Under the pieces are notes generated by a model, which made no database searches, was not told where the DNA came from, and was given only the letters and a program-made list of their open reading frames with translations. Positions 1 through 64,000 of a stretch of DNA of 64,000 nt are shown here, in pieces; position 1 is the stretch's first letter, and every line of letters begins with the position of its first letter. The translations under genes were made by a program, and so were the position numbers. The stretch covers positions 248,001-312,000 of the forward strand of contig NZ_JOIX01000001.1 of the NCBI RefSeq assembly GCF_000720175.1, given 5' to 3'. Origin of the DNA: Streptomyces sp. NRRL S-337 (GTDB taxonomy: Bacteria; Actinomycetota; Actinomycetes; Streptomycetales; Streptomycetaceae).

Positions 1-303
1 GACGTCCTGGCCCCGGATGCCGAACCTCCGGTCCCCATCGACGCCAGAGGGCGCTCACCTCAGACCTTCCTGGTCGAGGTGGTCGCACGCGCCGGCCACA
101 CCGAACGGCGCGCCACCGCCCGCGGCCAGGACATCTACGCCGTCAGCGCGCCCCTGGTGGTCGAAGCGATCCGCCGCATTCTCGACGGACGCGTCAAAAC
201 GGCCGGGGCCGCGGCACCCGGCGAGATCTTCGACGCCGCTGACTTCCTCCGCGCGTTGTCTCCCCACCTCACGGTCGAGTTCGACCCGTCCCCGGACCAG
301 TAG
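1..303 (+). CDS. C-terminal end of a saccharopine dehydrogenase-like oxidoreductase (partial)
   Basis: The reading frame is open from the first base and stops at 303, giving the last 100 residues of a longer protein that begins upstream of the window. The tail contains GQDIYAVSAPLVVEA, then RILDGR, then APGEIFDAADFLRAL. This pattern is what I recall from the C-terminus of actinobacterial saccharopine dehydrogenase-like/trans-acting enoyl reductase proteins, which are NAD(P)-binding and often of unknown substrate. The Rossmann part is outside the window, so the family call rests on the tail alone. Confidence 0.5.
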   Translation, partial: DVLAPDAEPPVPIDARGRSPQTFLVEVVARAGHTERRATARGQDIYAVSAPLVVEAIRRILDGRVKTAGAAAPGEIFDAADFLRALSPHLTVEFDPSPDQ

Positions 304-410
304 CCGGCGGCCGCCTTACGCGTGCTCACCCCCAACCCATCCCGGGGATCATGGAGTTGCGACACTTCGTGGTCAGGTACGACTGTTTTTCCATCAAGGG
401 GGAGAGGGTA

Positions 411-1259
411 ATGCACTCATTCGACCGGGGACTGGTCCTGGGCAGCGGAGGTCCCGTGGGCACGGCCTGGATGGCCGGGCTGGCCTGCGGGTTGCACCGC
501 GATGGGGTGGATCTGGGGAAGGCCGACCTGTTCGTCGGCACGTCGGCCGGCGCGATCGTCGCTGCGCTGCTCGCCACGGGGCAGGACCTCGGGCGGGTCG
601 CGACGGTTCCGGCTCGACCAGCCGGTCGTCGGCCCGAGGTCGATCCTGGGCGGATGGGCGCGGTGTTCGCTGTGCTCGGTGACCGTAGCCTGGAGCCCGG
701 GGAGGCCAGGCGCCGAGTGGGTCGGCTCGCGCTCGACGGTGCCGACCAGGAGGCCGAGGAAGCGCTGATCGCGGGGCGGGGCGCCCTGATCGGCGCGCAC
801 GTGTGGCCGGACCGTCGGCTGCTGATCACCGCGGTGGACGCCACCACCGGTGAGCCCGTGGTGTGGGACCGCGACAGCGGCGTACCGTTGGTGCACGCCG
901 TGGCGGCGAGCAGCGCATTCCCCGGGGCGGCGCCGCCGGTTGCCATCAACGGCCGGCGGTACATCGACGGTGCGCTGCGGTCGGGCACCAACGCCGATCT
1001 CGCGGTCGGAGCCCGCACACTGGTGGTGATGGAGCCGATGGCGCACCTGTATCCCCGCGCACTGCTCGATCAGGAGTTGGCGCTCGTGGGGGCGAAAACC
1101 GTGCTGACCATCGGTCCCGATCCGGCCTCCGTGCGTGCTTTCGGCTCGGACCTGAATGACCGGGCTGCCTGGGAACCGGCGTATCAGGCGGGCCTTCGCC
1201 AGGCGGACGACGTCGGTGGGCGGCTCCGATCCGAGTGGGGAGAGGCTGACGGGGGCTGA
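411..1259 (+). CDS. Patatin-like phospholipase family protein
   Basis: The 282-residue product has the patatin layout: the glycine-rich oxyanion loop GSGGPVGTAW near residue 11 and the nucleophile elbow GTSAGA (GxSxG) near residue 45. The DGALRSGTN stretch near residue 185 supplies the DG(A/G) aspartate of the Ser-Asp dyad. Family members are acyl hydrolases acting on lipid esters. The ATG at 411 follows a GGGGGAGAGG ribosome site. The protein looks complete and cytoplasmic, with no signal peptide. Substrate is unknown. Confidence 0.85.
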   Translation: MHSFDRGLVLGSGGPVGTAWMAGLACGLHRDGVDLGKADLFVGTSAGAIVAALLATGQDLGRVATVPARPAGRRPEVDPGRMGAVFAVLGDRSLEPGEARRRVGRLALDGADQEAEEALIAGRGALIGAHVWPDRRLLITAVDATTGEPVVWDRDSGVPLVHAVAASSAFPGAAPPVAINGRRYIDGALRSGTNADLAVGARTLVVMEPMAHLYPRALLDQELALVGAKTVLTIGPDPASVRAFGSDLNDRAAWEPAYQAGLRQADDVGGRLRSEWGEADGG

Positions 1260-1267
1260 TCGCCGCG

Positions 1268-1732
1268 TCAGAGCGCGGGGCCCCACGGGGACGTCGGCTG
1301 AGGGGGGACGCGGAAGGTGGCGTCCGTGCGGGTGGTGAAGAGCTGCAGGGCGTCGGTCAGTTCGAGTACGCGGTGCGCGATGGGGCTGGTTGCCAGGAGG
1401 GAGACGGTCTTGCCGTGCCGCAGCGCCAGCTGACGGACGGCGAGGAGGACCTTCACGCTGGAGCACGCCCAGAAGGAGACCTTGCTGAGGTCGATCGCGA
1501 TTCCGTGGTCAGAGGAGTTCAATGCGCTGGTGAGGGAGGTTTCGAGGGTCTCCTCGCAGCCGTAGTCGATCTCGCCGCGCAGTGCCACCACGGTCTCATC
1601 GGTCTCGGGATCGCTGTAGATCCGCACGAGACATGGCGAACTCGCCGGGTCGCTGCCTGACTTCTCGGGTTGCGTGCATGGCTGCGTCCTCCAGGCGCGG
1701 CCTGTCGCAACCGCCTTTTCCCGAGCATCCAC
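1268..1732 (-). CDS. STAS-domain protein (anti-sigma factor antagonist-like)
   Basis: The 154-residue protein carries a STAS fold from about residue 33: VRIYSDPETDETVVALRGEID, then a helix, then the IDLSKVSFWACSSVKVLL segment. In SpoIIAA/RsbV the last segment reads D-S-S/T-G and holds the phosphorylated serine. Here the acidic residue before the serine pair is Cys, so classical regulation by an anti-sigma kinase may be altered. The GTG start at 1732 sits 8 nt after AAGGAGG. No anti-sigma or sigma partner is adjacent. Confidence 0.75.
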   Translation of the reverse strand: MDAREKAVATGRAWRTQPCTQPEKSGSDPASSPCLVRIYSDPETDETVVALRGEIDYGCEETLETSLTSALNSSDHGIAIDLSKVSFWACSSVKVLLAVRQLALRHGKTVSLLATSPIAHRVLELTDALQLFTTRTDATFRVPPQPTSPWGPAL

Positions 1733-1846
1733 CTCGTAGCCCTCCTTCGGAGACCTGCCGACGCCGGAACATCAACACACGCAACGCAGTACACGAAATA
1801 TATGTCATGTATTCAGTGTCGGCCAAGGGCGCCTTAAGATTGCCTC

Positions 1847-2194
1847 ATGGGAGTGCCTGACCCTCACAACGGATGGACGTTCATCACCAACCACGCGCGC
1901 GTGCTGGCGGCCATCGCGGATGACCCGAACGCCCGCATCCGCGACATCGCCGCGCACTGTCGGCTCACCGAGCGCGCCGTCCAACGGATCATTGCTGACC
2001 TTGAGCAAAACGGATACTTGTCCCACAAGCGCGAGGGACGCACGAACACCTACCGGATCGAGGCAGGGAAGGTCCTGCGGCACCCGGCGGAAGCCGGGCT
2101 CACCGTCGCCTCCCTGCTCTCGCTCCTGGTCCAGGACGAAGCCCGCCGCAGCGGCCAGCCGACCACGTGGGCCGATGCGCAGGCCGATCGGTAG
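1847..2194 (+). CDS. Small winged helix-turn-helix transcriptional regulator (MarR-like)
   Basis: The 115-residue protein is a single winged-helix domain: VLAAIADDPNARIRDIAAHC, then LTERAVQRIIADLEQNGYL as recognition helix, then a wing (SHKREGRTNTYRIE). This matches short Streptomyces regulators with a MarR/ArsR-type fold. It is read away from the STAS gene and converges on the acyl-CoA dehydrogenase operon, so a role with either neighbour is not shown. The 110-nt gap upstream is AT-richer than average and may hold a promoter. No ligand domain is seen. Confidence 0.75.
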   Translation: MGVPDPHNGWTFITNHARVLAAIADDPNARIRDIAAHCRLTERAVQRIIADLEQNGYLSHKREGRTNTYRIEAGKVLRHPAEAGLTVASLLSLLVQDEARRSGQPTTWADAQADR

Positions 2195-2235
2195 GGCCGG
2201 CCGCCCGTGTGCGGTGCGGGACGAGACGTTTCGGC

Positions 2236-3309
2236 TCAGGCCACGGTCAACCCCAGGTCGGCGGACAGTCGGTGTCGGTGCCAGGTCGGCGGGCCGAAGA
2301 GCTGGGCCGCGCTGTGTGCGCGCTTGAGGAAGCGGTGGGCGTCGTGCTCCCAGGTGATGCCGATGCCGCCGTGCAGTTGGACCATCTCGCCCGCCACCGT
2401 GGAAAGGGCCTCAGAGCAGACGGACTTGGCGACGGCCGCGTAGCGGGTCAGCTCGGGTGAGTCCTCGGCGGCCGCGAAGGCAGCACCGAGTGCGGCCGAG
2501 CGCGCCGACTCCACGAGGACGTACGCGTCCGCCAGTCGGTGCTTCACCGCTTGGAAGGAGCCGATGGGCCGGCCGAACTGGATGCGTTCCTTGGCGTAGG
2601 CGACCGTGAGCTCCAGGGCCCGCTCGGCCGCGCCGACCTGTTCGGCGGCGAGCGCCGCGCAGGCCAGGTTCAGGACGTGCGCCAGGACGCGGTCGCCCTC
2701 GCCGTCCGTGCCGATGAGCCGGCCCTCGGCGGCGTCGAGCAGCACACATGCCTGGGCCCGGGTTTGGTCCATGGTGACCACGGCGTCGCGGCGGAGTCCC
2801 GGGCTGTCCACGGCCACTTCGAAGAGCGAGACCCCGGCGGCCGTACGAGCCGCCACGAGCAGCACGTCGGCCTCGGCCCCGTCCAGCACATGCTCCTTGG
2901 TCCCGGTGATCCGCCAGGTCCCGTCGGGACCGGGGGCGGCCTCGGCCCGGATCGACGCCGGGTCCCAGGACCCCTGCTCGGCCCACGCCAGGCTCCCCAC
3001 CGCGCGGCCCTCGGCGAGAGGCGGCAGCAGCCGCGCGCAGACCGCCTCGTCACCGGCGGCGAGCAGCGCCTGCACCGTGAGCACCGCGGAGCCGAGGTAG
3101 GGGACGGGGCTCAGCGTTCGCCCCAACTCCTCCAGCAGGGCGTGGACCTCCCGGGCCCCGCAGCCCGCGCCACCGTACTCCTCGGGGACGGCGAGTCCCG
3201 CGACGCCGATCTGCTCGGTCAGGGGCCGCCAGGCTGCCGGACCCTCGTGGCGTGCGAGCAGCGAACGCACGGCGGACCGCAGTTCTTCCTGTTCCTCCGT
3301 CAGTCGCAT
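2236..3309 (-). CDS. fadE33: Acyl-CoA dehydrogenase, FadE33-like
   Basis: A 357-residue acyl-CoA dehydrogenase, last gene of the left-reading operon. N-terminal helical domain (MRLTEEQEELRSAVRSLLAR), beta domain, then the C-terminal helical domain with RIQFGRPIGSFQAVKHRLAD and the LHGGIGITWEHDAHRFLKR motif. In M. tuberculosis FadE31 pairs with FadE32 or FadE33 as heterotetramers in HIP (steroid C/D-ring) breakdown. The FadE33 name here is by order in the operon and subunit type, not by alignment. The ATG follows AAAGGAG by 7 nt. A 106-nt gap separates it from the previous gene, the only loose joint in the operon. Confidence 0.75.
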   Translation of the reverse strand: MRLTEEQEELRSAVRSLLARHEGPAAWRPLTEQIGVAGLAVPEEYGGAGCGAREVHALLEELGRTLSPVPYLGSAVLTVQALLAAGDEAVCARLLPPLAEGRAVGSLAWAEQGSWDPASIRAEAAPGPDGTWRITGTKEHVLDGAEADVLLVAARTAAGVSLFEVAVDSPGLRRDAVVTMDQTRAQACVLLDAAEGRLIGTDGEGDRVLAHVLNLACAALAAEQVGAAERALELTVAYAKERIQFGRPIGSFQAVKHRLADAYVLVESARSAALGAAFAAAEDSPELTRYAAVAKSVCSEALSTVAGEMVQLHGGIGITWEHDAHRFLKRAHSAAQLFGPPTWHRHRLSADLGLTVA

Positions 3310-3415
3310 TCGTCTGCTCCTTTCCGTTCGCGCGCCCGGTCACCCGGTGCGCCTTTGTCGAGGCCGGTGCTCCGCCCCTGCGCACCGGGGAGCGGGGGCG
3401 TGGGAATCCTCGGAC

Positions 3416-4474
3416 TCAGGGGGCGAGGACGCGGGCGCGGCAGGCGGCCGGGGTTCCCCAGGCGCCACGCAGTGCACGGGCCTTGCGGATCCAGAGGGAG
3501 AGGTCCGGCTCCTCGGTGTAGCCGAGGGCGCCGTGCAGATGGAGGGCGGTGCGGGCCGCAGAACAGGCGGCCTCGCAGGCGGACACCTTGGCCGCCGCGA
3601 TCTCGGCGCCCGACGACTCCGCGTTCGCGGCCAGCGCCAGGGCTGCGGCGTGCACCAGTGGCTCGGCGAACTCCAGGGCGATCAGCGCGTCGGCGAGACG
3701 GTGCTTCACGGCCTGGAACGAGCCGATCGGGACTCCGAACTGGGTGCGCTGCCGGGCGTAGGCGACCGTCCGGGCCAGCAGCGCCCGGCCCAGCCCGAGG
3801 GCCTGCGCCGCCGTCGCCAGGGCCGCGACCTCGGCGGCGTGCGCGGCCGCGGCGGACACCCGTGGACCGCGCGCCAGTACGGTGCCGCCGAGCGGCCGGG
3901 ACAGTCGGCGCGCGGGGTCGGCGGACGGCTGCACCGGCCCGGCCACCTCCGTCAGACGGACGGTGTCGCCGTCGACGACGAAGACCGCGTCGGCGGAGTC
4001 GGCGTCCAGGGCGTACGGGCTCTCGCCGAATCCGAATCCGAATCCGGACCCGGAGGCGGGCCCGGAGCCGGATCCAGCGCCGGGCCCGGAGATCAGGCAC
4101 AGCGAGGCGGCGGTCTTGCCGGACGCGATGCCCGGCAGCCAGGTGGCGGCCGCCGCCTCGTCGCCGAGCGTGCCGAGCCGGTCCAGCAGGGCCGCCGCGG
4201 CGACCGTTTCGACCACGGGGCCCGGCACCGCATGACGGCCCAACTCGTTGAAGGCCACGGCGAGTTCGGTCGGCAGCGAGCCGATCCCGTCGTGTCGTTC
4301 CGGTACGGCCAGGGCGAACACTCCGGCCTCGGCCAGCCGGGCCCAGACGGCGCGGGCGGGAGCAGTGTCCCCGGCCGCCCAGGCCCGTACGACCGCCGGG
4401 GTGTCCGCGGCCGTGAGCATGGCGTCGAGCGAGCGGGCGAAATCCCGCTGCTCGTCGTCGAGGAGGAACCGCAT
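3416..4474 (-). CDS. fadE32: Acyl-CoA dehydrogenase, FadE32-like, with glycine-rich insert
   Basis: 352 residues, beginning MRFLLDDEQRDFARSLDAML. The C-terminal half has RTQFGVPIGSFQAVKHRLAD and LHGALGYTEEPDLSLWIRKA. The start codon overlaps the stop of the preceding dehydrogenase by one base (TGATG), so translation is likely coupled and the two probably form one heteromeric enzyme, as FadE31-FadE32 do in mycobacteria. Odd feature: a Gly/Ser/Phe-rich stretch near residues 125-155, encoded by short repeats (4025-4095), interrupts the middle domain between LCLISGP and ESPYAL. Function is inferred from family and context. Confidence 0.78.
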   Translation of the reverse strand: MRFLLDDEQRDFARSLDAMLTAADTPAVVRAWAAGDTAPARAVWARLAEAGVFALAVPERHDGIGSLPTELAVAFNELGRHAVPGPVVETVAAAALLDRLGTLGDEAAAATWLPGIASGKTAASLCLISGPGAGSGSGPASGSGFGFGFGESPYALDADSADAVFVVDGDTVRLTEVAGPVQPSADPARRLSRPLGGTVLARGPRVSAAAAHAAEVAALATAAQALGLGRALLARTVAYARQRTQFGVPIGSFQAVKHRLADALIALEFAEPLVHAAALALAANAESSGAEIAAAKVSACEAACSAARTALHLHGALGYTEEPDLSLWIRKARALRGAWGTPAACRARVLAP

Positions 4475-5652
4475 CACTGGCGTCCCTTCGGAAGACCGAG
4501 CAGCCGCTCGGCGATGATGTCGCGCTGGATCTCGTTGGTGCCGGCGTAGATCGGCCCGGCGAGGGAGAACGTGTAGCCCTCGGACCAGCTTCCGTGCGCG
4601 GGCGCCTCCTCGGCCTCGTCCGACAGCTCGCCGTAGGGGCCGAGCAGGTCGAGCGCGGTCTCGTGGAGGGCGATGTCCAGTTCCGACCAGTAGACCTTGT
4701 TGAGGCTCGACTCGGCGCCGATGGCACTTCCCGCCGCGATCCTCGACGCGTTGGCATAGGTGAAGAGCTGGTACGCGCGGGCGCGGATCACCGCGTCGGC
4801 GACCCGGTCGCGCAGTGCGGTGTCGGCCGGGTCGGCGTGGTCGCGCCACAGCGCGGTCAGCCGCTCGGCGGCGGCCGTGAAGCGGCCCGGGCTGCGCAGC
4901 GTCAGCCCGCGCTCGTTGCCCGCCGTGCTCATCGCGACCCGCCAGCCCTGGCCGGGCTCGCCGATCACGTCCTGGTCCGGCACGAAGACGTCCGAGAGGA
5001 ACAGTTCGGCGAAGGCGGGCTTGCCGTCGAGGCGGCCGATGGGCCGTACGGTCACGCCGTCCGCGTCCAGCGGGAACATCAGATACGTCAGCCCCCGGTG
5101 CGGCTTGCCCGTCGCCAGGCCGTCCTGGTCGCTGCGGAAGAGACCGAATGCCCGGTCGGCGAAGGCGGCCCGGGACGACCAGGTCTTCTGGCCGTTCAGC
5201 AACCAGCCGCCGTCGGTCCGCGCGGCCGTGGAGCGCAGCGAGGCGAGGTCGGAGCCGGACTCCGGCTCGGACCAGGCCTGGGCCCAGATCGCCTCGCCGC
5301 TCGCCATGGGCGGCAGGATCCGGGCCCGCTGCTCCTGTGTGCCGTGCTCGAAGAGGGTGGGTGCCAGGAGGTTGATGCCGTTCTGGCTGACCCGGCCGGG
5401 CGCGCCGGCCGCGTAGTACTCCTCCTCGAAGATCAGCCACTGAAGGATCGAGGCGCCCCGGCCGCCGTACTCCTCGGGCCAGGAGACCACCGACCAGCGG
5501 TCCGCGAACAGCGTGCGCTCCCACTCCCGGTGTGCGGCGAAACCCTCGGCGGTCTCCAGTGAGGGCAGCGGCGCCGGTGGCACTTGGGCGGCGAGCCAGG
5601 CGCGGGCCTCGGCGCGGAACGCGTCCTCCGCCGCCGTGAAGTCCAGGTCCAT
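4474..5652 (-). CDS. fadE31: Acyl-CoA dehydrogenase, FadE31-like
   Basis: 392 residues, starting MDLDFTAAEDAFRAEARAWL. Typical acyl-CoA dehydrogenase motifs are visible: WPEEYGGRGAS, WSEPESGSDLASLRS (FAD-adjacent loop), NGQKTWSSRA, and the terminal GTNEIQRDIIAERLLGLP. The large-subunit character fits the FadE31 partner of smaller FadE32/33 subunits. The ATG overlaps the upstream enoyl-CoA hydratase stop (TGATG), and its own stop overlaps the next start the same way. It is expected to introduce a double bond into a HIP-derived acyl-CoA. Confidence 0.8.
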   Translation of the reverse strand: MDLDFTAAEDAFRAEARAWLAAQVPPAPLPSLETAEGFAAHREWERTLFADRWSVVSWPEEYGGRGASILQWLIFEEEYYAAGAPGRVSQNGINLLAPTLFEHGTQEQRARILPPMASGEAIWAQAWSEPESGSDLASLRSTAARTDGGWLLNGQKTWSSRAAFADRAFGLFRSDQDGLATGKPHRGLTYLMFPLDADGVTVRPIGRLDGKPAFAELFLSDVFVPDQDVIGEPGQGWRVAMSTAGNERGLTLRSPGRFTAAAERLTALWRDHADPADTALRDRVADAVIRARAYQLFTYANASRIAAGSAIGAESSLNKVYWSELDIALHETALDLLGPYGELSDEAEEAPAHGSWSEGYTFSLAGPIYAGTNEIQRDIIAERLLGLPKGRQ

Positions 5653-6542
5653 CAGCCGGAGGCCTTTCCGGGGGAGGAGGGGCGCCCCTCGGCATGTCGC
5701 CGCATGGCGTGGATGTCCATGCCGCCCAGCGAGTCCCGTGCGACCTCGGCGTTGTGTGCATGCGCCACGTGGTGCAGTCCGAAGACGGAGTCCAGCCCGG
5801 TGTGCAGGCCCTGCAGATCCTCGGCCTGATTGACCGCGCGCTTGGTCAGTGCCAGTCCCAGCCGCGGCATCTCCGCGATGCGCAGCGCCAACTCGCTTAC
5901 GGTGTCGTGCAGTTGCTCGCGCGGGACGACCCGGTTGACCATGCCCACCTCGTATGCCCGGCGGGCGGTCATCCGGTCGCCGGTGAAGAGGAACTCCTTG
6001 GCGATCCGCGGCGGCATCACCCACGGGTGGGCGAAGTACTCCACCCCCGGAATGCCCATCCGCACCACCGGGTCCGCGAAGAAGGCGTCCTCGGCGGCGA
6101 CGATCAGGTCGCAGACCCAGGCGAGCATCAAACCGCCCGCCACGCACGCCCCTTGGACGGCGGCGATGACCGGCTTGGGCAACTCGCGCCAGCGGCGGCA
6201 CATACCGAGATAGACCTCGGACTCACGCGCGTAGCGGCTCTCGGTGCCCTCCTTGTCCGAGTGGTCCCACCAGAGCCCGGCCTTGCGGTCGAACGGCAGA
6301 TGGGCATCCCGCTCCGGGGTGCCGATGTCATGGCCGGCCGAGAAGTGCTTGCCCGCCCCGGCGAGCACCACGACCTTCACCTCGTCGTCGTCGGCCGCGC
6401 GGTAGAAGGCCCGGTCCAGGGCGTAGGTCATCGCGGAGTTCTGGGCGTTGCGGTAGTCGGGCCGGTCCATCGTGACCAGGGCGACGGGCCCCTGGCGTTC
6501 GTAGCGGACGGGCCCCAAGGACGCAGTGCGGGCAGCGGACAT
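5652..6542 (-). CDS. Enoyl-CoA hydratase/isomerase family protein, first gene of the fadE31-33 operon
   Basis: 296 residues with a crotonase fold. The oxyanion segments are AGKHFSAGHDIGTPE and GACVAGGLMLAWVCDLIVA, and the position for the catalytic acid is around DPVVRMGIPGVEYF. The ATG at 6542 follows GGAGGGG. A start 7 codons upstream (6563) is possible but would place the initiator inside the operator. In M. tuberculosis the gene at this place, divergent from fadE30, is the ligase fadD3; here a crotonase takes that place. The exact reaction is unknown. Translation is coupled to fadE31 by a one-base overlap. Confidence 0.78.
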   Translation of the reverse strand: MSAARTASLGPVRYERQGPVALVTMDRPDYRNAQNSAMTYALDRAFYRAADDDEVKVVVLAGAGKHFSAGHDIGTPERDAHLPFDRKAGLWWDHSDKEGTESRYARESEVYLGMCRRWRELPKPVIAAVQGACVAGGLMLAWVCDLIVAAEDAFFADPVVRMGIPGVEYFAHPWVMPPRIAKEFLFTGDRMTARRAYEVGMVNRVVPREQLHDTVSELALRIAEMPRLGLALTKRAVNQAEDLQGLHTGLDSVFGLHHVAHAHNAEVARDSLGGMDIHAMRRHAEGRPSSPGKASG

Positions 6543-6555
6543 CCGCCCCTCCTTC

Positions 6556-6571
6556 CCTAACAATTGTTTGG
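6556..6571. promoter_or_regulatory. Candidate KstR2-type operator, site 1
   Basis: CCTAACAATTGTTTGG is a 16-bp inverted repeat with 7 of 8 pairs matching. It lies between the divergent crotonase (minus) and fadE30 (plus) genes. The same element, 15 of 16 bases identical in inverse orientation, lies at 15030-15045 in the other divergent promoter of the cluster. Its size and symmetry fit a TetR-family operator. It differs from the AnCAAGnnCTTGnT motif I recall for mycobacterial KstR2, so assignment to the local KstR2 is inference. Confidence 0.7.
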
Positions 6572-6651
6572 TAGGTTAACGTACGGGCCCTCGGCCGTCG
6601 AGAAGTCGATCCGCCGGGACGCCCGCCCACGAGAGTCGTCCGGAGCCGCCC

Positions 6652-7827
6652 ATGAGCAGCAGCGTCGAGGAGTTCCGCACCGGGTTCCGGGCCTGGTTGC
6701 GGGCCAATCTCAGCGGGGAATTCGCGGGCCTGCGCGGACGCGGCGGGCCCGGCCGGGAGCACGAGGCCTTCGTCGAACGCCTCGCCTGGGAGCGGCACAT
6801 GGCCGCCGCGGGCTGGACCTGCCTCGGCTGGCCGGAGGAGTACGGCGGGCGGGGCGCCACCCTTGAACAGCAGGTGGCCTGCCACGAGGAGTACGCCCTC
6901 GCCGACGCCCCCGCCCGGGTGGGCCACCTCGGCGAACAACTCCTCGGCCCCACCCTGATGGCCTTCGGGACCCCCGAGCAGCGGGAGCGTTTCCTCCCCC
7001 GGATCGTCGCCGTCGACGAGCTGTGGTGCCAGGGCTACAGCGAGCCGGACGCCGGATCGGACCTGGCGAACGTGCGTACCCGGGCCGAGCTCGACGAGGA
7101 GGCGGACGAGTGGGTGGTCACCGGCCAGAAGGTCTGGACCTCACTCGCCCACGAATCCGACTGGTGCTTCGTCGTCGCCCGCACCGAACCCGGCTCCACC
7201 CGCCACCACGGCCTGTCCTACCTACTGGTCCCGCTCGACCGGCCGGGCGTGGAGATACGGCCGATCACCCAGCTCACCGGCACGTCCGAGTTCAACGAGG
7301 TGTTCTTCGACGGCGCCCGCACCGCCGCCGGGAACATCGTCGGAGCGCCGGGCGAGGGCTGGAAGGTCGCCATGGCCACCCTCGGCTTCGAACGCGGTGT
7401 GTCCACCCTCGGTCAGCAGGTCGGCTTCCGCCGCGAACTCGAATCCCTCATCGAGCTGGCGAAGCGCAACGGCGCCGCCCGGGACCCGCTGATCCGCGAC
7501 CGTATCGCCCGGGCCTGGACCGGCCTGGAGATCATCCGCTGCAACGCGCTGCGCATGCTCGACGGCGTCGCGGCCGGCGCCCCCGGCCCCGAGGCGTCCA
7601 TCGGCAAGATCTTCTGGGCCACCTGGCACCGCGACCTGGGCGAACTCGCCATGGACGTGCGCGGCGCCGATGGCATGACGGCCGCCGGTGCGCCGTACGA
7701 CCTCGACGACTGGCAGCGGCTGTTCCTCTTCTCCCGCGCCGACACGATCTACGCCGGCTCGAACGAGATCCAGCGCAACATCATCGCCGAGCGCGTGCTC
7801 GGCCTGCCGAAGGAGGTTCGCCCATGA
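6652..7827 (+). CDS. fadE30: Acyl-CoA dehydrogenase FadE30
   Basis: 391 residues. Motifs recalled from mycobacterial FadE30 are present in order: FRAWLRANLSGEFAGL, CLGWPEEYGGRGA, WCQGYSEPDAGSDLANV, KVWTSLAHESDWC, GTSEFNEVFFDGAR, and the closing ADTIYAGSNEIQRNIIAERV. FadE30 dehydrogenates the HIP-CoA side chain early in C/D-ring degradation. It heads the rightward unit fadE30-SDR-kstR2-fadA6, opposite the crotonase operon, with the candidate operator between. A 31-bp piece covering its last codons is repeated just downstream. Confidence 0.87.
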   Translation: MSSSVEEFRTGFRAWLRANLSGEFAGLRGRGGPGREHEAFVERLAWERHMAAAGWTCLGWPEEYGGRGATLEQQVACHEEYALADAPARVGHLGEQLLGPTLMAFGTPEQRERFLPRIVAVDELWCQGYSEPDAGSDLANVRTRAELDEEADEWVVTGQKVWTSLAHESDWCFVVARTEPGSTRHHGLSYLLVPLDRPGVEIRPITQLTGTSEFNEVFFDGARTAAGNIVGAPGEGWKVAMATLGFERGVSTLGQQVGFRRELESLIELAKRNGAARDPLIRDRIARAWTGLEIIRCNALRMLDGVAAGAPGPEASIGKIFWATWHRDLGELAMDVRGADGMTAAGAPYDLDDWQRLFLFSRADTIYAGSNEIQRNIIAERVLGLPKEVRP

Positions 7828-7914
7828 GGAGGCCGCCGAGCACGGACCGGGGGTACGGGGGGCGTCCTCCGGAAGACTGCAGCCTCGGCCTGCCGAAGGA
7901 GGTTCGCCCATGAG
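7798..7914. repeat. 31-bp direct repeat pair duplicating the fadE30/SDR junction
   Basis: Bases 7798-7828 and 7884-7914 are identical over 31 nt. Each copy holds the end of FadE30 (GLPKEVRP), the AGGAGG ribosome site and an ATGAG start/stop overlap. The first copy ends fadE30 and starts a 29-codon frame (7824-7913) that itself ends in LGLPKEVRP; the second copy starts the real SDR. The 55 nt between them are GC-rich and have no recognised gene. It looks like an insertion that duplicated a translational coupling site. Confidence 0.85.
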
Positions 7915-8695
7915 TGCCGCGCCCCCGTATGTGCCCGGCCACCGGTTGCTCGCGGGCCGGACCGCCGTCGTCACCGCCGCCGCCGGCGCCGGAATCGGCG
8001 GCGCCACCGCCCGGCGCCTCCTCGAAGAGGGCGCGAGCGTCGTCCTCTCCGACGCCCACGCCCGCCGCCTCAAGGAGTCCGAGGCGGAGCTCGCCGCCCG
8101 GTTCGGCGCCGACCGCGTCGCCGCCCTGCCCTGCGACGTCACCGAGGAGTCCCAGGTCGCGGCCCTCTTCGAGCTGGCCGAGGAACGCCACGGCCGGCTC
8201 GACATCGTCGTCAACAACGCCGGGCTCGGCGGCACCGCCGACCTCGTCGACATGACCGACGAGCAGTGGGACAGGGTCCTCGACGTCACCCTGAACGGCA
8301 CCTTCCGCTGCACCCGCGCCGCGCTGCGCCGGATGAAGGCCGCGGGCAGCGGCGGCGTCATCGTCAACAACGCCTCCGTCGTCGGCTGGCGGGCCCAGCA
8401 GGGCCAGTCGCACTACGCCGCCGCCAAGGCCGGCGTCATGGCCCTCACCCGCTGCGCCGCCCTGGAGGCCGCCGACTACGGAGTGCGCGTCAACGCCGTC
8501 TCGCCGAGCCTCGCCATGCACCCCCACCTGGTGAAGGTCACCACGCCCGAGCTGCTGGAGGAGCTGACCGCCCGCGAGGCGTTCGGCCGCTACGCCGAGC
8601 CCTGGGAGGTGGCCAACGTCATCGTCTTCCTCGCGAGCGGCTACTCCTCGTACCTCACCGGGGAGGTCCTGTCGGTCAGCAGCCAGCATCCGTGA
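7910..8695 (+). CDS. ipdF: Short-chain dehydrogenase, IpdF-like (Rv3559c type)
   Basis: 261 residues. Rossmann motif VVTAAAGAGIGGATARRLLEEGA, NNAG (VVNNAGLGGTADLVD), and the catalytic set Ser (NNASVVGW), YAAAK (HYAAAKAGVMALT). The sequence start PPYVPGHRLLAGRTAVVTAAAG and the position next to FadE30 match mycobacterial IpdF, which acts on a hydroxylated HIP-CoA intermediate. The ATG at 7910 lies in the second copy of a duplicated ribosome site (AGGAGG). A kstR2 gene follows after 51 nt. Confidence 0.8.
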   Translation: MSAAPPYVPGHRLLAGRTAVVTAAAGAGIGGATARRLLEEGASVVLSDAHARRLKESEAELAARFGADRVAALPCDVTEESQVAALFELAEERHGRLDIVVNNAGLGGTADLVDMTDEQWDRVLDVTLNGTFRCTRAALRRMKAAGSGGVIVNNASVVGWRAQQGQSHYAAAKAGVMALTRCAALEAADYGVRVNAVSPSLAMHPHLVKVTTPELLEELTAREAFGRYAEPWEVANVIVFLASGYSSYLTGEVLSVSSQHP

Positions 8696-8746
8696 GGCGA
8701 CCGCGGCCAGGCGCCGGAAGCCGGCAGTGGCAGGAGGAAGACCGCG

Positions 8747-9334
8747 ATGAGCCCGGCGCCCGAGCGGCGCGGGGAACTCCTGGCCACCGCCGCCGAGGTG
8801 TTCGCCGCGCAGGGTTACCACGCCACCACCGTCCGCGAGATCGCGGACGCGGCGGGCATGCTCGCGGGCAGCCTCTACTACCACTTCGACTCCAAGGAAT
8901 CGATGCTCGACGAGATCCTCGCCACCTTCCTGGACGAGCTCCGGGCCCGGTACGACGCCGTACTGGCCGCCGGACTCGCCCCCAGGGAAACCATCGAGGC
9001 CCTGGTCACCGCATCCTTCCGGGAGATCGACCGGCACCGCGCCGCCGTCGCCGTCTACCAGCAGGAGTCCCATCACCTGCGCACCCACCCCCGCTTCGGC
9101 TACCTCACCGACGCACAGCAGAAGTTCGAAAGGGCGTGGCTGGGCACGCTGGAGCGCGGCGTGGCCGCCGAGGACTTCCGCGCCGACCTCGACATCCGGC
9201 TCACCTACCGCTTCGTGCGCGACACCGTCTGGGTCGCCGCCTCGTGGTACCGGCCGGGTGGCCAGCACAGCCCGGAGGAGATCGCCCGCCAGTACCTGTC
9301 GACGGTGCTGGAGGGCATCGCCGTCCGGGAATGA
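8747..9334 (+). CDS. kstR2: TetR-family repressor KstR2
   Basis: 195 residues. The N-terminal HTH spans about residues 8-52: RGELLATAAEVFAAQGYHAT, TVREIADAAGMLAGSLYYHF, DSKESMLDEIL. The ligand domain has FREIDRHRAAVAVYQQESH, LDIRLTYRFVRDTVWVAASWYRPGG and a final EEIARQYLSTVLEGI, all closely matching what I recall of mycobacterial KstR2, whose inducer is HIP-CoA. It lies inside the cluster it should control. Strong RBS AGGAGGA. Its likely sites are the inverted repeats at 6556 and 15030; it has no such site of its own, so it would be autoregulated through the fadE30 promoter. Confidence 0.85.
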   Translation: MSPAPERRGELLATAAEVFAAQGYHATTVREIADAAGMLAGSLYYHFDSKESMLDEILATFLDELRARYDAVLAAGLAPRETIEALVTASFREIDRHRAAVAVYQQESHHLRTHPRFGYLTDAQQKFERAWLGTLERGVAAEDFRADLDIRLTYRFVRDTVWVAASWYRPGGQHSPEEIARQYLSTVLEGIAVRE

Positions 9335-9373
9335 CGGACGACCCGAGAACGTAGACAAGGAAGAGGAGTGGTC

Positions 9374-10531
9374 ATGGCCGAGGCATACATCGTCGAAGCG
9401 GTCCGCACCCCGGTCGGCAAGCGGAACGGGGGGCTGTCCGCCGTGCACCCGGCCGACCTCGGCGCGCATGTGCTGAAGGCGCTGATGGAGCGCGCCGGAG
9501 CCGATCCGGCGGCCGTCGAGGACGTCGTCTTCGGCTGCCTCGACACCGTCGGTCCGCAGGCGGGCGACATAGCCCGCACCTGCTGGCTGGCCGCCGGGCT
9601 GCCGGAGGAGGTCCCCGGAGTGACCGTGGACCGGCAGTGCGGCTCCTCCCAGCAGGCCCTGCACTTCGCCGCCCAGGGTGTCCTCTCCGGCACCCAGGAC
9701 CTGGTCGTCGCGGGCGGCGTGCAGAACATGTCCCAGGTGCCGATCGCCTTCGCCAGCCGCCAGGCCGCCGAGCCGCTCGGCCTCACCCAGGGCCCGTACG
9801 CCGGCTCGGAGGGATGGCGGGCCCGGTACGGCGACCAGCCCGTCAACCAGTTCCACGGCGCCGAACTGATCGCGAAGAAATGGGACATCTCCCGCCGCGC
9901 CATGGAGGAGTTCGCCCTGCGCTCGCACCAGCGGGCCGTCCGCGCCATCGACGAGGGCCGCTTCCACCGCGAGACCGTCCCGTACGGCGACGTGACCACC
10001 GACGAGGGCCCGCGCCGCGACACCACCCTGGAGAAGATGGCCGGCCTCCCGCCGCTGACCGAGGGCGGCCGGCTCACCGCCGCAGTCTCCTCCCAGGTCT
10101 CCGACGGCGCCTCCGCCCTGCTCCTCGCGAGCGAGCGCGCCGTGCGGGAACACGGACTGACCCCGCGCGCCCGCATCCACCACCTCTCCGTCCGCGGCGA
10201 GGACCCGATCCGGATGCTGTCCGCGCCGATCCCCGCCACCGCCTACGCGTTGAAGAAGGCCGGGATGACCCTCGACGACATCGACCTCGTCGAGATCAAC
10301 GAGGCCTTCGCCTCGGTCGTCCTCGCCTGGCTGAAGGAGACCGGAGCCGACCCGGAGAGGGTCAACGTCAACGGCGGCGCCATCGCCCTCGGCCACCCGC
10401 TCGGCGCCACCGGCACCAAGCTGATGACGACCCTGCTGCACGAACTGGAGCGCACGGGCGGCCGATTCGGTCTGCAGACGATGTGCGAGGGCGGCGGCCA
10501 GGCGAACGTCACGATCATCGAGCGCCTCTGA
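9374..10531 (+). CDS. fadA6: Thiolase FadA6 (acetyl-CoA acetyltransferase)
   Basis: 385 residues. The acylated cysteine lies in VDRQCGSSQQALHFAAQ near residue 90; the second half carries VEINEAFAS and the C-terminal GGAIALGHPLGATGTKLM with MCEGGGQANVTIIE, which provide the His and second Cys. FadA6 makes the thiolytic cleavage late in HIP breakdown in mycobacteria. The ATG at 9374 has AGGAAGAGGAG just ahead; an in-frame GTG at 9368 is less well placed. Last gene of the fadE30 unit; the next gene is convergent. Confidence 0.85.
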   Translation: MAEAYIVEAVRTPVGKRNGGLSAVHPADLGAHVLKALMERAGADPAAVEDVVFGCLDTVGPQAGDIARTCWLAAGLPEEVPGVTVDRQCGSSQQALHFAAQGVLSGTQDLVVAGGVQNMSQVPIAFASRQAAEPLGLTQGPYAGSEGWRARYGDQPVNQFHGAELIAKKWDISRRAMEEFALRSHQRAVRAIDEGRFHRETVPYGDVTTDEGPRRDTTLEKMAGLPPLTEGGRLTAAVSSQVSDGASALLLASERAVREHGLTPRARIHHLSVRGEDPIRMLSAPIPATAYALKKAGMTLDDIDLVEINEAFASVVLAWLKETGADPERVNVNGGAIALGHPLGATGTKLMTTLLHELERTGGRFGLQTMCEGGGQANVTIIERL

Positions 10532-10546
10532 CCCCCGCCGAATTCC

Positions 10547-11479
10547 TCACCTCAGCAGCCGCACGTGGAGCCTGACCAGGGTCGCGGTGTCCAGGCCGAG
10601 GCCCTGGCGCAGATAGCCGTCGAGGCTCCCGTAGTCCTCCTCGGCCTGGTCCAGCGCCGCCCGTAGATAGTCCTCGCGGACCTCCTGGAGCGGGATGAGA
10701 AGGTCGGGGTTCTCCATCAGGCCGGCCTTCTTCAGCGCCTCCCGGGTCGTGCGGTCCGCCTCGGCGCGCAGCTCGTTGGAGAGCAGGTAGTCGCCGGCCG
10801 CGGTGCGGGCCGGGACACCGAGGGCGCGCAGCAGCAGGTAACTCACCCAGCCGGTGCGGTCCTTGCCCGAGGTGCAGTGGTACAGGAGCGGGGACCGCTC
10901 GTGGTCCGCGATGTCGCGGAGGGTCCCCGTGAAGCTCTCGCGGTTCTTCTCGTTGGTGACGAAGTTGCGGTAGATCGACCGCATCAGCTCCTCCGCCTTG
11001 CCGTCGCCGAGCAGCTCCTGCTGCTTGGCCGGGTCCTTGGTGACGATGGCCGCCCTCGTCTTCTCGTACAGGCCGAGGTCGTCCGCGGGCCGTGCGGTGG
11101 CGGACAGTCCGGCGGGCAGGCGGTCCGCGCCGTCCTGCCGGACCTCCAGCGGCACGCGGAAGTCCACCACGCTCCGCAGACGCAGCGCGGACAGCTTCGC
11201 CACATCGGTGTCGGTGAGCTTGCCGAGCCCGTCGGCCCGGAACACCTGGCCGTAGCGGACGTACCGCCCAAGCGCGGTGCGGTAGCCGCCGAGGTCGCGG
11301 ACGTTCACCGCGCCCTGCAGCGCGATGCGGTGGACGGTGGCGGCGCCCCGCTCGTGCGGCGGGGCGGTGGCGCCGGGACCTTGCGCCGGGGCGTCGGCGA
11401 CGGCGCAGGGCGGAAGGACGCCGAGGGTGACCATGGCGGCGATCGCCACCGGGGCCAGCCGTACAGGGGTAGTGCCCAT
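10547..11479 (-). CDS. Secreted tyrosine/serine phosphatase (Y_phosphatase3 type)
   Basis: 310 residues with a Sec signal peptide (VRLAPVAIAAMVTLGVLPPCAVADA). The active-site loop is HCTSGKDRTGW (C-x5-R), and the N-terminal NVRDLGGYRTALGRYVRYGQVFRADGL is the standard lead-in of the MSMEG/LipA-like dual-specificity phosphatase family. In this family Lys after Gly in the loop often goes with phosphoinositide or dual activity. It sits between fadA6 and ipdC but is not a known HIP gene. The ATG at 11479 follows GGGAG by 9 nt; it is 30 nt downstream of ipdC and probably cotranscribed. Confidence 0.82.
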   Translation of the reverse strand: MGTTPVRLAPVAIAAMVTLGVLPPCAVADAPAQGPGATAPPHERGAATVHRIALQGAVNVRDLGGYRTALGRYVRYGQVFRADGLGKLTDTDVAKLSALRLRSVVDFRVPLEVRQDGADRLPAGLSATARPADDLGLYEKTRAAIVTKDPAKQQELLGDGKAEELMRSIYRNFVTNEKNRESFTGTLRDIADHERSPLLYHCTSGKDRTGWVSYLLLRALGVPARTAAGDYLLSNELRAEADRTTREALKKAGLMENPDLLIPLQEVREDYLRAALDQAEEDYGSLDGYLRQGLGLDTATLVRLHVRLLR

Positions 11480-11509
11480 CACATCAACTCCCTGTGTGGA
11501 AGGGGGAAT

Positions 11510-12592
11510 TCAGCTTGCGAGGGGAAGGGTGCGCAGGCGGTGCTGCGCCTCGGTCATGACGCGGTGGACGAGCTCGGCGCAGGACGGCAGGTCGTCGATC
11601 AGCCCCGCGACCTGGCCTGAGGCCATCACCCCGAGATCGGTGCGGCCCTCGACCATCGAGGCCTTGAGCAGCATCGGGGTGTTGGCCGCCAGCAGCACCT
11701 GACTCCACGTCAGGTCCTTGCCGTGCTTCATGGCCAGGCCGTCGCGCACCATCTGCGGCCAGCTCATACCGGAGTCGCGCCGGAACGCGGCGGCGTGGCG
11801 CACCGCCCGCAGCAGCGCCGCCACCCGCCCCGAGCGCTCCAGTGCGTCGACCAGCTCGCTGCGCAGCATCCGGTGCGGCAGGCCGTCGATCTTGGTGGTG
11901 ACGGTGATGTCCTTGACCGTCGCGGCCAGGTATCTGGCCTTGACCGCGTCCGGGACGGTGCTGTCGGAGGTGAGCAGGAAACGCGTGCCCATGGCGATCC
12001 CGGCGGCGCCGTAGGCCAGCGCGGCGACCAGGCCCCGGCCGTCGTGGAAGCCGCCGGCCGCTATCACCGGGATGTCCACGGCATCGACGACCTGGGGGAG
12101 GAGGACCGTGGTGGCCACGTTCCCGGTGTGGCCGCCGCCCTCGCCGCCCTGCACCACCACCGCGTCGGCGCCCCACGCGGCGACCTTCTCCGCGTGCCGC
12201 CGGGCGCCGATCGACGGGATGACGACCACCCCGGCGTCCTTGAGCCGGGCGATCAGTTCCCGGGAGGGGGCCAGGGCGAACGAGGCGACCTTCACGCCCT
12301 CGTCGATGAGGATGCGGACGCGTTCGGCGGCGTCGCCCGCGTCCGCCCGCAGATTGACCCCGAACGGCGCGTCCGTGCGCGACGCGACCTCGCGCACGGC
12401 CGCACGCAGCTGTTCCGTGGTCATGGTGGCGGAGGCGAGGATGCCCAGCGCGCCCGCGTCGGCGGTGGCCGAGACGAGCCGGGGGCCGGCCACCCACCCC
12501 ATGCCGGCCTGCACGATCGGGTGCCGCACCCCGACGAGCTCGGTCAGCGGGGTCTCGATCCTGATGTCCGTCATGCGGCGCGCGTCGCTCAT
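11510..12592 (-). CDS. ipdC: IpdC: nitronate monooxygenase-like flavin oxidoreductase
   Basis: 360 residues. An FMN-binding TIM-barrel of the nitropropane dioxygenase family: HPIVQAGMGWVAGPRLVSATADAG, GVNLRADAGD, the VVQGGEGGGHTG phosphate loop and PVIAAGGFHDGRGLVAALAYGA. IpdC of actinobacteria reduces a ring-hydroxylated HIP-CoA intermediate in C/D-ring catabolism. The start at 12592 overlaps the ipdB stop (ATGA); a second ATG six codons in (12574) is an alternative. Order echA20-ipdA-ipdB-ipdC matches mycobacteria. Confidence 0.85.
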   Translation of the reverse strand: MSDARRMTDIRIETPLTELVGVRHPIVQAGMGWVAGPRLVSATADAGALGILASATMTTEQLRAAVREVASRTDAPFGVNLRADAGDAAERVRILIDEGVKVASFALAPSRELIARLKDAGVVVIPSIGARRHAEKVAAWGADAVVVQGGEGGGHTGNVATTVLLPQVVDAVDIPVIAAGGFHDGRGLVAALAYGAAGIAMGTRFLLTSDSTVPDAVKARYLAATVKDITVTTKIDGLPHRMLRSELVDALERSGRVAALLRAVRHAAAFRRDSGMSWPQMVRDGLAMKHGKDLTWSQVLLAANTPMLLKASMVEGRTDLGVMASGQVAGLIDDLPSCAELVHRVMTEAQHRLRTLPLAS

Positions 12593-13356
12593 GCCGGCAC
12601 CTCGCGCTCGCGCAGGCCCTTCGGGTCCACCACCTCGCGGATCAGCCGCAGCTCCTCGGCGGTGGGCTGGCGGGTGTACGGCACCTCGTCCGGGACGGTG
12701 AGCGCGAAACCGGTGGCCTCGGCGACCTGCTCGACCGTGACCCCCGGGTGCAGCGAGCGCAGCCGCATCGTGCGGTCCGGGGTCTCGAAATCGAAGACGC
12801 CGAGGTCGCTGATGACCTCGGGGATGCGGTGGTAGCGGCTCGCGGACGGGCCGGCCGCGGCGGCGCGGTCGTAGCCGACCCCCGACACCATGTCGACCCG
12901 TTCGACGAAGACGCGCGGGGAGTGCCGCGGAACCCAGTAACTGGTCGGATTGTTGAGCGTGTTGATCGGCGCCCCGCGGACCCCCAGCAGTTGGCGCTCG
13001 GGCCGGGCCCAGTCCCCGATGCAGCTGATGTTCTGGTTGCCGTGCCGGTCCAGTTGACCGGCGCCCATCATCACGTGCCGCCGCCCGGTGGCCACCAGCG
13101 CCAGGTGCTGGCGGTACGGCAGCCAGCCCTCGACCACCTCGGCCTCGGCGCCGACCGCCGGTACGTCGCCGATCAGCAAGGCTTCGCCGTCCGTCAGCAG
13201 CAGGTCGGGGGAGAAGGTGAGCTTCGCCAGCCGGGCGCCGATCATCGGGACCGTGCCCATGGGGCTGGCCAGCACCTCGCCCGCGTCCCGCCAGGCCTCG
13301 GCGCAGGCCACCACGCAGTACTCGGCCCGGGTCGCCGTCGTCGCGCCGCTGCTCAT
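12589..13356 (-). CDS. ipdB: IpdB: CoA transferase-like hydrolase, beta subunit
   Basis: 255 residues. Starts MSSGATTATRAEYCVVACAEAWRDAGE, then GTVPMIGARLAKLTFSPDLLLTDGEALL, RRHVMMGAGQLDRHGNQNISCIGDW and the C-terminal LHPGVTVEQVAEATGFAL. IpdA/IpdB form a class I CoA-transferase fold that acts as a hydrolase opening the last steroid ring of COCHEA-CoA in M. tuberculosis. ATGA overlaps on both sides couple it to IpdA and IpdC, as expected for equal subunits. Confidence 0.87.
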   Translation of the reverse strand: MSSGATTATRAEYCVVACAEAWRDAGEVLASPMGTVPMIGARLAKLTFSPDLLLTDGEALLIGDVPAVGAEAEVVEGWLPYRQHLALVATGRRHVMMGAGQLDRHGNQNISCIGDWARPERQLLGVRGAPINTLNNPTSYWVPRHSPRVFVERVDMVSGVGYDRAAAAGPSASRYHRIPEVISDLGVFDFETPDRTMRLRSLHPGVTVEQVAEATGFALTVPDEVPYTRQPTAEELRLIREVVDPKGLREREVPA

Positions 13357-14219
13357 GCTTCCTCCTCGTGGAACGCCGCAACGGCGGCCTGGTACGCGTC
13401 CTCGTCGCCCGACAGGAACCGCTCGGTGAAGGCCCGCCAGGCCTCGGGGTCGCGGGCGGCCCGGGCGTAGGCGCGCTGGAACGCCTCGTCGCGGTCGTGA
13501 TCGGGTGCGCAGGAGGTGAAGTGCGCGCCGTTCGGGGTCTCCACCACGCCGTTCACGAACGCCCGCTTGACCAGCAGTGACTGCGGCCCTTGCGCCGTGA
13601 GCAGATCCGCGGTCGCCACGATCCGCTCGCAGGAGAGGTACGCCTGGTCGGCGGCCTGGCAGAAGAGATCGTCGAAGTACGGGTCCGGGCCCAGGTACTG
13701 GCCGTTGCCGTGCACGTCCGCCCGGTTGAGGTGCACCAGCGCGGCGTCCAGCCGCAGGGCCGGTACGGCGACGAGCTCCTCGCCGTCCTCGTAGGGGGAC
13801 CGGACCGTCCGCAGCTGCGGGTTGACGGTCATCACGTCCGAGGCGATGCCGGCGCGGATCGGCATGAACGGCAGCCGGTGCGCGGCTGCGGTCAGGCCCC
13901 ACATGAACATGGCCTCGTCCAGCTCCACCATCTCGAAAGCGGCGCGCTGCCGGGCCGCCCCGAAGTGGGGCTCCAGCGGGATCGAGTCCAAGGTGGTGAA
14001 GGCGGCGACCAGTTTGCGGATCTTCCCGGCGGCGGCGAGCAGTCCGACGTCGGGGCCGCCGTAACTCACCACCGTCAGATCGGTGAGGTCGGACCGCAGC
14101 AGCGCCCGGACCAGCGCCATCGGCTTGCGGCGCGAGCCCCAGCCGCCGATGCCGAGGGTCATGCCGCTCTCCAGCCGGCCGACCACCTCCTTGGCGGTCA
14201 TCGTCTTGTCCCTGCTCAT
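13353..14219 (-). CDS. ipdA: IpdA: CoA transferase-like hydrolase, alpha subunit
   Basis: 288 residues. MTAKEVVGRLESGMTLGIGGWGSRRKPMALVRALL holds the glycine-rich CoA-binding turn of the family; FEMVELDEAMFMWGLTAAAHRLPFMPIRAG and the VHLNRADVHGNGQYLGPDPYFDDLFCQAAD stretch match IpdA. It pairs with IpdB to hydrolyse the C ring. Starts at the ATGA overlap with echA20 (14219); an internal ATG (MTAKE) seven codons in is possible. Complete length for the family. Confidence 0.87.
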   Translation of the reverse strand: MSRDKTMTAKEVVGRLESGMTLGIGGWGSRRKPMALVRALLRSDLTDLTVVSYGGPDVGLLAAAGKIRKLVAAFTTLDSIPLEPHFGAARQRAAFEMVELDEAMFMWGLTAAAHRLPFMPIRAGIASDVMTVNPQLRTVRSPYEDGEELVAVPALRLDAALVHLNRADVHGNGQYLGPDPYFDDLFCQAADQAYLSCERIVATADLLTAQGPQSLLVKRAFVNGVVETPNGAHFTSCAPDHDRDEAFQRAYARAARDPEAWRAFTERFLSGDEDAYQAAVAAFHEEEA

Positions 14220-15007
14220 GGCTGCCGCTCCTTTCCGGTGGCGGTGCTGGCGTCGGTGGCGGTGCCGGCGTCGGTGCCGAACGTGTCGCGGAGCCGGTCG
14301 GCGACGCCGCTGAGGTTGGCCTCGAAGGTGAATCCCTGCTCGAAGCGGTAGCTGCGACGGACGTCCACCGGGTCGATACCGTTGATCGCGGCCTTGGCGA
14401 GGCGGATCAGGAAGCCGTCCTTGGCAGCGATCTCACGGGCCAACTCCCTTGCTGCGTCCTGGAGTTGCTCGCGCGGGACCACCCGCCACACCGAGCCGTG
14501 CCGGTGGAGCTCCTGCGCGGTGGCGGTGCGGGAGGTGTAATACAGCGCCCGCATCAGGTGCTGGGGGACCAGCCGGGCCAGGTGGGTGGCCGCGCCGAGC
14601 GCGCCCCGGTCCAGCTCGGGCAGGCCGAAGGTGGCGTCCTCGCTCGCCACGATCGCGTCCGCGTTGCCGACCAGCCCGATCCCGCCGCCCAGGCAGAAGC
14701 CGTGCACGGCGGCGATCACCGGCACCTCGCAGTCGTAGACGGCGGCGAACGCGTCGTAGCAGCCGCGGTTGGCGCCGATCAGCGCCTGGTGGCCGTCCGT
14801 GCGCTGCATTTCCTTGATGTCGACCCCGGCGTTGAAGCCGCGGCCGGCGGCGGTGAGCACCACGCAGCGCACCTTCGGGTCGGTCCCGGCGGCGCGTACG
14901 GCGGCGGCGAGGTCGTACCAGCCCTGCACGGGAAGGGCGTTGACCGGAGGGAAGTCCACGGTGACGACGGCGACGCCCTCTTCCGGGGCGGAGGTGGAGA
15001 CACCCAT
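14216..15007 (-). CDS. echA20: EchA20: crotonase-fold ring-D hydrolase
   Basis: 263 residues. Crotonase motifs GRGFNAGVDIKEMQRTDGHQALIGANRGCYDAF and GFCLGGGIGLVGNADAIVASEDATFGLPELDRGALGAATHLARLVPQHLMR closely match mycobacterial EchA20, which opens ring D of HIEC-CoA. First gene of echA20-ipdA-ipdB-ipdC. Start chosen at 15007; GGAAAGG lies about 14 nt upstream, a little far. The longer frame from 15037 would start inside the operator without a ribosome site. Confidence 0.87.
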   Translation of the reverse strand: MGVSTSAPEEGVAVVTVDFPPVNALPVQGWYDLAAAVRAAGTDPKVRCVVLTAAGRGFNAGVDIKEMQRTDGHQALIGANRGCYDAFAAVYDCEVPVIAAVHGFCLGGGIGLVGNADAIVASEDATFGLPELDRGALGAATHLARLVPQHLMRALYYTSRTATAQELHRHGSVWRVVPREQLQDAARELAREIAAKDGFLIRLAKAAINGIDPVDVRRSYRFEQGFTFEANLSGVADRLRDTFGTDAGTATDASTATGKERQP

Positions 15008-15029
15008 GAGCAGATCCGCTACCTTTCCA

Positions 15030-15045
15030 CCAAACATTTGTTAGG
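15030..15045. promoter_or_regulatory. Candidate KstR2-type operator, site 2
   Basis: On the minus strand this reads CCTAACAAATGTTTGG, differing at one base from the site at 6556-6571. It lies between echA20 (minus) and the SDR at 15086 (plus), so one repressor dimer could cover both promoters. No third copy was seen in the fadA6-kstR2 interval or ahead of the phosphatase gene. Confidence 0.7.
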
Positions 15046-15085
15046 CGCAAGGTAGCAGCGGTCCGCTCGCTGCGGGAGGTGTGCA

Positions 15086-15862
15086 TTGGCAGCGATCATC
15101 GATCTGTCCGGACACGTCGCCGTCGTCACCGGGGGAACCCGGGGCGTCGGCGCGGGAATCACCCGCGCCCTGCTCGCCGCCGGCGCCGAGGTGGTGACCT
15201 GCGCACGACGCCCCCCGGACCGGCCCGTCGAAGCGGCCGGGCGCACCGCCCGTTTCCTCCCGCTCGACCTGCGCGACCCGGACGCGGTCGGCACGTTCTT
15301 CGACCGGGTCCACGACGACCACGGCCGGCTGGACACCCTGGTCAACAACGCCGGCGGCACCCCGTTCCGGCTGCTCGCCGACAGCGACCCCCAGCACGCC
15401 GCCCGGCTCGTCGCACTCAACCTCGTCGCGCCGCTGAGCGCCTCGCTCGCCGCGTACGAGCTGATGCGCGGTCAGGAACGCGGCGGGTCGATCCTCATGA
15501 TCGGCAGCGTCAGCGGGACCCGGCCCTCACCGGGCACCGCGGTCTACGGCGCCGCCAAGGCCGGCCTGGACAACCTGGCCCGCTCCATGGCCGTGGAATG
15601 GGCGCCCCGGGTGCGCGTCAACACCCTCGTCCTCGGCATGGTCCGCACCGAACTCTCCCACCTGCACTACGGCGACGAGGACGGCATCGCCTCCGTCGGC
15701 CGCACCGTCCCGCTCGGCCGGCTCGCCGATCCGACGGAGATCGGCGACGCCTGCGTCTTCCTCGCCTCGGACCGGGCCGCGTACATCAGCGGCGCGAGCC
15801 TGCACATCCACGGGGGCGGGGAGCGGCCGGCGTTCCTCGACGCCGCGACCGTCAACAACTGA
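15086..15862 (+). CDS. Short-chain dehydrogenase, Rv3549c-like
   Basis: 258 residues. Cofactor motif VVTGGTRGVGAGITRALLAAGA, VNNAGGTPFRLL, catalytic Ser in MIGSVSGTRPSPG and YGAAKAGLDNLARSMAVEWAP. The position divergent from echA20 equals that of Rv3549c in M. tuberculosis, a member of the KstR2 regulon with no settled role. The start is TTG at 15086, preceded by GGGAGG at good spacing; no ATG is available nearby in frame. The next SDR follows after 28 nt. Confidence 0.8.
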   Translation: MAAIIDLSGHVAVVTGGTRGVGAGITRALLAAGAEVVTCARRPPDRPVEAAGRTARFLPLDLRDPDAVGTFFDRVHDDHGRLDTLVNNAGGTPFRLLADSDPQHAARLVALNLVAPLSASLAAYELMRGQERGGSILMIGSVSGTRPSPGTAVYGAAKAGLDNLARSMAVEWAPRVRVNTLVLGMVRTELSHLHYGDEDGIASVGRTVPLGRLADPTEIGDACVFLASDRAAYISGASLHIHGGGERPAFLDAATVNN

Positions 15863-15890
15863 CGACACCAGCTGATCCGAAGGGAACCTC

Positions 15891-16802
15891 ATGACCGGAA
15901 TCTGCACCGGACGCGTCGCCGTCGTCACCGGAGCGGGCCGCGGACTGGGCCGCGCGCACGCCCTCGCCTTCGCCGCCGAGGGGGCGAAGGTCGTCGTCAA
16001 CGACCTCGGCGTCGGCCTCGACGGCACCGGAGCGGCCGCCGGCCCCGCCCAGCAGGTCGTCGACGAGATCCGCGCGCGGGGCGGCGAGGCCGTCGCCCAC
16101 GGCGGCGACATCGCCACCGCCGACGGCGCCGCCTCCCTCGTCGCCACCGCCCTGGAGACCTTCGGCCGCCTGGACACCCTCGTCAACAACGCCGGATTCC
16201 TGCGCGACCGCATGCTGGTCAAGCTCGACGAGGACGACTGGGACGCCGTCATGCGGGTCCACCTCAAGGGCCACTTCCTGCCCCTCAAGCACGCCGCCGC
16301 GCACTGGCGGACCGAGGCGAAGGCCGGCCGCACGCCCGAGGCCCGGGTGATCAACACCAGTTCCGGGGCCGGTCTGCTCGGCAGCGTCGGCCAGGGCAAC
16401 TACTCCGCCGCCAAGGCCGGGATCGTCGGTCTGACCCTCGTCGCGGCCGCCGAGATGAGCCGCTACGGCATCCAGGTCAACGCGATCGCCCCGGCCGCCC
16501 GCACCCGGATGACCGAGCAGGCCTTCGCCGACACCATGGCCGCCCCTAAGGGCGACGGCTTCGACGCGATGGCCCCCGAGAACGTCTCCCCGCTCGTCGT
16601 CTGGCTGGGGTCCGGCGCCAGTGCCGGGGTGACCGGGCGGGTCTTCGAAGCGGAGGGCGGGCGGATCACCGTCATGACGGGCTGGCGGCCCGGCCCCACC
16701 GCCGACCGGGGCGCCCGCTGGACCCCGGCCGAGGCGGGCGACACCGCCCGCAAGCTCCTCGCCGACGCCGAGCCCCCACAGCCGGTGTACGGAGCGCAGT
16801 AA
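15891..16802 (+). CDS. Short-chain dehydrogenase, Rv3548c-like
   Basis: 303 residues, longer than classical SDRs because of a C-terminal tail (TGWRPGPTADRGARWTP). Motifs: VVTGAGRGLGRAHALAFAAEGAKVVVNDLG, the NNAGFLRDRML segment typical of MFE-2/3-hydroxyacyl-CoA dehydrogenase-like SDRs, NTSSGAGLLGSVGQGNYSAAKAGIVGLT. The NDLG and FLRDRM segments suggest a 3-hydroxyacyl-CoA substrate. It corresponds to Rv3548c by order. RBS AAGGGAA. Last gene of the steroid-type block. Confidence 0.8.
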   Translation: MTGICTGRVAVVTGAGRGLGRAHALAFAAEGAKVVVNDLGVGLDGTGAAAGPAQQVVDEIRARGGEAVAHGGDIATADGAASLVATALETFGRLDTLVNNAGFLRDRMLVKLDEDDWDAVMRVHLKGHFLPLKHAAAHWRTEAKAGRTPEARVINTSSGAGLLGSVGQGNYSAAKAGIVGLTLVAAAEMSRYGIQVNAIAPAARTRMTEQAFADTMAAPKGDGFDAMAPENVSPLVVWLGSGASAGVTGRVFEAEGGRITVMTGWRPGPTADRGARWTPAEAGDTARKLLADAEPPQPVYGAQ

Positions 16803-16876
16803 CAGCCACCGCACCCGCCGCCGCCAGGCCGCACCCGGCTCACGTCATGACCTGGCAACCATGGCAGCTCCGGAAC

Positions 16877-16898
16877 GTCACACTCGATTCACCCTGGA
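16877..16898 (+). promoter_or_regulatory. Candidate PHO box (two 11-bp direct repeat units)
   Basis: GTCACACTCGA followed directly by TTCACCCTGGA gives two units in 11-bp register, each with the TCAC core of the Streptomyces PhoP repeat (consensus close to GTTCACC). It lies about 70 nt ahead of the alkaline phosphatase start, a usual place for such control. A weaker third unit may follow. Assigned by eye. Confidence 0.5.
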
Positions 16899-16966
16899 CT
16901 GGTGATCTGACTCCGCCCGTTGACACCGCATCCGCTTGTCGGACGCCTCAAGGAGTTGCTGCTTCC

Positions 16967-18331
16967 ATGCACAGACCCGGTCGCCGTCACGTCACCATCG
17001 TCACCGCCCTTGCCGCCGCCACCGCTGCCGCCGTGGTCGCCACCACCACGGCCGGCGCTTCCGGCCCCAAGGAGCAGGCCCAGAACGCCATCAAGAGCGG
17101 GAAGGCCAAGAACGTCATTCTGCTGATCGGTGACGGCATGGGCGACTCCGAGATCACCCTCGCCCGCGACTACACGGTCGGCGCCAACGGCCGCCTGAAC
17201 ATGGACAAGTTCCCGCTGACCGGCGCCTACACCACGTACGCCGTGCACGCGGACGGCACCCCGGACTACGTCACCGACTCCGCCGCCAGCGGCACCGGCT
17301 GGGCGACCGGCGTGAAGACGGTCAACGGCCGCATCTCCAAGACCCCCGGCACCGACAAGGCCGTCCCCACCCTGCTGGAACTGGCGCAGAAGAACGGCTA
17401 CGCCACCGGCAGCGTCACCACCGCCGAACTCACCGACGCCACCCCGGCCGTGCTTGCCTCGCACGCCACCGACCGCTCCTGCCAGGGCCCCGCCGACATG
17501 GCCAAGTGCCCGTCCGACACGATCGCCCAGGGCGGACCGGGTTCGATCGCCGAACAGTCGGTCAACCACCGGGCCGACGTGCTCCTCGGCGGCGGCAAGC
17601 AGCGCTTCGACCAGAAGGTCACCGACGGCGCCTACAAGGGCCTCACCGTCACCGAGCAGGCCCAGAAGCTCGGCTACCAGGTCGTCACCGACAACGCCGG
17701 CCTGCAGAACGTCACGGCAGGCAAGCCGGTGCTGGGCCTGTTCGCCTCCGGCAACGTCCCCACCGAGTGGACCGGCAAGCCTGCGGCGGTCGGCGGCACG
17801 GACCCGCAGCGGTGCGTGACGTCCAACCCCAACCGCCCGGCCGCCACCCCGACTCTCGCCGACTCCGCGGCCAAGGCCATTCAGCTGCTGGAGGCCAAGC
17901 AGAAGCAGCGCCACTCCCGGCAGGGCTTCTTCCTGCAGATCGAGGGCGCTTCGATCGACAAGCAGGACCACGCGGCCGACCCGTGCGGTCAGATCGGCGA
18001 GACCGCCGCGTTCGACCGTGCCGTCAAGGTGGCCCGCGCCTACGCGGCCGTGCACCCCGACACCCTCGTGGTGACCACCGCGGACCACGGCCACACCAGC
18101 CAGATCGTGCCGCTGGAGGCCACTCCGCCCGGTATGTCCGCCACGCTCGTCACCGACGAGGGCCAGCAGCTGAAGGTCAACTACTCGACCAACACCCCGG
18201 GCCGGTCCCAGGAACACACCGGCACCGAGGTCCGCATCGCCGCCCAGGGCCCGCAGGCCTACCGCGTCCTCGGCGTCACCAACCAGACCGACCTGTTCAC
18301 CACCGTCCGCGAGGCACTGCGCCTGCGCTGA
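16967..18331 (+). CDS. Secreted alkaline phosphatase (PhoA family)
   Basis: 454 residues with a signal peptide (RRHVTIVTALAAATAAAVVATTTAGAS). Metal and active-site motifs of the E. coli PhoA type are present: NVILLIGDGMGDSEIT (metal Asp), YVTDSAASGTGWATGVKT (nucleophile Ser in DSA), GGGKQRF, IEGASIDKQDHAADPC, and TTADHGHTSQI near the end. It releases phosphate from monoesters outside the cell. The ATG at 16967 has AAGGAG 11 nt ahead. The candidate PHO box upstream suggests induction by phosphate limitation through PhoRP. Confidence 0.9.
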   Translation: MHRPGRRHVTIVTALAAATAAAVVATTTAGASGPKEQAQNAIKSGKAKNVILLIGDGMGDSEITLARDYTVGANGRLNMDKFPLTGAYTTYAVHADGTPDYVTDSAASGTGWATGVKTVNGRISKTPGTDKAVPTLLELAQKNGYATGSVTTAELTDATPAVLASHATDRSCQGPADMAKCPSDTIAQGGPGSIAEQSVNHRADVLLGGGKQRFDQKVTDGAYKGLTVTEQAQKLGYQVVTDNAGLQNVTAGKPVLGLFASGNVPTEWTGKPAAVGGTDPQRCVTSNPNRPAATPTLADSAAKAIQLLEAKQKQRHSRQGFFLQIEGASIDKQDHAADPCGQIGETAAFDRAVKVARAYAAVHPDTLVVTTADHGHTSQIVPLEATPPGMSATLVTDEGQQLKVNYSTNTPGRSQEHTGTEVRIAAQGPQAYRVLGVTNQTDLFTTVREALRLR

Positions 18332-18376
18332 CCGCAGCAACCCGCCCAGGCCGGCCGCGACAACCCGCCCAGGGGG

Positions 18377-19054
18377 TCATGGCCGGTGGGCGGCGAGCAT
18401 GGCATGGGTGAGACGGGCGGTGGTCCGGTGCCACCGCCCGGCATCCCGCAGCATGGCGTGCCGGCCCCGGTCCATGGTGAGGAATTGAGCATCCGCGCCG
18501 GCCTGTCGCGCACGTTCGCTGAAGTCGCGGGAGCCCTGGTAGTCGGTGATCCGGTCGCGGGCATCGTGGAGCAGCGCGAGAAGCTTTCCCCGCAGATGGG
18601 ACACCGGTTCCCCAGGTGGGCACCAGGGTGCCAGTGCGATGACGCCGCGGACCGCCGCATGACCTCCGGCGTGCAGTGCCGCCCGCCCGCCCATGGAATG
18701 GCCGATGAGCACGATCGGCACGCCGGGGCAGTGCGCCACCAGATCGTCGAGTGCTTGACGGGCGTCCCGGGCGGCGTCGGCAGCCTCGCCGTTCCAACCG
18801 CGACAGCGGTAGCGCACGGACGCGAGCAGGACGTCGTTCCCCTCCGCGGCCCGCGCCACGGCACCCAGGAAGGGCCGCATGCGCAGGGCGGGGAGATTCA
18901 GCAGCGGTAGCGGGTCGGTGCTGTCGGCCCGGCCACCGTGGAGGAACAGTACGGCGGCCCGCGGGGCGGTGGGGCCGCGGTGGACGACGAGCCGCCGGCG
19001 CGCGGGCTCCCGTCGCGGACTGCCCGCATCCGCAGCGTCGGTGCCGGTGGTCAT
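18377..19054 (-). CDS. Alpha/beta hydrolase
   Basis: 225 residues. AVLFLHGGRADST gives the oxyanion HG turn, VLIGHSMGGRAALHAG gives the nucleophile elbow (GHSMGG, Ser near residue 115), and GRHAML near the end likely holds the catalytic His. Cytoplasmic; resembles dienelactone hydrolase/peptidase-like small hydrolases of unknown substrate. ATG at 19054 has AAAGGA 8 nt ahead. Convergent with the phosphatase gene. Confidence 0.8.
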   Translation of the reverse strand: MTTGTDAADAGSPRREPARRRLVVHRGPTAPRAAVLFLHGGRADSTDPLPLLNLPALRMRPFLGAVARAAEGNDVLLASVRYRCRGWNGEAADAARDARQALDDLVAHCPGVPIVLIGHSMGGRAALHAGGHAAVRGVIALAPWCPPGEPVSHLRGKLLALLHDARDRITDYQGSRDFSERARQAGADAQFLTMDRGRHAMLRDAGRWHRTTARLTHAMLAAHRP

Positions 19055-19261
19055 CGTTGTGATCCTTTGCGTCGGGGCGAGGGGATGACCGGGAAGGGCA
19101 CCCGCCCCGGTCGCCGGCCGCGCCAAAACCGCTGCACAGCGTAACGCCATGGCGAAACGCCATTGAGGCCCGGTAGATGGCGTCGCGTGGGCCGACGTGA
19201 ACATCGTCACAACTGCCCTGCGACAGGGGTGCGTTGGCCACTCCCGGCTAGGACTTGCTGC

Positions 19262-19963
19262 ATGACAGGGGCTGGAGTTGACGTGATCGCCCGTGGGGCG
19301 AGTGTGCACGGTCCGAGAGGGCCGGTGTTCGAGGGCGTGGACCTGGATGTGCCGGCGGGCGGGCTGCTGGCCGTGCACGGGCCGGCCGGTAGCGGGCGTA
19401 CGTCCCTGCTGCTCGCGCTGGCCGGGCGGATGCGGTTGTCCGGCGGGGCCATCCGGGTCGGCGGGTACGTACTGCCCGCGGAGGGCCGGCGGGTACGCGC
19501 GGCCGTTGCCGTCGCCCGGGCGGCGCCCGCCGTCGCCCTCGAAGGGCGGCTGCGGGTGCAGGAGGTGATGGCGGAACGGCGCCTCACCGGAGCAGGGGTG
19601 ACCGAGCGGCGCCTCCGCGAGGCGTTCGAGACCGTGGGCATCGGCCCACGCGGGACCGAGCTGGTTGAGGACCTCGACCCGGCCGAGGCGCTGCTGCTGG
19701 CCACCGCGCTGGCCCTCGCCGAGCGTCCCGGCGCCCTCGTCGTCGTCGACGACGTCGACGACGGCCTGCCGCCCGAGGCGCACGGCCGCGTGTGGCAGGC
19801 GCTGGACCAGGTCAGGAACAGCGGGCCCGGGCGCACCGTACTGGCCGGGTGCCTCCGCACCCCGCCGCCCACCCCCGGCCTCGTCGCGCTGTCCCTTCCG
19901 CGGCGCAGCCGCGACCGCCTCCCGGCCCGGACCGCCGCCGCGCGAGAGGACACCGACACATGA
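19262..19963 (+). CDS. ABC transporter ATPase-like protein with degenerate motifs
   Basis: 233 residues with an ABC ATPase outline (FEGVDLDVPAGGLLAVHGPAGSGRTSLLLALAGRM). The Walker A reads GPAGSGRT at residues 40-47, with Arg in place of the catalytic Lys. The signature motif LSGGQ is not found; the place reads LDPAEALLLATALALAERPGALVVVDDVDDG, with a Walker B ending in Asp rather than Glu. It is likely a weak or non-catalytic ATPase. The stop overlaps the start of the YhgE/Pip gene (ATGA), so the two act together. Confidence 0.72.
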   Translation: MTGAGVDVIARGASVHGPRGPVFEGVDLDVPAGGLLAVHGPAGSGRTSLLLALAGRMRLSGGAIRVGGYVLPAEGRRVRAAVAVARAAPAVALEGRLRVQEVMAERRLTGAGVTERRLREAFETVGIGPRGTELVEDLDPAEALLLATALALAERPGALVVVDDVDDGLPPEAHGRVWQALDQVRNSGPGRTVLAGCLRTPPPTPGLVALSLPRRSRDRLPARTAAAREDTDT

Positions 19964-21903
19964 AAGCCGTCAAGCTGGCACTGCTGGAACTCCGGCGCTT
20001 CCGCGGCCCGGTTCGCCGTCTGGTTCCCTTACTGCTGTGCCTGGTGCCGCTGCTGTACGGGGCCATGTACCTCTGGGCGAACTGGGACCCGTACGGCAAG
20101 ACCGACCGCATGCCGGTGGCCGTCGTCAACCACGACCACCTGGCCCACGCCAAGCAGGGCCGCCGGGTCGACGCCGGTGATCAGCTGGTGAAACAGCTCA
20201 AGGCGTCCGGCACCTTCGACTGGCACTTCGTCGGCCAGGACGAGGCGCGGGACGGGCTGGAGCACGGCCGCTACTTCTTCACCATCGACATCCCGTCCGA
20301 CTTCAGCCGCAAGATCGCCACCGGCGCCGACACCCGGCCCCAACAGGCCGGCATCCGGATCGAACTCAACGATGCCAACAACTACATCGCCGGCATCATG
20401 ACCGAAGTGGTGCAGACCAAGCTGCAGGACCAGATCAACTCCGCCACCCATGCCGCCTATGTGCGCAGCATCTACGGCGAACTGTCGGACGTACGCGGCA
20501 AGTTGACCACCGCCTCCGACGGCGCGCACCGGCTGGTGGGAGCCACCCGCGTGGCCCAGCAGGGCACTTCCACGATCACCTCGGCCACCTCCACCCTGCA
20601 CGACGGGGCCGCCGACGTCGCCTCAGGGGCACAGCAGATCGCCCGCGCCACCGGACAAATCGACGACCTCGCGGGCCGTCTGGACCAGGCCGCCGCCGAC
20701 CGGCTTCCCGGCGCCGCCTCCGCCCTGGTGAGCACCGCCCGGCTGACCACCGACGGCCTGGACGCCGTGCACACCGCCACCACCGCCACCCGCAAAGGCA
20801 CCTCCCGCGCCGTGGCCGACCTCACCGATCTCGCCGACACCCACCCAGAGCTACGCGACGACCCCGTCTACCGCAGGGCCCTGAGCCACGTCCGCAGTCT
20901 GGACTCGACCGCCACCGCCCTCGACGGACGGGCCGCCGCCGCGGAGGACAACGCCCGGCGGGCCCTCGACGAAGCCGAACGCCTCCAGGACAGCGTCGGC
21001 TCCCTCCGACACGACGTACTGGCCCTGCACACCCCGCTCCGCCTCGTCGACAGCGGTTCGCACAGCGCGGCCGACGGCGCGCACGGCCTCGTCGAAGGGC
21101 TCGCCACCCTGGAAAAGGGCTCCGGCGCCCTGCACACCGCCGCCGAGCAGGCGCACGGCGGCGCCTCGGAAGTCTCCCGCACCGTGGACGACGGCCTGCA
21201 CAAGATCCCCCGCACCAGCCCCGACCAGGTCGCCCACGCCGCCGAAGTGCTGGGCTCGCCCGTGCACATCGACCGGACGAACCTGCACCCTGCCGGGGTC
21301 TACGGACGGGGGCTCGCGCCGTTCTTCTTCGGCATCGCCCTCTGGGTGTTCGGCCTCTTCGCCTACCTGCTGCTACGCCCCCTCAACACCCGTGCCCTGG
21401 CCGGCCGGGTCGGCGCCTTCACCACCGCCGTCGCGGGATGGCTGCCGGCCGCCCTGCTCGGCGCCGTGGGAGCACTGGTGCTCTACGGTGTCGTCGACCT
21501 GACCCTCGGACTGAACCCTGTCCACGGCTTCTTGACGCTCGCGCTCCTGGTCACCGCGGCGGGGGCGTTCGTGGCCGTCGACCACTGCCTGCGCACCGTG
21601 TTCGGGGTGCCCGGCGACGTCCTGTCGCTGGTCCTGCTCATCCTGCAGCTCACCGCCTCGGGCGGCCTCTACCCGCTGCCCACCGAACCGGCCTTCTTCC
21701 AGGTGCTGAACCCGATGCTCCCGATGACCTACCTCGTCGACGGACTGCGCGTGACCGTCTCGGGCGGCCTCACCGGGAACCTGCTCCGGGACTTCGCGGT
21801 CCTCCTCGCCTGCACCGCCGGTTCCCTGACCGTGACCGCCCTCTCCGTACGGCGGCAACGGATCTGGACGGTCGGACGCCTCCATCCCGACGTCTCTCTG
21901 TAA
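19960..21903 (+). CDS. YhgE/Pip family ABC-2 type membrane protein
   Basis: 647 residues. One transmembrane helix near the N-terminus (LVPLLLCLVPLLYGAMYLWANW), then a long extracytoplasmic part with repeated Ala/Asp/Thr-rich helices (roughly 180-400, coiled-coil-like), then five C-terminal helices (PFFFGIALWVFGLFAYLLLRP onward, LNPMLPMTYLVDGLRVTVSGG). This is the YhgE/Pip architecture, related to phage-infection protein and to ESX/SMR-like export helpers. Translation is coupled to the preceding degenerate ATPase. Confidence 0.85.
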   Translation: MKAVKLALLELRRFRGPVRRLVPLLLCLVPLLYGAMYLWANWDPYGKTDRMPVAVVNHDHLAHAKQGRRVDAGDQLVKQLKASGTFDWHFVGQDEARDGLEHGRYFFTIDIPSDFSRKIATGADTRPQQAGIRIELNDANNYIAGIMTEVVQTKLQDQINSATHAAYVRSIYGELSDVRGKLTTASDGAHRLVGATRVAQQGTSTITSATSTLHDGAADVASGAQQIARATGQIDDLAGRLDQAAADRLPGAASALVSTARLTTDGLDAVHTATTATRKGTSRAVADLTDLADTHPELRDDPVYRRALSHVRSLDSTATALDGRAAAAEDNARRALDEAERLQDSVGSLRHDVLALHTPLRLVDSGSHSAADGAHGLVEGLATLEKGSGALHTAAEQAHGGASEVSRTVDDGLHKIPRTSPDQVAHAAEVLGSPVHIDRTNLHPAGVYGRGLAPFFFGIALWVFGLFAYLLLRPLNTRALAGRVGAFTTAVAGWLPAALLGAVGALVLYGVVDLTLGLNPVHGFLTLALLVTAAGAFVAVDHCLRTVFGVPGDVLSLVLLILQLTASGGLYPLPTEPAFFQVLNPMLPMTYLVDGLRVTVSGGLTGNLLRDFAVLLACTAGSLTVTALSVRRQRIWTVGRLHPDVSL

Positions 21904-21917
21904 AGGGGAGGCGACCC

Positions 21918-22814
21918 TCAGCGGTGCTGCTGGTGGGGGGAAGCGGGATGGCTGGTGGGCCGGTCGGCTTCGGTGGCGGCCCAGGCGGCGAGGAGCTGCA
22001 AGGCGTCGTGGTCGGGTGTGCCGGGGGCGGTGCTGTAGGCGGTGAGGGTCAGGCCGGGTTGGGCGGGCAGTTCCATGGCGTCGAAGTCGAGGGTGAGGAC
22101 GCCGACGGCGGGGTGGCGGAAGGACTTGCGGCCGGTGTGGTGCAGGCGCACATTGTGCTTGGCCCAGGCGGTGCGGAATTCCTCGCTGCGGGTGACGAGT
22201 TCGCCGATGAGTCCGGTCAGGTCGGTGTCGTTGGGGGCACGTCCGGCTTCGGTGCGCAGCAGGGCGACGGTGGTGTTCACGGACTCCTCCCAGTGGGGGA
22301 AGAAGTCACGGCCACCCGGGCTGAGGAACTGGGCGCGGGCGATGTTGACGGTCCGGGCGGCGGGGTCGGGGAACAGCGGGGCGTACAGGGCGCGGCCGAG
22401 GGTGTTGGTGGCGAGGACGTCCAGGCGGCCGTTGCGGATGAAGGCGGGGCAGTCGGTCATCGAGCTCAGGACGCGCAGGACGCTGTCCGGGAGCGGGCCG
22501 CGGGTGCGTGTGGTGCGGCGGGCGGGGCGTTTGGCGGCGGCGCGGGCCAGGTCGTAGAGGTGGGCGCGTTCGGCGTCGTCGAGCTGGAGGGCGTTCGCGA
22601 GGGCGTCGAGGACTTCCTCGGAGGCGCCGGAGAGGTGGCCACGTTCGAGGCGGACGTAGTAGTCGATGCTGACACCGGCGAGCAGGGCGACTTCCTCCCG
22701 GCGCAGTCCTGGCACGCGCCGGTTGCCGCCGTAGGCGGGCAGCCCGGCCTGCTGCGGGGTGATCTTGGCGCGGCGGGAGGCCAGGAACTCGCGGATGTCG
22801 CTCTCCGTACTCAC
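21918..22814 (-). CDS. XRE-family regulator with MmyB-like ligand domain
   Basis: 298 residues. N-terminal Cro/C1-type HTH (GNRRVPGLRREEVALLAGVSIDYYVRLERG, residues about 27-60) followed by the MmyB-like domain (NGRLDVLATNTLGRALYAPLFPDP, NFARAQFL-type helix, LTGLIGELVTRSEEFRTAWAKHNV). Such regulators often sit divergent to an oxidoreductase gene they control and bind fatty acid-like ligands in known cases. Start GTG at 22814. In the gap to the cupin gene, CGCTCCCGGA occurs twice (22929 and 22948), a possible binding repeat. Confidence 0.85.
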   Translation of the reverse strand: MSTESDIREFLASRRAKITPQQAGLPAYGGNRRVPGLRREEVALLAGVSIDYYVRLERGHLSGASEEVLDALANALQLDDAERAHLYDLARAAAKRPARRTTRTRGPLPDSVLRVLSSMTDCPAFIRNGRLDVLATNTLGRALYAPLFPDPAARTVNIARAQFLSPGGRDFFPHWEESVNTTVALLRTEAGRAPNDTDLTGLIGELVTRSEEFRTAWAKHNVRLHHTGRKSFRHPAVGVLTLDFDAMELPAQPGLTLTAYSTAPGTPDHDALQLLAAWAATEADRPTSHPASPHQQHR

Positions 22815-22975
22815 ACATCCCAGGCTAGGCGCGGCGGCACGCATGTGGGGGGTTCTGCCAGTACCTGTAACGGCAGGCCCTTCTCCACTTGGCTGACCTG
22901 CGGTTTCCTCGATAGCGGAAGCGTTTGACGCTCCCGGAAAGCTTTGTCGCTCCCGGAGAGCAAGGAGTCGCCCTG

Positions 22976-23476
22976 ATGCCGAAGCAGTCGGCGCGGCGCC
23001 TGACCAGCAGCGCTGCCGCTCCGGCAGTGCCCCCGCCGCCAGTTCGATCAAGGAATCCAGTCGTGGAACACGTCACTGACACCCCCACCGTGAAGGCCCC
23101 GGCCGAGCGCTTCACCGGCGATGTCTTTCTCCACCCCATCGCGACGCCCGCCGAGCCGGCCCGGCTGGCCGCCGCGCTGGTGCGTTTCACCCCCGGCGCC
23201 CGCACCCACTGGCACTCCCACGCCCTGGGACAGGTCCTGCACATCACCGACGGGGTCGGCCTGGTCGGCACCCGTGACGGCAACGTCGTGCGCGTGCGCG
23301 CCGGCGAGACCGTGAAGTGCCCGGCCGGCGAGGAGCACTGGCACGGTGCCACCGACGCCACCCTCATGGCCCACCTCGCCATGGTCGTCGGTGATGGAAG
23401 CGGTGACGGCACCAGCTGGCTGGAGCCGGTCACCGACGAGCAGTACGCCGCAGCCCTGGCCACCCCCGGCCGGTGA
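22976..23476 (+). CDS. Cupin-domain protein
   Basis: 166 residues. The cupin motifs are ARTHWHSHALGQVLHITDGVG (two His and the Glu position replaced by Gln) and PAGEEHWHGATDATLM. This is the small cupin type often found next to alcohol dehydrogenases and SDRs. The ATG at 22976 follows AAGGAG by 8 nt; the N-terminal 30 residues are basic and Ala/Pro-rich and precede the conserved part, so a GTG at 23062 is an alternative start. First gene of a three-gene run with the ADH and SDR. Confidence 0.75.
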   Translation: MPKQSARRLTSSAAAPAVPPPPVRSRNPVVEHVTDTPTVKAPAERFTGDVFLHPIATPAEPARLAAALVRFTPGARTHWHSHALGQVLHITDGVGLVGTRDGNVVRVRAGETVKCPAGEEHWHGATDATLMAHLAMVVGDGSGDGTSWLEPVTDEQYAAALATPGR

Positions 23477-23578
23477 CGGCCCGCCGGCAGCCACCCCGCC
23501 TCGTGCACCGTGCCTCCCACCGGCTGCGTACCGGACCGGTGCACCGCACCCCTCGACGAGCAGAAAGAGCGATGTCCC

Positions 23579-24613
23579 ATGCGGGCAGCATTCCTGTACA
23601 AAGCCGGTGACGTCCGTGTCCAGGACGCCCCGGACCCCACCATCGAGCAGCCCACGGACGCCCTCGTCCGGATCGTCCGCTCCTGCGTGTGCGGCAGCGA
23701 CCTGCATCCCTACCACTCCCTGACCGCCGCCGACGGGCCCGTGCCCATGGGCCACGAGTTCCACGGCGTCGTCGAGGAGACCGGCTCCGAGGTCAGCGGC
23801 CTCAGCCGTGGCGACCTGGTGGTCTCCCCGTTCGCCTTCGCCGACAACACCTGCGAGTTCTGCCGCGAGGGCCTGCACACCTCCTGTCTCCGGGGCGGCT
23901 TCTTCGCGGCCGGTGTCGGCGGCGCCCAGGCCGAGGCCATCCGCGTCCCCCAGGCCCAGGGCACCCTGGTCAAGCTGCCGGGGGACGTCGACGAGGAGCT
24001 GCTGCCCTCGCTGCTGACCCTGGCCGATGTGTACGGCACCGGCTACCACGCCGCCAAGCAGGCCAGGGTGAAGCCCGGTGACAGCGTCACCGTCATCGGT
24101 GACGGCGCGGTCGGCCTGCTCGCCGTGCTGTCCGCCCAGCGGCTCGGCGCCGAACGCATCATCCTCATGGGCCGGCACAAGACGCGCACCGACCTCGGCA
24201 TCGCGTTCGGCGCCACCGACGTCGTCGCCGAGCGCGGCGAGGAGGGCATCGCCAAGGTGCGTGACCTGACCGGCGGCCACGGCACCCGCGCGGTTCTGGA
24301 GGCCGTCGGCCACATGCCCGCCTACGACATGGCCGTCGGCGCCGTGCGCCCCGGCGGCGTGATCAGCCGGGTCGGCGTACCCCAGTACGAGGCGGCGCCG
24401 GTCGGCTTCACCAGCCTCTTCGGCCCCAACGTTACCCTCACCGGCGGCCCCGCCCCCGTGCGCGCCTACATCGACGAGCTCCTGCCCGCGGTCCTGGACG
24501 GCAGCGTCGAGCCCGGCCGCGTCTTCGACCGCACCCTCCCCCTTGAGCAGGTGCCCGACGCCTACCGGGCCATGGACCGGCGCGAGGCCCTGAAGGTCCT
24601 CATCACCCCCTGA
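23579..24613 (+). CDS. Zinc-dependent alcohol dehydrogenase
   Basis: 344 residues. Catalytic zinc: Cys in CVCGSDLHPYHS and GHEFHG. NAD(P) site: VIGDGAVGLLAVLSAQRLGA. The structural-zinc loop keeps three Cys (DNTCEFCREGLHTSC), while the first ligand position is Asp, a variant I have seen in this subfamily. Substrate unknown; likely threonine/sorbitol dehydrogenase-like or an aldehyde reductase. It lies between a cupin and an SDR under probable control of the divergent XRE protein. Confidence 0.85.
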   Translation: MRAAFLYKAGDVRVQDAPDPTIEQPTDALVRIVRSCVCGSDLHPYHSLTAADGPVPMGHEFHGVVEETGSEVSGLSRGDLVVSPFAFADNTCEFCREGLHTSCLRGGFFAAGVGGAQAEAIRVPQAQGTLVKLPGDVDEELLPSLLTLADVYGTGYHAAKQARVKPGDSVTVIGDGAVGLLAVLSAQRLGAERIILMGRHKTRTDLGIAFGATDVVAERGEEGIAKVRDLTGGHGTRAVLEAVGHMPAYDMAVGAVRPGGVISRVGVPQYEAAPVGFTSLFGPNVTLTGGPAPVRAYIDELLPAVLDGSVEPGRVFDRTLPLEQVPDAYRAMDRREALKVLITP

Positions 24614-24784
24614 CCCGTCACAGGCCCGGCAGGCAGAGCACTTGAGATCTCCCCCCCGGTCGGGCGGCCGGGGCACGGTGACGTGACTCGCTGCCCGCCC
24701 GCAGCGCCGGGCGTCCTCACCCGGCAACGCATCCGTACGCCCACGACGCGCCCCACACCTCGCGCCTCCAGAAAGGGACCCGCA

Positions 24785-25552
24785 GTGAACCCCACCTACG
24801 ACTTCAGCGGCCAGGTCGCCCTCGTCACCGGCGCCGGCTCCGGGATGGGACTGGCCACCGCCCAGGCATACGCCCAGGCCGGTGCCGCCGTGACCCTGGC
24901 CGACATCGACGAGCAGGCCCTCAAGACGGCGGCGCAGAAACTGCGAGCACAAGGACACGAGGTACTGGCTGTCCCCTGCGACGTCACCGACGAGGACCAG
25001 GTCGCCGCCATGGTCGACCGCACCGTGGAAACCTTCGGCCGCCTGGACATGGCCTTCAACAACGCCGGCATCCAGATCCCGCCCAGCGACGCCGCCGACG
25101 AGGACGCCGCCGTCTTCGACAGGGTCAACGCCGTCAACCTACGTGGCGTGTGGGCCTGCATGAAGCACGAACTGGCCCAGATGCGGACCCAGGGCAGCGG
25201 TGCCATCGTCAACTGCTCCTCCCTGGGCGGCCTGGTCGGCATCCCCGGCCGCGCCTCCTACCACGCCTCCAAACACGGCGTGATCGGCCTGACGACCAGC
25301 GCCGCGCTGGAATACGCACCGCGCGGCGTGCGGATCAACGCGGTCTGCCCGGGCACCATCGACACCCCGATGGTCGCCGACATGATCGCCAAGGGCGAGC
25401 TGGACCGGGCGGAGGCCGAAGCCTCCCAGCCGATCGGCCGCCTGGGCCGCGCTGAGGAAATCGCGTCCGCGGTGCTGTGGTTGAGCAGCCCGGGCGCCGG
25501 CTTCGTCATCGGCGTCGCACTGCCCGTCGACGGCGGCTACGTCGCCCGCTGA
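24785..25552 (+). CDS. Short-chain dehydrogenase/reductase
   Basis: 255 residues, classical SDR: LVTGAGSGMGLATAQAYAQAG, D (LADID) after beta-2 suggesting NAD(H), NNAGIQIPPSDAADED, NCSSLGGLVGIPGRASYHASKHG (Ser, Tyr, Lys) and VCPGTIDTPM. The GTG at 24785 follows AAAGGGA. A 171-nt gap separates it from the alcohol dehydrogenase, so it may have its own promoter. Substrate unknown. Confidence 0.85.
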   Translation: MNPTYDFSGQVALVTGAGSGMGLATAQAYAQAGAAVTLADIDEQALKTAAQKLRAQGHEVLAVPCDVTDEDQVAAMVDRTVETFGRLDMAFNNAGIQIPPSDAADEDAAVFDRVNAVNLRGVWACMKHELAQMRTQGSGAIVNCSSLGGLVGIPGRASYHASKHGVIGLTTSAALEYAPRGVRINAVCPGTIDTPMVADMIAKGELDRAEAEASQPIGRLGRAEEIASAVLWLSSPGAGFVIGVALPVDGGYVAR

Positions 25553-25781
25553 CCTCCCGGCCTCGCCGGAAGGACCGGTCCGTAGCGGGTGACCGGCGGA
25601 GGTGGCCGGCATCGGCCCGGCGGTCAGGCGGAACGTCCTCATACGGTCAGGCGGTCAGGCCTTGCCCGGATGACGAAACCCGCGCCGGTTCCCCGGTGCA
25701 TGCCGCCCGAGCGTCGGCGGGTGGCCGAGCGCCGCCGGGTGGTCGGTGGCCGGTCCGGGATCCGTTGGGCAGGATACCTGT

Positions 25782-28397
25782 GTGGCGAAGTCGTGGGCGT
25801 GTGAGGCATGTGGGGTGCGGCTTCCGGGGCGCTCGCGGCCCGGGTCGGACGGCAAGCAGCGCGGGGGCCGGCCGGCGCGGTACTGCTCCGACGCCTGCCG
25901 CCAGCGCGCGTTCCGGGAGCGGGCGGCCGCAGCGTCCCGTGCTGCCCCACCCACCGGACTGCCGGGCCGCGGGCTACCGGTCTCGCTCGACGCATTCGTG
26001 GGCCGTGAACGGGAGTTGGCGCGCTTACGCACGCTGCTGCGGTCGTCGCGGCTGCTGACGCTTACCGGGCCCGGCGGAGTGGGCAAGACGCGGCTGGCGG
26101 TCGAGCTCGCCGGCGGTGTGCGCGGCGGACGCGCGGGCCGCGCCCAGCTGGTGGAGCTGGACGGGCTGCACGACGGTGAGCTGCTGCCGCAGACCGTGGC
26201 CGCCGCCCTCGGCGTACGGGAGCGCGCCGGCCGGGCGGGAAGCGAGGCGTTGGTGCACGCCCTGGAGAAGCGCAGCACCCTGCTCCTCCTCGACAACTGC
26301 GAGCATCTGGCCGAGCCCTGCGCAGCGTTGGCCGCGGCACTCCTCACCCGATGCCCCAACCTGCGCATTCTCGCCACCAGCCGAGAGCCGCTGCGGGTGC
26401 CCGGCGAGGTGGTCTTCCGCGTCGGCATCCTGTCGCTGCCGCCGGCCCCGGCAGGTGCCGGCGGAGACCATCACGGGGACCAGGCCATCGACCCGCTCCT
26501 CCGGTCGGAGGCGGTCAGGCTTTTCCTGGAGCGTGCCCGCACCTGCGATGCGGGGTTCGCGCCCACGCCCGGTGATGTCCGGACCGTGGCCGAGATCTGC
26601 CGGCGGCTGGACGGGCTGCCTCTGGCCATCGAACTCGCGGCGGGCCGTACGGCATCGCTCCGGCCGGCCGGAATCCTGCGTGGGCTGGACGATCAGCTGT
26701 CCCTCCTGACCGACGGCAGCAGGACGGGGCCGGGGCGCCACCGCGAGCTGGGGACCACGATCGACTGGAGCCATCGCCTGCTGGATCCGCTGGAAAGGAC
26801 GGTTTTCCGGCGGCTGTCGGTGCTCGCGGGCGGGTTCGACGCGGAGAGCGCGGCCGCGGTCTGTGCGGATCGCGGCCCGGCCGATGACGGTGTCGAGGGA
26901 GGTGATCACTGCGGCGACGGGCGGTGCCGCGTACGGCGGAGCCAGGTGTTGCCCGTGCTGTGCGCCCTGGAGGCCAAGTCCTTGATCGCGCGGGTGCCCG
27001 GGGACGCGGCGGGGGTGGCGAGGTTCCGGCAGCTCGCGGCGATCCGGGCGTACGGAACGGACCGGCTCGCCGAGGCCGGGGAGCCAGCGGCCGTCTGGGA
27101 CCGGGCGATGGACCGGCTGGCCGGGCAGGCGGCCGACGGCGCCGCCATGGTCTTCCCCGACGGCGCCGCCCTGCCGCTGGCCCGGGAACAGGAGAACCTC
27201 GCGGCAGCCGTGGCCCGTGCCGCCGAGGGGAGCGACCCGCGGCATACCGCGCTGGCCCTCGCGTTGGCTCGACTCCACTACCAGCAGGAGCAGTTGACGG
27301 CCGCCCGTGCGCTGCTCACCGAGGTGCTGGCACGGACCACGTACGGATCCCCGGACCACGGTGCGGCGCTGGCGCTGGCCGCCCGCGCGGCCTGTCAGCA
27401 GGCCGACCGCTCGGCGGCGCTCACCTTCGCCCGGGAAGCGGTCGCCGTGGAACGCGCCGGCTTGCCCCACCCCGGCCGGCTGGCCAACGCCCTGGACGCC
27501 CTGGCGGCCGCGCACCTGTGCCGCGATGCCCACCACGACGCCGTCGCCGTCTTCGCCGAGTGCCTGGCGGTGGTCCGTACGCTGGATCGCCCGCTGGACG
27601 TCGCCGTGTGCCGGCACCACCTTGCCTGGGCCCTGCTCCAGACGGGCGACACCGCGCAGGCGGCCGCAGTGATGGAGGAGTGCCTCCCCGCCCTGGAATC
27701 CAACGCTCCGCCGGGACAGGCAGCGGCTGCGCTGCACACCGCGGGCGCGATCCACCTGGCGCAGGGGAACTGGGACGCCGCCGAGAGCAGGTTCGCCGAG
27801 GTGCTGGTGAAGGTGCCGGACGGCGAGAGCCTGCACGCGCTCTATCCGGTGGAGGGCCTGGCCATCGTGGCGGCCGAACGGGGCGCTCCCGAACGGGCGT
27901 TACGGCTCTACGCCGCGGCCGACGCGGCACGACGACGCACCGACACCGAACCGGAAGCGAGCTGGCGGGGAAAGGTGGAGGCGGCCGCAGCCCGGGCCAG
28001 GGAGCGGCTCCACCCTGCCCGGGCCGACGCGGCGATGACGGCCGGCCGCCGGCTGCGCGGGGAACGGCTGCTGTCCTACGCCGTCCGCGGCAACGCATCA
28101 GCCGACTGCTTGACGAAGCATGCTGGGCACACCGACGTCGCATGCCGGACCTCGACCGAACCGATCAGCCCCTCCGCCCAACTTCCGCTCACGGCACGCG
28201 AACTGACGGTCTCCCAGCTGGTCGCCGAGGGGATGACCAATCAGCAGATCGCCGCGCAACTGGGTCTGTCCAAGAGCACGGTCGCCAGTCATCTCGACCG
28301 GGTCCGGGACAAGCTGGGCGTCCGCTCCCGTACGCAGATCGCCGTCCTGGTCACCGGACGGACGGATGGTCCCGGCCCCGGAGGCGAGCCGGTGTAG
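25782..28397 (+). CDS. Large NTPase-TPR-LuxR transcriptional regulator with N-terminal Cys motif
   Basis: 871 residues. Order of parts: a zinc-ribbon-like N-terminus (CEAC at 7-10, CSDAC at 35-39, ending in RQRAFRERAA); an NB-ARC-like ATPase (Walker A GPGGVGKT at 96-103, Walker B TLLLLDNCEH); AfsR/LAL-type WSHRLLDPLERTVFRRLSVLAGGF; TPR-like repeats; and a C-terminal LuxR HTH (LTARELTVSQLVAEGMTNQQIAAQLGLSKSTVASHL). GTG start at 25782. Such proteins activate nearby or distant catabolic and secondary metabolism genes. The target is unknown. Confidence 0.82.
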   Translation: MAKSWACEACGVRLPGRSRPGSDGKQRGGRPARYCSDACRQRAFRERAAAASRAAPPTGLPGRGLPVSLDAFVGRERELARLRTLLRSSRLLTLTGPGGVGKTRLAVELAGGVRGGRAGRAQLVELDGLHDGELLPQTVAAALGVRERAGRAGSEALVHALEKRSTLLLLDNCEHLAEPCAALAAALLTRCPNLRILATSREPLRVPGEVVFRVGILSLPPAPAGAGGDHHGDQAIDPLLRSEAVRLFLERARTCDAGFAPTPGDVRTVAEICRRLDGLPLAIELAAGRTASLRPAGILRGLDDQLSLLTDGSRTGPGRHRELGTTIDWSHRLLDPLERTVFRRLSVLAGGFDAESAAAVCADRGPADDGVEGGDHCGDGRCRVRRSQVLPVLCALEAKSLIARVPGDAAGVARFRQLAAIRAYGTDRLAEAGEPAAVWDRAMDRLAGQAADGAAMVFPDGAALPLAREQENLAAAVARAAEGSDPRHTALALALARLHYQQEQLTAARALLTEVLARTTYGSPDHGAALALAARAACQQADRSAALTFAREAVAVERAGLPHPGRLANALDALAAAHLCRDAHHDAVAVFAECLAVVRTLDRPLDVAVCRHHLAWALLQTGDTAQAAAVMEECLPALESNAPPGQAAAALHTAGAIHLAQGNWDAAESRFAEVLVKVPDGESLHALYPVEGLAIVAAERGAPERALRLYAAADAARRRTDTEPEASWRGKVEAAAARARERLHPARADAAMTAGRRLRGERLLSYAVRGNASADCLTKHAGHTDVACRTSTEPISPSAQLPLTARELTVSQLVAEGMTNQQIAAQLGLSKSTVASHLDRVRDKLGVRSRTQIAVLVTGRTDGPGPGGEPV

Positions 28398-28578
28398 CTC
28401 CGTCCGTGATCCGCCGGACCGGCCCTTGGCCTCCCCGTGGGGTTTCGTCACGCCCCTAACCGGCCGGTCATTCGACGGATGTGCGCAGGCGACCTGACCA
28501 CGGAGGCTGGCCCGAGCCGGGGGAGTACCTCATCTCCCCGGTGCTCTCCCCACGCCACCACCCCGCAAAGGAGACGCG

Positions 28579-29310
28579 ATGCGGTACGCCGACGAGACCG
28601 GCCCGGACGGTGCTGCACCAGGAACGCAGCGCAGTTCCCGCAGGTCCTTCATCAGGTCGACCTCCGCCGGAGTGACGGCAGTGGCGCTCGGCGCGAGCGT
28701 GACTGCCGCCGCCGGCCCTCCGGCCCAGGCAGCAGAGGAGGCCGCCCCGGGGGCCCGGCGCGGCACCCGTCCGCTCGCCGTCACCCCGGCCTGCTCGGGC
28801 CACGAAACACCGGCCTCCATCGAGGGTCCGCTGTTCAAGCCCAACTCCCCCGAGCGCAGCGACCTGATCACGCCGGCGATCCAGGGCGTACGGCTCGACC
28901 TCAACGGCGTCGTGTACGACACGTCCTGCAAGCCCCTGCCCGAAACGCTCATCGAATTCTGGCAGTGCGACCAAAACGGCGACTACGACACCTCGGGCTT
29001 CTCCCTGCGCGGCCACCAGTACACCGACAGCAGGGGTGCCTACCGACTCCGCACCATCATCCCCCGGGACTACTGGGGCCGTTGGGGCCAACGGGCCCCA
29101 CACATCCACACCCAGGTGCAGGCCTCCGGCGGCCCGGTGCTCCTCACCCAGCTGTACTTCCCCGACACCACCCAGGCGTACGGCAGGGACTTCGCCGCGC
29201 TCAACGCCGCCGACCGACTCCTCAACCGCGCATGCACGATCCGCCTCACCGGCCCGGAGGGCGACCGCTACACCGGCGCCTTCGACTTCGTCATCACGAC
29301 CACGGTCTAG
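28579..29310 (+). CDS. Secreted intradiol ring-cleavage dioxygenase-like protein
   Basis: 243 residues. Tat-like leader (SSRRSFIRSTSAGVTAVALGASVTAAAG). The core matches protocatechuate 3,4-dioxygenase beta-type proteins: GPLFKPNSPERSDL, DTSCKPLPETLIEFWQCDQNGDYDTSGFSLRGHQYTDSRGAYRLRTIIPRDYWG, RAPHIHTQV. The Tyr pair and His pair needed for non-haem Fe(III) are all visible (Tyr in GDYD, Tyr in RDYW, H in PHIH). Exported members act on aromatic diols outside the cell. RBS AAAGGAG. Confidence 0.82.
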   Translation: MRYADETGPDGAAPGTQRSSRRSFIRSTSAGVTAVALGASVTAAAGPPAQAAEEAAPGARRGTRPLAVTPACSGHETPASIEGPLFKPNSPERSDLITPAIQGVRLDLNGVVYDTSCKPLPETLIEFWQCDQNGDYDTSGFSLRGHQYTDSRGAYRLRTIIPRDYWGRWGQRAPHIHTQVQASGGPVLLTQLYFPDTTQAYGRDFAALNAADRLLNRACTIRLTGPEGDRYTGAFDFVITTTV

Positions 29311-29345
29311 GCACCGTCCCACCCCCATCCGGACAAGGAATGCGT

Positions 29346-30515
29346 ATGCCCTCGCACAGCCCCTCCCCCCGGCGGCGATCCGTACGGGTCTCCCTGCTGG
29401 CCGCCCTCGCCACCACCGTCGTCACCGGCAGCCTGGTCCTGGCCGGTCAGAGCGGTGATCCGACCACTCCGGCCGCAGCCACCGCTCCCGCGGCAGCCCT
29501 CGCCCCCGCCGCCCCGCACGCGGGGCAGTGGCAAGCGACCCCGGTGCCCGTCAAGAAGGGTGATCTGACCGCCGTCGCCGCACTGAGCGACAAGCAGGCC
29601 TGGGCAGTCGGCTACCGGCTCAAGAGCGCCACCTCGCTGGAGGCGATCGCACTGCGCTGGGACGGTAGCTCATGGACCCAGGAATCCACCCTCCCCGACA
29701 ACAGCTTCCCGCAAGCGCTCGCCGTCCGCTCGGCCACCGACATCTGGGCGGTGGGCAGCGCCTCCGCCCATTGGGACGGCACCAAGTGGACCGCGTACCA
29801 ACTGGCCAACGACCCCTCCGGCCACGTCGTCCCGGACGCCGTGGCAACCACCTCCGACGGGAAGGTGTGGACGGTGGGCCGGGCCATGGGCCGGTCGATC
29901 AAGGACGGCGTCCCGGCCATCCAGTCCTGGGACGGCAAGGCCTGGCACCGGCAGCCCTTGCCCGATGTCGGCAAGGGGGAACTCAGCGCCCTCACGGCGG
30001 TCGCGCCCGACGACATCTGGGCCGCGGGAGCCGCCTACGCCCCCGACGAGAAGTCCCAACAGTCCGCGCTGCTGCTGCACTTCGACGGCACCAGTTGGCG
30101 GCGTGTCACGGCGCCCGGCCCGCACACCACGCACAACTGGCTCGGCGCGATCACCGCCCTTTCGGCGGACGACATCTGGGCGGTGGGCGGGAGCACCACC
30201 GGCAGCACGGAGCGGCCGCTCGCCCTGCACTGGAACGGCAGCACCTGGACCACGGCCAAGACACCGGACGTGGCCGACGGCCGGCTCCGCGCCGTAGGCA
30301 GAACCGGCAACGGCGATCTGTGGGCCCTGGGCGGCAAGGGGGCAGCCCCCGTCGCCCTGCACTGGAACGACCAGCGCGACCAGTGGGAGAAGACCACTGC
30401 CCCGGACCTCGTCATCCGCAGCTCCACCACCGTGCCCCACAGCGCCGACCTGTGGGCCACCGGAATCTCCCCCCACGGCGACCTCATCCCGGCGATCACC
30501 CGCCTCAAGAACTGA
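29346..30515 (+). CDS. Secreted repeat protein, probable beta-propeller
   Basis: 389 residues. A signal peptide (RRRSVRVSLLAALATTVVTGSLVLA) is followed by an Ala/Pro-rich linker, then repeated units with the core D-I/L-W-A-V/L-G (AWAVGY, DIWAVGS, VWTVGR, DIWAAGA, DIWAVGG, DLWALGG, DLWATGI) each followed by an ALxWDG-S/T-W strand. At least seven repeats suggest a seven-bladed propeller. Function unknown. ATG at 29346 chosen because AAGGA is 6 nt ahead; an ATG at 29340 is too close. Confidence 0.78.
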   Translation: MPSHSPSPRRRSVRVSLLAALATTVVTGSLVLAGQSGDPTTPAAATAPAAALAPAAPHAGQWQATPVPVKKGDLTAVAALSDKQAWAVGYRLKSATSLEAIALRWDGSSWTQESTLPDNSFPQALAVRSATDIWAVGSASAHWDGTKWTAYQLANDPSGHVVPDAVATTSDGKVWTVGRAMGRSIKDGVPAIQSWDGKAWHRQPLPDVGKGELSALTAVAPDDIWAAGAAYAPDEKSQQSALLLHFDGTSWRRVTAPGPHTTHNWLGAITALSADDIWAVGGSTTGSTERPLALHWNGSTWTTAKTPDVADGRLRAVGRTGNGDLWALGGKGAAPVALHWNDQRDQWEKTTAPDLVIRSSTTVPHSADLWATGISPHGDLIPAITRLKN

Positions 30516-30801
30516 TCCACCGTCAGGCCGGCGCAAAAGCGGGGATTCCCTGCCCGAGGAAGCCCTCAAGAAGGCGTCAGCCGAGGCGGAAAAATGACTC
30601 AACTCCGCTCACAGCAAAACGGATTGGGTTCCTCCAAGGGGCCGACCCGCCGTCGACCAGCGGGTATGTTCCCCGCTCAGCTCCACCACACCCGGCAGCC
30701 GCCACCGCACCCGTAAAGAAATTCGATCATGGCGCGATTCTTCGGTGTTAGCTTGTGCCGAGCAGTCGGGTGACTGCCGCTTTATACCCATGGAGGCTGA
30801 T

Positions 30802-30936
30802 ATGGAAGAGCAGAACGAGCTGTCGACCGTGGAGCCGTACGCCGCCCCGATGCTGGTCGAGGTCGGTGAGTTCAACGAGGACACGCTGGGCTTCATCGGC
30901 TGGGGCAAGGACATCTTCGGCCACTACGGCGGCTGA
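30802..30936 (+). CDS. Lasso peptide precursor (anantin-like)
   Basis: 44 residues: a 29-residue leader and a 15-residue core. The leader carries the actinobacterial YxxPxLxxxGxFxxxT motif (Y13, P16, L18, G22, F24, T28), with Thr at the penultimate leader position. The predicted core is GFIGWGKDIFGHYGG, with Gly1 and Asp8 set for an eight-residue macrolactam. Anantin (known lasso peptide GFIGWGNDIFGHYSGDF) shares the ring and loop apart from Asn7 to Lys and a shorter, changed tail. GGAGG lies 5 nt before the ATG at 30802. It is followed by the cyclase, RRE and peptidase genes. Size and chemistry of the product are predictions. Confidence 0.93.
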   Translation: MEEQNELSTVEPYAAPMLVEVGEFNEDTLGFIGWGKDIFGHYGG

Positions 30937-31015
30937 CCGACCGTCACTGGCTGATCGACAGCCGGCTGACCATCTCACAGCTGGTTCGACAGCTGACTTT
31001 CAGGAGTAAGCACAG

Positions 31016-32893
31016 ATGACCGGTGCTGGGTTCGTGGTCCTGCCGGATGCGGCGTCCGCGGTGGAGGTTCGTGCGCAGGTGCCCTGGTCGGCGCCCCAGG
31101 TACTCTCGCACGCCTCCGGGCGTCCGTGGCTGGTGGGCACGTGGCTGCCTGGCGCGGTTCAGGTGGCCACGGCGGGCCCGGTACGGGTGGCGGTGATCGG
31201 GATCTGCCCGGTCACCGCCACGCGGTTGTCCGAACTCACCACCCGTGTCCGCACCCTCGCCGACATCGACGCCCTGGCCGCAGCACTCCCGGGCTCGTGC
31301 CACGTCATCGCCTCGGTCGACGGACAGGTCCGCGTACAAGGCAGCATCACCGGACTGCACCGGATCTTCCACACCGATGTCAACGGCCTGCCCGTCGCCG
31401 CCGACCGCGCCGATGTGCTGGCTGCGATGACCGGCGCCGGCATCGACGAACGTGCCTTGGCCGTACGCCTGGCCTGCGGCGGACTCGTTCCCCCGCCGCT
31501 AAGTGAGGCGCCCCTGTGGGCAGGCGTCTCCCCACTGCCGCCGGACCACTACCTGGTGCTGCAGGACAAGCAGGGCCGGCAAGCCCGTCAGGTCCGCTGG
31601 TGGCAGCCCCCCACCCCTGAACTCCCGCTCACCGCCGGCGCAACAGCCCTGCGCGAAGTGCTGGAGACCGCCCTGGCCGGCCGCGAGCCCGCCACGGGCC
31701 GGCTGAGCAGCGACCTGTCCGGCGGCATGGACTCCACCTCCCTGTGCTTCCTCGCCGCCCGCACCCATCCCGACCTGCTGACGTTCCGCTGGGGCGAGGC
31801 CGAGGCAGGCAACGACGACGCCGCCTTCGCCGCCCACTCCATCGACCACCTCGACCAGGCCGAGCACCTCGTCATACCCCCGGCCGACCTCCCGGCGCTC
31901 TTCACCGACCCGGCCACACCGAACGACACCGAAGAGCCCTACCCCTTCGTCCGCACCGCCGCGCGTACCCGCCACACCGCCCGGTTGCTCGCGGACCGCG
32001 GAGCGCAGCGCCATCTGGCCGGGCACGGCGGCGACGAGTTGTTCACCCCCTTCCCCGGCTACCTGCACCCCCTTCTGCGGCGCCGCCCCGTCACCGCGCT
32101 GAGGCACGTCCGCGGTTACGCGGCCCTGAAGCGCTGGCCGCTGCTGCACACCCTGGCCGCCCTGACCCGCCCCGGCAGCCAGGCATCGTGGTGGCACGCC
32201 CAGGCCGACCACCTCACCGACCCACCCTCGCGCAAGCGCCGCCCCAGCCTGGGCTGGGGCCTGTGGCCGCTGCGCGCCCCGGCCTGGGTCACCTCCGAGG
32301 CCATCGAGACCGCCCGCGCAAGCCTCCGCCACACCGCGGCCCACGCACAGCCGCTCTCCACCGACCTCGGTCAGCACCAGACCTTGCTCGCCGTACGCAC
32401 CGCCGCCCCCTGGTACCGCCTGCTGGCCCGCCCGTTCGCCGACGCCGGCGTCCAGCTCGACTCGCCGTTCTTCGACGACCGCGTCATCGAGGCCGTGCTA
32501 CGGGTCCGCACCCACGAACACGCCGGCCCCTGGCACTACAAACCCCTGCTCGCCCAGGCGATGCGCGGCATCGTCCCGGACACCGTGCTGGGCCGGTCCA
32601 CCAAGGGGGAGTTCAGCGAAGAGGCCAACACCGGCCTGCGCCGCAATCTCCCCGCCCTGCTGGAAATGTTCGACGATTCGGCCCTGGCCGCCCACGGCCT
32701 GATCGACCCGGCCGTACTGCGCACCCAACTGCTGGCCCCCCAGGCGACCAACGCCATGAACATCGCCCTGGAACCCCTCATCGGCTGCGAAACCTGGCTG
32801 CGCGCAGCCACCCGACCCACGCCCGTCCCAGCCACGCCCACGCAACCCACCCCCGCCCGAAGGACGACCGACGCCCATGAACCTGCACCCTGA
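31016..32893 (+). CDS. Lasso peptide cyclase (asparagine synthetase-like)
   Basis: 625 residues. The N-terminal third resembles a degenerate glutamine amidotransferase domain; the synthetase half has the PP-loop SGGMDS at 235-240, AGHGGDELFTPF and STKGEFSEE. It would adenylate the Asp8 side chain of the core and close the ring onto Gly1. ATG at 31016 with AGGAG 9 nt ahead, 80 nt after the precursor stop. Its last 17 nt overlap the RRE gene. This is the standard lasso C protein by size and order. Confidence 0.93.
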   Translation: MTGAGFVVLPDAASAVEVRAQVPWSAPQVLSHASGRPWLVGTWLPGAVQVATAGPVRVAVIGICPVTATRLSELTTRVRTLADIDALAAALPGSCHVIASVDGQVRVQGSITGLHRIFHTDVNGLPVAADRADVLAAMTGAGIDERALAVRLACGGLVPPPLSEAPLWAGVSPLPPDHYLVLQDKQGRQARQVRWWQPPTPELPLTAGATALREVLETALAGREPATGRLSSDLSGGMDSTSLCFLAARTHPDLLTFRWGEAEAGNDDAAFAAHSIDHLDQAEHLVIPPADLPALFTDPATPNDTEEPYPFVRTAARTRHTARLLADRGAQRHLAGHGGDELFTPFPGYLHPLLRRRPVTALRHVRGYAALKRWPLLHTLAALTRPGSQASWWHAQADHLTDPPSRKRRPSLGWGLWPLRAPAWVTSEAIETARASLRHTAAHAQPLSTDLGQHQTLLAVRTAAPWYRLLARPFADAGVQLDSPFFDDRVIEAVLRVRTHEHAGPWHYKPLLAQAMRGIVPDTVLGRSTKGEFSEEANTGLRRNLPALLEMFDDSALAAHGLIDPAVLRTQLLAPQATNAMNIALEPLIGCETWLRAATRPTPVPATPTQPTPARRTTDAHEPAP

Positions 32894-33128
32894 CGTGGTC
32901 TGCACCGACACCGACGACGGCACCGTGCTGCTCAACCAACGCACCGGCCGCTACTGGCAACTCAACACCACCGGTGCCCACGTCCTGCGCCAGCTCCTGG
33001 CCGGCTACACCCCTCACGACATCGCCGCCGACCTCGCCGCCCGGCACCACATCGACACCACCCGCGCCGAGCAGGACGTCACCGCGGTCCTCACCCAGCT
33101 GCGCACCGCGGACCTGGTGGCCGCGTGA
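32877..33128 (+). CDS. Lasso precursor recognition element (B1, PqqD-like)
   Basis: 83 residues. The PqqD-like wing-helix is seen in VCTDTDDGTVLLNQRTGRYWQLNTTGAHVLRQLLAGYTPHDIAADLAARHHID. The protein holds the leader peptide and presents it to the peptidase. It starts inside the cyclase gene (17-nt overlap), and its stop overlaps the peptidase start (GTGA). Standalone RREs are usual in actinobacterial lasso clusters. Confidence 0.92.
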   Translation: MNLHPDVVCTDTDDGTVLLNQRTGRYWQLNTTGAHVLRQLLAGYTPHDIAADLAARHHIDTTRAEQDVTAVLTQLRTADLVAA

Positions 33129-33553
33129 GTCTTCCCGTCGCCCTGTCCGAACGGCCCCGCCTGCCCCTGCACCGCCGCCCGGTCCCCCTCCTGGCCGTTG
33201 CCGCTGCCCGCCTGTTGGCGAAGGCCAAGCCGGCTCGGCTGCGCAGGATCCTGGAGTTCGCCCGACGCGGCGCCCACCCCGCCACCGCCGCCCAGGCCCT
33301 GGCCGCCCGCGAAGCGGTCGTCTCGGTCAGCCTGCGCTGCGCCGGCCAGGGCTGTCTGCAACGTTCCATCGCCACCGCCCTGCTCTGCCGCTTGCGCGGT
33401 GCCTGGCCCACCTGGTGCACCGGCGTGCGCACCCACCCCTTCGCCGCCCACGCCTGGGTCGAGGCCGAAGGCCGCCCCGTAGGCGAGCCCCACCCCAAGG
33501 GCCACTTCAAACCGCTGATCGCCGTCCCACCCCTTTCACCGGCAGGGAAGTAG
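33125..33553 (+). CDS. Lasso leader peptidase (B2, transglutaminase-like)
   Basis: 142 residues. Catalytic Cys77 in CAGQGCLQRSIATALLCRL and His109 in HPFAAHAWVEAEGRP match McjB-type cysteine proteases; where the third residue (Asp) is usual, this protein reads Glu121 (RPVGEP), so the triad is atypical. It should cut after Leu29 of the precursor, freeing Gly1 for ring closure. GTG start overlaps the RRE stop. Last gene of the cluster; the next gene is convergent. Confidence 0.9.
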   Translation: MSLPVALSERPRLPLHRRPVPLLAVAAARLLAKAKPARLRRILEFARRGAHPATAAQALAAREAVVSVSLRCAGQGCLQRSIATALLCRLRGAWPTWCTGVRTHPFAAHAWVEAEGRPVGEPHPKGHFKPLIAVPPLSPAGK

Positions 33554-33583
33554 CTGAAGAAAGGCACCGAGGACGCACCCGCC

Positions 33584-34759
33584 TCACCGGGTCAGGTGGG
33601 CGTTGAGCCGGGCGGCCTGGCGCGTCAGGTGGTTGCGCTCGGCGAGGTTGGGTGCCTGGTGGGCCGCCTCGGCGTACAGCCGTGCCGCCGTCGCCAGGTC
33701 GCCGTCGCGCTCGTGGAGGTACGCCGCCACCGCGGTGTGGCGGGGAATGGGGTGTCGTCTGCTCGAAGAGCTTGGGGAAGAGTCGTCCAGCTCCGCGAGC
33801 GCCGCCAGCCCGGCGCGTGGACCGTCGGCCTCGCCGACGGCGACCGCGCGGTTGAGGCGGACGACCGGGCTGTCGGTCAGGCGCGTGAGCTCGTCGTACC
33901 ACTCGACGATCTGCACCCAGTCGGTCTCCTCGGCGGTGGGCGCGTCGGCATGGAGGGCGGCGATGGCGGCCTGTGCCTGGAACTCGCCCAGCCGGTCGCG
34001 GGCGAGGGCCGTCTGCAGGATCGCGATGCCCTCGGCGATCGCCTTCGTGTCCCACCGGCCGCGGTCCTGCTCGGCGAGCGGCACCAGGCTGCCGTCCGGC
34101 GCGGTCCGGGCGGGGCGGCGGGCGTGGTGCAGCAGCATGAGGGCGAGCAGCCCCGCCACCTCGGGGTGGTCGACCTGCGCCGCGAGCTGCCGGGTGAGCC
34201 GGATGGCCTCGGCGGCGAGGTCGACGTCGCCGGAGTAGCCCTCGTTGAAGACCAGGTAGAGGACGCGCAGCACGGTGGCGACATCGCCCGGCTGGTCGAG
34301 GCGCACGCCGGCCACGGTGCGTTTGGCCCGGCTGATGCGCTGTGCCATGGTCGCCTCGGGCACCAGATAGGCCTGGGCGATCTGGCGGGTGGTGAGCCCG
34401 CCGACGGCGCGCAGCGTGAGCGCGACCGCGGACGACGGCGTCAGCGACGGGTGGGCGCACAGGAAGTAGAGCTGGAGCGTGTCGTCCACGGAGGGTGTGG
34501 GGCCGGGCAGCGGTTCCTCGTCCACCAGGTCCTCACGCCGGCGGCGGGCGGCGTCCGAGCGGGCCTGGTCGAGGAACTTGCGCCAGGCCACGGTGACCAG
34601 CCAGCCCTTCGGGTCCCGTGGAGGGTCGGCCGGCCAGACGCGGACCGCCTCGACGAGCGCTTCCTGCACGGCGTCCTCGGCCGCCGCGAAGTCGGCTCCG
34701 CGGCGGACGAGGATGGCGAGCACGCTCGGCGTGAGGCTCCGGAGCAGGGCCTCGTTCAT
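33584..34759 (-). CDS. ECF42-type RNA polymerase sigma factor with C-terminal extension
   Basis: 391 residues. Sigma-2 region (VLAILVRRGADFAAAEDAVQEALVEAVRVWP), sigma-4 (GLTTRQIAQAYLVPEATMAQRISRAKRTV), then a long helical DUF6596/TPR-like extension with LYLVFNEGYSGD and EADGPRAGLAALAEL. This arrangement defines ECF42, which is normally linked to a DGPF/YCII protein, here directly upstream. Insert SSPSSSSRRHPIPRH in the extension is unusual. A GTG at 34795 could add 12 residues. No anti-sigma factor is adjacent; the C-terminus is thought to control activity. Confidence 0.88.
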   Translation of the reverse strand: MNEALLRSLTPSVLAILVRRGADFAAAEDAVQEALVEAVRVWPADPPRDPKGWLVTVAWRKFLDQARSDAARRRREDLVDEEPLPGPTPSVDDTLQLYFLCAHPSLTPSSAVALTLRAVGGLTTRQIAQAYLVPEATMAQRISRAKRTVAGVRLDQPGDVATVLRVLYLVFNEGYSGDVDLAAEAIRLTRQLAAQVDHPEVAGLLALMLLHHARRPARTAPDGSLVPLAEQDRGRWDTKAIAEGIAILQTALARDRLGEFQAQAAIAALHADAPTAEETDWVQIVEWYDELTRLTDSPVVRLNRAVAVGEADGPRAGLAALAELDDSSPSSSSRRHPIPRHTAVAAYLHERDGDLATAARLYAEAAHQAPNLAERNHLTRQAARLNAHLTR

Positions 34760-34832
34760 CGGAGACACCGGGGGCGCCGGAGACTCCGGGGACACCTGAA
34801 AGACGCGTGAGACATCTGAGACACCTGAGAGG

Positions 34833-35240
34833 TCACTCCGTGATGGTGGGCGGGGCGGTCAGGAACGGGCGCACCTCAAGCCACTCGTGGATCGGCTCCC
34901 CGCCCGCCCCGGGGGCGGCCGACAGCTCCCCGGCCAGCTCGACGGCGCGCTCATAGCTGTCGACGTCGATCACCATCCAGCCGGCGATGAGGTCCTTGGT
35001 CTCGGCGAACGGGCCGTCGGTGACCGGCGGACGCCCCTCACCGTCGTACCGGACCCACGCGCCCTCAGGCGCGAGCGCCTGCCCGTCGACGAACTCGCCG
35101 GTCTTCTCGAGCCGGGCCGCGAAGTCCTGCATGTACTGCATGTGGGCCGAGACCTCCTCGGGCGTCCACTGGGCCATGGGCACGTCGTTGACCGGAGCCG
35201 GAGCGCCGCGGTAGTGCTTGAGCAGCAAGTACTTGGCCAT
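34833..35240 (-). CDS. YCII/DGPF-domain protein (ECF42 partner)
   Basis: 135 residues. MAKYLLLKHYRGAPAPVNDVP, EEVSAHMQYMQDFAARLEKTGEFVDGQAL, and the VTDGPFAETKDLIAGWMVIDVDS motif mark the DGPF family. These proteins are encoded with ECF42 sigma factors and are often their targets. Upstream of it a short run of T residues (35330-35340) is present in the non-coding gap. Role in the cell is unclear; may act as a small oxidoreductase or sensor. Confidence 0.88.
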   Translation of the reverse strand: MAKYLLLKHYRGAPAPVNDVPMAQWTPEEVSAHMQYMQDFAARLEKTGEFVDGQALAPEGAWVRYDGEGRPPVTDGPFAETKDLIAGWMVIDVDSYERAVELAGELSAAPGAGGEPIHEWLEVRPFLTAPPTITE

Positions 35241-35451
35241 CGTGATTCTCCTCGGTGCTGGTGCGACCCATTGTGGTCGCGTTCACCTCGGGGACGGAGC
35301 CAGTCCCGGGTTCTCGACATCGCCGCACGAATTTTTTTGACCCTTGTGGACGATCTTCCTCCCGGCCGCTCAGTGGGCAGCGGGTCGGCCTCCTGATGCG
35401 CGATCTTCGGCCAAGCCGGGCCGGCTGGGGCAGCTTGGCGGTCTGTTCCCT

Positions 35452-35610
35452 CTGCCGTCGGTCACCGACTACACCCTTGTCGAGGGCCACGCCGACGGCA
35501 TGTTCACCGCCCGTGTGGACCTGGCCGCCAGCATGCTGGCCCTGCTGGCCGATGACCGCCACCTGCGTACCACTGTCAGCGTCATCACCAGGCCGACAAC
35601 CCCGCCCTGC
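35452..35610 (+). pseudogene. Remnant of an NmrA-like NAD(P)-binding oxidoreductase
   Basis: The segment LPSVTDYTLVEGHADGMFTA RVDLAASMLALLADDRHLRT TVSVIT (written in pieces) resembles the C-terminal third of NmrA-like NAD(P)-dependent oxidoreductases. It has no proper start or end: the flanking residues are not family-like, and the frame runs into unrelated sequence. The stretch 35241-35993 otherwise holds nothing I can name except the promoter area of the metalloprotease. Confidence 0.5.
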
Positions 35611-35993
35611 TCCACTGAATTCGCCGCGAAGCACTCTCCAAGAGCTGAGCGGGTGGGTGCTGTTGGGTTCGCAGCCGCTACCGCTGGCTCTGTGTTCGCC
35701 TCGGGTCCGCAGTCGTTGGAATTCCGGGCCGGTGAACTGGCGCCCATCTTCGCCTCGTCCGCGTCGAGTTAGCACCTGATCCACATCTTCCGCCTTAAGC
35801 GATGACATGCGCAGGCCGGCGGTATATGGTTCGGCCACTGTCACCCAGGGTGTTGCTCTGGCCAATGGTTGACCGGTGGCCGGACGCTGCAATGCCCAGG
35901 GTGCTGTGCCCTACCCCCCTCATAGCTCTGCCCGCGTGCACCGGCCCCGGTCGTACCTGACCGGGGTCGGGCGCGCCGCAGAAAGGCATGCAC

Positions 35994-37724
35994 ATGTCCC
36001 GAATACGGGTCACCAGACCCGCCGCTCTGACCGCGCTGGCAGGCGTAGGAGCCTGTCTGGCAATCGTCGTCGTGCCGTCCGCCTTCGCGGGTACGACCAC
36101 TCCGGCCGGCAGCAGCTGCACCATCCGCCCCGCGGCGAAAGGCTCCGAGGCACCGCTGAGTTGTCTCGGCGTCACCGCTTCTTTCGACCACCTGCCTGCT
36201 GTCGGCGAGCAGGCCACCCTCACCGTGAAGGTCCAGGCACAGGCCCAGGTCAAGCACGCCGGACTGGCCCTCCAATTGCCGCCCTCGATCCGGATGACCG
36301 GCGAGGAATCCGGCTTCGCCGCACCCACAACGGACACCTTCGGCCAGCGCACCAGTCAGACGCTCGCCCTCACCCCCGGCACCCAGGCCCTCAAGCTCAA
36401 GGTCAAGGCCGTCGCCGCCGGACCCGCCCAGATCCAGGCGGACATCAGCGACATCGACCGTCCCGACCCGCGCCGCGCCGGGCACGACTCGTTGGAACTC
36501 ACCGTCGGGACGGCAAAGGGCTCCTCCGACAAGGGCGTCTCGGTCACCAAGGCCGACGCCGCCCCGGCCCACGGCCGCGGGCCCCGTGCCCGCAAGCCCC
36601 GCCCGGTCGCCCCCAAGGCCCCGGCCCCAGCTCCTGTCTCCGGCCGTGCCTCGGCTGCCTCGGCCCCGGCCTCCCCGCACGCGGCCGCCGCGGCCACCTC
36701 CAGCGCCCAGGTCTGCGTCAACGGCACCTTCCGCAACCGCTTCCAGTCCGCCGAGGGCGGCAGTTGGAACGGCAAGGCCAACCGGGACGAGCCGGTCAGC
36801 AACGTCAACATCACCCTGTGGGGCAGGCCGACCGCCAACAGCGGCACGCAGAAGCTCGCCACGGGGATGACCGGCAACGGCGACGGCAAGTTCAACCTCT
36901 GCTACACCCCGAGCACCTCCGCCATCTCCCAGGCGTGGGTGGAGTTCCAGACACAGGCCGGCCGCATGTGGTCGGTGGTCGACGGCAACGGCCGCCTGTA
37001 CTCCACCGCCACGTACTCGCTGAACAACATCTCGGGCAACACCAGCCTGGGCAACGTGTACGCCAACGACGGACAGAGTCGTGCCTGGCACGCCCTCGAC
37101 ACCCTCAACAAGCTGTGGTGGAACCGCGGTGCCACGACCAACTGCTGGACGAGCAGCCAGCAGGACGGCCACTGCACCCCGATCACCGTCCAGTGGTACC
37201 CCGGTTCCACCGACGGCACGTACTGGACCACCAACGACGACAAGATCCACCTGGCGGACAACGATCCCGACTCCGAGCACACCACCATCCACGAGGCGGG
37301 CCACGCCCTGATGGGCAAGCTCTACAAGAACTGGTGGCCGAACGTCAGCAACTGCTCGCCGCATTACGTCAATCGCACCTCCTCCACCAGCTGCGGCTGG
37401 ACCGAGGGCTTCGCCAACGCGGTGGCGTTCCACACCTTCAACGACACCACGTACTACTGGGGCAACGGCAGCTCCATGAACCTCGCCAATGACCGCTCCA
37501 CGAACGGCATCGACCCGGGCGACGCCTGCGAGGCCCGCGTTGCCACCGCGCTGGTCGACCTGTGGTCCCAGGTCGACGGTGGCTGGACGAAGAGCAACAC
37601 CATGATGTCCCGGACCTGGCAGTCCAGCTTCCGCGAGTACTTCGTCAACGACCGGCCCGACTACGGCCTGGACAGTGGCTCGACGGCCCGGAACATTCTC
37701 TACCGCCACACCATCCAGTACTGA
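35994..37724 (+). CDS. Secreted zinc metalloprotease (HEAGH)
   Basis: 576 residues. Signal peptide ([25 protein letters not shown]), an N-terminal domain of beta-type to residue 190, a Pro/Ala-rich linker near 190-235, and a C-terminal domain with the zincin motif HEAGH at 433-437 followed by the Trp/Asn-rich KLYKNWWPN and [15 protein letters not shown], where the third ligand may be Glu (WTEGFA) or a later His. Six or more Cys suggest disulfides. ATG at 35994 has AAAGG 8 nt ahead; 35988 is the alternative. Substrate unknown. Confidence 0.82.
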
Positions 37725-37796
37725 CCAGCACTGACGAGTCCTGACCAGTACCGATCCTGACTGCTGTCAGCTGGATGAGCCCCGTGGACCCACGGA

Positions 37797-37834
37797 CCCA
37801 TGGACCGGGCCGTACAGTCGGCCCGGTCCATGGG
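37797..37834. terminator. Perfect 16-bp hairpin after the metalloprotease
   Basis: Arms 37797-37812 (CCCATGGACCGGGCCG) and 37819-37834 are perfect complements with a 6-nt loop, 72 nt after the stop. There is no long T-run, as is common for Streptomyces terminators. The rest of 37725-38078 holds no gene. Confidence 0.7.
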
Positions 37835-38078
37835 CGTGTTCCCACTGAAGTACCCCGGTTGCGGGGGAGGGCGACGGCTCCAGGCGCCAGACACTTGGGG
37901 TTCCCACCCCCGCATCGGCCTGGCGTACCGACCCTCCTTCCGCCGTACGGCGGAGGCGCACCGGCCTGTGGTGCGATGTGGTGGTACGGGCGCGGACGGC
38001 ACGGTGGTGAGTGGCCGGGGATCCCCGGCCGGCGGACCCGGTGAGGGTTCGCCCCCGCCACTTCCGTTGGAGGAAGCC

Positions 38079-38708
38079 ATGCTCCACACCCGCGCCCGCA
38101 TGCGCCGCCCTGCCCTCGTCGCCGCCACGGCCCTCATCGTCGGTGCGGCGACCGCACTGACCCTGGGCACCTCGGGCGCGGCCACCGCGGTCGAAGCCGC
38201 CGCCGGAGCCCACGCCGTGGCCGGGCACCATGCTGCCCGGCACACCGTCGACGAACCACTGCTCAAGGGGTCGGCCAAGCTCAAGCGCGAGCCGGGCGAC
38301 AACGTCCACTTCACCATTGACGCCCACGGATTCGCTGACAAGGCACGCGGCACCTTCTACGTGAGTCACCACGTCGGCAAGCAGTGGGGCGGCTACTTCA
38401 AGGGCCGCATCGACTGCCTGGTGACCGGCGGCCCGGTCGCCGTCGCCACCGGCATCGTTTCCGAGTCGCACTTCCAGGGCGCACCAGGCATGCCGGACAT
38501 CGGCAACCTCAAGGGCAAGCGATTCGGCTTCACCGTGCTGGACGACGGCAAGAAGGACCGGCTGGGCTACAGCTGGGCCGTGGACGGCCTGCCGAAGAAC
38601 AGCGTCGGCAAGTGCTTGGGTTCCGCCCCCTTCGAGACCCTGGAGAAGGGGGACTACACGGTCCACCACTGGATGCCGCCGCGCAAGCCCGCCAAGCACG
38701 GAAAGTAA
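38079..38708 (+). CDS. Small secreted protein of unknown function
   Basis: 209 residues. Signal peptide (RMRRPALVAATALIVGAATALTLGTSGAATA), then a compact domain with VHFTIDAHGFADKARGTFYV, IDCLVTGGPVAVATGIVSES, KGKRFGFTVLDDGKKDRLGYSW. Two Cys may form one disulfide. The FxIDA...YVSH...GxIDCL pattern is common in short Streptomyces secreted proteins (Repetin-like) of unknown role. TTGGAGGAAG ribosome site before ATG 38079. Confidence 0.7.
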   Translation: MLHTRARMRRPALVAATALIVGAATALTLGTSGAATAVEAAAGAHAVAGHHAARHTVDEPLLKGSAKLKREPGDNVHFTIDAHGFADKARGTFYVSHHVGKQWGGYFKGRIDCLVTGGPVAVATGIVSESHFQGAPGMPDIGNLKGKRFGFTVLDDGKKDRLGYSWAVDGLPKNSVGKCLGSAPFETLEKGDYTVHHWMPPRKPAKHGK

Positions 38709-38711
38709 CGT

Positions 38712-38737
38712 GCCGTACCGGCTCTTGACGGTACGGC
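38712..38737. terminator. 9-bp hairpin between convergent genes
   Basis: GCCGTACCG at 38712-38720 pairs with 38729-38737, loop of 8 nt, directly after the stop at 38708. It lies between the small secreted protein and the convergent esterase gene and may serve both. Confidence 0.6.
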
Positions 38738-38776
38738 TGCTTGGCCGGGCCTGCCGGCATGCCACCGGAACGGCGT

Positions 38777-40117
38777 TCAGCGCACGAAGGCGATCTCCGG
38801 GAAGTGGCGCGAGGGACCGTCGAGCAGGTCGCTGTGCTGGTGGCGCAGGTGCTTGTCGAAGAAGGCGGCGACGTAGGTGCGCTGGACCTCGATGGAGCGG
38901 TTGGGGTCGATCGTGCCGAGTGCCTGCTGCATCACTTCGGGGGTTATCCCGAACGCGCCCGGCGCCTGGGGGAACAGGACCTGGTTGTCGACGAAGGAGT
39001 TGTGCCCGGAGCCGCGCAGCTTCAGGTCGAGCCGCTCTCCGTGCAGGTTCTCCCAGAGCCGCGCCCAGCTCCCGTCGGTGTTGCGGTTGTGGTGCTCGGA
39101 GCTGAACAGCATGTAGGGGCGGTCGAGCCGCTGGTGTTCCGACCGGCCGAAGAGCTGGCCGTCCAGGTTCACGCCGGCGTCGATCCTGGAGTCCGCGTGC
39201 ATGGCGGCGGCCACTGATCCGCCGCCGAGGGAAGCGCCGAACATCCCGATGTGCTTCGTGCTCACGGCCTGGGTCAGCCCGTGGGGGAGCGGCTTGTGTT
39301 CCACATCCGGGTTGTGGCCGCGGGCGATCTCGGCCAGCTGGTTGATGACGAAGTGGGTGTCCGCCGCCCGGACGTCGATCAAGTCGCGCGATTTGGTGCC
39401 TGGCGGCAGCATGCTCACCTCATGTCGCCCGCCGGGGAACACCACATCGCCGGTGTCGTGGGTGTGGTCGATGGTGACGACCAAGTAGCCGCGGCTGGCC
39501 AGGTCCTGAACCAGTGCCGTGCCCGTCGCACGGTTCCCACGCCCGCCGGGCGAGTACAGCAGCACCGGCAGCTTGCCGAGTTTGCGGTCAACCGGGGCGC
39601 CGGTGTGCCCGGCAGTGGTGGGCAGGGTCACCCCACCCGGCAGCACCTGCTGGCTGTTGGGGAGGAGCGCGGCGGGATAGCGGGAGGTGTGGGTGGCCGG
39701 GTACCACAGTGAGACCATCAACTCGCGCTGCTGTGTGGGCACCCACGGATCCATGCGCTTCGTGTCGCGCAGGTGGAGGTCGACCGTCCCGACGCGATGG
39801 CGCCCGGTCGGGGCGGGGAGGGTCAGCTGACCCGGGGCCGGCGCCACCTTCAAGGACGCCGCCCGGCGCGGGTGTCGCGCCACATCGCCCAAGTGCGCCG
39901 CCTTGCGCGGGGCTTGTGCCGCGTCGTCCAAGGCCACCAGCTGGCCCGGGGATTGCCCCGTGTCGTCCAGGGCCGCCGCCGTGGTCGTGGCTGCACTGGT
40001 GGTCTTCTCCGCGGCGGTGGCCGGTGCCACCGCGGCGCCCAGGGCGAGGGTCAGTAGTCCTGTGGTGCCGGCGACCCGGGTGCGCAACCGGCTGTGGCGC
40101 CTTCGTGCGTGCTTCAT
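38777..40117 (-). CDS. Secreted esterase/PAF-acetylhydrolase-like lipase
   Basis: 446 residues. Signal peptide, then a low-complexity linker with repeated L-D-D-x-x-Q-x-P/R-x (residues 45-90), then the alpha/beta hydrolase: VPTQQRELMVSLWYPATH, LPVLLYSPGGRGNR, the elbow HIGMFGASLGGGS (GASLGG), and HNSFVD near the end. The pattern fits platelet-activating-factor acetylhydrolase-like secreted lipases that hydrolyse ester bonds. ATG 40117 follows GGAGGGGG. Convergent with the previous gene. Confidence 0.82.
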   Translation of the reverse strand: MKHARRRHSRLRTRVAGTTGLLTLALGAAVAPATAAEKTTSAATTTAAALDDTGQSPGQLVALDDAAQAPRKAAHLGDVARHPRRAASLKVAPAPGQLTLPAPTGRHRVGTVDLHLRDTKRMDPWVPTQQRELMVSLWYPATHTSRYPAALLPNSQQVLPGGVTLPTTAGHTGAPVDRKLGKLPVLLYSPGGRGNRATGTALVQDLASRGYLVVTIDHTHDTGDVVFPGGRHEVSMLPPGTKSRDLIDVRAADTHFVINQLAEIARGHNPDVEHKPLPHGLTQAVSTKHIGMFGASLGGGSVAAAMHADSRIDAGVNLDGQLFGRSEHQRLDRPYMLFSSEHHNRNTDGSWARLWENLHGERLDLKLRGSGHNSFVDNQVLFPQAPGAFGITPEVMQQALGTIDPNRSIEVQRTYVAAFFDKHLRHQHSDLLDGPSRHFPEIAFVR

Positions 40118-41102
40118 GGGCGGCCCCCTCCATGGTGGTGATCGACACGTGATCAGCGATCGGCTGGCGGTCATCGTATAGGCAGTTTTGCCATGGCCGT
40201 GCCAACCCGGCGGATAGGGCGGCGAGTTATCCTCATGGTGGTTGGTGAGAGGGGCGTTGCTGACGCGTCCAGAAATGCACGGTGGCGGCTTCGAGCCCCG
40301 TCCGTTGCCGGGCCTGTGCGACCCGCCTTTTCGCGCGGGCTCGTCTGCGCGGGTAACGGTCTCTCGGCGCCGGGGAGTATGCCCTGAGGTGAGCGGCGCC
40401 GAGTGCCGGTACGGGGCGCGGGCGGGAGAAGAGCCCTGGTGCGGCCGGTGGAAGTCGTCAGTTCCCGGCAACTCGGCACCCTCGTAGACTCGTCGCAGCA
40501 GCAAAGGCGCGAGCCGGCAGAGGGCCGGCGGGAGTGGCTGTTCCGTCGCCCCGGCGCGAGGGCTTCCGGTGCGTCTTCCCCGGTCAGGAGGCCTCTTCCG
40601 GAAGGGCTGATTCACGCCACCGTCGGATGGCGGCCCTCGGGCCCGGAATTGCGACTGCGTTGCCCGCCGTTTTCACTGAGTGTTTTTGTTACGCGTCAGT
40701 GTGTGATCGCTGGACCTCGCCGACCGCCCGCTGCGGGCTCACGGATTCCCCGAGAAGGGGCAGTTTCAGGGGTGGTCGGCCATGGATGCGCGACTGTGTG
40801 TGACGCGGCGAATGCGGACGGAAAGGTATCGACAATTACCCGGACCGCAGCGGATGTTGGAAATTGCGCCGCGGAGGGTCGAGATCCGTGAGGCATAAGC
40901 TACCTTTCCCTACGGTGAGTTGAGCGCAGTTCCGCTGGGCCGGTATACAAGGCCCGGCACGAAAGGCTTGTGCTTATCCCGTGCTCACCGTATTGATATT
41001 GGGCGAGTTGCCGCACGGCCATCCCCCACGTTCCGAGAGGACGCTGTTCTGCACGCTGTTGCCCGCGCGCCCCGTCCGCACCGCACCCGACGCCGTGCCG
41101 AC
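40118..41102. other. Intergenic region, about 1 kb, no gene supported
   Basis: Short open frames occur on both strands but have no family-like sequence, no ribosome site and mixed codon use. The part at 40660-40720 is AT-richer (a run of T after CACTGAG) and could hold the promoter for the divergent units. No RNA gene was recognised by eye. Confidence 0.5.
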
Positions 41103-43457
41103 ATGCCTCTGCTCGGAGGCGTCCGCCCACCGATCGCCGCACTGCTCTGCGCCCTGCTGGCAGTTGCCGGGTTCACCGCACTCGGTCTCGGTACCGTTCA
41201 CGAACAGGACGTTCCGCAGGCCTTGCGCGACGCCGAACGCCGGATCGCCGAGGACGCCGCCGACTCGGTCGGGACCGCCATCGACGCAAGAGCCGCGGCA
41301 GTGCGCCACTCCGCGGCGTCGGAAGCGCCCGCCGGCAGCCGCACTCCGGCGGCACTTCTGCGCTCCCTTCTCCCGACCGGGCACCCTGCGGGAGGCGGTG
41401 TGCTGCTCGACCCGCACACCGGCAGACCGCTGGCGGCCAGCGGCGAAACGGTGCCGCTGACCGGGGTGGATGTCCCGGCACTGGTGCGGTCCGGTGGCAC
41501 GAAAATCGCGCCCCGCCTGGTGCTTTCGAGCCGTGGCGAACCGCGGCTGTTGCTCTTCGCCCGGGTGGCCGTATCCGCCCCCGGCGCCAAGCAGGACGAG
41601 AACAACGACCAGACAGGCGACCTGAGAGCGGATCAGAACGACGAGGAGAACGACCTCCTCCTCGTCGTCTCGGAGAAGGTCGCTGCTCCAGCGGTTTACG
41701 GAGTGGGGCGCACCGGTCAACTGGTGGACCGGAACGGAAAGGTGCTCGCCACCGCCGCCCCCCCAGGGACGGTGCCGGCGCTCCGTACTGACCACCATGA
41801 TCTGCCGGCCGCTGCGGCACATACCGCGAACGCCGCGAATGCCGATCTCCGCACCGACGACGTCTCGGGCAGCGTGCTCGGCGACGGTCACGACGGCCTG
41901 CGCGAGGTCACGGGATGGGCATCGGTCGCCGCGGCGGACAGCAAGGGCGACGCCTCCGGCCTGGGGCTGACCGTCCTCACGCTCAGGGAGGTGCCCCCGG
42001 CGAAGGCGGGCGCCGACCATACGTGGTTCGCCCTCGTTGCCGCGGGTGCGCTGGTACTGATCGCCGTGCTGGTCACCCTGGTGCTGTGGGGCGGCATGCA
42101 GCGTGCGCTGCTGCGGCTGCACCTGTCTGCTGCCCGACTGGCCAGGGCGGCCGGTCACCTGCCCATGGCGCGGGAGGAGTTGGCGCGACCGGTGCCGACC
42201 GTCGCGTTCGGGGAGTCCGGCAGGGTCAGCAGGGCGCTGGAGTCGATACGTCGCCAACTGCTCGGCGAAGCGGGACCGGAGCCCGTGCGGCCGGTGCGCC
42301 GCCGCCCCGGTGTCCGGGCTCTGGTCCTCGTCTGCGCGCTCGTGATCGCCGCGTGGGGCATACCGCTGCTGTTCCTGCTCAACCGTGCACCGGCGGCCAA
42401 GGCCGTACCGGCAGCCGCCGTCGCCGACCAGCAGGCACGCACCGAGGCCGCCGCCGACCGGGTGCGGCGGTCCCTCGGCCGGAGCTGTACCGACCTCGCG
42501 GCGGCGGCGTCAGCCCTCTCCGGCGCGCCCCGCGAGCGGGCGACGGAGGTGCTGCGGCGCGCACACGCCGACCACCCCACGTTCCGGTCGCTGTATGTCC
42601 TGGACCGCACCGGAGCCATCGTGCTCCGGGTGGGCAAGCAGCCCCTGCGCACCCTTGACCACGCGCCGACCGGCGAGGGAATCGCCCAGGTCAACACGTC
42701 GGGGCCGATCCCCGCGATCGCCGCCTACGCTCAGGTCCCGGCGGCCCGGAAGGCCAATGGCGCCAAGGGCGCCAAGGGCGCCAAGGGCGCCGCCCCGGCC
42801 GTCGTCGTCGCCGAGATCGGCGTGAACGCGCTGAACTCCCTGGTCGCACGCGAGGGGCTCGGCAGCGTGTGGCTGACCGACGAGCACCACCGGGTGCTCG
42901 CGGCGAGCGTCGGCTTTCAAGCCTTCCAGGCTCTTCCCCACCGGGGCCTCACCCGACTGGTGGCCAGGACCGAGGCGGCACCCGGAAGCACGGGCACCCC
43001 GGCATCGGCCGTACTGCGCGCGGGGGCGGCCCCTGGCGAGGGTCCGTCGGTCGCGGCCGCGGCGCCACTGGCACAGAAGGGGCCGATCGCCGGACTCGGC
43101 TGGCGGGTGGTCTCCGCCGAGCCCGCCGCAGCGCTCAAACTGGCGGCGTTCCAACTGCAGGCGCGCACCATGCTGGCCGGTCTGCTCGCGCTGTCCGTGG
43201 GCATCGCCTGCCTGGGCTGGCTGCACATCGTGGTCGTCAGGCCGCTGCGCGCCGTCACCAGATGCGCGGAGCAACTGGCCGGCGGTGACCGTCGCACCGT
43301 GTTGTACCCGGTCCACCACGACGAGTGCGGCTCGGTCACGCGCAGTCTGGAACTACTCCGGCAGGCGCTGGTGGACCGGGACCGCGGTGGCGGAAGTGCA
43401 TCTGTGCCCTCTGTCCCTGCCCCCTCGTTCCGGCGCGGCGGCCCGCCGCAGCAGTGA
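41103..43457 (+). CDS. Membrane protein with two tandem sensor-HAMP modules, no output domain
   Basis: 784 residues. Helix near residues 10-30, an extracytoplasmic part to about 300, helix (TWFALVAAGALVLIAVLVTLVLW), a cytoplasmic HAMP-like helix pair (GESGRVSRALESIRRQL), then again helix (RALVLVCALVIAAWGIPLLFLL), a second extracytoplasmic Cache-like part with a GAKGAKGAKGA run, a fourth helix and a C-terminal HAMP (VVRPLRAVTRCAEQLAGGDRRTVLY). No kinase, cyclase or methyl-accepting part. Start uncertain: in-frame TTG codons at 40920 and 40968 exist, and ATG 41103 lacks a clear ribosome site. 13 nt before pgsB. Confidence 0.7.
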   Translation: MPLLGGVRPPIAALLCALLAVAGFTALGLGTVHEQDVPQALRDAERRIAEDAADSVGTAIDARAAAVRHSAASEAPAGSRTPAALLRSLLPTGHPAGGGVLLDPHTGRPLAASGETVPLTGVDVPALVRSGGTKIAPRLVLSSRGEPRLLLFARVAVSAPGAKQDENNDQTGDLRADQNDEENDLLLVVSEKVAAPAVYGVGRTGQLVDRNGKVLATAAPPGTVPALRTDHHDLPAAAAHTANAANADLRTDDVSGSVLGDGHDGLREVTGWASVAAADSKGDASGLGLTVLTLREVPPAKAGADHTWFALVAAGALVLIAVLVTLVLWGGMQRALLRLHLSAARLARAAGHLPMAREELARPVPTVAFGESGRVSRALESIRRQLLGEAGPEPVRPVRRRPGVRALVLVCALVIAAWGIPLLFLLNRAPAAKAVPAAAVADQQARTEAAADRVRRSLGRSCTDLAAAASALSGAPRERATEVLRRAHADHPTFRSLYVLDRTGAIVLRVGKQPLRTLDHAPTGEGIAQVNTSGPIPAIAAYAQVPAARKANGAKGAKGAKGAAPAVVVAEIGVNALNSLVAREGLGSVWLTDEHHRVLAASVGFQAFQALPHRGLTRLVARTEAAPGSTGTPASAVLRAGAAPGEGPSVAAAAPLAQKGPIAGLGWRVVSAEPAAALKLAAFQLQARTMLAGLLALSVGIACLGWLHIVVVRPLRAVTRCAEQLAGGDRRTVLYPVHHDECGSVTRSLELLRQALVDRDRGGGSASVPSVPAPSFRRGGPPQQ

Positions 43458-43470
43458 AGGACCAACTGAC

Positions 43471-44835
43471 GTGCTTTTCCTCTATGTTGTGCTGCTGTTG
43501 AGCTGTGCCGTGCTGCTGGTCGCCGGCGTGCTGGAGCAGCGGCGTCACTACGCCGCGCTGGCGCAGGTACCCACTCGGGTGCTGGTCAACGGCATCCGCG
43601 GCAAGAGCTCGATCACCCGGCTGTGCGCGGGGGCGCTGCGCGGCGGCGGACTGGTCACCGTCGCCAAGACCACGGGCACCGCTGCCCGGTTCATCCACCC
43701 GGATGCCACCGAGGAGCCGGTGTACCGCAAGTTGGGCATCGCCAACGTCGTCGAGCAGATCGGCATCGTCCGGCGCGCGGCGGCATACCGGCCGGACGCT
43801 CTGGTGATCGAGTGCATGGCGGTGATGCCTGCACTTCAGGAGATCAACCAGGAGAAGCTGATCCGTTCCACCATCGGCGTGCTGTGCAACGTGCGTGAGG
43901 ACCATCTCGCCGAGATGGGGCCGACGTTGGACGATGTGGCCCGCTCGCTGTCCCGGTCGATGCCGGTCGGAGGGGTCTGTGTCACCGCCGAACAGGAGCG
44001 GCTGCACATCCTCAAGGAGGAGGCGGACAAACGGGGCTGCCGCCTGATCGTGGTGGACCCGGAGACGGTCACGGATGAGGAGCTGCGCGGCTTCAGTTGG
44101 TTCACGTTCAAGGAGAACGTCGCCATCGCGCTGGCCGTGGCCGCACTGCTCGGCGTGGACCGGGCCACCGCACTGCGCGGCATGTGGGAGGCGCCGCCGG
44201 ACCCCGGTGTGCTCTCCGTCGAGCGCTACCGCACACCGGACGGCAAACGGCTGCGCTTCGCCAATGTCTTCGCCGCCAACGACCCCGCCTCGACGTTGAT
44301 GAACGTCCGTCAGCTGGAGGAACTCGGTGCGATCCGCCGCCCGCTGAACGTGGTCATCAACTGCCGACCGGACCGGATCGAACGCAATGGGCAGATGGGA
44401 GCGATCATCCCGGACCTGGACCCGGAGACGGTCCTGCTCATCGGGCATCCGACCAAGAGTGCCCGCGACGGCATTCCGCCGGGCTGGTCGTCGGGGCGGG
44501 TGGTCGACCTGGGCGGCGACCGGCGTGACGCACAGGAGCTGACGCGCGCCATCCTCGCCGAACTGGGCCCGGATTCCTCGCTGGTGGCCATCGGCAACAT
44601 CCACGGCCAGGGCGAATTGTTCCTGGAGCACCTCGGCAAGCTGCCCGCTGACGACGTCGACGAGCCGCTTCCGGTCGCGCCCCCGCCCGAGCCGCAGCCG
44701 TACCGCTGGGTGGCCTCGCTGAACCGCCCCAGGTCCGGCGCGCACCTCCCGAGCCCAAGGTCCGGCGCGCACCTCCCGAGCCCCGCCTCCGCCCACGCCG
44801 ACGCCCTGTCCCGGCCGACAAGGAACTCCCTGTGA
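43471..44835 (+). CDS. pgsB: PgsB/CapB poly-gamma-glutamate synthase
   Basis: 454 residues. N-terminal membrane helix (LFLYVVLLLSCAVLLVAGVLE) and the ATP-binding loop VLVNGIRGKSSITRL (GIRGKSS at 41-47), then KTTGTAARF, VECMAVMPALQEINQEKLI, NVREDHLAEMGPT and HGQGELF, all typical of PgsB amide ligases, which join glutamate through its gamma-carboxyl. Longer than Bacillus PgsB (about 390) by a C-terminal Pro-rich tail containing a duplicated RSGAHLPSP. GTG start with AAGGA ahead. Overlaps pgsC (GTGA). Confidence 0.88.
   Translation: MLFLYVVLLLSCAVLLVAGVLEQRRHYAALAQVPTRVLVNGIRGKSSITRLCAGALRGGGLVTVAKTTGTAARFIHPDATEEPVYRKLGIANVVEQIGIVRRAAAYRPDALVIECMAVMPALQEINQEKLIRSTIGVLCNVREDHLAEMGPTLDDVARSLSRSMPVGGVCVTAEQERLHILKEEADKRGCRLIVVDPETVTDEELRGFSWFTFKENVAIALAVAALLGVDRATALRGMWEAPPDPGVLSVERYRTPDGKRLRFANVFAANDPASTLMNVRQLEELGAIRRPLNVVINCRPDRIERNGQMGAIIPDLDPETVLLIGHPTKSARDGIPPGWSSGRVVDLGGDRRDAQELTRAILAELGPDSSLVAIGNIHGQGELFLEHLGKLPADDVDEPLPVAPPPEPQPYRWVASLNRPRSGAHLPSPRSGAHLPSPASAHADALSRPTRNSL
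44731..44784 (+). repeat. 27-bp tandem duplication in the pgsB tail
   Basis: Two copies, 44731-44757 and 44758-44784, differ only at the last base. They encode RSGAHLPSP twice near the C-terminus of PgsB, in frame, so the protein stays open. Confidence 0.9.
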
Positions 44836-45314
44836 TCCCCGTCAACGTCACTCCGCAGACCATCGCGCTGGGGATAGCCCTCGGACTGGTCTTCTCGCTG
44901 GTCTGCTATCTGACCACCAACCTCTCTCCCGGCGGCATGATCACCCCCGGCTGGCTGGCGCTGACCCTCGTCACCGATGTCGTCCGGGCCGCCATGGTGA
45001 TCGGCGTCACCGCGCTCACCTTCCTCGCGACCAAGCTCCTTCAGCGCCATGTGATCCTTTACGGGAAGCGACTGTTCGCCGCCGTGGTGCTGTCCGCGGT
45101 GCTGCTCCAGACCACGGTGCTGCTCGCGCTCCAGCACGAGTTCCCGCTCCTTTACACCGCCCAGACCCTGGGCTTCATCGTGCCCGGCCTCATCGCGTAT
45201 CAGTTGGTCCGCCAACCGCTGGCCGCCACCGTGATCTCCACCACGGCGGTGACCCTCAGCACGTATGTGGTGCTCGTCGCCGGGTTGCTGCTGGGGGCGC
45301 TGCCCGTCGGCTGA
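44832..45314 (+). CDS. pgsC: PgsC/CapC membrane protein
   Basis: 160 residues with about five membrane helices (ALGIALGLVFSLVCYLTTN, the short LSPGGMITPGWLAL motif that is diagnostic of PgsC, LVTDVVRAAMVIGVTALTFL, AAVVLSAVLLQTTVLLA, and C-terminal). PgsC is the membrane partner of PgsB for polymer synthesis and export. GTG start coupled to pgsB. No PgsA, PgsE or PgdS gene follows. Confidence 0.9.
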   Translation: MIPVNVTPQTIALGIALGLVFSLVCYLTTNLSPGGMITPGWLALTLVTDVVRAAMVIGVTALTFLATKLLQRHVILYGKRLFAAVVLSAVLLQTTVLLALQHEFPLLYTAQTLGFIVPGLIAYQLVRQPLAATVISTTAVTLSTYVVLVAGLLLGALPVG

Positions 45315-45374
45315 GCTCGCCGCACCGCCGCCCTCGAAGCCGGTGAACGAACTCGCATCCCAGCCCGACCTCCC

Positions 45375-47288
45375 ATGAGAGACCCCGACATGGCCACCAC
45401 CGCCCTCGCCCGGGACCCCGCCGGCCGCCGCCGACGCGCCACCCGGCGCCGTCAATTGCCCCTTGCTGAAGGGGAGTTGCCCGCCCTTCTGCTCATCCTG
45501 GCCACCGCCGCGGTGCTCTACGCCTGGGGCATCGACCGTGCCGGGGTGCACCCGTACTACAGCGCGGCCGCGCGGTCGATGGCGGCGAACTGGCACGCCT
45601 TCATCTTCGGCGGGCTCGACCCGGGCGGCTCCATCACCGTGGACAAGATCCCCGGTGCGTTGTGGCCGCAGGCGCTCTCCGTCATGCTCTTCGGACCGCA
45701 CAACTGGGCAGTGGTGCTGCCGCAGGTCGTTGAGGGCGTACTGGCCGTCTGGGTGCTGTACAGGATCGTCCGTGCCTGGGCAGGCCCGTGGGCGGGGCTG
45801 CTCGCCGCGCTGGTTCTCACGCTCACCCCGGTCACCGTCGTACTCGACCGGCACACCATCCCCGACACCCTGCTCGTCCTGCTGCTGCTCCTCGCCGCGG
45901 GATCGCTGCAGAAGGCCGTCACCACCGGGAAGCTGCTGCCGCTGATCGTCTGCGGAACATGGGTGGGACTGGCCTTCCAGGCCAAGATGCTCCAGGCATG
46001 GCTCGTCCTGCCGGTCTTCGCCGCGGTGTACCAGATGGCAGCGCCCGGCTCCCGATGGAACCGGGCCCGGCGGCTGCTGCTCGCCGGGGCCACCGCACTC
46101 CTCGTCTCCTGTGCCTGGCTGCTGCTGGTGTGGGCGACCCCCGCAGCGGACCGTCCCTACATCGACGGGACCACCAACAACAACCCCTTCACCCTGGTCT
46201 TCGGCTACAACGGGCTGAGCCGCTTCGGCCACGACCCGAACGCGCTGGGCGCCGTCGCCGGCACCGCGGCCAGCCGCACCACCGACAACACCGGTTGGAC
46301 CATGCTGGTCAACGAGAGCGTGGGCCCGCAGATCGCCTGGCTCCTGCCGCTCGCCGTACTGGCCTTGGTGCTGGGTGTGTGGTGGCGCACCGGACAGCCG
46401 CGTACCGACGGGCCGCGGACGGGGTTCCTGCTCTGGGGAGGCTGGCTGGTGATGCACGTCGTGGTCTTCAGCAACTCCAACGGCAATCACGGCTACTACA
46501 CCGCCGTGGTGGCCCCGGCCCTCGCCGCGCTGACCGGTGGCGGAGTCGCCCTCTTCTGGGCCGAGTACCGCGCAGGTGGCCGACGTCGAGCGGCGCTGCC
46601 CCTCGCCATCGGGCTCACGGCGCTGTGGGCGGTGGCATTGGAAGGCCCGCACAGCGACTTTGCGCCCTGGCTGCTGCCGATGGTGCTGATGCTCGGTCTG
46701 TGCGGGACCGTCGGCCTGTGCACCCGCGGACCACGCACCCCACGACGGGCGGTGCAGGGTGCCCTGGCAGCCTCCCTGGCGTCCGTACTGCTCGCCCCGG
46801 CGGTCTGGGCCACCTCCAGCCTGGACCCGCGCTACGCCGGCTCACCGCTGTCGCCGCTGGCCGGACCGGTGGGACCCGACTACCGCGACCGGCCCCACCA
46901 TCGGGCCACGTTCCGGCGCTACCCCTTGAGCACGCCGTCCGCACGGGACGCCGCGCTGCTGAAGTACCTCTCCGCGCACCATTCCGGGGAGAAGTACCTG
47001 CTCGCCACCCAAGCCGCCTACGGCGCCGAGCCCCTGCTGCGCGCCACCTCCCAACCCATCCTCGTGATGGGCGGCTTCACCGGCCTGACCCCCTACCCGG
47101 CCGCACGACAGCTCAGTGACCTGGTCGCCACCCACCAACTGCGCTACGCCCTGCTGACCAGGCGCCGCCCGTCCACCCCGGCATCGGCCTGGGTAAAGAA
47201 GAACTGCACCCCCCTCCGCCCACGCACCTACGGCCGAACCTCGGACGGAAGCTTCACCCTCTACGACTGCCTTCGGCCAGCCCGCTGA
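45375..47288 (+). CDS. GT39-type (ArnT/PMT-like) membrane glycosyltransferase
   Basis: 637 residues with ten or more membrane helices. The N-terminal region has RAGVHPYYSAAARSMAANWHAFIFGGLDPGGSITVDKIPG, close to actinobacterial polyprenyl-phosphate sugar transferases. Such enzymes move a sugar from a lipid carrier to a polymer or protein outside the membrane. Two starts are possible, 45375 and 45390, with no strong ribosome site. It lies 60 nt after pgsC and may modify its product or envelope partners; that link is inference. Confidence 0.82.
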   Translation: MRDPDMATTALARDPAGRRRRATRRRQLPLAEGELPALLLILATAAVLYAWGIDRAGVHPYYSAAARSMAANWHAFIFGGLDPGGSITVDKIPGALWPQALSVMLFGPHNWAVVLPQVVEGVLAVWVLYRIVRAWAGPWAGLLAALVLTLTPVTVVLDRHTIPDTLLVLLLLLAAGSLQKAVTTGKLLPLIVCGTWVGLAFQAKMLQAWLVLPVFAAVYQMAAPGSRWNRARRLLLAGATALLVSCAWLLLVWATPAADRPYIDGTTNNNPFTLVFGYNGLSRFGHDPNALGAVAGTAASRTTDNTGWTMLVNESVGPQIAWLLPLAVLALVLGVWWRTGQPRTDGPRTGFLLWGGWLVMHVVVFSNSNGNHGYYTAVVAPALAALTGGGVALFWAEYRAGGRRRAALPLAIGLTALWAVALEGPHSDFAPWLLPMVLMLGLCGTVGLCTRGPRTPRRAVQGALAASLASVLLAPAVWATSSLDPRYAGSPLSPLAGPVGPDYRDRPHHRATFRRYPLSTPSARDAALLKYLSAHHSGEKYLLATQAAYGAEPLLRATSQPILVMGGFTGLTPYPAARQLSDLVATHQLRYALLTRRRPSTPASAWVKKNCTPLRPRTYGRTSDGSFTLYDCLRPAR

Positions 47289-47479
47289 ACGCTCCCCGCG
47301 GGCCGGCGCCTCCGATGGCACCGCCGCCGGTCGTGCCCGGCACAAGGCCGCCAGTGCGGGCCCAAAGGCCCTCCCGTATGAGCCGTCGGCGGCCGGCGCA
47401 GCACCTCTGACCAGCCCCTTTGCGCCGACCGGCGAACGAGCGCCTTCTGAGGTAGTTTTTTGTTGAATCGCCTATATCC

Positions 47480-47513
47480 CGCCTGCCCCGCTCGTAAGCG
47501 GGCGGGGCAGGCG
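47480..47513 (+). promoter_or_regulatory. 12-bp hairpin touching the ribosome site of the WxxGxW gene
   Basis: CGCCTGCCCCGC (47480-47491) pairs perfectly with 47502-47513. A second, smaller stem (CCCGCT with AGCGGG) is possible in the loop. The AAGGAGG ribosome site begins 3 nt after the stem. It could block or protect translation start. Whether it is a regulatory RNA or part of an upstream terminator is not resolved. Confidence 0.5.
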
Positions 47514-47531
47514 AGCAAGGAGGTGCGCACC

Positions 47532-47822
47532 ATGCGCACACAACACATCAAGCGCTCACTGGCGGCCGCTGCCGCCGGCGCCCTGCTGGCCGGCGGCGCT
47601 GCCATCGGAACGGCCGGCACCGCAACGGCCGCTCCGACCGCAGCCCCAACGACGGTGGCCACCCAGCACGCCAAGTGCGTCTGGCACAAGGGCTACTGGA
47701 TCAAGCACTGGCAGAAGGGGAACTGGGAGTACCGGTGGCACAACGGGCACTGGAGCAAGCACTGGAAGCCCGGCCACTGGGTGAAGGTCTGGCACAGCGG
47801 CTACTACATCTGTAAGCGGTGA
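47532..47822 (+). CDS. Secreted Trp/His/Gly-repeat protein
   Basis: 96 residues. Signal peptide to about residue 34, a short linker, then five nine-residue repeats from residue 51: WHKGYWIKH, WQKGNWEYR, WHNGHWSKH, WKPGHWVKV, WHSGYYICK, with consensus W-x-x-G-x-W-x-x-x. Cys49 and Cys94 flank the repeats and may close them with a disulfide. Strong basic and aromatic character. Reminiscent of YXWGXW-repeat proteins, but a shorter repeat. AAGGAGG 8 nt before ATG. Function unknown. Confidence 0.85.
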   Translation: MRTQHIKRSLAAAAAGALLAGGAAIGTAGTATAAPTAAPTTVATQHAKCVWHKGYWIKHWQKGNWEYRWHNGHWSKHWKPGHWVKVWHSGYYICKR

Positions 47823-47836
47823 GCCGGCCGGCTCAC
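47819..47836. terminator. 18-bp perfect palindrome at the stop of the repeat protein
   Basis: GTGAGCCGG followed by its reverse complement CCGGCTCAC, starting one base before the TGA stop. A snap-back stem of this kind is a plausible terminator for the small gene. Confidence 0.6.
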
Positions 47837-47912
47837 GACTGACCCCTGACGGCGCCGCCCGCGGCGATCTTCGCGAGCGGGCGGCACGGGAACGCCCCTG
47901 GCCTCCCTGGTG

Positions 47913-49640
47913 CTACCGGGTCCCGGAATGCGCCTCGGCGAGGGCGGTTCTGATCGCTGCCACCAGCACGAGCCATTGCTCGCGAACCGGAAGGCACGCC
48001 ATACCGTCGAGGTCTTCCTTGAGGTCGGGCAGCGAAGAGTGGGAACAGTCGTGGGAACGCTCGCGGGGAGGGTCGCGGCGGAGCACCCTGAAGGTGCTTT
48101 TGACCAAGCCGTACCGGTATTGGAGCTCGGCGATATCGGCGAGGGGAATCGTGCTTGTCCTGCCTCGCTTTGCATGAGGGGCGGTGGCACCGAAGGAGAG
48201 TCTCACCTTCTCCCCGTCGAAGGACGCCCAACCATGGGTGCCTTCGGCGACGTACGGTGGCGTGCCGGAGCGTACCAACGCGGGTGGACATGCATGGTCC
48301 TGAGCGTGGGTCTGTGCGTGGGTGCGGGTGCTCGCGGCCTTGCTCGCCGCCTCGATGCGCCCGCGGATCTGCTCGGCGACCGCCTCAGCCTGTTTCTGAT
48401 CACCCGGCTTGATGAGCAGGATGTTCAGGTCCTCCCACTCGGTAGCGGGATCCACCGAAGGCTTGAGAAGGTCGGCCCCCTCACGCACCACGAGGTGCAG
48501 TGATTGTTGCCCGATGGGCGAGGCGAGGTCCAACTCAACTCCTGCCAGGGCCGCATACGGGTAGCTTCGGCTTCCCAGCGCCGCCTTCAGACGTTCCTCT
48601 TCCTTACTGCCATACGCGAACTCCACGCGGTCCTCGTAGGCCGTGACCTTTCCGTCGAATCCACGGACGACGGCGGGCACCGGAGTGACGGCACCCGTAC
48701 GCGGGTCCGGCACGTGGACCGACAGGGGCGCCGGGGAGCCATCGGAAGCATCGTCGAAATCCTCGAAATGACACGGCCAGATACTGCCGGACGGCCGAGT
48801 CGGATCGTCTCCCAGTTCTGCGCGCCAACGGTCGATGACTCGCCTGCGCAGGGATGTCTCCAGAGCGGACCTGTGCGACCAGCCCGTCCGGAAGACGAGG
48901 GGTTCAAGGCTCGGTGTTCCGGCCGTATCGAAGCGGACCGCCGCCCGGATGGTCCTCCTGCCGTACAGCGACAGCATCGTGGGCCATTCCGGCAGCTCGG
49001 TGTGGGGGAAGCGACCGCGCATCCGTGCCCGGAGCCGGAATCTCTCGTAGTGGTGACCGTCCCCGCAGACGACGATCAGCAGCCGCTCCAGGGGCAGGTC
49101 CGCCAGTACGTGTGCGTATTCCCAGTCCAGCCCGTCCGAGTCGCCGGTGGTGATGACCACGAGCGATGCCGTGTGGATGAGTTCGCCGGCGATCCTCTTC
49201 CACCCGCTGTCGCGCCGGCGGTAGTAGATACGCTGCGCACCGAGCTGGGGAAGCCGGTCCGTGGGGTCCCCGATGGCGATCACGGGTGCGACCTCGGACA
49301 GCGCCCTCACCAGCAGTTCCTCCTCACCCAACTTCGGCATCCCCAGAACGGTCAACGGACCGTGGGACACCATCTCGCGGGTGCGAGGGTCCACGTCGAA
49401 TCCGCGCAAGTAGAGGATGAACGGCTCCTGCGGCACGACCAGCTCGGTGAAGTCGGCCAGTTCCGTCACGTTCCCGGCACCGGCCAGTTGCCGTCCCCGC
49501 TGTCGTACCCGGAACCCCACCCCCACGAGTGCCGTGCAGGGATACGTCATCCAGGCATGGCCATCGAATCCGTAAACGATGCCCAGCGACGACACCAGCA
49601 TGAGGGTCGACCCGGCGGCGACGAGCTCGCGTGCTTTCAC
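47913..49640 (-). CDS. Membrane-linked protein with TIR-like and DUF4429-like parts
   Basis: 575 residues. N-terminal membrane segment (ELVAAGSTLMLVSSLGIVYGF), then FILYLRGFDVDPRTREM, APVIAIGDPTDRLPQLGAQRIYYRRRDSGWKRIAGELIHTASLVVITTGDSDGLDWEYAHVL, a Rossmann-like segment found in bacterial proteins that often carry signalling or defence parts. The C-terminal half has two DUF4429-like beta blocks (YEDRVEFAYGS; FDGEKVRLSFGATAPHAKRG with IPLADIAELQYRYG) separated by a HAQTHAQDHA spacer. Function not known; membrane association likely. Confidence 0.65.
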   Translation of the reverse strand: MKARELVAAGSTLMLVSSLGIVYGFDGHAWMTYPCTALVGVGFRVRQRGRQLAGAGNVTELADFTELVVPQEPFILYLRGFDVDPRTREMVSHGPLTVLGMPKLGEEELLVRALSEVAPVIAIGDPTDRLPQLGAQRIYYRRRDSGWKRIAGELIHTASLVVITTGDSDGLDWEYAHVLADLPLERLLIVVCGDGHHYERFRLRARMRGRFPHTELPEWPTMLSLYGRRTIRAAVRFDTAGTPSLEPLVFRTGWSHRSALETSLRRRVIDRWRAELGDDPTRPSGSIWPCHFEDFDDASDGSPAPLSVHVPDPRTGAVTPVPAVVRGFDGKVTAYEDRVEFAYGSKEEERLKAALGSRSYPYAALAGVELDLASPIGQQSLHLVVREGADLLKPSVDPATEWEDLNILLIKPGDQKQAEAVAEQIRGRIEAASKAASTRTHAQTHAQDHACPPALVRSGTPPYVAEGTHGWASFDGEKVRLSFGATAPHAKRGRTSTIPLADIAELQYRYGLVKSTFRVLRRDPPRERSHDCSHSSLPDLKEDLDGMACLPVREQWLVLVAAIRTALAEAHSGTR

Positions 49641-49998
49641 CGCACACCTCGGGTGCGGGACGTGCCTGCTGCTCCGAGAGCCGGCACCGTACGTGCACGG
49701 AAGACCCCCGGCTGCGTGCGGTTGGCGGCCTGGGACCAGACGCTCTGCCGATTCCAGACCATTGACACCACGGATTCGCCGACCTCGACCACCGTCTGAG
49801 TTTGCCGGACTCTCGGCCCCAGGGACAGAGGGCCACTCACGGCTCGGTCCGCGATCGATGGTGGGTGTAGCTCCGTCTCGGGGGCAGCTGATCTGGGGTG
49901 TTGCGACGACCGTTGACCAGCCCGGGGTGTCGTGGTGGGCGGTGCTCGGTCGGGATATTCGATGGTCGCCGCTTGTTGAGGGTGGTCATACTGCAGCG
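49641..49998. other. Intergenic region, nothing identified
   Basis: Between the divergent membrane protein and the acetyltransferase. No family-like frame and no strong hairpin noted; it presumably carries both promoters. Confidence 0.5.
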
Positions 49999-50529
49999 AT
50001 GGATCCAGTGACTCTTGAGACCGGCCGTCTGGTGCTGCGGGCCTTCACACCTGCCGACGTGGATGCGGTGTACGAAGCCTGCCAGGACGAGGACATCCAG
50101 TTCTACACCCCGGTGCCGGTGCCGTACCGGCGTGCGGACGCGGAGAGGCTCGTCGGCGAGAAGCTGCCCGCTCAGTGGGCCGAGGACAGGGACTACACCT
50201 TGGGCGCGTTCCGCAAGGACACCGGCGCCCTGGTCGGCTCGTACTGCCTGACCCTCGTCAGCCGCGGCGTCTGGGAGCTCGGTTACTGGGCGGTCAAGGA
50301 ACAGCGCGGACGCGGGTACTCGGTGGAGGCCGCTCGGGCCCTGTGCGACTGGGGCTGGGCCACCCTCGACGTCCACCGCATCGAGTGGTGGGCCATGGCC
50401 GGGAACACCGGCTCGCGTGCCGTCGCCGAGAAACTCGGCTTCACTGTCGAAGGGACACTGCGCAATCGCGGCATCGCCAACGATGGCAAGCCGCACGACT
50501 GGTGGGTGGGCGGACTACTGAGGCCCTGA
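49999..50529 (+). CDS. GNAT acetyltransferase (RimJ/RimL-like)
   Basis: 176 residues. ETGRLVLRAFTPADVDAVYEACQDEDI, WELGYWAVKEQRGRGYSVEAARALCDWGW (Q/R-G-x-G-Y acetyl-CoA loop), AGNTGSRAVAEKLGFTVEGTLRN all match the RimJ/RimL group that acetylates N-terminal amines or small molecules. ATG at 49999. Substrate unknown. Confidence 0.85.
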   Translation: MDPVTLETGRLVLRAFTPADVDAVYEACQDEDIQFYTPVPVPYRRADAERLVGEKLPAQWAEDRDYTLGAFRKDTGALVGSYCLTLVSRGVWELGYWAVKEQRGRGYSVEAARALCDWGWATLDVHRIEWWAMAGNTGSRAVAEKLGFTVEGTLRNRGIANDGKPHDWWVGGLLRP

Positions 50530-50597
50530 TGCTCGATGTGGCGGGATGGCGTGGCACATGGGCGCCGGGGACGGTGGACCGGTCTACCGTACGCATC

Positions 50598-51425
50598 GTG
50601 AGAGTTCTGATCCTGGGCGGTAGCGGCTTCTTGGGCTCTGAGCTGGCCCGGCAGGCGGTAACAGCAGGGCACATGACGGCCGCGACCTATGCGACCAAGC
50701 CCGGCCACACTCGCGAGGTTGCCTGGTACGCCCTCGACCTGCGGGACCCTGGGCGCATCGACGCGGTCATGGCCGAGGTCGGCCCGCACCTCGTCGTCAA
50801 CGCATCGAGCGGCAAAGCGGATTGGGCGGTCACGGCCGAGGGCCCGGTCCGGCTGGCGATGGCCTCGGCGAAGTACGGCAGCCGCTTGGTTCATGTTTCC
50901 AGCGACGCGGTGTTCTCCGGCGCTCGCGTCCACTACGACGAGTCCTGCCTGCCCGATCCCCTCACCCCCTACGGGGCGGCGAAGGCCGCAGCGGAAACCG
51001 GGGTCCTCCTCGTGCATCCGCAGGCCGTCGTCGCCCGAACCTCGTTGATCATCGGCCGCGGCCAGTCCCTCCACGAACGTGCCGTCCACGACCTTGTGGC
51101 CGGTACCCGCGACGGCGCCCTGTTCACCGACGACATCCGCTGCCCGGTTCACGTCGCCGATCTCGCCGCGGCCCTCCTGGAGCTCGCATCGCACGACACC
51201 ACCGGCATCCGCCATCTCGCAGGCGCCGACGCGGTGAGCCGCCACGAACTCGGTGTCCTCATCGCCAGGCGCGACGGCCTCGACGCCTCCCGCTTGCCCG
51301 CGGGGCTGCGGGCCGACAGCACACTTCGCGGCGCCCTCGACGTCCGCCTGGACAGCCGCGCGACCCAGCGCACACTGCGCACCCCGCTACGCGGCGCCCG
51401 CCAGTTCATCACCGCGGCGGTTTGA
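50598..51425 (+). CDS. RmlD-like NAD(P)-dependent sugar reductase/epimerase
   Basis: 275 residues. VLILGGSGFLGSELARQAVTAG Rossmann motif, VSSDAVFSGARVHYDES, PYGAAKAAAE (Y-x-x-x-K) and VHVADLAAALLEL, close to RmlD dTDP-4-dehydrorhamnose reductases but without rml neighbours. GTG start 50598. Likely a stand-alone reductase of unknown substrate. Confidence 0.8.
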   Translation: MRVLILGGSGFLGSELARQAVTAGHMTAATYATKPGHTREVAWYALDLRDPGRIDAVMAEVGPHLVVNASSGKADWAVTAEGPVRLAMASAKYGSRLVHVSSDAVFSGARVHYDESCLPDPLTPYGAAKAAAETGVLLVHPQAVVARTSLIIGRGQSLHERAVHDLVAGTRDGALFTDDIRCPVHVADLAAALLELASHDTTGIRHLAGADAVSRHELGVLIARRDGLDASRLPAGLRADSTLRGALDVRLDSRATQRTLRTPLRGARQFITAAV

Positions 51426-51487
51426 ACGCCTCACCCATGCGCACGCCCGGACCGGGGACGCGTACTACCGACCAAGCGGTGATCGGC

Positions 51488-51532
51488 GAAGGAACTGCCG
51501 ACGAAGCAACTGCGGACGAAGGAACTGGCGCG
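51488..51532. repeat. Three 15-bp tandem units
   Basis: Units of 15 nt beginning GAAGGAACTG or GAAGCAACTG repeat three times, 51488-51502, 51503-51517 and 51518-51532, with small differences. It lies in the gap between the RmlD-like gene and the convergent TetR gene. No gene is seen across it. Confidence 0.8.
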
Positions 51533-51596
51533 CCGCAGGCCGGGCGTATGGCGTCCGGGGTAAGCCCCTTCGTGGGGAGCCCCGCCGGGCCTCCGG

Positions 51597-52205
51597 TCAG
51601 GCCGACGGTGGGTGTGTGTCGATCGCCAGACCGTCCACGAGATCGCGTACAAGACCTGCCGCCTGAGTTCGGGCCTGGTCAGGGTTGTCGGTCTCGGCGA
51701 TCGCGAGGGACAGTTCGGTGAGGGCGCCGTAGAACGCTCTGGCGATCAGTTCGGCCGGGTGGGGCCGGATGCGGCCGGCGTCGAGCGCGGTGTGCACGAT
51801 GTCGAGGACCAGGCCGCCGAGATGGCGCTGGTCCAGTTCGCGCCATTGCTGCCAGCCGAGGGCGATCGGGCCTTGCTGCAGCACGATGTGGCGGTAGGCG
51901 GGTTCCATGCAGATGTCGAGGAACTCGTCGACGGCGTGGTCGGCTCGCTCGCGGGGATCCGAGACGGGGTCGATCGCCGCCGTGATGCGCTGCGTGGCCT
52001 GACGCTCCAAGTCTTCGAAGACGGCCTCGAAGAGTCCCAGCTTGCCGTTGAAGTGGTGGTACAGGGCGCCGCGGGTGAGGCCGGCGGTGCGCACCAGCTC
52101 TTCCGCCGACACGCTCGCATAGTCACGCTCGCTGAAGAGGCGCAGGGCGGTGTCGAGCAGGGTGCGGCGGGTGTTCTCCGCGTATTTCTCTCGCAGCGTT
52201 TCCAC
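51597..52205 (-). CDS. TetR-family regulator
   Basis: 202 residues. HTH: TRRTLLDTALRLFSERDYASVSAEELVRTAGLTRGALYHHFNGKLGLFEAVFEDLE. The ligand part (ERADHAVDEFLDICMEP, LGWQQWRELDQRHLGG) fits many TetR repressors of oxidoreductases. Divergent to the amine oxidase, with an inverted repeat between, so it likely represses that gene and itself. Start 52205. Confidence 0.88.
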   Translation of the reverse strand: METLREKYAENTRRTLLDTALRLFSERDYASVSAEELVRTAGLTRGALYHHFNGKLGLFEAVFEDLERQATQRITAAIDPVSDPRERADHAVDEFLDICMEPAYRHIVLQQGPIALGWQQWRELDQRHLGGLVLDIVHTALDAGRIRPHPAELIARAFYGALTELSLAIAETDNPDQARTQAAGLVRDLVDGLAIDTHPPSA

Positions 52206-52217
52206 CCGGCATGGATA

Positions 52218-52256
52218 TCACATACGCTCTGCATGTCAGATTCACTCTGTATGTGA
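52218..52256. promoter_or_regulatory. Candidate TetR operator in the amine oxidase promoter
   Basis: TCACATAC (52218-52225) and GTATGTGA (52249-52256) are perfect 8-bp inverted arms 23 nt apart. Between them, CTCTGCATGT and CTCTGTATGT repeat directly. The pattern could hold two overlapping repressor sites, placed between the TetR start and the oxidase start. Confidence 0.5.
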
Positions 52257-52276
52257 GTTCTGGGTGTGAGGTGACG

Positions 52277-53650
52277 ATGGGAAAGTCGGTGGACCTCATG
52301 GATGTCGTGGATGTCGTGGTCGTCGGGGCGGGAGAGGCGGGCCTGGTGGCCGCTCGCGACCTGGTTCAGGGCAGGGCGGAGGTGCTGGTCCTGGAGGCGC
52401 GTGACCGGGTCGGTGGCCGGCTTCTGAACGACGAGTTGCCCGGCGGCGCCCCCATCGAGGTGGGCGGACAGTGGGTCGGCCCCGGGCAGGACCACGTGAT
52501 GGCGCTGATCAAGGAGCTGGGCCTGCGCACCTACCCCACCCATGCCGACGGCGAGCACATCGCCGAGATGGGCTCCTACCGCTCCCGGTACACGGGCCGA
52601 ATACCCCGGCTGAACCCGCTGGTGCTGGCAGACATCGGACAAGTCCAATACCGCCTGGACCGGCTCGCGCGCCACGTCGCCGCCACCGATCCGTGGCGGG
52701 TACCCCGCGCCGAGGAACTGGACACCCAGACCTTCGGCACCTGGCTTCGCAAAACCGCGCACACCGCAGGCGGGCGGGCTTTCTTCCGGCTGGTCACCGA
52801 GGGAGTGTTCTCCGCAGAACCCGAGGACATGTCCGCGCTGTGGGCCGCCTTCTACGTGGGCGGTGCCGGCGGCCTCGACGCACTGATCAACACCGTCGGC
52901 GGGGCGCAACAGGACCGAGTGGTCGGCGGGACACAGCGCATCGCGTTGAGGATGGCGGAGGAACTCGGTGACCGGATCGTCCTCGACGCGCCGGTGACCG
53001 ACATCGCCTGGCGGAACTCGGGCGTCCACGTCGTCACACGCAGCGGCCGGACCGTGCGCGCCCGCCGGGCCGTGGTCGCGGTGCCGCCACCGCTCGCCGC
53101 GCGCATCCGTTTCACCCCGGGCCTTCCGGGCGACCGTGATCAGCTCGTCCAGCGGATGCCGATGGGCAGGGTCATCAAGGTCAACGTGGCTTACGACGAG
53201 CCGTTTTGGCGCCGTGCGGGCCTGAGCGGCCAGGCGAACAGCACCGATCGCTCCCTGGGTACGGTGTTCGACAACACGCCGTTCGGCGGCTCTCCCGGCG
53301 TGCTTGTCGGCTTCCTCGAAGGCCGGCACGCCGATACCGGCGCACGTATGGGCTTAGACGAGCGGCGCGCTCAGGTGATCAAGGACCTCGTCGGCTATTT
53401 CGGCCCTCGGGCCCGTAACCCGGTCGCCTACATCGAACGCGACTGGGCGGAAGAGGAGTACAGCCGCGGATGCTATGGAGCGTTCGCCGTGCCCGGCACC
53501 CTCACCCGCTTCGGTCCGGCCCTGCGCAAGCCGGTCGGCCCGCTGCACTGGGCGGGTACGGAAACCGCCACGAAGTGGGCGGGCTACATGGACGGAGCCG
53601 CTGAATCAGGCCACCGCGTCGCGGTCGAGATCCTCCCTGAACTCTCCTGA
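52277..53650 (+). CDS. Flavin-containing amine oxidase
   Basis: 457 residues. FAD motif VVVVGAGEAGLVAARDLVQ, EARDRVGGRLLNDELPGGAPIEVGGQWVGPGQD, YIERDWAEEEYSRGCYGAF, and LHWAGTETATKWAGYMDGAAESGHRVAVEI are the standard monoamine oxidase/putrescine oxidase signatures. It oxidises a primary amine with FAD. ATG 52277 with GAGG ahead. Control by the divergent TetR is likely. Confidence 0.9.
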   Translation: MGKSVDLMDVVDVVVVGAGEAGLVAARDLVQGRAEVLVLEARDRVGGRLLNDELPGGAPIEVGGQWVGPGQDHVMALIKELGLRTYPTHADGEHIAEMGSYRSRYTGRIPRLNPLVLADIGQVQYRLDRLARHVAATDPWRVPRAEELDTQTFGTWLRKTAHTAGGRAFFRLVTEGVFSAEPEDMSALWAAFYVGGAGGLDALINTVGGAQQDRVVGGTQRIALRMAEELGDRIVLDAPVTDIAWRNSGVHVVTRSGRTVRARRAVVAVPPPLAARIRFTPGLPGDRDQLVQRMPMGRVIKVNVAYDEPFWRRAGLSGQANSTDRSLGTVFDNTPFGGSPGVLVGFLEGRHADTGARMGLDERRAQVIKDLVGYFGPRARNPVAYIERDWAEEEYSRGCYGAFAVPGTLTRFGPALRKPVGPLHWAGTETATKWAGYMDGAAESGHRVAVEILPELS

Positions 53651-53740
53651 TACCCACTACGAAATCGTGAGCACGGCCCCGATCGTGAAGCATTGGTCAT
53701 TGCTGCCGAGTTGGGTCGGGTGACGGGTGTCTTTCCGAAA

Positions 53741-53773
53741 CCGCATTCCCCGCACCACGTACGGGGAATGCGG
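53741..53773. terminator. 12-bp hairpin after the amine oxidase
   Basis: CCGCATTCCCCG pairs with CGGGGAATGCGG around a 9-nt loop, about 90 nt after the oxidase stop. Downstream are short tandem CCGGTATG units (53779-53811). Confidence 0.7.
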
Positions 53774-53848
53774 GACCGCCGGTATGCCGGTAGGCCGGTA
53801 TGCCGGCATGGCTTCGCGCTGGCCGGAGCCGGGGAGGGGCGGTTAGGA

Positions 53849-53876
53849 GGCGTTGGCGTTGGCGTTGGCGTTGGCG
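53849..53876. repeat. GGCGTT hexanucleotide repeat
   Basis: Four full GGCGTT units and a partial fifth, ending 15 nt before the stop of the minus-strand membrane protein gene. Slippage-prone tract in non-coding DNA. Confidence 0.85.
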
Positions 53877-53891
53877 CGGTTCACGATCTCG

Positions 53892-54659
53892 TCAGCCAGT
53901 CGCCGCAGCGGCGCGTTCCTCACCCCTGCGTCGGGACCGCTTGCCGTACATCGTTGTCCACAGAACGAGGGCGCCGAGCACGCCGTACATGAGAATCGGG
54001 CTCAAGACCACCACGGTGTCGGTGCTCATGACGTAGGCCAGCGCGATTCGGACCGCTGCCTCCAGGCAGTACGCCACGCCCCAAACCGTCGTCATCGTCC
54101 GCACGGTGCTGCGGAATCCTTCGAATTGCCACAGGCCGTTCCACCAGGCGGTGCTCGCTGCCGTGCCGTCGGTGGCGAACTTGCGGCCGAAGTAGAACAT
54201 CAGGGGGCGCGGCGCCATCAGCGTGGCCAGGCACAGCAGCCCGAACAACCCGCTGATGGCCGAGTCCTTGACCAGCAGTGCCTGGGTCGAGTGGGAGCCG
54301 ATGAGCGACACCACTGCGGTGAGCACCAGGAACACCAGGGTCACTACAGCGAATTCGTCGAGACGGCGTCGCCACACGAGGTGAACGGCGCTGTCGACAA
54401 CCGGCCAGGCACCGCCTGCCAGCAGCGCCGCGAACTCGCTCCAGCCCTGATCGCGCAAGGCGTTGTACGTGATGATCGGGGCGGCCACGTTGAGCGCGAT
54501 GGTGAGCACCCAGCCGACGATGGCGGCGCCTTGGGACCGGGCGGGGGCCCCGGGTGTTCCTCGGCTTGCACCGCTGGCGCCGCTTGCGTCTCCGGTGCGC
54601 TGGGTCTGTCTGGTCCGGTCGTGTGGTCGTGAGCGAGCATGGTTCCCCCTGGGAGTCAT
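53892..54659 (-). CDS. VC0807-like integral membrane protein
   Basis: 255 residues. A hydrophilic N-terminal 45 residues is followed by five or six helices (IVGWVLTIALNVAAPIITYNAL, AALLAGGAWPVVDSAVHLVW, VVTLVFLVLTAVVSLIGSH, LFGLLCLATLMAPRPLMFYFGR, LSPILMYGVLGALVLWTTMYGKR). The NVAAPIITYNAL and RPLMFYFGRKFATDGT motifs point to the VC0807 family, with unknown role. Start 54659 lacks a clear ribosome site. Confidence 0.65.
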   Translation of the reverse strand: MTPRGNHARSRPHDRTRQTQRTGDASGASGASRGTPGAPARSQGAAIVGWVLTIALNVAAPIITYNALRDQGWSEFAALLAGGAWPVVDSAVHLVWRRRLDEFAVVTLVFLVLTAVVSLIGSHSTQALLVKDSAISGLFGLLCLATLMAPRPLMFYFGRKFATDGTAASTAWWNGLWQFEGFRSTVRTMTTVWGVAYCLEAAVRIALAYVMSTDTVVVLSPILMYGVLGALVLWTTMYGKRSRRRGEERAAAATG

Positions 54660-55202
54660 TGGTGTGTGCGACCCGGGGCACGCAAAACAGGCGCGCGGCA
54701 GGAGACAAGCTCCCCAGGCCACGCGCCAGGCCCCCCGATAGGGCGTGATCATGCATGACCGAAAACCATCTGCGCAACTGGTCCTGAGAAGTATGTCCTA
54801 CGTGGCGAGGTGGGCAGGTGTTTGTGGCGGCGCAGGGGTGCACGAGCGGAAGAAAGACCAGGTAGTTGCGGAGATCTCGTTCCTGGCGGGGGAGAGCCTA
54901 CGGTCGCCGGGCAGGTGGGGGCGGCGCGCTCGATGAGACGAGGGCGCCGTCCCACCGATGGCTGGTCCTTGTCTCCTTGAGCGGCACGATGCGGACGCCA
55001 ATGCGGATTATGAGCCCAGGTGTCCCTGTCCCGTAGACCGTTGCCAGCGGCGGTTGCCGAGCTCACGAGGCGGCTTGCGCTCGGCAGCAGCGACCGTGGG
55101 GGCCGTGTGCGCTGGTCCCTTTCGGTGGCGACGCCGGGAGGCGGAAACGACCTGCTCAGGCGCCAAGGCATCGAGGCGGAACAGCCGGCACTCGCATCAG
55201 TC
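54660..55202. other. Intergenic region, nothing identified
   Basis: About 540 nt without a supported gene. Open frames here are short and out of family pattern. It leads into the decayed regulator and transporter genes. Confidence 0.5.
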
Positions 55203-55540
55203 TCCGGTACAGTCACCCTGTCTCCCGACGACGCCTGCATCGACGTCGACAAGCTGCAGGACATGGCAACCGCCGCCCACGACGACAGGGTCACCTCCAT
55301 CCCCACTGTCTTCGGGCGCCCGCACCTGGTGGCGGTCCACGCGCACTCGCACATCCCATCCGGCTGCGCCTGCTGCGTACCCTGGCCCGCGGCCCGCACA
55401 CCACCGGTGAGCCGGCCCATGCCTGGGAACTGCCACTCCTGGAGGTCTCCCGCCACCTTGCCGTCATGCGTCGCCCGGGCCTGCTTTCGACCAAGTCCAA
55501 CCTCGTCCGCCAGGAGCTTCGCGTACTTGCCTTCCCGTCC
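55203..55540 (+). pseudogene. Decayed ArsR-type regulator
   Basis: In one frame (to about 55360) reads DDRVTSIPTVFGRPHLVAVH, and in the frame shifted by two bases reads LRLLRTLARGPHTTGEPAHAW ELPLLEVSRHLAVMRRPGLL (written in two pieces), the helix-turn-helix of an ArsR-like repressor with a DUF5937-type front part. The break near 55360 and loss of the N-terminal half make it non-functional. Confidence 0.6.
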
Positions 55541-55699
55541 CGCACGGGATCCATGAACGTCCGGAGGCGAAGGAGCGACTCCTCGTCGGTGGCGTCGGTG
55601 GCGCGGGAGCGGGTTGTGCGGCTCTTGCCCTGCATTTCAGGCAGTGCAACACCTGCGGTGCCCTCATCGGATCGGTACTACGGGCGCTGTCCCCAAGAC

Positions 55700-55989
55700 C
55701 CACGGCTCACGCGGCCTGAGCTGGCGCTGGCCGTCGTCTTGGTGCTGTTCGCGCTGACCGCCCCCATGAAGGTCACCGCCACCATCGGGCTCTTCGCCGC
55801 CGGCGTCGCCGGATTCAGCCTCGGCCCGATCATGCAGACCTACGTCATGACACCTCACCGCTCTGGCTCGGCGCCCTGCTCGCCCTGGCCGGACTCGTCC
55901 TGGCCGTCGTCCTCACCACGACCACCCACCGCGGTCAGGCCACCGTGACCCAATCCGTACCGCAGCCCCAGCTGACCCATCGGGAATGA
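55700..55989 (+). pseudogene. Decayed MFS transporter C-terminus
   Basis: Two frames: LALAVVLVLFALTAPMKVTA and TIGLFAAGVAGFSLGPIMQT YVM read in one frame; LWLGALLALAGLVLAVVLTT TTHRGQ in another, ending in a stop at 55987-55989. These match two late membrane helices of DHA1-type efflux pumps with the loop between them lost. The decayed ArsR gene lies just before it, so this was probably a regulator-efflux pair. Confidence 0.6.
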
Positions 55990-56309
55990 AGGAGGACAGA
56001 GCGCCAGAAGCGGCGCAGCTGTCGGAAACCACCGGCCCGCGTGACGCTCCCGCGACTGCCGGGTGGTCTGCGATACGGGGTCCTGAGCGGGAGCGGATCG
56101 GCGGCATGCCTTTGACCAGCAGGCACGCCCGGTATCAGGTGTGACTCCGACAGCAGTCCGAGCCGGCTGTCTGAGCCGGTGATGTGGGCCGTTGGTGGCA
56201 ACGTAGCCGGCGCTTGCTTGCGCCTGCTGCTGGGGCACCCACCGACGTCGAACAATGGGCCCGGTCCAGACGCAAGGATCTGTTTGCGCGGCATCGAGAG
56301 GAACGAGCG

Positions 56310-57077
56310 ATGGGCAGAGCCGGACATCCGGATCGTAGAGCGTTGCTTGGCGTCGGACTTGCGGGCGCCGCGGCCGCGCTCACGGGGTGCTCCTCGACGA
56401 GGACCGCCTCGACGACCAACGCTTCGCCCGAAGCGCGGGCCGTCCAGACGGCCACCGCCTCACCCCAAGCACGGCCGACCACCCCCGCTGCGGCATTCGC
56501 GCGGCTGATGGCAGGTAACAAGCGCTGGATGAGCGGAGACCTTCACCACCCTGACCGGGACCCGAATCGGCGTCAGCTCGTGGCTCAGGCGCAGGAACCA
56601 TTCGGGGCGATCCTCTCGTGCATCGACTCCCGAGTACCGCCTGAACTCCTCTTCGACACCGGCCTGGGTGACCTCTACGTGATGCGCACGGGCGGAGAGG
56701 CGGTCGGCCCGGTGGTCACGGGCTCTGTCGAGTACGGGCCCATGACGAGTGGTACCCCGCTCGTCGTGGTCCTCGGGCATCAGCGCTGCGGCGCCATCGA
56801 GGCGGCGTACAAGTCTCTTCGTGACGGCAAACCGCTGCCGGGCAACCTGCAGGCGATCGTCAAGGCCCTGCAACCGGCATACGAGCAGGCCGTCCGCGAA
56901 GGCGGCGCCGACCCGGTCGAGACCATGGCCCGCGCTCAGGTCAAGCTGACCGCAGCCGATCTACGCTCCAACCAGGACTTGGCCCCGCTCGTGGCAAAGG
57001 GCACCCTTGCCGTGGTCGGCGCCTACTACTCACTCGACACCGGCAAGGTCGAAGTCCTGGGCGGCGCGCCTTCCTGA
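56310..57077 (+). CDS. Lipoprotein beta-class carbonic anhydrase
   Basis: 255 residues. Lipobox LTGC at about 27-30 marks a lipoprotein. Beta-carbonic anhydrase motifs: LSCIDSRVPPELLFDTGLGDLYVMRTGGEAVG (Cys, Asp, Arg) and VVVLGHQRCGAIEAA (His, Cys). All zinc ligands are present, so hydration of CO2 outside the membrane is expected. The Thr/Ser/Ala-rich linker follows the lipid Cys. ATG 56310. Confidence 0.88.
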   Translation: MGRAGHPDRRALLGVGLAGAAAALTGCSSTRTASTTNASPEARAVQTATASPQARPTTPAAAFARLMAGNKRWMSGDLHHPDRDPNRRQLVAQAQEPFGAILSCIDSRVPPELLFDTGLGDLYVMRTGGEAVGPVVTGSVEYGPMTSGTPLVVVLGHQRCGAIEAAYKSLRDGKPLPGNLQAIVKALQPAYEQAVREGGADPVETMARAQVKLTAADLRSNQDLAPLVAKGTLAVVGAYYSLDTGKVEVLGGAPS

Positions 57078-57079
57078 TC

Positions 57080-57100
57080 GGCCGGCCAGACAGGCCGGCC
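57080..57100. terminator. 8-bp hairpin after the carbonic anhydrase
   Basis: GGCCGGCC (57080-57087), loop AGACA, then GGCCGGCC, starting 3 nt after the stop. Confidence 0.65.
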
Positions 57101-57340
57101 TGGGGTACTGGGCTGGGCGGTCTTGATGGCCCGTCCCTATTGACTCCAAGTGGCCAGGGCGTGGTCCTGGGCTCGCCATGGCATGAGCCGATGACGACCG
57201 TGTAGAGCTCCCACCGGCCCCCGGACGAGAGGCTGAAGGCTGCCCGGGCCAACTCCCGATGGCCGGTCCGCCCAGAAGCGCGTCGGTTACGTCGGCCCGG
57301 CTGGAGTAGAGGTCATGGTGTCTGTCGGTGACAACCGATC

Positions 57341-57637
57341 TCACACCGACGTGACGCGGGTGCTCGGGTGCACTTCGCGTTCGATGCGCGGCATGATCTC
57401 GGGAACGTAGATGTCCTGGATAGCTGCGCCGGAGTCGTGGGTCTCCCAATGTTCCCGACTCGCCCAGCGCTCGACCAGGACAAACCGCGCGGCATCCTCG
57501 TCCGATTGGTACGCCTCCCAGCTGACGCAGCCGTCTTCGGCCAGGCACAGCGGACGCATACGGGCCAGAGCGTCCGCAACGTGGGCTATCTCTTCGGCCT
57601 TGGGCACGCGGATGATGACGATGAGGTCGAACACCAT
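57341..57637 (-). CDS. Antibiotic biosynthesis monooxygenase (ABM) family protein
   Basis: 98 residues. FDLIVIIRVPKAEEIAHVADALARMRPLCLAEDGCVSWEAYQSDEDAARFVLVERWASREHWETHDSG matches the ABM fold (single domain, usually a homodimer). Possible role in quinone or small-molecule oxidation; cofactor free. It sits convergent to the carbonic anhydrase. Confidence 0.82.
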   Translation of the reverse strand: MVFDLIVIIRVPKAEEIAHVADALARMRPLCLAEDGCVSWEAYQSDEDAARFVLVERWASREHWETHDSGAAIQDIYVPEIMPRIEREVHPSTRVTSV

Positions 57638-57741
57638 TGCTCCTCAATCGAGGGAGGACACAGCCCGAGCACCCTATCGCGACGGGCAGCTGACCTGCGT
57701 GAACACCGTGGAACGGGAACACTGGTGCCGCGCCGCCGAAG

Positions 57742-57834
57742 TTCTGCCGATGGTGCCAGCGCTACAAGACGCGCAACACCGTCGAACGGGCCATCAACAG
57801 GCTCAAGAACTTCTGGCCGATGGAACTGCGCTGA
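57742..57834 (+). pseudogene. IS5-like transposase C-terminal remnant
   Basis: FCRWCQRYKTRNTVERAINR LKNFWPMELR followed by a stop matches the RYKxRNTVERxINRLK end of IS5/IS4-type transposases. Only 30 codons remain, and the inverted repeats are gone. The last base pair overlaps the methyltransferase remnant, so the insertion may mark the deletion point. Confidence 0.65.
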
Positions 57835-58051
57835 CGGCTTCTTCGAGGCCTACTGGCGCCGACCCGAGGCGTACCTGGAAGACCATGTGCGCCGTGCGGT
57901 ATCGGTATGGACCAGAGTCGGACCGGAGGCCGAGCAGCGTGCGGTGAACAGACTCCGCGACGACCTTTCGTCAGGCCGGTGGGCTGAGCGCAACCGCGAC
58001 CTCGTCGCCCTCGACGCGGCAGAACTCGGCCTCCGCCTACTTGTCGCCTGA
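57833..58051 (+). pseudogene. Class I SAM methyltransferase C-terminal remnant
   Basis: DGFFEAYWRRPEAYLEDHVR, RAVSVWTRVGPEAEQRAVNR, LRDDLSSGRWAERNRDLVAL and DAAELGLRLLVA (read in one frame, written in pieces) resemble the end of actinobacterial class I methyltransferases. The SAM-binding half is missing, replaced upstream by the transposase remnant. Confidence 0.6.
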
Positions 58052-58095
58052 ACCATCGTGTGCGAGAACGCCGCAAAGGAACTGAACCGCCGGAC

Positions 58096-58344
58096 TCAGT
58101 AGACGTTGCCGCGGCGACGCTTGGGCTCGAAGGCGCGCTCGTCCTGGAGGTCCTCGTCGTACAGGTCGAGCATGGACCGGTCGGTCCGGCCCATCAGTCG
58201 CCTCAGGGCACCCTCGGAGCGTTCTACGTGGCTGATGGCTGATGGCTGATGGCTGGCGGCTGGCTGGCCGGCCGGCCGGCGGATCACGTGTCTGTCTCGG
58301 GTTGCCGTCGTTGGCATGCTGCGTGTCGGGTAGTGGTGTTCCAA
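58096..58344 (-). CDS. Short hypothetical protein, possibly a C-terminal fragment
   Basis: 82 residues; the last part (GRTDRSMLDLYDEDLQDERAF) looks protein-like, but the middle is encoded by the 7-bp repeat tract and the N-terminus is low-complexity. No family recognised and no ribosome site. It may be a broken end of a larger gene. Confidence 0.25.
   Translation of the reverse strand: MEHHYPTRSMPTTATRDRHVIRRPAGQPAASHQPSAISHVERSEGALRRLMGRTDRSMLDLYDEDLQDERAFEPKRRRGNVY
58231..58281. repeat. GCTGATG tandem repeat and GGCCGGCC tract
   Basis: Three GCTGATG units (58231-58251) run into GCTGGCG, GCTGGCTGGCC and repeated GGCC up to 58281. Unstable simple-sequence tract. Confidence 0.85.
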
Positions 58345-58440
58345 CTCGCGTTCTAATCAAGGTACTTCGACTGTGGCATTGAACGCGCCCCACCCCTGGC
58401 CCAGAATATGGTCGGCCACCATGGGGGTGGTCCCTGAAGC

Positions 58441-58776
58441 ATGGTGGTGCATGCGATGAGGGCAGTAGATGTGTCGAGGATCGACCGTCGCGTGAAGGGC
58501 GAGGTGGCACGGAGGGGACTGTTCCTCGTCTCACCGGACCCGGATCCCTACCATCAGGATGTTTTTGTCTTCGTATGCACGGATCCGGACCCCGGAGACT
58601 GCGGTTTCACCAGGGTGGGACACGTGTCCACAGCGACGGGGGCGAATCACGCCGTCTACGTGATGGACGGCCGTGATCGCAGCGCGGCCGTATCGCTCTC
58701 CCAGATCCGAGCCCCCTTCCCGACCTGGGAAGACGGGATCATGGCTGTGCTTGCCGCGTTCGATCGCTGGCACTGA
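58441..58776 (+). CDS. Hypothetical protein
   Basis: 111 residues. VVHAMRAVDVSRIDRRVKGEV, SPDPDPYHQDVFVFVCTDPDPGDCGFTRVGH, FPTWEDGIMAVLAAF. A small alpha/beta protein of no recognised family; codon use is normal. Start may be the ATG at 58441 or at 58456. Confidence 0.5.
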   Translation: MVVHAMRAVDVSRIDRRVKGEVARRGLFLVSPDPDPYHQDVFVFVCTDPDPGDCGFTRVGHVSTATGANHAVYVMDGRDRSAAVSLSQIRAPFPTWEDGIMAVLAAFDRWH

Positions 58777-59068
58777 CGCAGGCCGCACTTCGTGGTCTCG
58801 ACGCTGTCGTGATGGACAGGGCGGCCAGTCTTGGGACTGCCCTGCAGGTCCTCACCGGAGTCATTCGCCTCCTCGTCCGGCTGGTAGCGGGCCGCTCGCG
58901 TCGCCCAGGTATCCGGGCCGGACGGTGACGGCCCCCCGCAGTCCGCGAGCTATTGGCCTCGGGCTCGTACGGCACGGCCGGGCGGGGATCGAAATCCCCC
59001 CTGCGGACGATGGTGACTCGGACCTGGGGACGACGGCACGCCGGAGGCGCTCGCCTAGCATCCGGGTC

Positions 59069-59746
59069 ATGAACAGTGAGCTCTTCGGCGCCGAGTACAT
59101 GGCACAGCCGGCCACCGCGCCGGGCATGACGCAGCAGAACGCGAAGTCGATCAAGTACGCGGTGAACGGCGAGTGCTACGCACGGCAGGGCGCGATGATC
59201 GCCTTCCGCGGCGACCTGCAATTCGAGAAGCAGGGCCAGGGGGTCGGTAACTTCCTCAAGCGGGCCGTGACCGGCGAGGGGCTGGCGCTGATGGCCGTAC
59301 GGGGCCAGGGCGAGGTGTGGTTCGCGCACGAGGCGGCGAACTGCTTCATCGTGGACCTGGCGTCCGGCGACAGCATCACGATCAACGGCCGCAACGTGCT
59401 GTGCTTCGACCCGTCCCTTTCCTACGAGATCAAGGTGGTCAAGGGCGCCGGCATGGCCGGTGGCGGAATCTTCAACTCCGTCTTCAGCGGCCAGGGCAAG
59501 CTCGGCGTGATGTGCGAGGGCAACCCCATCGTCATACCCGTCTCCCCGCAGGCCCCGGTCTTCGTCGACACCGACGCGGTGGTCGGCTGGAGCAGCGCCC
59601 TGCAGACCTCGCTGCACCGCTCCCAGAGCATGGGGTCGATGCTCCGCGGCGGATCCGGCGAGGCGGTCCAACTGCGCTTGGACGGCGATGGGTTCGTCAT
59701 CGTACGACCGAGTGAACTGCGCCCGGAGAAGGCCGCGGGGAACTGA
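59069..59746 (+). CDS. AIM24-family protein
   Basis: 225 residues. LFGAEYMAQPATAPGMTQQNAKSIKYAVNGECYARQGAMIAFRGDLQFE, VWFAHEAANCFIVDLASGDSITINGRNVLCFDPSL and GMAGGGIFNSVFSGQGKLGVMCEGNPIVIPV show the beta-barrel-like AIM24 (TerD-linked, tryptophan-RNA-binding-attenuator-like) family. Often linked in Streptomyces with other AIM24 copies; here alone. ATG 59069. Confidence 0.88.
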   Translation: MNSELFGAEYMAQPATAPGMTQQNAKSIKYAVNGECYARQGAMIAFRGDLQFEKQGQGVGNFLKRAVTGEGLALMAVRGQGEVWFAHEAANCFIVDLASGDSITINGRNVLCFDPSLSYEIKVVKGAGMAGGGIFNSVFSGQGKLGVMCEGNPIVIPVSPQAPVFVDTDAVVGWSSALQTSLHRSQSMGSMLRGGSGEAVQLRLDGDGFVIVRPSELRPEKAAGN

Positions 59747-60168
59747 GGCGGGAAACTGAGGCGGGGAACTGATCCGGACGTACGGGGGTGAGGCTGTTGG
59801 TCAGGGTGGGGCGGCCCGGGCGTAGCGCGGGATGAACGACCTTGACCAGCGGGAGCTGCGGCGACACTCGGCTCGGCGAGTGCACCGCCTTCCCGGCCGC
59901 GCTCGCCGCGGCCGCCTGAGAGGGGACGCGCAGCAGGCCAGCGCCGGGATCCACGTTGCGGTCGTCGGTCGGCGCAGCGGCGTCCCTTTTGCTCAGGCGC
60001 GCACCAGCCCGGACCAGCTCTACGCTCACCCCGCGACGCTCACCCCGTCCTGGGCACGCGCCTGTGTCTGACCGCGCCCGCCCCCCTCATCCGACCTCGT
60101 CTCCAAGATCGATTGTCAGTGGTGGGTGAGACGATCGGTGCATCGAGTCGGAACAAGGGGGAGCGGCT
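59747..60168. other. Intergenic region, nothing identified
   Basis: Between AIM24 and VWA genes. Short repeated GAGGCGGGGAACTGA-like pieces follow the AIM24 stop. The promoter of the VWA gene must lie here. Confidence 0.5.
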
Positions 60169-61209
60169 ATGTCCGGAAACCAGAACTACATCAATCACGT
60201 TGCTCTTGTGTTGGATGCCAGTTCGTCGATGTCACATCTGAGCCGCAAGGTCGTCGACGTCGCTGACCAGCAAATTGCTTACCTGGCCCGCCGGTCGAAG
60301 GAACTGGACCAGGAAACCCGCGTCACGGTGTACGTCTTCGCAGACACGGTGGAGTGCGTCATCTACGACAAGGACGTGCTGCGGATGCCGTCCCTGAAGC
60401 AGCTGTACCGGGTCGGTGGAATGACGGCCCTGCTGGCGGCCACCCTGAAGTCGCAGCGGGAGCTGGCGCAGACAGCTCAATTGTACGGCGACCACAGCTT
60501 TCTGACGTTCGTGCTGACTGATGGCCAGGAGAATGCAAGTCATCACTGCGTGGACGCCCCTGCCAGGGATCCGCGTGAACTGATCCGGGCCGTGGCCAAG
60601 ATGATCGAGACGCAGGAGGACAACTGGACGCTAGCCGTCCTTGTGCCGGATCAGATGGGCAAGCGCGAGGCCACGCAGTGCGGTTTCCCGAAGGACAACA
60701 TAGCCATCTGGGATGCCACGAGCACCCAGGGGCTGGAAGAGGCCGGGCAGGTCATCCAGCAGGCAACCGAAAAGTTTATGGTGGGCCGGAGCCAGGGCAT
60801 CCGGGGATCGCGGGCGGTGTTCTCCATGGGTGCCGAGGCTGTCAACGAGGACACCATCAAGGCAGCCGGTCTCATCCCGGTGAATCCGTCCGAATACCAG
60901 CTGGTTCCGGTGGCTCGCGAAGCAGCGATCCGGGAGTGGGTCGTCGAATGCGGACACACTTACCGTACCGGTTGTGCGTTCTATCAGCTGAGTAAGTCCG
61001 AGAAGATCCAGGCGAAGAAGCAGATCGCGGTCCTGGAGAAGAAGACGGACCGGGTGTACACGGGGCCGGAGGCTCGGGCGCTGCTCGGCCTGCCGGACAG
61101 GGAAGTTCGCGTCAAGCCGGACCACAACGACGACTTCACGATCTTTGTGCAGAGCACGAGCGTGAACCGGAAGCTGGTACCGCAGACCCGGCTACTCCTG
61201 ATGAGCTGA
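60169..61209 (+). CDS. VWA-domain protein (TerY-like)
   Basis: 346 residues. The MIDAS motif DASSS (16-20) with VTVYVFADTV and TFVLTDGQENASHH indicates a metal-dependent VWA fold. The C-terminal half (REWVVECGHTYRTGCAFYQLSKSEKIQAKKQIAVLEKKTDRVYTGPEARALLGL) reads like a domain found in phage-related or accessory proteins. No ATPase or ter partner is adjacent. RBS and ATG at 60169 are clear. Role unknown. Confidence 0.8.
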   Translation: MSGNQNYINHVALVLDASSSMSHLSRKVVDVADQQIAYLARRSKELDQETRVTVYVFADTVECVIYDKDVLRMPSLKQLYRVGGMTALLAATLKSQRELAQTAQLYGDHSFLTFVLTDGQENASHHCVDAPARDPRELIRAVAKMIETQEDNWTLAVLVPDQMGKREATQCGFPKDNIAIWDATSTQGLEEAGQVIQQATEKFMVGRSQGIRGSRAVFSMGAEAVNEDTIKAAGLIPVNPSEYQLVPVAREAAIREWVVECGHTYRTGCAFYQLSKSEKIQAKKQIAVLEKKTDRVYTGPEARALLGLPDREVRVKPDHNDDFTIFVQSTSVNRKLVPQTRLLLMS

Positions 61210-61215
61210 CGCCTG

Positions 61216-61243
61216 GGGAGCCCCGCCGACTGACGGGGCTCCC
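61216..61243. terminator. 10-bp hairpin followed by TTTG
   Basis: GGGAGCCCCG pairs with CGGGGCTCCC around an 8-nt loop, 6 nt after the VWA stop, followed by TTTG. A strong intrinsic terminator. Confidence 0.85.
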
Positions 61244-61422
61244 TTTGCCTTGAGCACGCCTCCTGGGCCAACTGACCTGCTGCGGCTGAGTGGGCCGGAC
61301 CAGGCACCACGGTACGGCGATGGGCAGCGCTCTGCCGCGTGGTCCTGGTCGTGGCGGGCGGCCCAGCAGTGGGAGGAGCGTGGGAGGTGGCCGTACGCCC
61401 TGGCCCGCCGTCGTGGCCGATG

Positions 61423-62010
61423 TCAGAATCGGAAACCCAGACGGTCGGTCAGTGCCTTCCTTTGCTCAGGTGTGGCGAGCAGCATGATGGTGTCGTAGAC
61501 GCGGTATGTGTCGCGGTCAAAGCCGACGCTGTGCCATTCGCGGGTATCGTCGTCGTGGGCGGTGTAGGCGATGGCGTTGCAGGCGGCCTCGTGGTCGTAG
61601 TAGTCCTCCGCGAAGTGCTCGGCTTCGATCGTGACGACTTCTCCGTCCCGTTCGAACTCCAACGTGTCGAACCGGCCGTCCTCCAGCTCCTCTTCGCCCT
61701 CGATGAGCCGGACATGGGAGATGGTGACCGAGTTGTCCGCGACCTCGGAGGCTTCTTCCAGAAGAGCCTCGTAATCGTCGTATATGGAGTCGATGTCATC
61801 GGCGTGCACCGAGACCGCGACCCCGAAGTGTACGAGTGCCCTGGCCGCCTGGTATTGGTGCACCTCATCGTGTGCCCAGTCGGCTGCCTCTTCGAGGCCG
61901 CGGCGCCACCGCTCCTCGGACACCATGCCGATCTCGTGAAGGACTACGCCCACCTGCGCATAGGTAAACGATGACATGAACGATGACGTGAACGATGAAG
62001 CGTTTGACAT
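61423..62010 (-). CDS. Acidic orphan protein
   Basis: 195 residues, rich in Asp and Glu (DDIDSIYDDYEALLEEASEVADN, EGEEELEDGRFDTLEFERDGEVVTIEAEHFAEDYYDHEAACNAI). The N-terminus has a short repeat (SSFTSSFMSSF) from a 12-bp tandem tract at 61969-62004. No family recognised; its acidity recalls toxin immunity proteins, but no toxin is next to it. Start 62010 is chosen; 61977 is possible. Confidence 0.55.
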   Translation of the reverse strand: MSNASSFTSSFMSSFTYAQVGVVLHEIGMVSEERWRRGLEEAADWAHDEVHQYQAARALVHFGVAVSVHADDIDSIYDDYEALLEEASEVADNSVTISHVRLIEGEEELEDGRFDTLEFERDGEVVTIEAEHFAEDYYDHEAACNAIAYTAHDDDTREWHSVGFDRDTYRVYDTIMLLATPEQRKALTDRLGFRF

Positions 62011-62211
62011 GACGACGAGCTCTCTAGGAAACGGCGCTGGTCGGGTTTCACTTCCAGACTTATGCCTCGTCGCAGGGAATGTGAAGATCGGGCCCGTCGA
62101 CACCGGGCTGGTGCCTTCTCGGGTCGCGCGACGGATCAATCTCCCTCACCACTACACCGAGCAGGCCGAGAAGCTCACCTCATAGGACGCCGGCTGAGTC
62201 GGAGTGTGCCG

Positions 62212-62790
62212 TCAATCCTGGCGGTAGGTGTTGCCCTGCTCGTTGATGAGTACGTACTCGGAGTCGAGGGCGGCGGCAGCGCGGGCGCGTTCCAGCAACT
62301 CGGTGAGAGGAGGGAGTGGGGCCAGGCCGAGGCGTTCGAGGAGTTCGGCGCGCATCCCCGGCAAGTCTTCCAGCTCAGCTGCCTCGATGTATTCCGCGTC
62401 GTCCTCGTCGCGGAGAGCTTGGAGGGCCTGTTCGTCCATGATGCGACCCTCCTCTTCCCAGTGCAGGGCTTCATCGGCGCACGGCAGGCCGATCAGGAGG
62501 AGCAGCGCGTCCCGGAGGGTGGTTCCGATCAGCCCGGCGGAGCCTTCGGAGTCGGCGAAGAGTACCGGGCGGTCCTCGTCGTCGCCTTCACCGCAGAGGA
62601 AGTACGTGCCGCCGCTGTGGTCCTTGGCGATCGGATCCAACGGGACGCCGGAGGCCAGTCGCACCGGTTCCACGTGGGTGAGAGGGCCGAAGGCCGCGAC
62701 GAGGGTGTCGAATTCGAAGGGAAAATCGGCCAGCTGCGCGGCTTCGGGATCGACCTTGAGTCGCTTGAGCAGTGATTCGGAAGTCTGCAC
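62212..62790 (-). CDS. Acidic orphan protein
   Basis: 192 residues. VKVDP-like start (MQTSESLLKRLKVDPEAAQL), HSGGTYFLCGEGDDEDRPVLFADSEGSAGLIGTTLRDALLLLIGLPCADEALHWEEEG. No recognised family; the SGGTYFLCG and LADSEG-like pieces are seen in proteins of the SUKH/Imm type, but not surely. 201 nt before the next acidic gene. Confidence 0.55.
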   Translation of the reverse strand: MQTSESLLKRLKVDPEAAQLADFPFEFDTLVAAFGPLTHVEPVRLASGVPLDPIAKDHSGGTYFLCGEGDDEDRPVLFADSEGSAGLIGTTLRDALLLLIGLPCADEALHWEEEGRIMDEQALQALRDEDDAEYIEAAELEDLPGMRAELLERLGLAPLPPLTELLERARAAAALDSEYVLINEQGNTYRQD

Positions 62791-62888
62791 GAGTGGACCC
62801 TACAGGGGGCTCTGACAGGGTGGGCCGGAGGTTACGGGCCGTACCGGTCATCGCGACACGGCGAACGGTGCTGCTGCGTCATGTGCTT

Positions 62889-63464
62889 CTACTCGTCGCT
62901 GGCCTGGCCTTCCTCCACAGGTGTGGTGATCCCAAGGTCGATACGCATGACGTGCCGCATTCTCCACAAGGCGTCCCAAAGCCTTCTCGTGTCCTCTCGC
63001 GCTGCTGCCACGCTCTCTTCCTGATCGGCGACGCCCCTGTCGAGCCGTTTCAGTAAGCCGTAGAGATCGCCCAAGCCGCGGTTCACCGTACTGGCGGCCG
63101 CCAACACCTCATCAGGCAGCACCATTTGGGCCTCGGCGTGGCGCAAGCGGTGGTCCCTGCGGGCCCGGTCCAGGTCCGACCGTAATTCCTCGGTCACCTC
63201 GCCCGCTTGCAGGGCGTGGAGGAAGTTCGTCGTCACGGTGATGTAGTCGCGGGTACCGGCGTTCAGGGCGGCGTAGCACGTTCGCCGTGCCTCAAGCCGA
63301 GCCTGTCGAGTGGCGTACTCGCGTTCCTCGTCCTTGAGCTGCTTGGCATGCTCCAGATCACGTGCTCTGGCCCGATCAGCGCTGCGCTGCGTGAGCAGTG
63401 CTGACGCGAGCGTGCCGCCGATCCCCAGAACTGCGACCGCGACCTCACTGATTGAGCCACCCAT
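62889..63464 (-). CDS. Small membrane-anchored coiled-coil protein
   Basis: 191 residues. One N-terminal helix (EVAVAVLGIGGTLASALLTQ) followed by a charged helix (RSADRARARDLEHAKQLKDEEREYATRQARLEARRTCYAALNAGTRDYI) and further helices. Resembles common Streptomyces proteins with a single helix and a coiled-coil tail; function unknown. ATG 63464 after GGGGGGCGGC. Confidence 0.6.
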   Translation of the reverse strand: MGGSISEVAVAVLGIGGTLASALLTQRSADRARARDLEHAKQLKDEEREYATRQARLEARRTCYAALNAGTRDYITVTTNFLHALQAGEVTEELRSDLDRARRDHRLRHAEAQMVLPDEVLAAASTVNRGLGDLYGLLKRLDRGVADQEESVAAAREDTRRLWDALWRMRHVMRIDLGITTPVEEGQASDE

Positions 63465-63786
63465 GCCGCCCCCCGGATTCGCTCGGCCCGCAGAGACTGT
63501 ACTGGGGAGCCGGCGTTCGCAGGCAGGAGCACACCTGGATCGGAGCACACCTGGATCGGGGCAGCGCCTGACGGCGAGCCCAGTCGGCCTTCGTGGCTTG
63601 CCGTTGAGCCGTGGGACGAGCAGGCCGGTCGGCTCGGTGGGCCGGGCATCGGACCACCGCCGGGCGGCCAGATGACAACTGCTCTTCACCTCGGTCTTGC
63701 CCCTGGGTATGGACCGTGACGACGACTACGGGCACCCTGTCGCGCGACGTGTCACAGAGGCACTCCTGATGACGAGGGCGGGGCGA

Positions 63787-64000
63787 ATGACACCGATCAG
63801 CCGAAGAGGCTTCGTGGGACTGGGCGCTTCCATGGCCGCGGGCGTGACGCTGGGCGCCGGCACGCGCACGGCGGACGCGGTCCAGCGCGCAGCGACCGGC
63901 ACGATCAAGGACGTGGAGCACGTGGTGATCCTCATGCAGGAGAACCGCAGCTTCGATCACTACTTCGGGCGTCTGAAGGGCGTCCGCGGCTTCGACGACA
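63787..64000 (+). CDS. Tat-exported phospholipase C-like phosphoesterase (5' part only)
   Basis: The first 71 codons. Twin-Arg signal ([21 protein letters not shown]) and the diagnostic [28 protein letters not shown] of the phospholipase C/acid phosphatase family. Continues past the window. The 321-nt gap before it (63465-63786) has no other gene. Confidence 0.85.

Follow-up and report, generated by a model that had tools for sequence, protein, structure and literature searches.

A lasso peptide cassette with the ulleungdin core in a Streptomyces genome

The window analysed here, i.e., a stretch of 64,000 nucleotides from a Streptomyces genome of 9,057,844 bases (G000, contig C1), contains an intact four-gene lasso peptide cassette without internal stops (30802-33553, plus strand; Table 1). 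On the basis of its sequence and of reports from other strains, this cassette almost certainly represents the ulleungdin (uld) cluster in another Streptomyces, and it is predicted to yield ulleungdin, a class II lasso peptide of 15 residues. The four genes, and a core identical to that of ulleungdin, were observed directly in our analysis. Ulleungdin is said to be the product of the uld cluster of Streptomyces sp. KCB13F003, reportedly described by Son et al. in 2018, and a 2024 paper, to go by its title, reportedly deals with nonthreaded ulleungdin isomers.

Table 1. Features of the lasso peptide cassette (positions in the window)
Feature	Positions	Strand	Remarks
Likely ribosome-binding site	30792..30801	+	GGAGG at 30792-30796, read from sequence
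Precursor gene, 44 aa plus stop	30802..30936	+	ATG at 30802, stop ends at 30936
Leader, 29 aa, MEEQNELSTVEPYAAPMLVEVGEFNEDTL	30802..30888	+	Putative cleavage site
Core GFIGWGKDIFGHYGG, 15 residues, identical to ulleungdin	30889..30933	+	Predicted ring Gly1-Asp8
Precursor-cyclase gap, 79 bases, predicted stem-loops	30937..31015	+	
Lasso cyclase (asparagine synthetase-like), 625 aa	31016..32893	+	Pfam match; best NCBIfam model below cut-off
PqqD-type leader recognition protein, 83 aa	32877..33128	+	NCBIfam match above cut-off
Leader peptidase (transglutaminase-like), 142 aa	33125..33553	+	NCBIfam match above cut-off

The original prediction of a lasso cluster in this place was exact in its coordinates, and the four genes were confirmed by their reading frames as well as by family models. 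The start of the precursor gene is supported by the GGAGG immediately 5' of it and by the DNA similarity of the window to distant relatives (loci L021, L022 and L041), which begins at 30792. The leader carries YxxPxLxxxGxF, and Thr is the second last residue before the predicted cleavage site; the motif that had been proposed for it is YxxPxLxxxGxFxxxT. The tight overlap proposed for the genes holds for the cyclase and recognition protein (17 bases) and for the recognition protein and peptidase (4 bases), but the precursor gene stands apart from the cyclase gene.

The precursor leader (NCBIfam NF033521, lasso_leader_L3; 31.4 bits, cut-off 19), the recognition protein (lasso_PqqD_Strm; 108.5 bits, cut-off 70) and the peptidase (lasso_biosyn_B2; 119.3 bits, cut-off 33) all score above their NCBIfam cut-offs, which argues that the cluster is not a chance call. 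The cyclase matches the Pfam family Asn_synthase (PF00733; 139.7 bits, cut-off 21), while its best NCBIfam model, the albusnodin/ikarugamycin macrolactam cyclase macrolact_Ik_Al (NF033561), scores 269, i.e., below the cut-off of 300. The cassette thus combines the features by which actinobacterial lasso clusters are recognized, i.e., a lasso leader motif, an asparagine synthetase-like cyclase, and a PqqD-type protein that is separate from the transglutaminase-like peptidase (NF033530 and NF033537, both above cut-off). Moreover, the peptidase Cys of GQ(G/A)CLQRS and His of AHAWVE are kept in all 10 of the 10 sequences aligned. None of the four genes of the cassette encodes a transporter, and a search of solved structures gave a single, non-significant match (TfuA leader, E = 0.52).

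All 15 residues of the core are identical to those of ulleungdin, for which GFIGWGKDIFGHYGG is given in Table 1 of a 2025 review that cites Son et al. 2018 (PMC12427821). The core had originally been taken for an undescribed variant of anantin; as it is listed in that table as a compound already described, the claim of novelty was overturned, and the product is not new, whatever its target. Judging from the core, the window thus adds a further genome to those with the ulleungdin core. According to a report on Streptomyces sp. ID38640, the core predicted from the lasso cluster of that strain is the same as ulleungdin, and the strain yields a compound with [M+2H]2+ of 796.8835 (796.8859 calculated) and consistent MS fragmentation (PMC7955054). 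The [M+2H]2+ that we computed is 796.8859 for the window core minus one water and 805.8911 for the linear core, so the calculated mass of the cyclized core agrees with the compound reported from that other strain. In addition, a cluster that is 100% similar to that of ulleungdin is reported from S. explomaris (PMC12163732), a species described in its abstract as close to S. nigrescens.

By analogy with the known lasso pathway and with published reports on the compound, the recognition protein would bind the leader, the peptidase would cut the precursor after Leu29, and the cyclase would activate Asp8 and join it to the amine of Gly1, so that the ring would close around the threaded tail. We considered two other readings of the cassette. 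One is that its product is a new analogue of anantin, from which the core indeed differs at residue 7 and in the tail; given a core identical to a published compound, we regard this as extremely unlikely. Lys7 is, moreover, not special to the line of the window, as it also occurs in genome G016 (with the tail GGGF) and in protein P0003 (with SGGF). The other reading, i.e., that an intact cluster stays silent, or that additional trimming or modification leaves the strain with a product other than ulleungdin, is less remote yet still improbable. It would fit with the mere traces of ulleungdin listed for wild-type ID38640 in Table 3 of PMC7955054 and with a sigma-70 consensus scan of 30500-33700 that gave no promoter match, a scan limited to that promoter type. 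Against it, the conserved cassette includes no tailoring gene, DNA similarity to L021 and L022 breaks off close to the borders of the four-gene set, the neighbour genes examined are not common to the other loci, and acetylated ulleungdin was not detected according to a review (PMC9266682). According to the same review, the published cluster also has an acetyltransferase gene, located downstream of B2 and apparently unrelated to ulleungdin (PMC9266682). Tailoring by an acetyltransferase was discarded as a candidate, as the neighbour genes searched on either side of the cassette gave no acetyltransferase family. A terminator scan of 30500-33700 yielded one match as compared to a mean of 1.0 in shuffles. 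Two points were counted against the assignment to ulleungdin, i.e., the differing neighbourhood (no acetyltransferase after B2) and the cyclase score of 269, where the best NCBIfam model requires 300.

The gene next downstream of the cassette (33584-34795, minus strand) encodes a protein with sigma-70 regions 2 and 4 and DUF6596, and is adjoined by a YCII-domain gene (34833-35240). Farther on, two open frames of 578 and 302 aa (35988-38708) gave no match in Pfam or in PADLOC at E 0.001, and a row of genes at 40920-47288, consisting of a gene without Pfam match, a Mur-ligase match below cut-off, a CapC-like capsule gene and a mannosyltransferase-like gene, is possibly a poly-gamma-glutamate type locus. 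A search of eight window proteins against defence families gave a single match, between the amine oxidase at 52211-53650 and a model that is named as a desaturase (E = 2e-19).

The distribution of the core was investigated by searching three overlapping draws of genomes with a precursor as query, that of the window for the genus and family draws and that of L025 for the order draw. Cores with GFIGWG and DIFGHY were found in 4 of 392 (genus), 8 of 394 (family) and 8 of 391 genomes (order), own genome included. Any precursor match at E 0.001 was obtained in 18, 21 and 13 genomes, respectively, of which 14, 13 and 5 had other cores; none of the cores read at L037, L038, L040, L052 and L054 is that of the window. 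Comparison with anantin-family precursors, as the original prediction had suggested, revealed four natural tails. Among the eight genomes and S. nigrescens, GG is found in the genome of the window, S. nigrescens, G064 and G365, GGGF in G016, SGGF in G690, G647 and G527, and SGDF, with the exact anantin core, in G539. In these nine, Lys7 goes with GG and GGGF, and Asn7 with SGGF and SGDF. A large protein collection provided four homologues among five candidates, three of them with a core of the anantin/ulleungdin type (P0001 with the tail GG, P0002 with Asn7 and SGGF, and P0003 with Lys7 and SGGF); as P0003 combines Lys7 with SGGF, residue 7 is not strictly tied to the tail. A scan of a collection of named genomes with the cyclase found two loci, the nearer of which is in Streptomyces nigrescens HEK616 (90% protein identity), where much of the neighbourhood of the window is kept at about 90-94% DNA identity. 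The precursor protein is 100% identical in G064 and S. nigrescens HEK616. Location on a known plasmid was rejected, as 72,556 plasmid records, from which records very near the own genome may be left out, gave no match.

Other lasso precursors were also seen in these searches. Two adjacent precursors with the related cores GRNSWGFDSSMLCRW... and GRVSWGFDSSMLCRW... are present in each of two genomes (L012 and L013), and a further lasso-type precursor, with the core GFTGYHWDGWAGFFGW, is encoded in S. nigrescens HEK616 (L057) in addition to the first. The core of L039 is exactly RES-701-1 as given in PMC12427821, that of L054 is a one-residue variant of it, and six genomes of another genus (L029-L034) have shorter cores such as GGWGTVPDWFFNMNW.

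The relationships of the cassettes were analysed in a tree based on the cyclase, the recognition protein and the peptidase of ten loci, i.e., nine with this core and L020 as outgroup. The cyclase of the window shares 70-90% identity with its counterparts at the other eight loci that have an anantin/ulleungdin core. The five cassettes for Phe-ended 17-mers group together with a bootstrap of 100, and the four for GG-tailed 15-mers group less firmly (73; 0.965 for the same split in FastTree), in a ten-sequence tree with one outgroup whose core does not align in the tail. Flanks were compared over 20001-46000 of the window and 12.6 to 19.9 kb of the other loci. DNA similarity among the five 17-mer loci extends well beyond the cassette, which puts all five at a single place in the genome. 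The four GG cassettes occupy three places, one of which is shared by the window and S. nigrescens; among the matches listed, those between the window, L021 and L022 are confined to a stretch that runs approximately from the start of the precursor gene to the end of the peptidase gene, and none of the listed pieces of more than 100 bases at E 1e-10 joins the three GG places outside the cassette. The cassette is followed by the sigma factor gene in the window, and has as neighbours a MerR regulator and an FAD oxidoreductase at L021 and a short-chain dehydrogenase and a HEPN-domain gene at L022. Our reading is that the GG cassette may have moved between places; the same pattern would result if other copies had been lost from a larger set in the ancestor. 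It is tempting to go further and to see anantin and ulleungdin as two lines of one cassette, with the Phe-ended 17-mers fixed at one place, the GG line mobile and reduced to the ribosome-binding site and four genes, and tail length marking a change of role, but we hold this view to be doubtful. If it were true, the GG line would move as a bare cassette and would thus depend on whichever promoter lies upstream. The spread of the two lines over differing places is, overall, a small evolutionary point.

The gap between precursor and cyclase genes measures 80 bases in S. nigrescens (L019, 7921-8000), 35 in L021 and 33 in L022, as compared to 79 in the window. Folding z values for the gap were -2.2 in the window, -3.5 in L019, -0.2 in L021, -1.1 in L022 and 0.0 in L042. 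The folded gap may tune expression of the enzymes relative to the precursor. In one stem of the gap, the window and S. nigrescens (L019) differ by a change from G-C to A-U that affects both sides.

With regard to the receptor of anantin, the mentions shown in the searched literature that names both ulleungdin and natriuretic activity concern anantin or anantin B1/B2. The RODEO paper is said to deal with anantin B1/B2. Full-text searches for the whole core and for GFIGWG, limited to the literature searched, found no text beyond PMC12427821.

The main value of these data lies in dereplication, as a known compound need not be chased as new and a further likely producer can be named. Moreover, the tails GG, GGGF, SGGF and SGDF on nearly the same ring and loop represent a ready set of homologues for relating tail length to threading and receptor binding.

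Among known systems, the nearest NCBIfam model of the window cyclase is that of the albusnodin/ikarugamycin-type cyclases (NF033561, score below cut-off); unlike the albusnodin type, the window has no acetyltransferase family among the neighbour genes searched. Compared to the uld cluster, the window has the same core, but B2 is followed by a sigma factor gene on the opposite strand and not by an acetyltransferase gene, so that its neighbourhood is unlike the published one. The core of the window is not the anantin core, which is given as GFIGWGNDIFGHYSGDF in Table 1 of PMC12427821, and the window thus holds a homologue. Residues 1-6 and 8-13 are identical in the two, as expected for the anantin-like core first proposed, whereas anantin has Asn7 and the tail SGDF where the window core has Lys7 and GG, differences that had likewise been noted correctly. 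The exact anantin core is found in a homologous four-gene cassette (L042), the cyclase of which is 72% identical to that of the window, and in the ten-locus tree the anantin cassette and that of the window fall into different groups.
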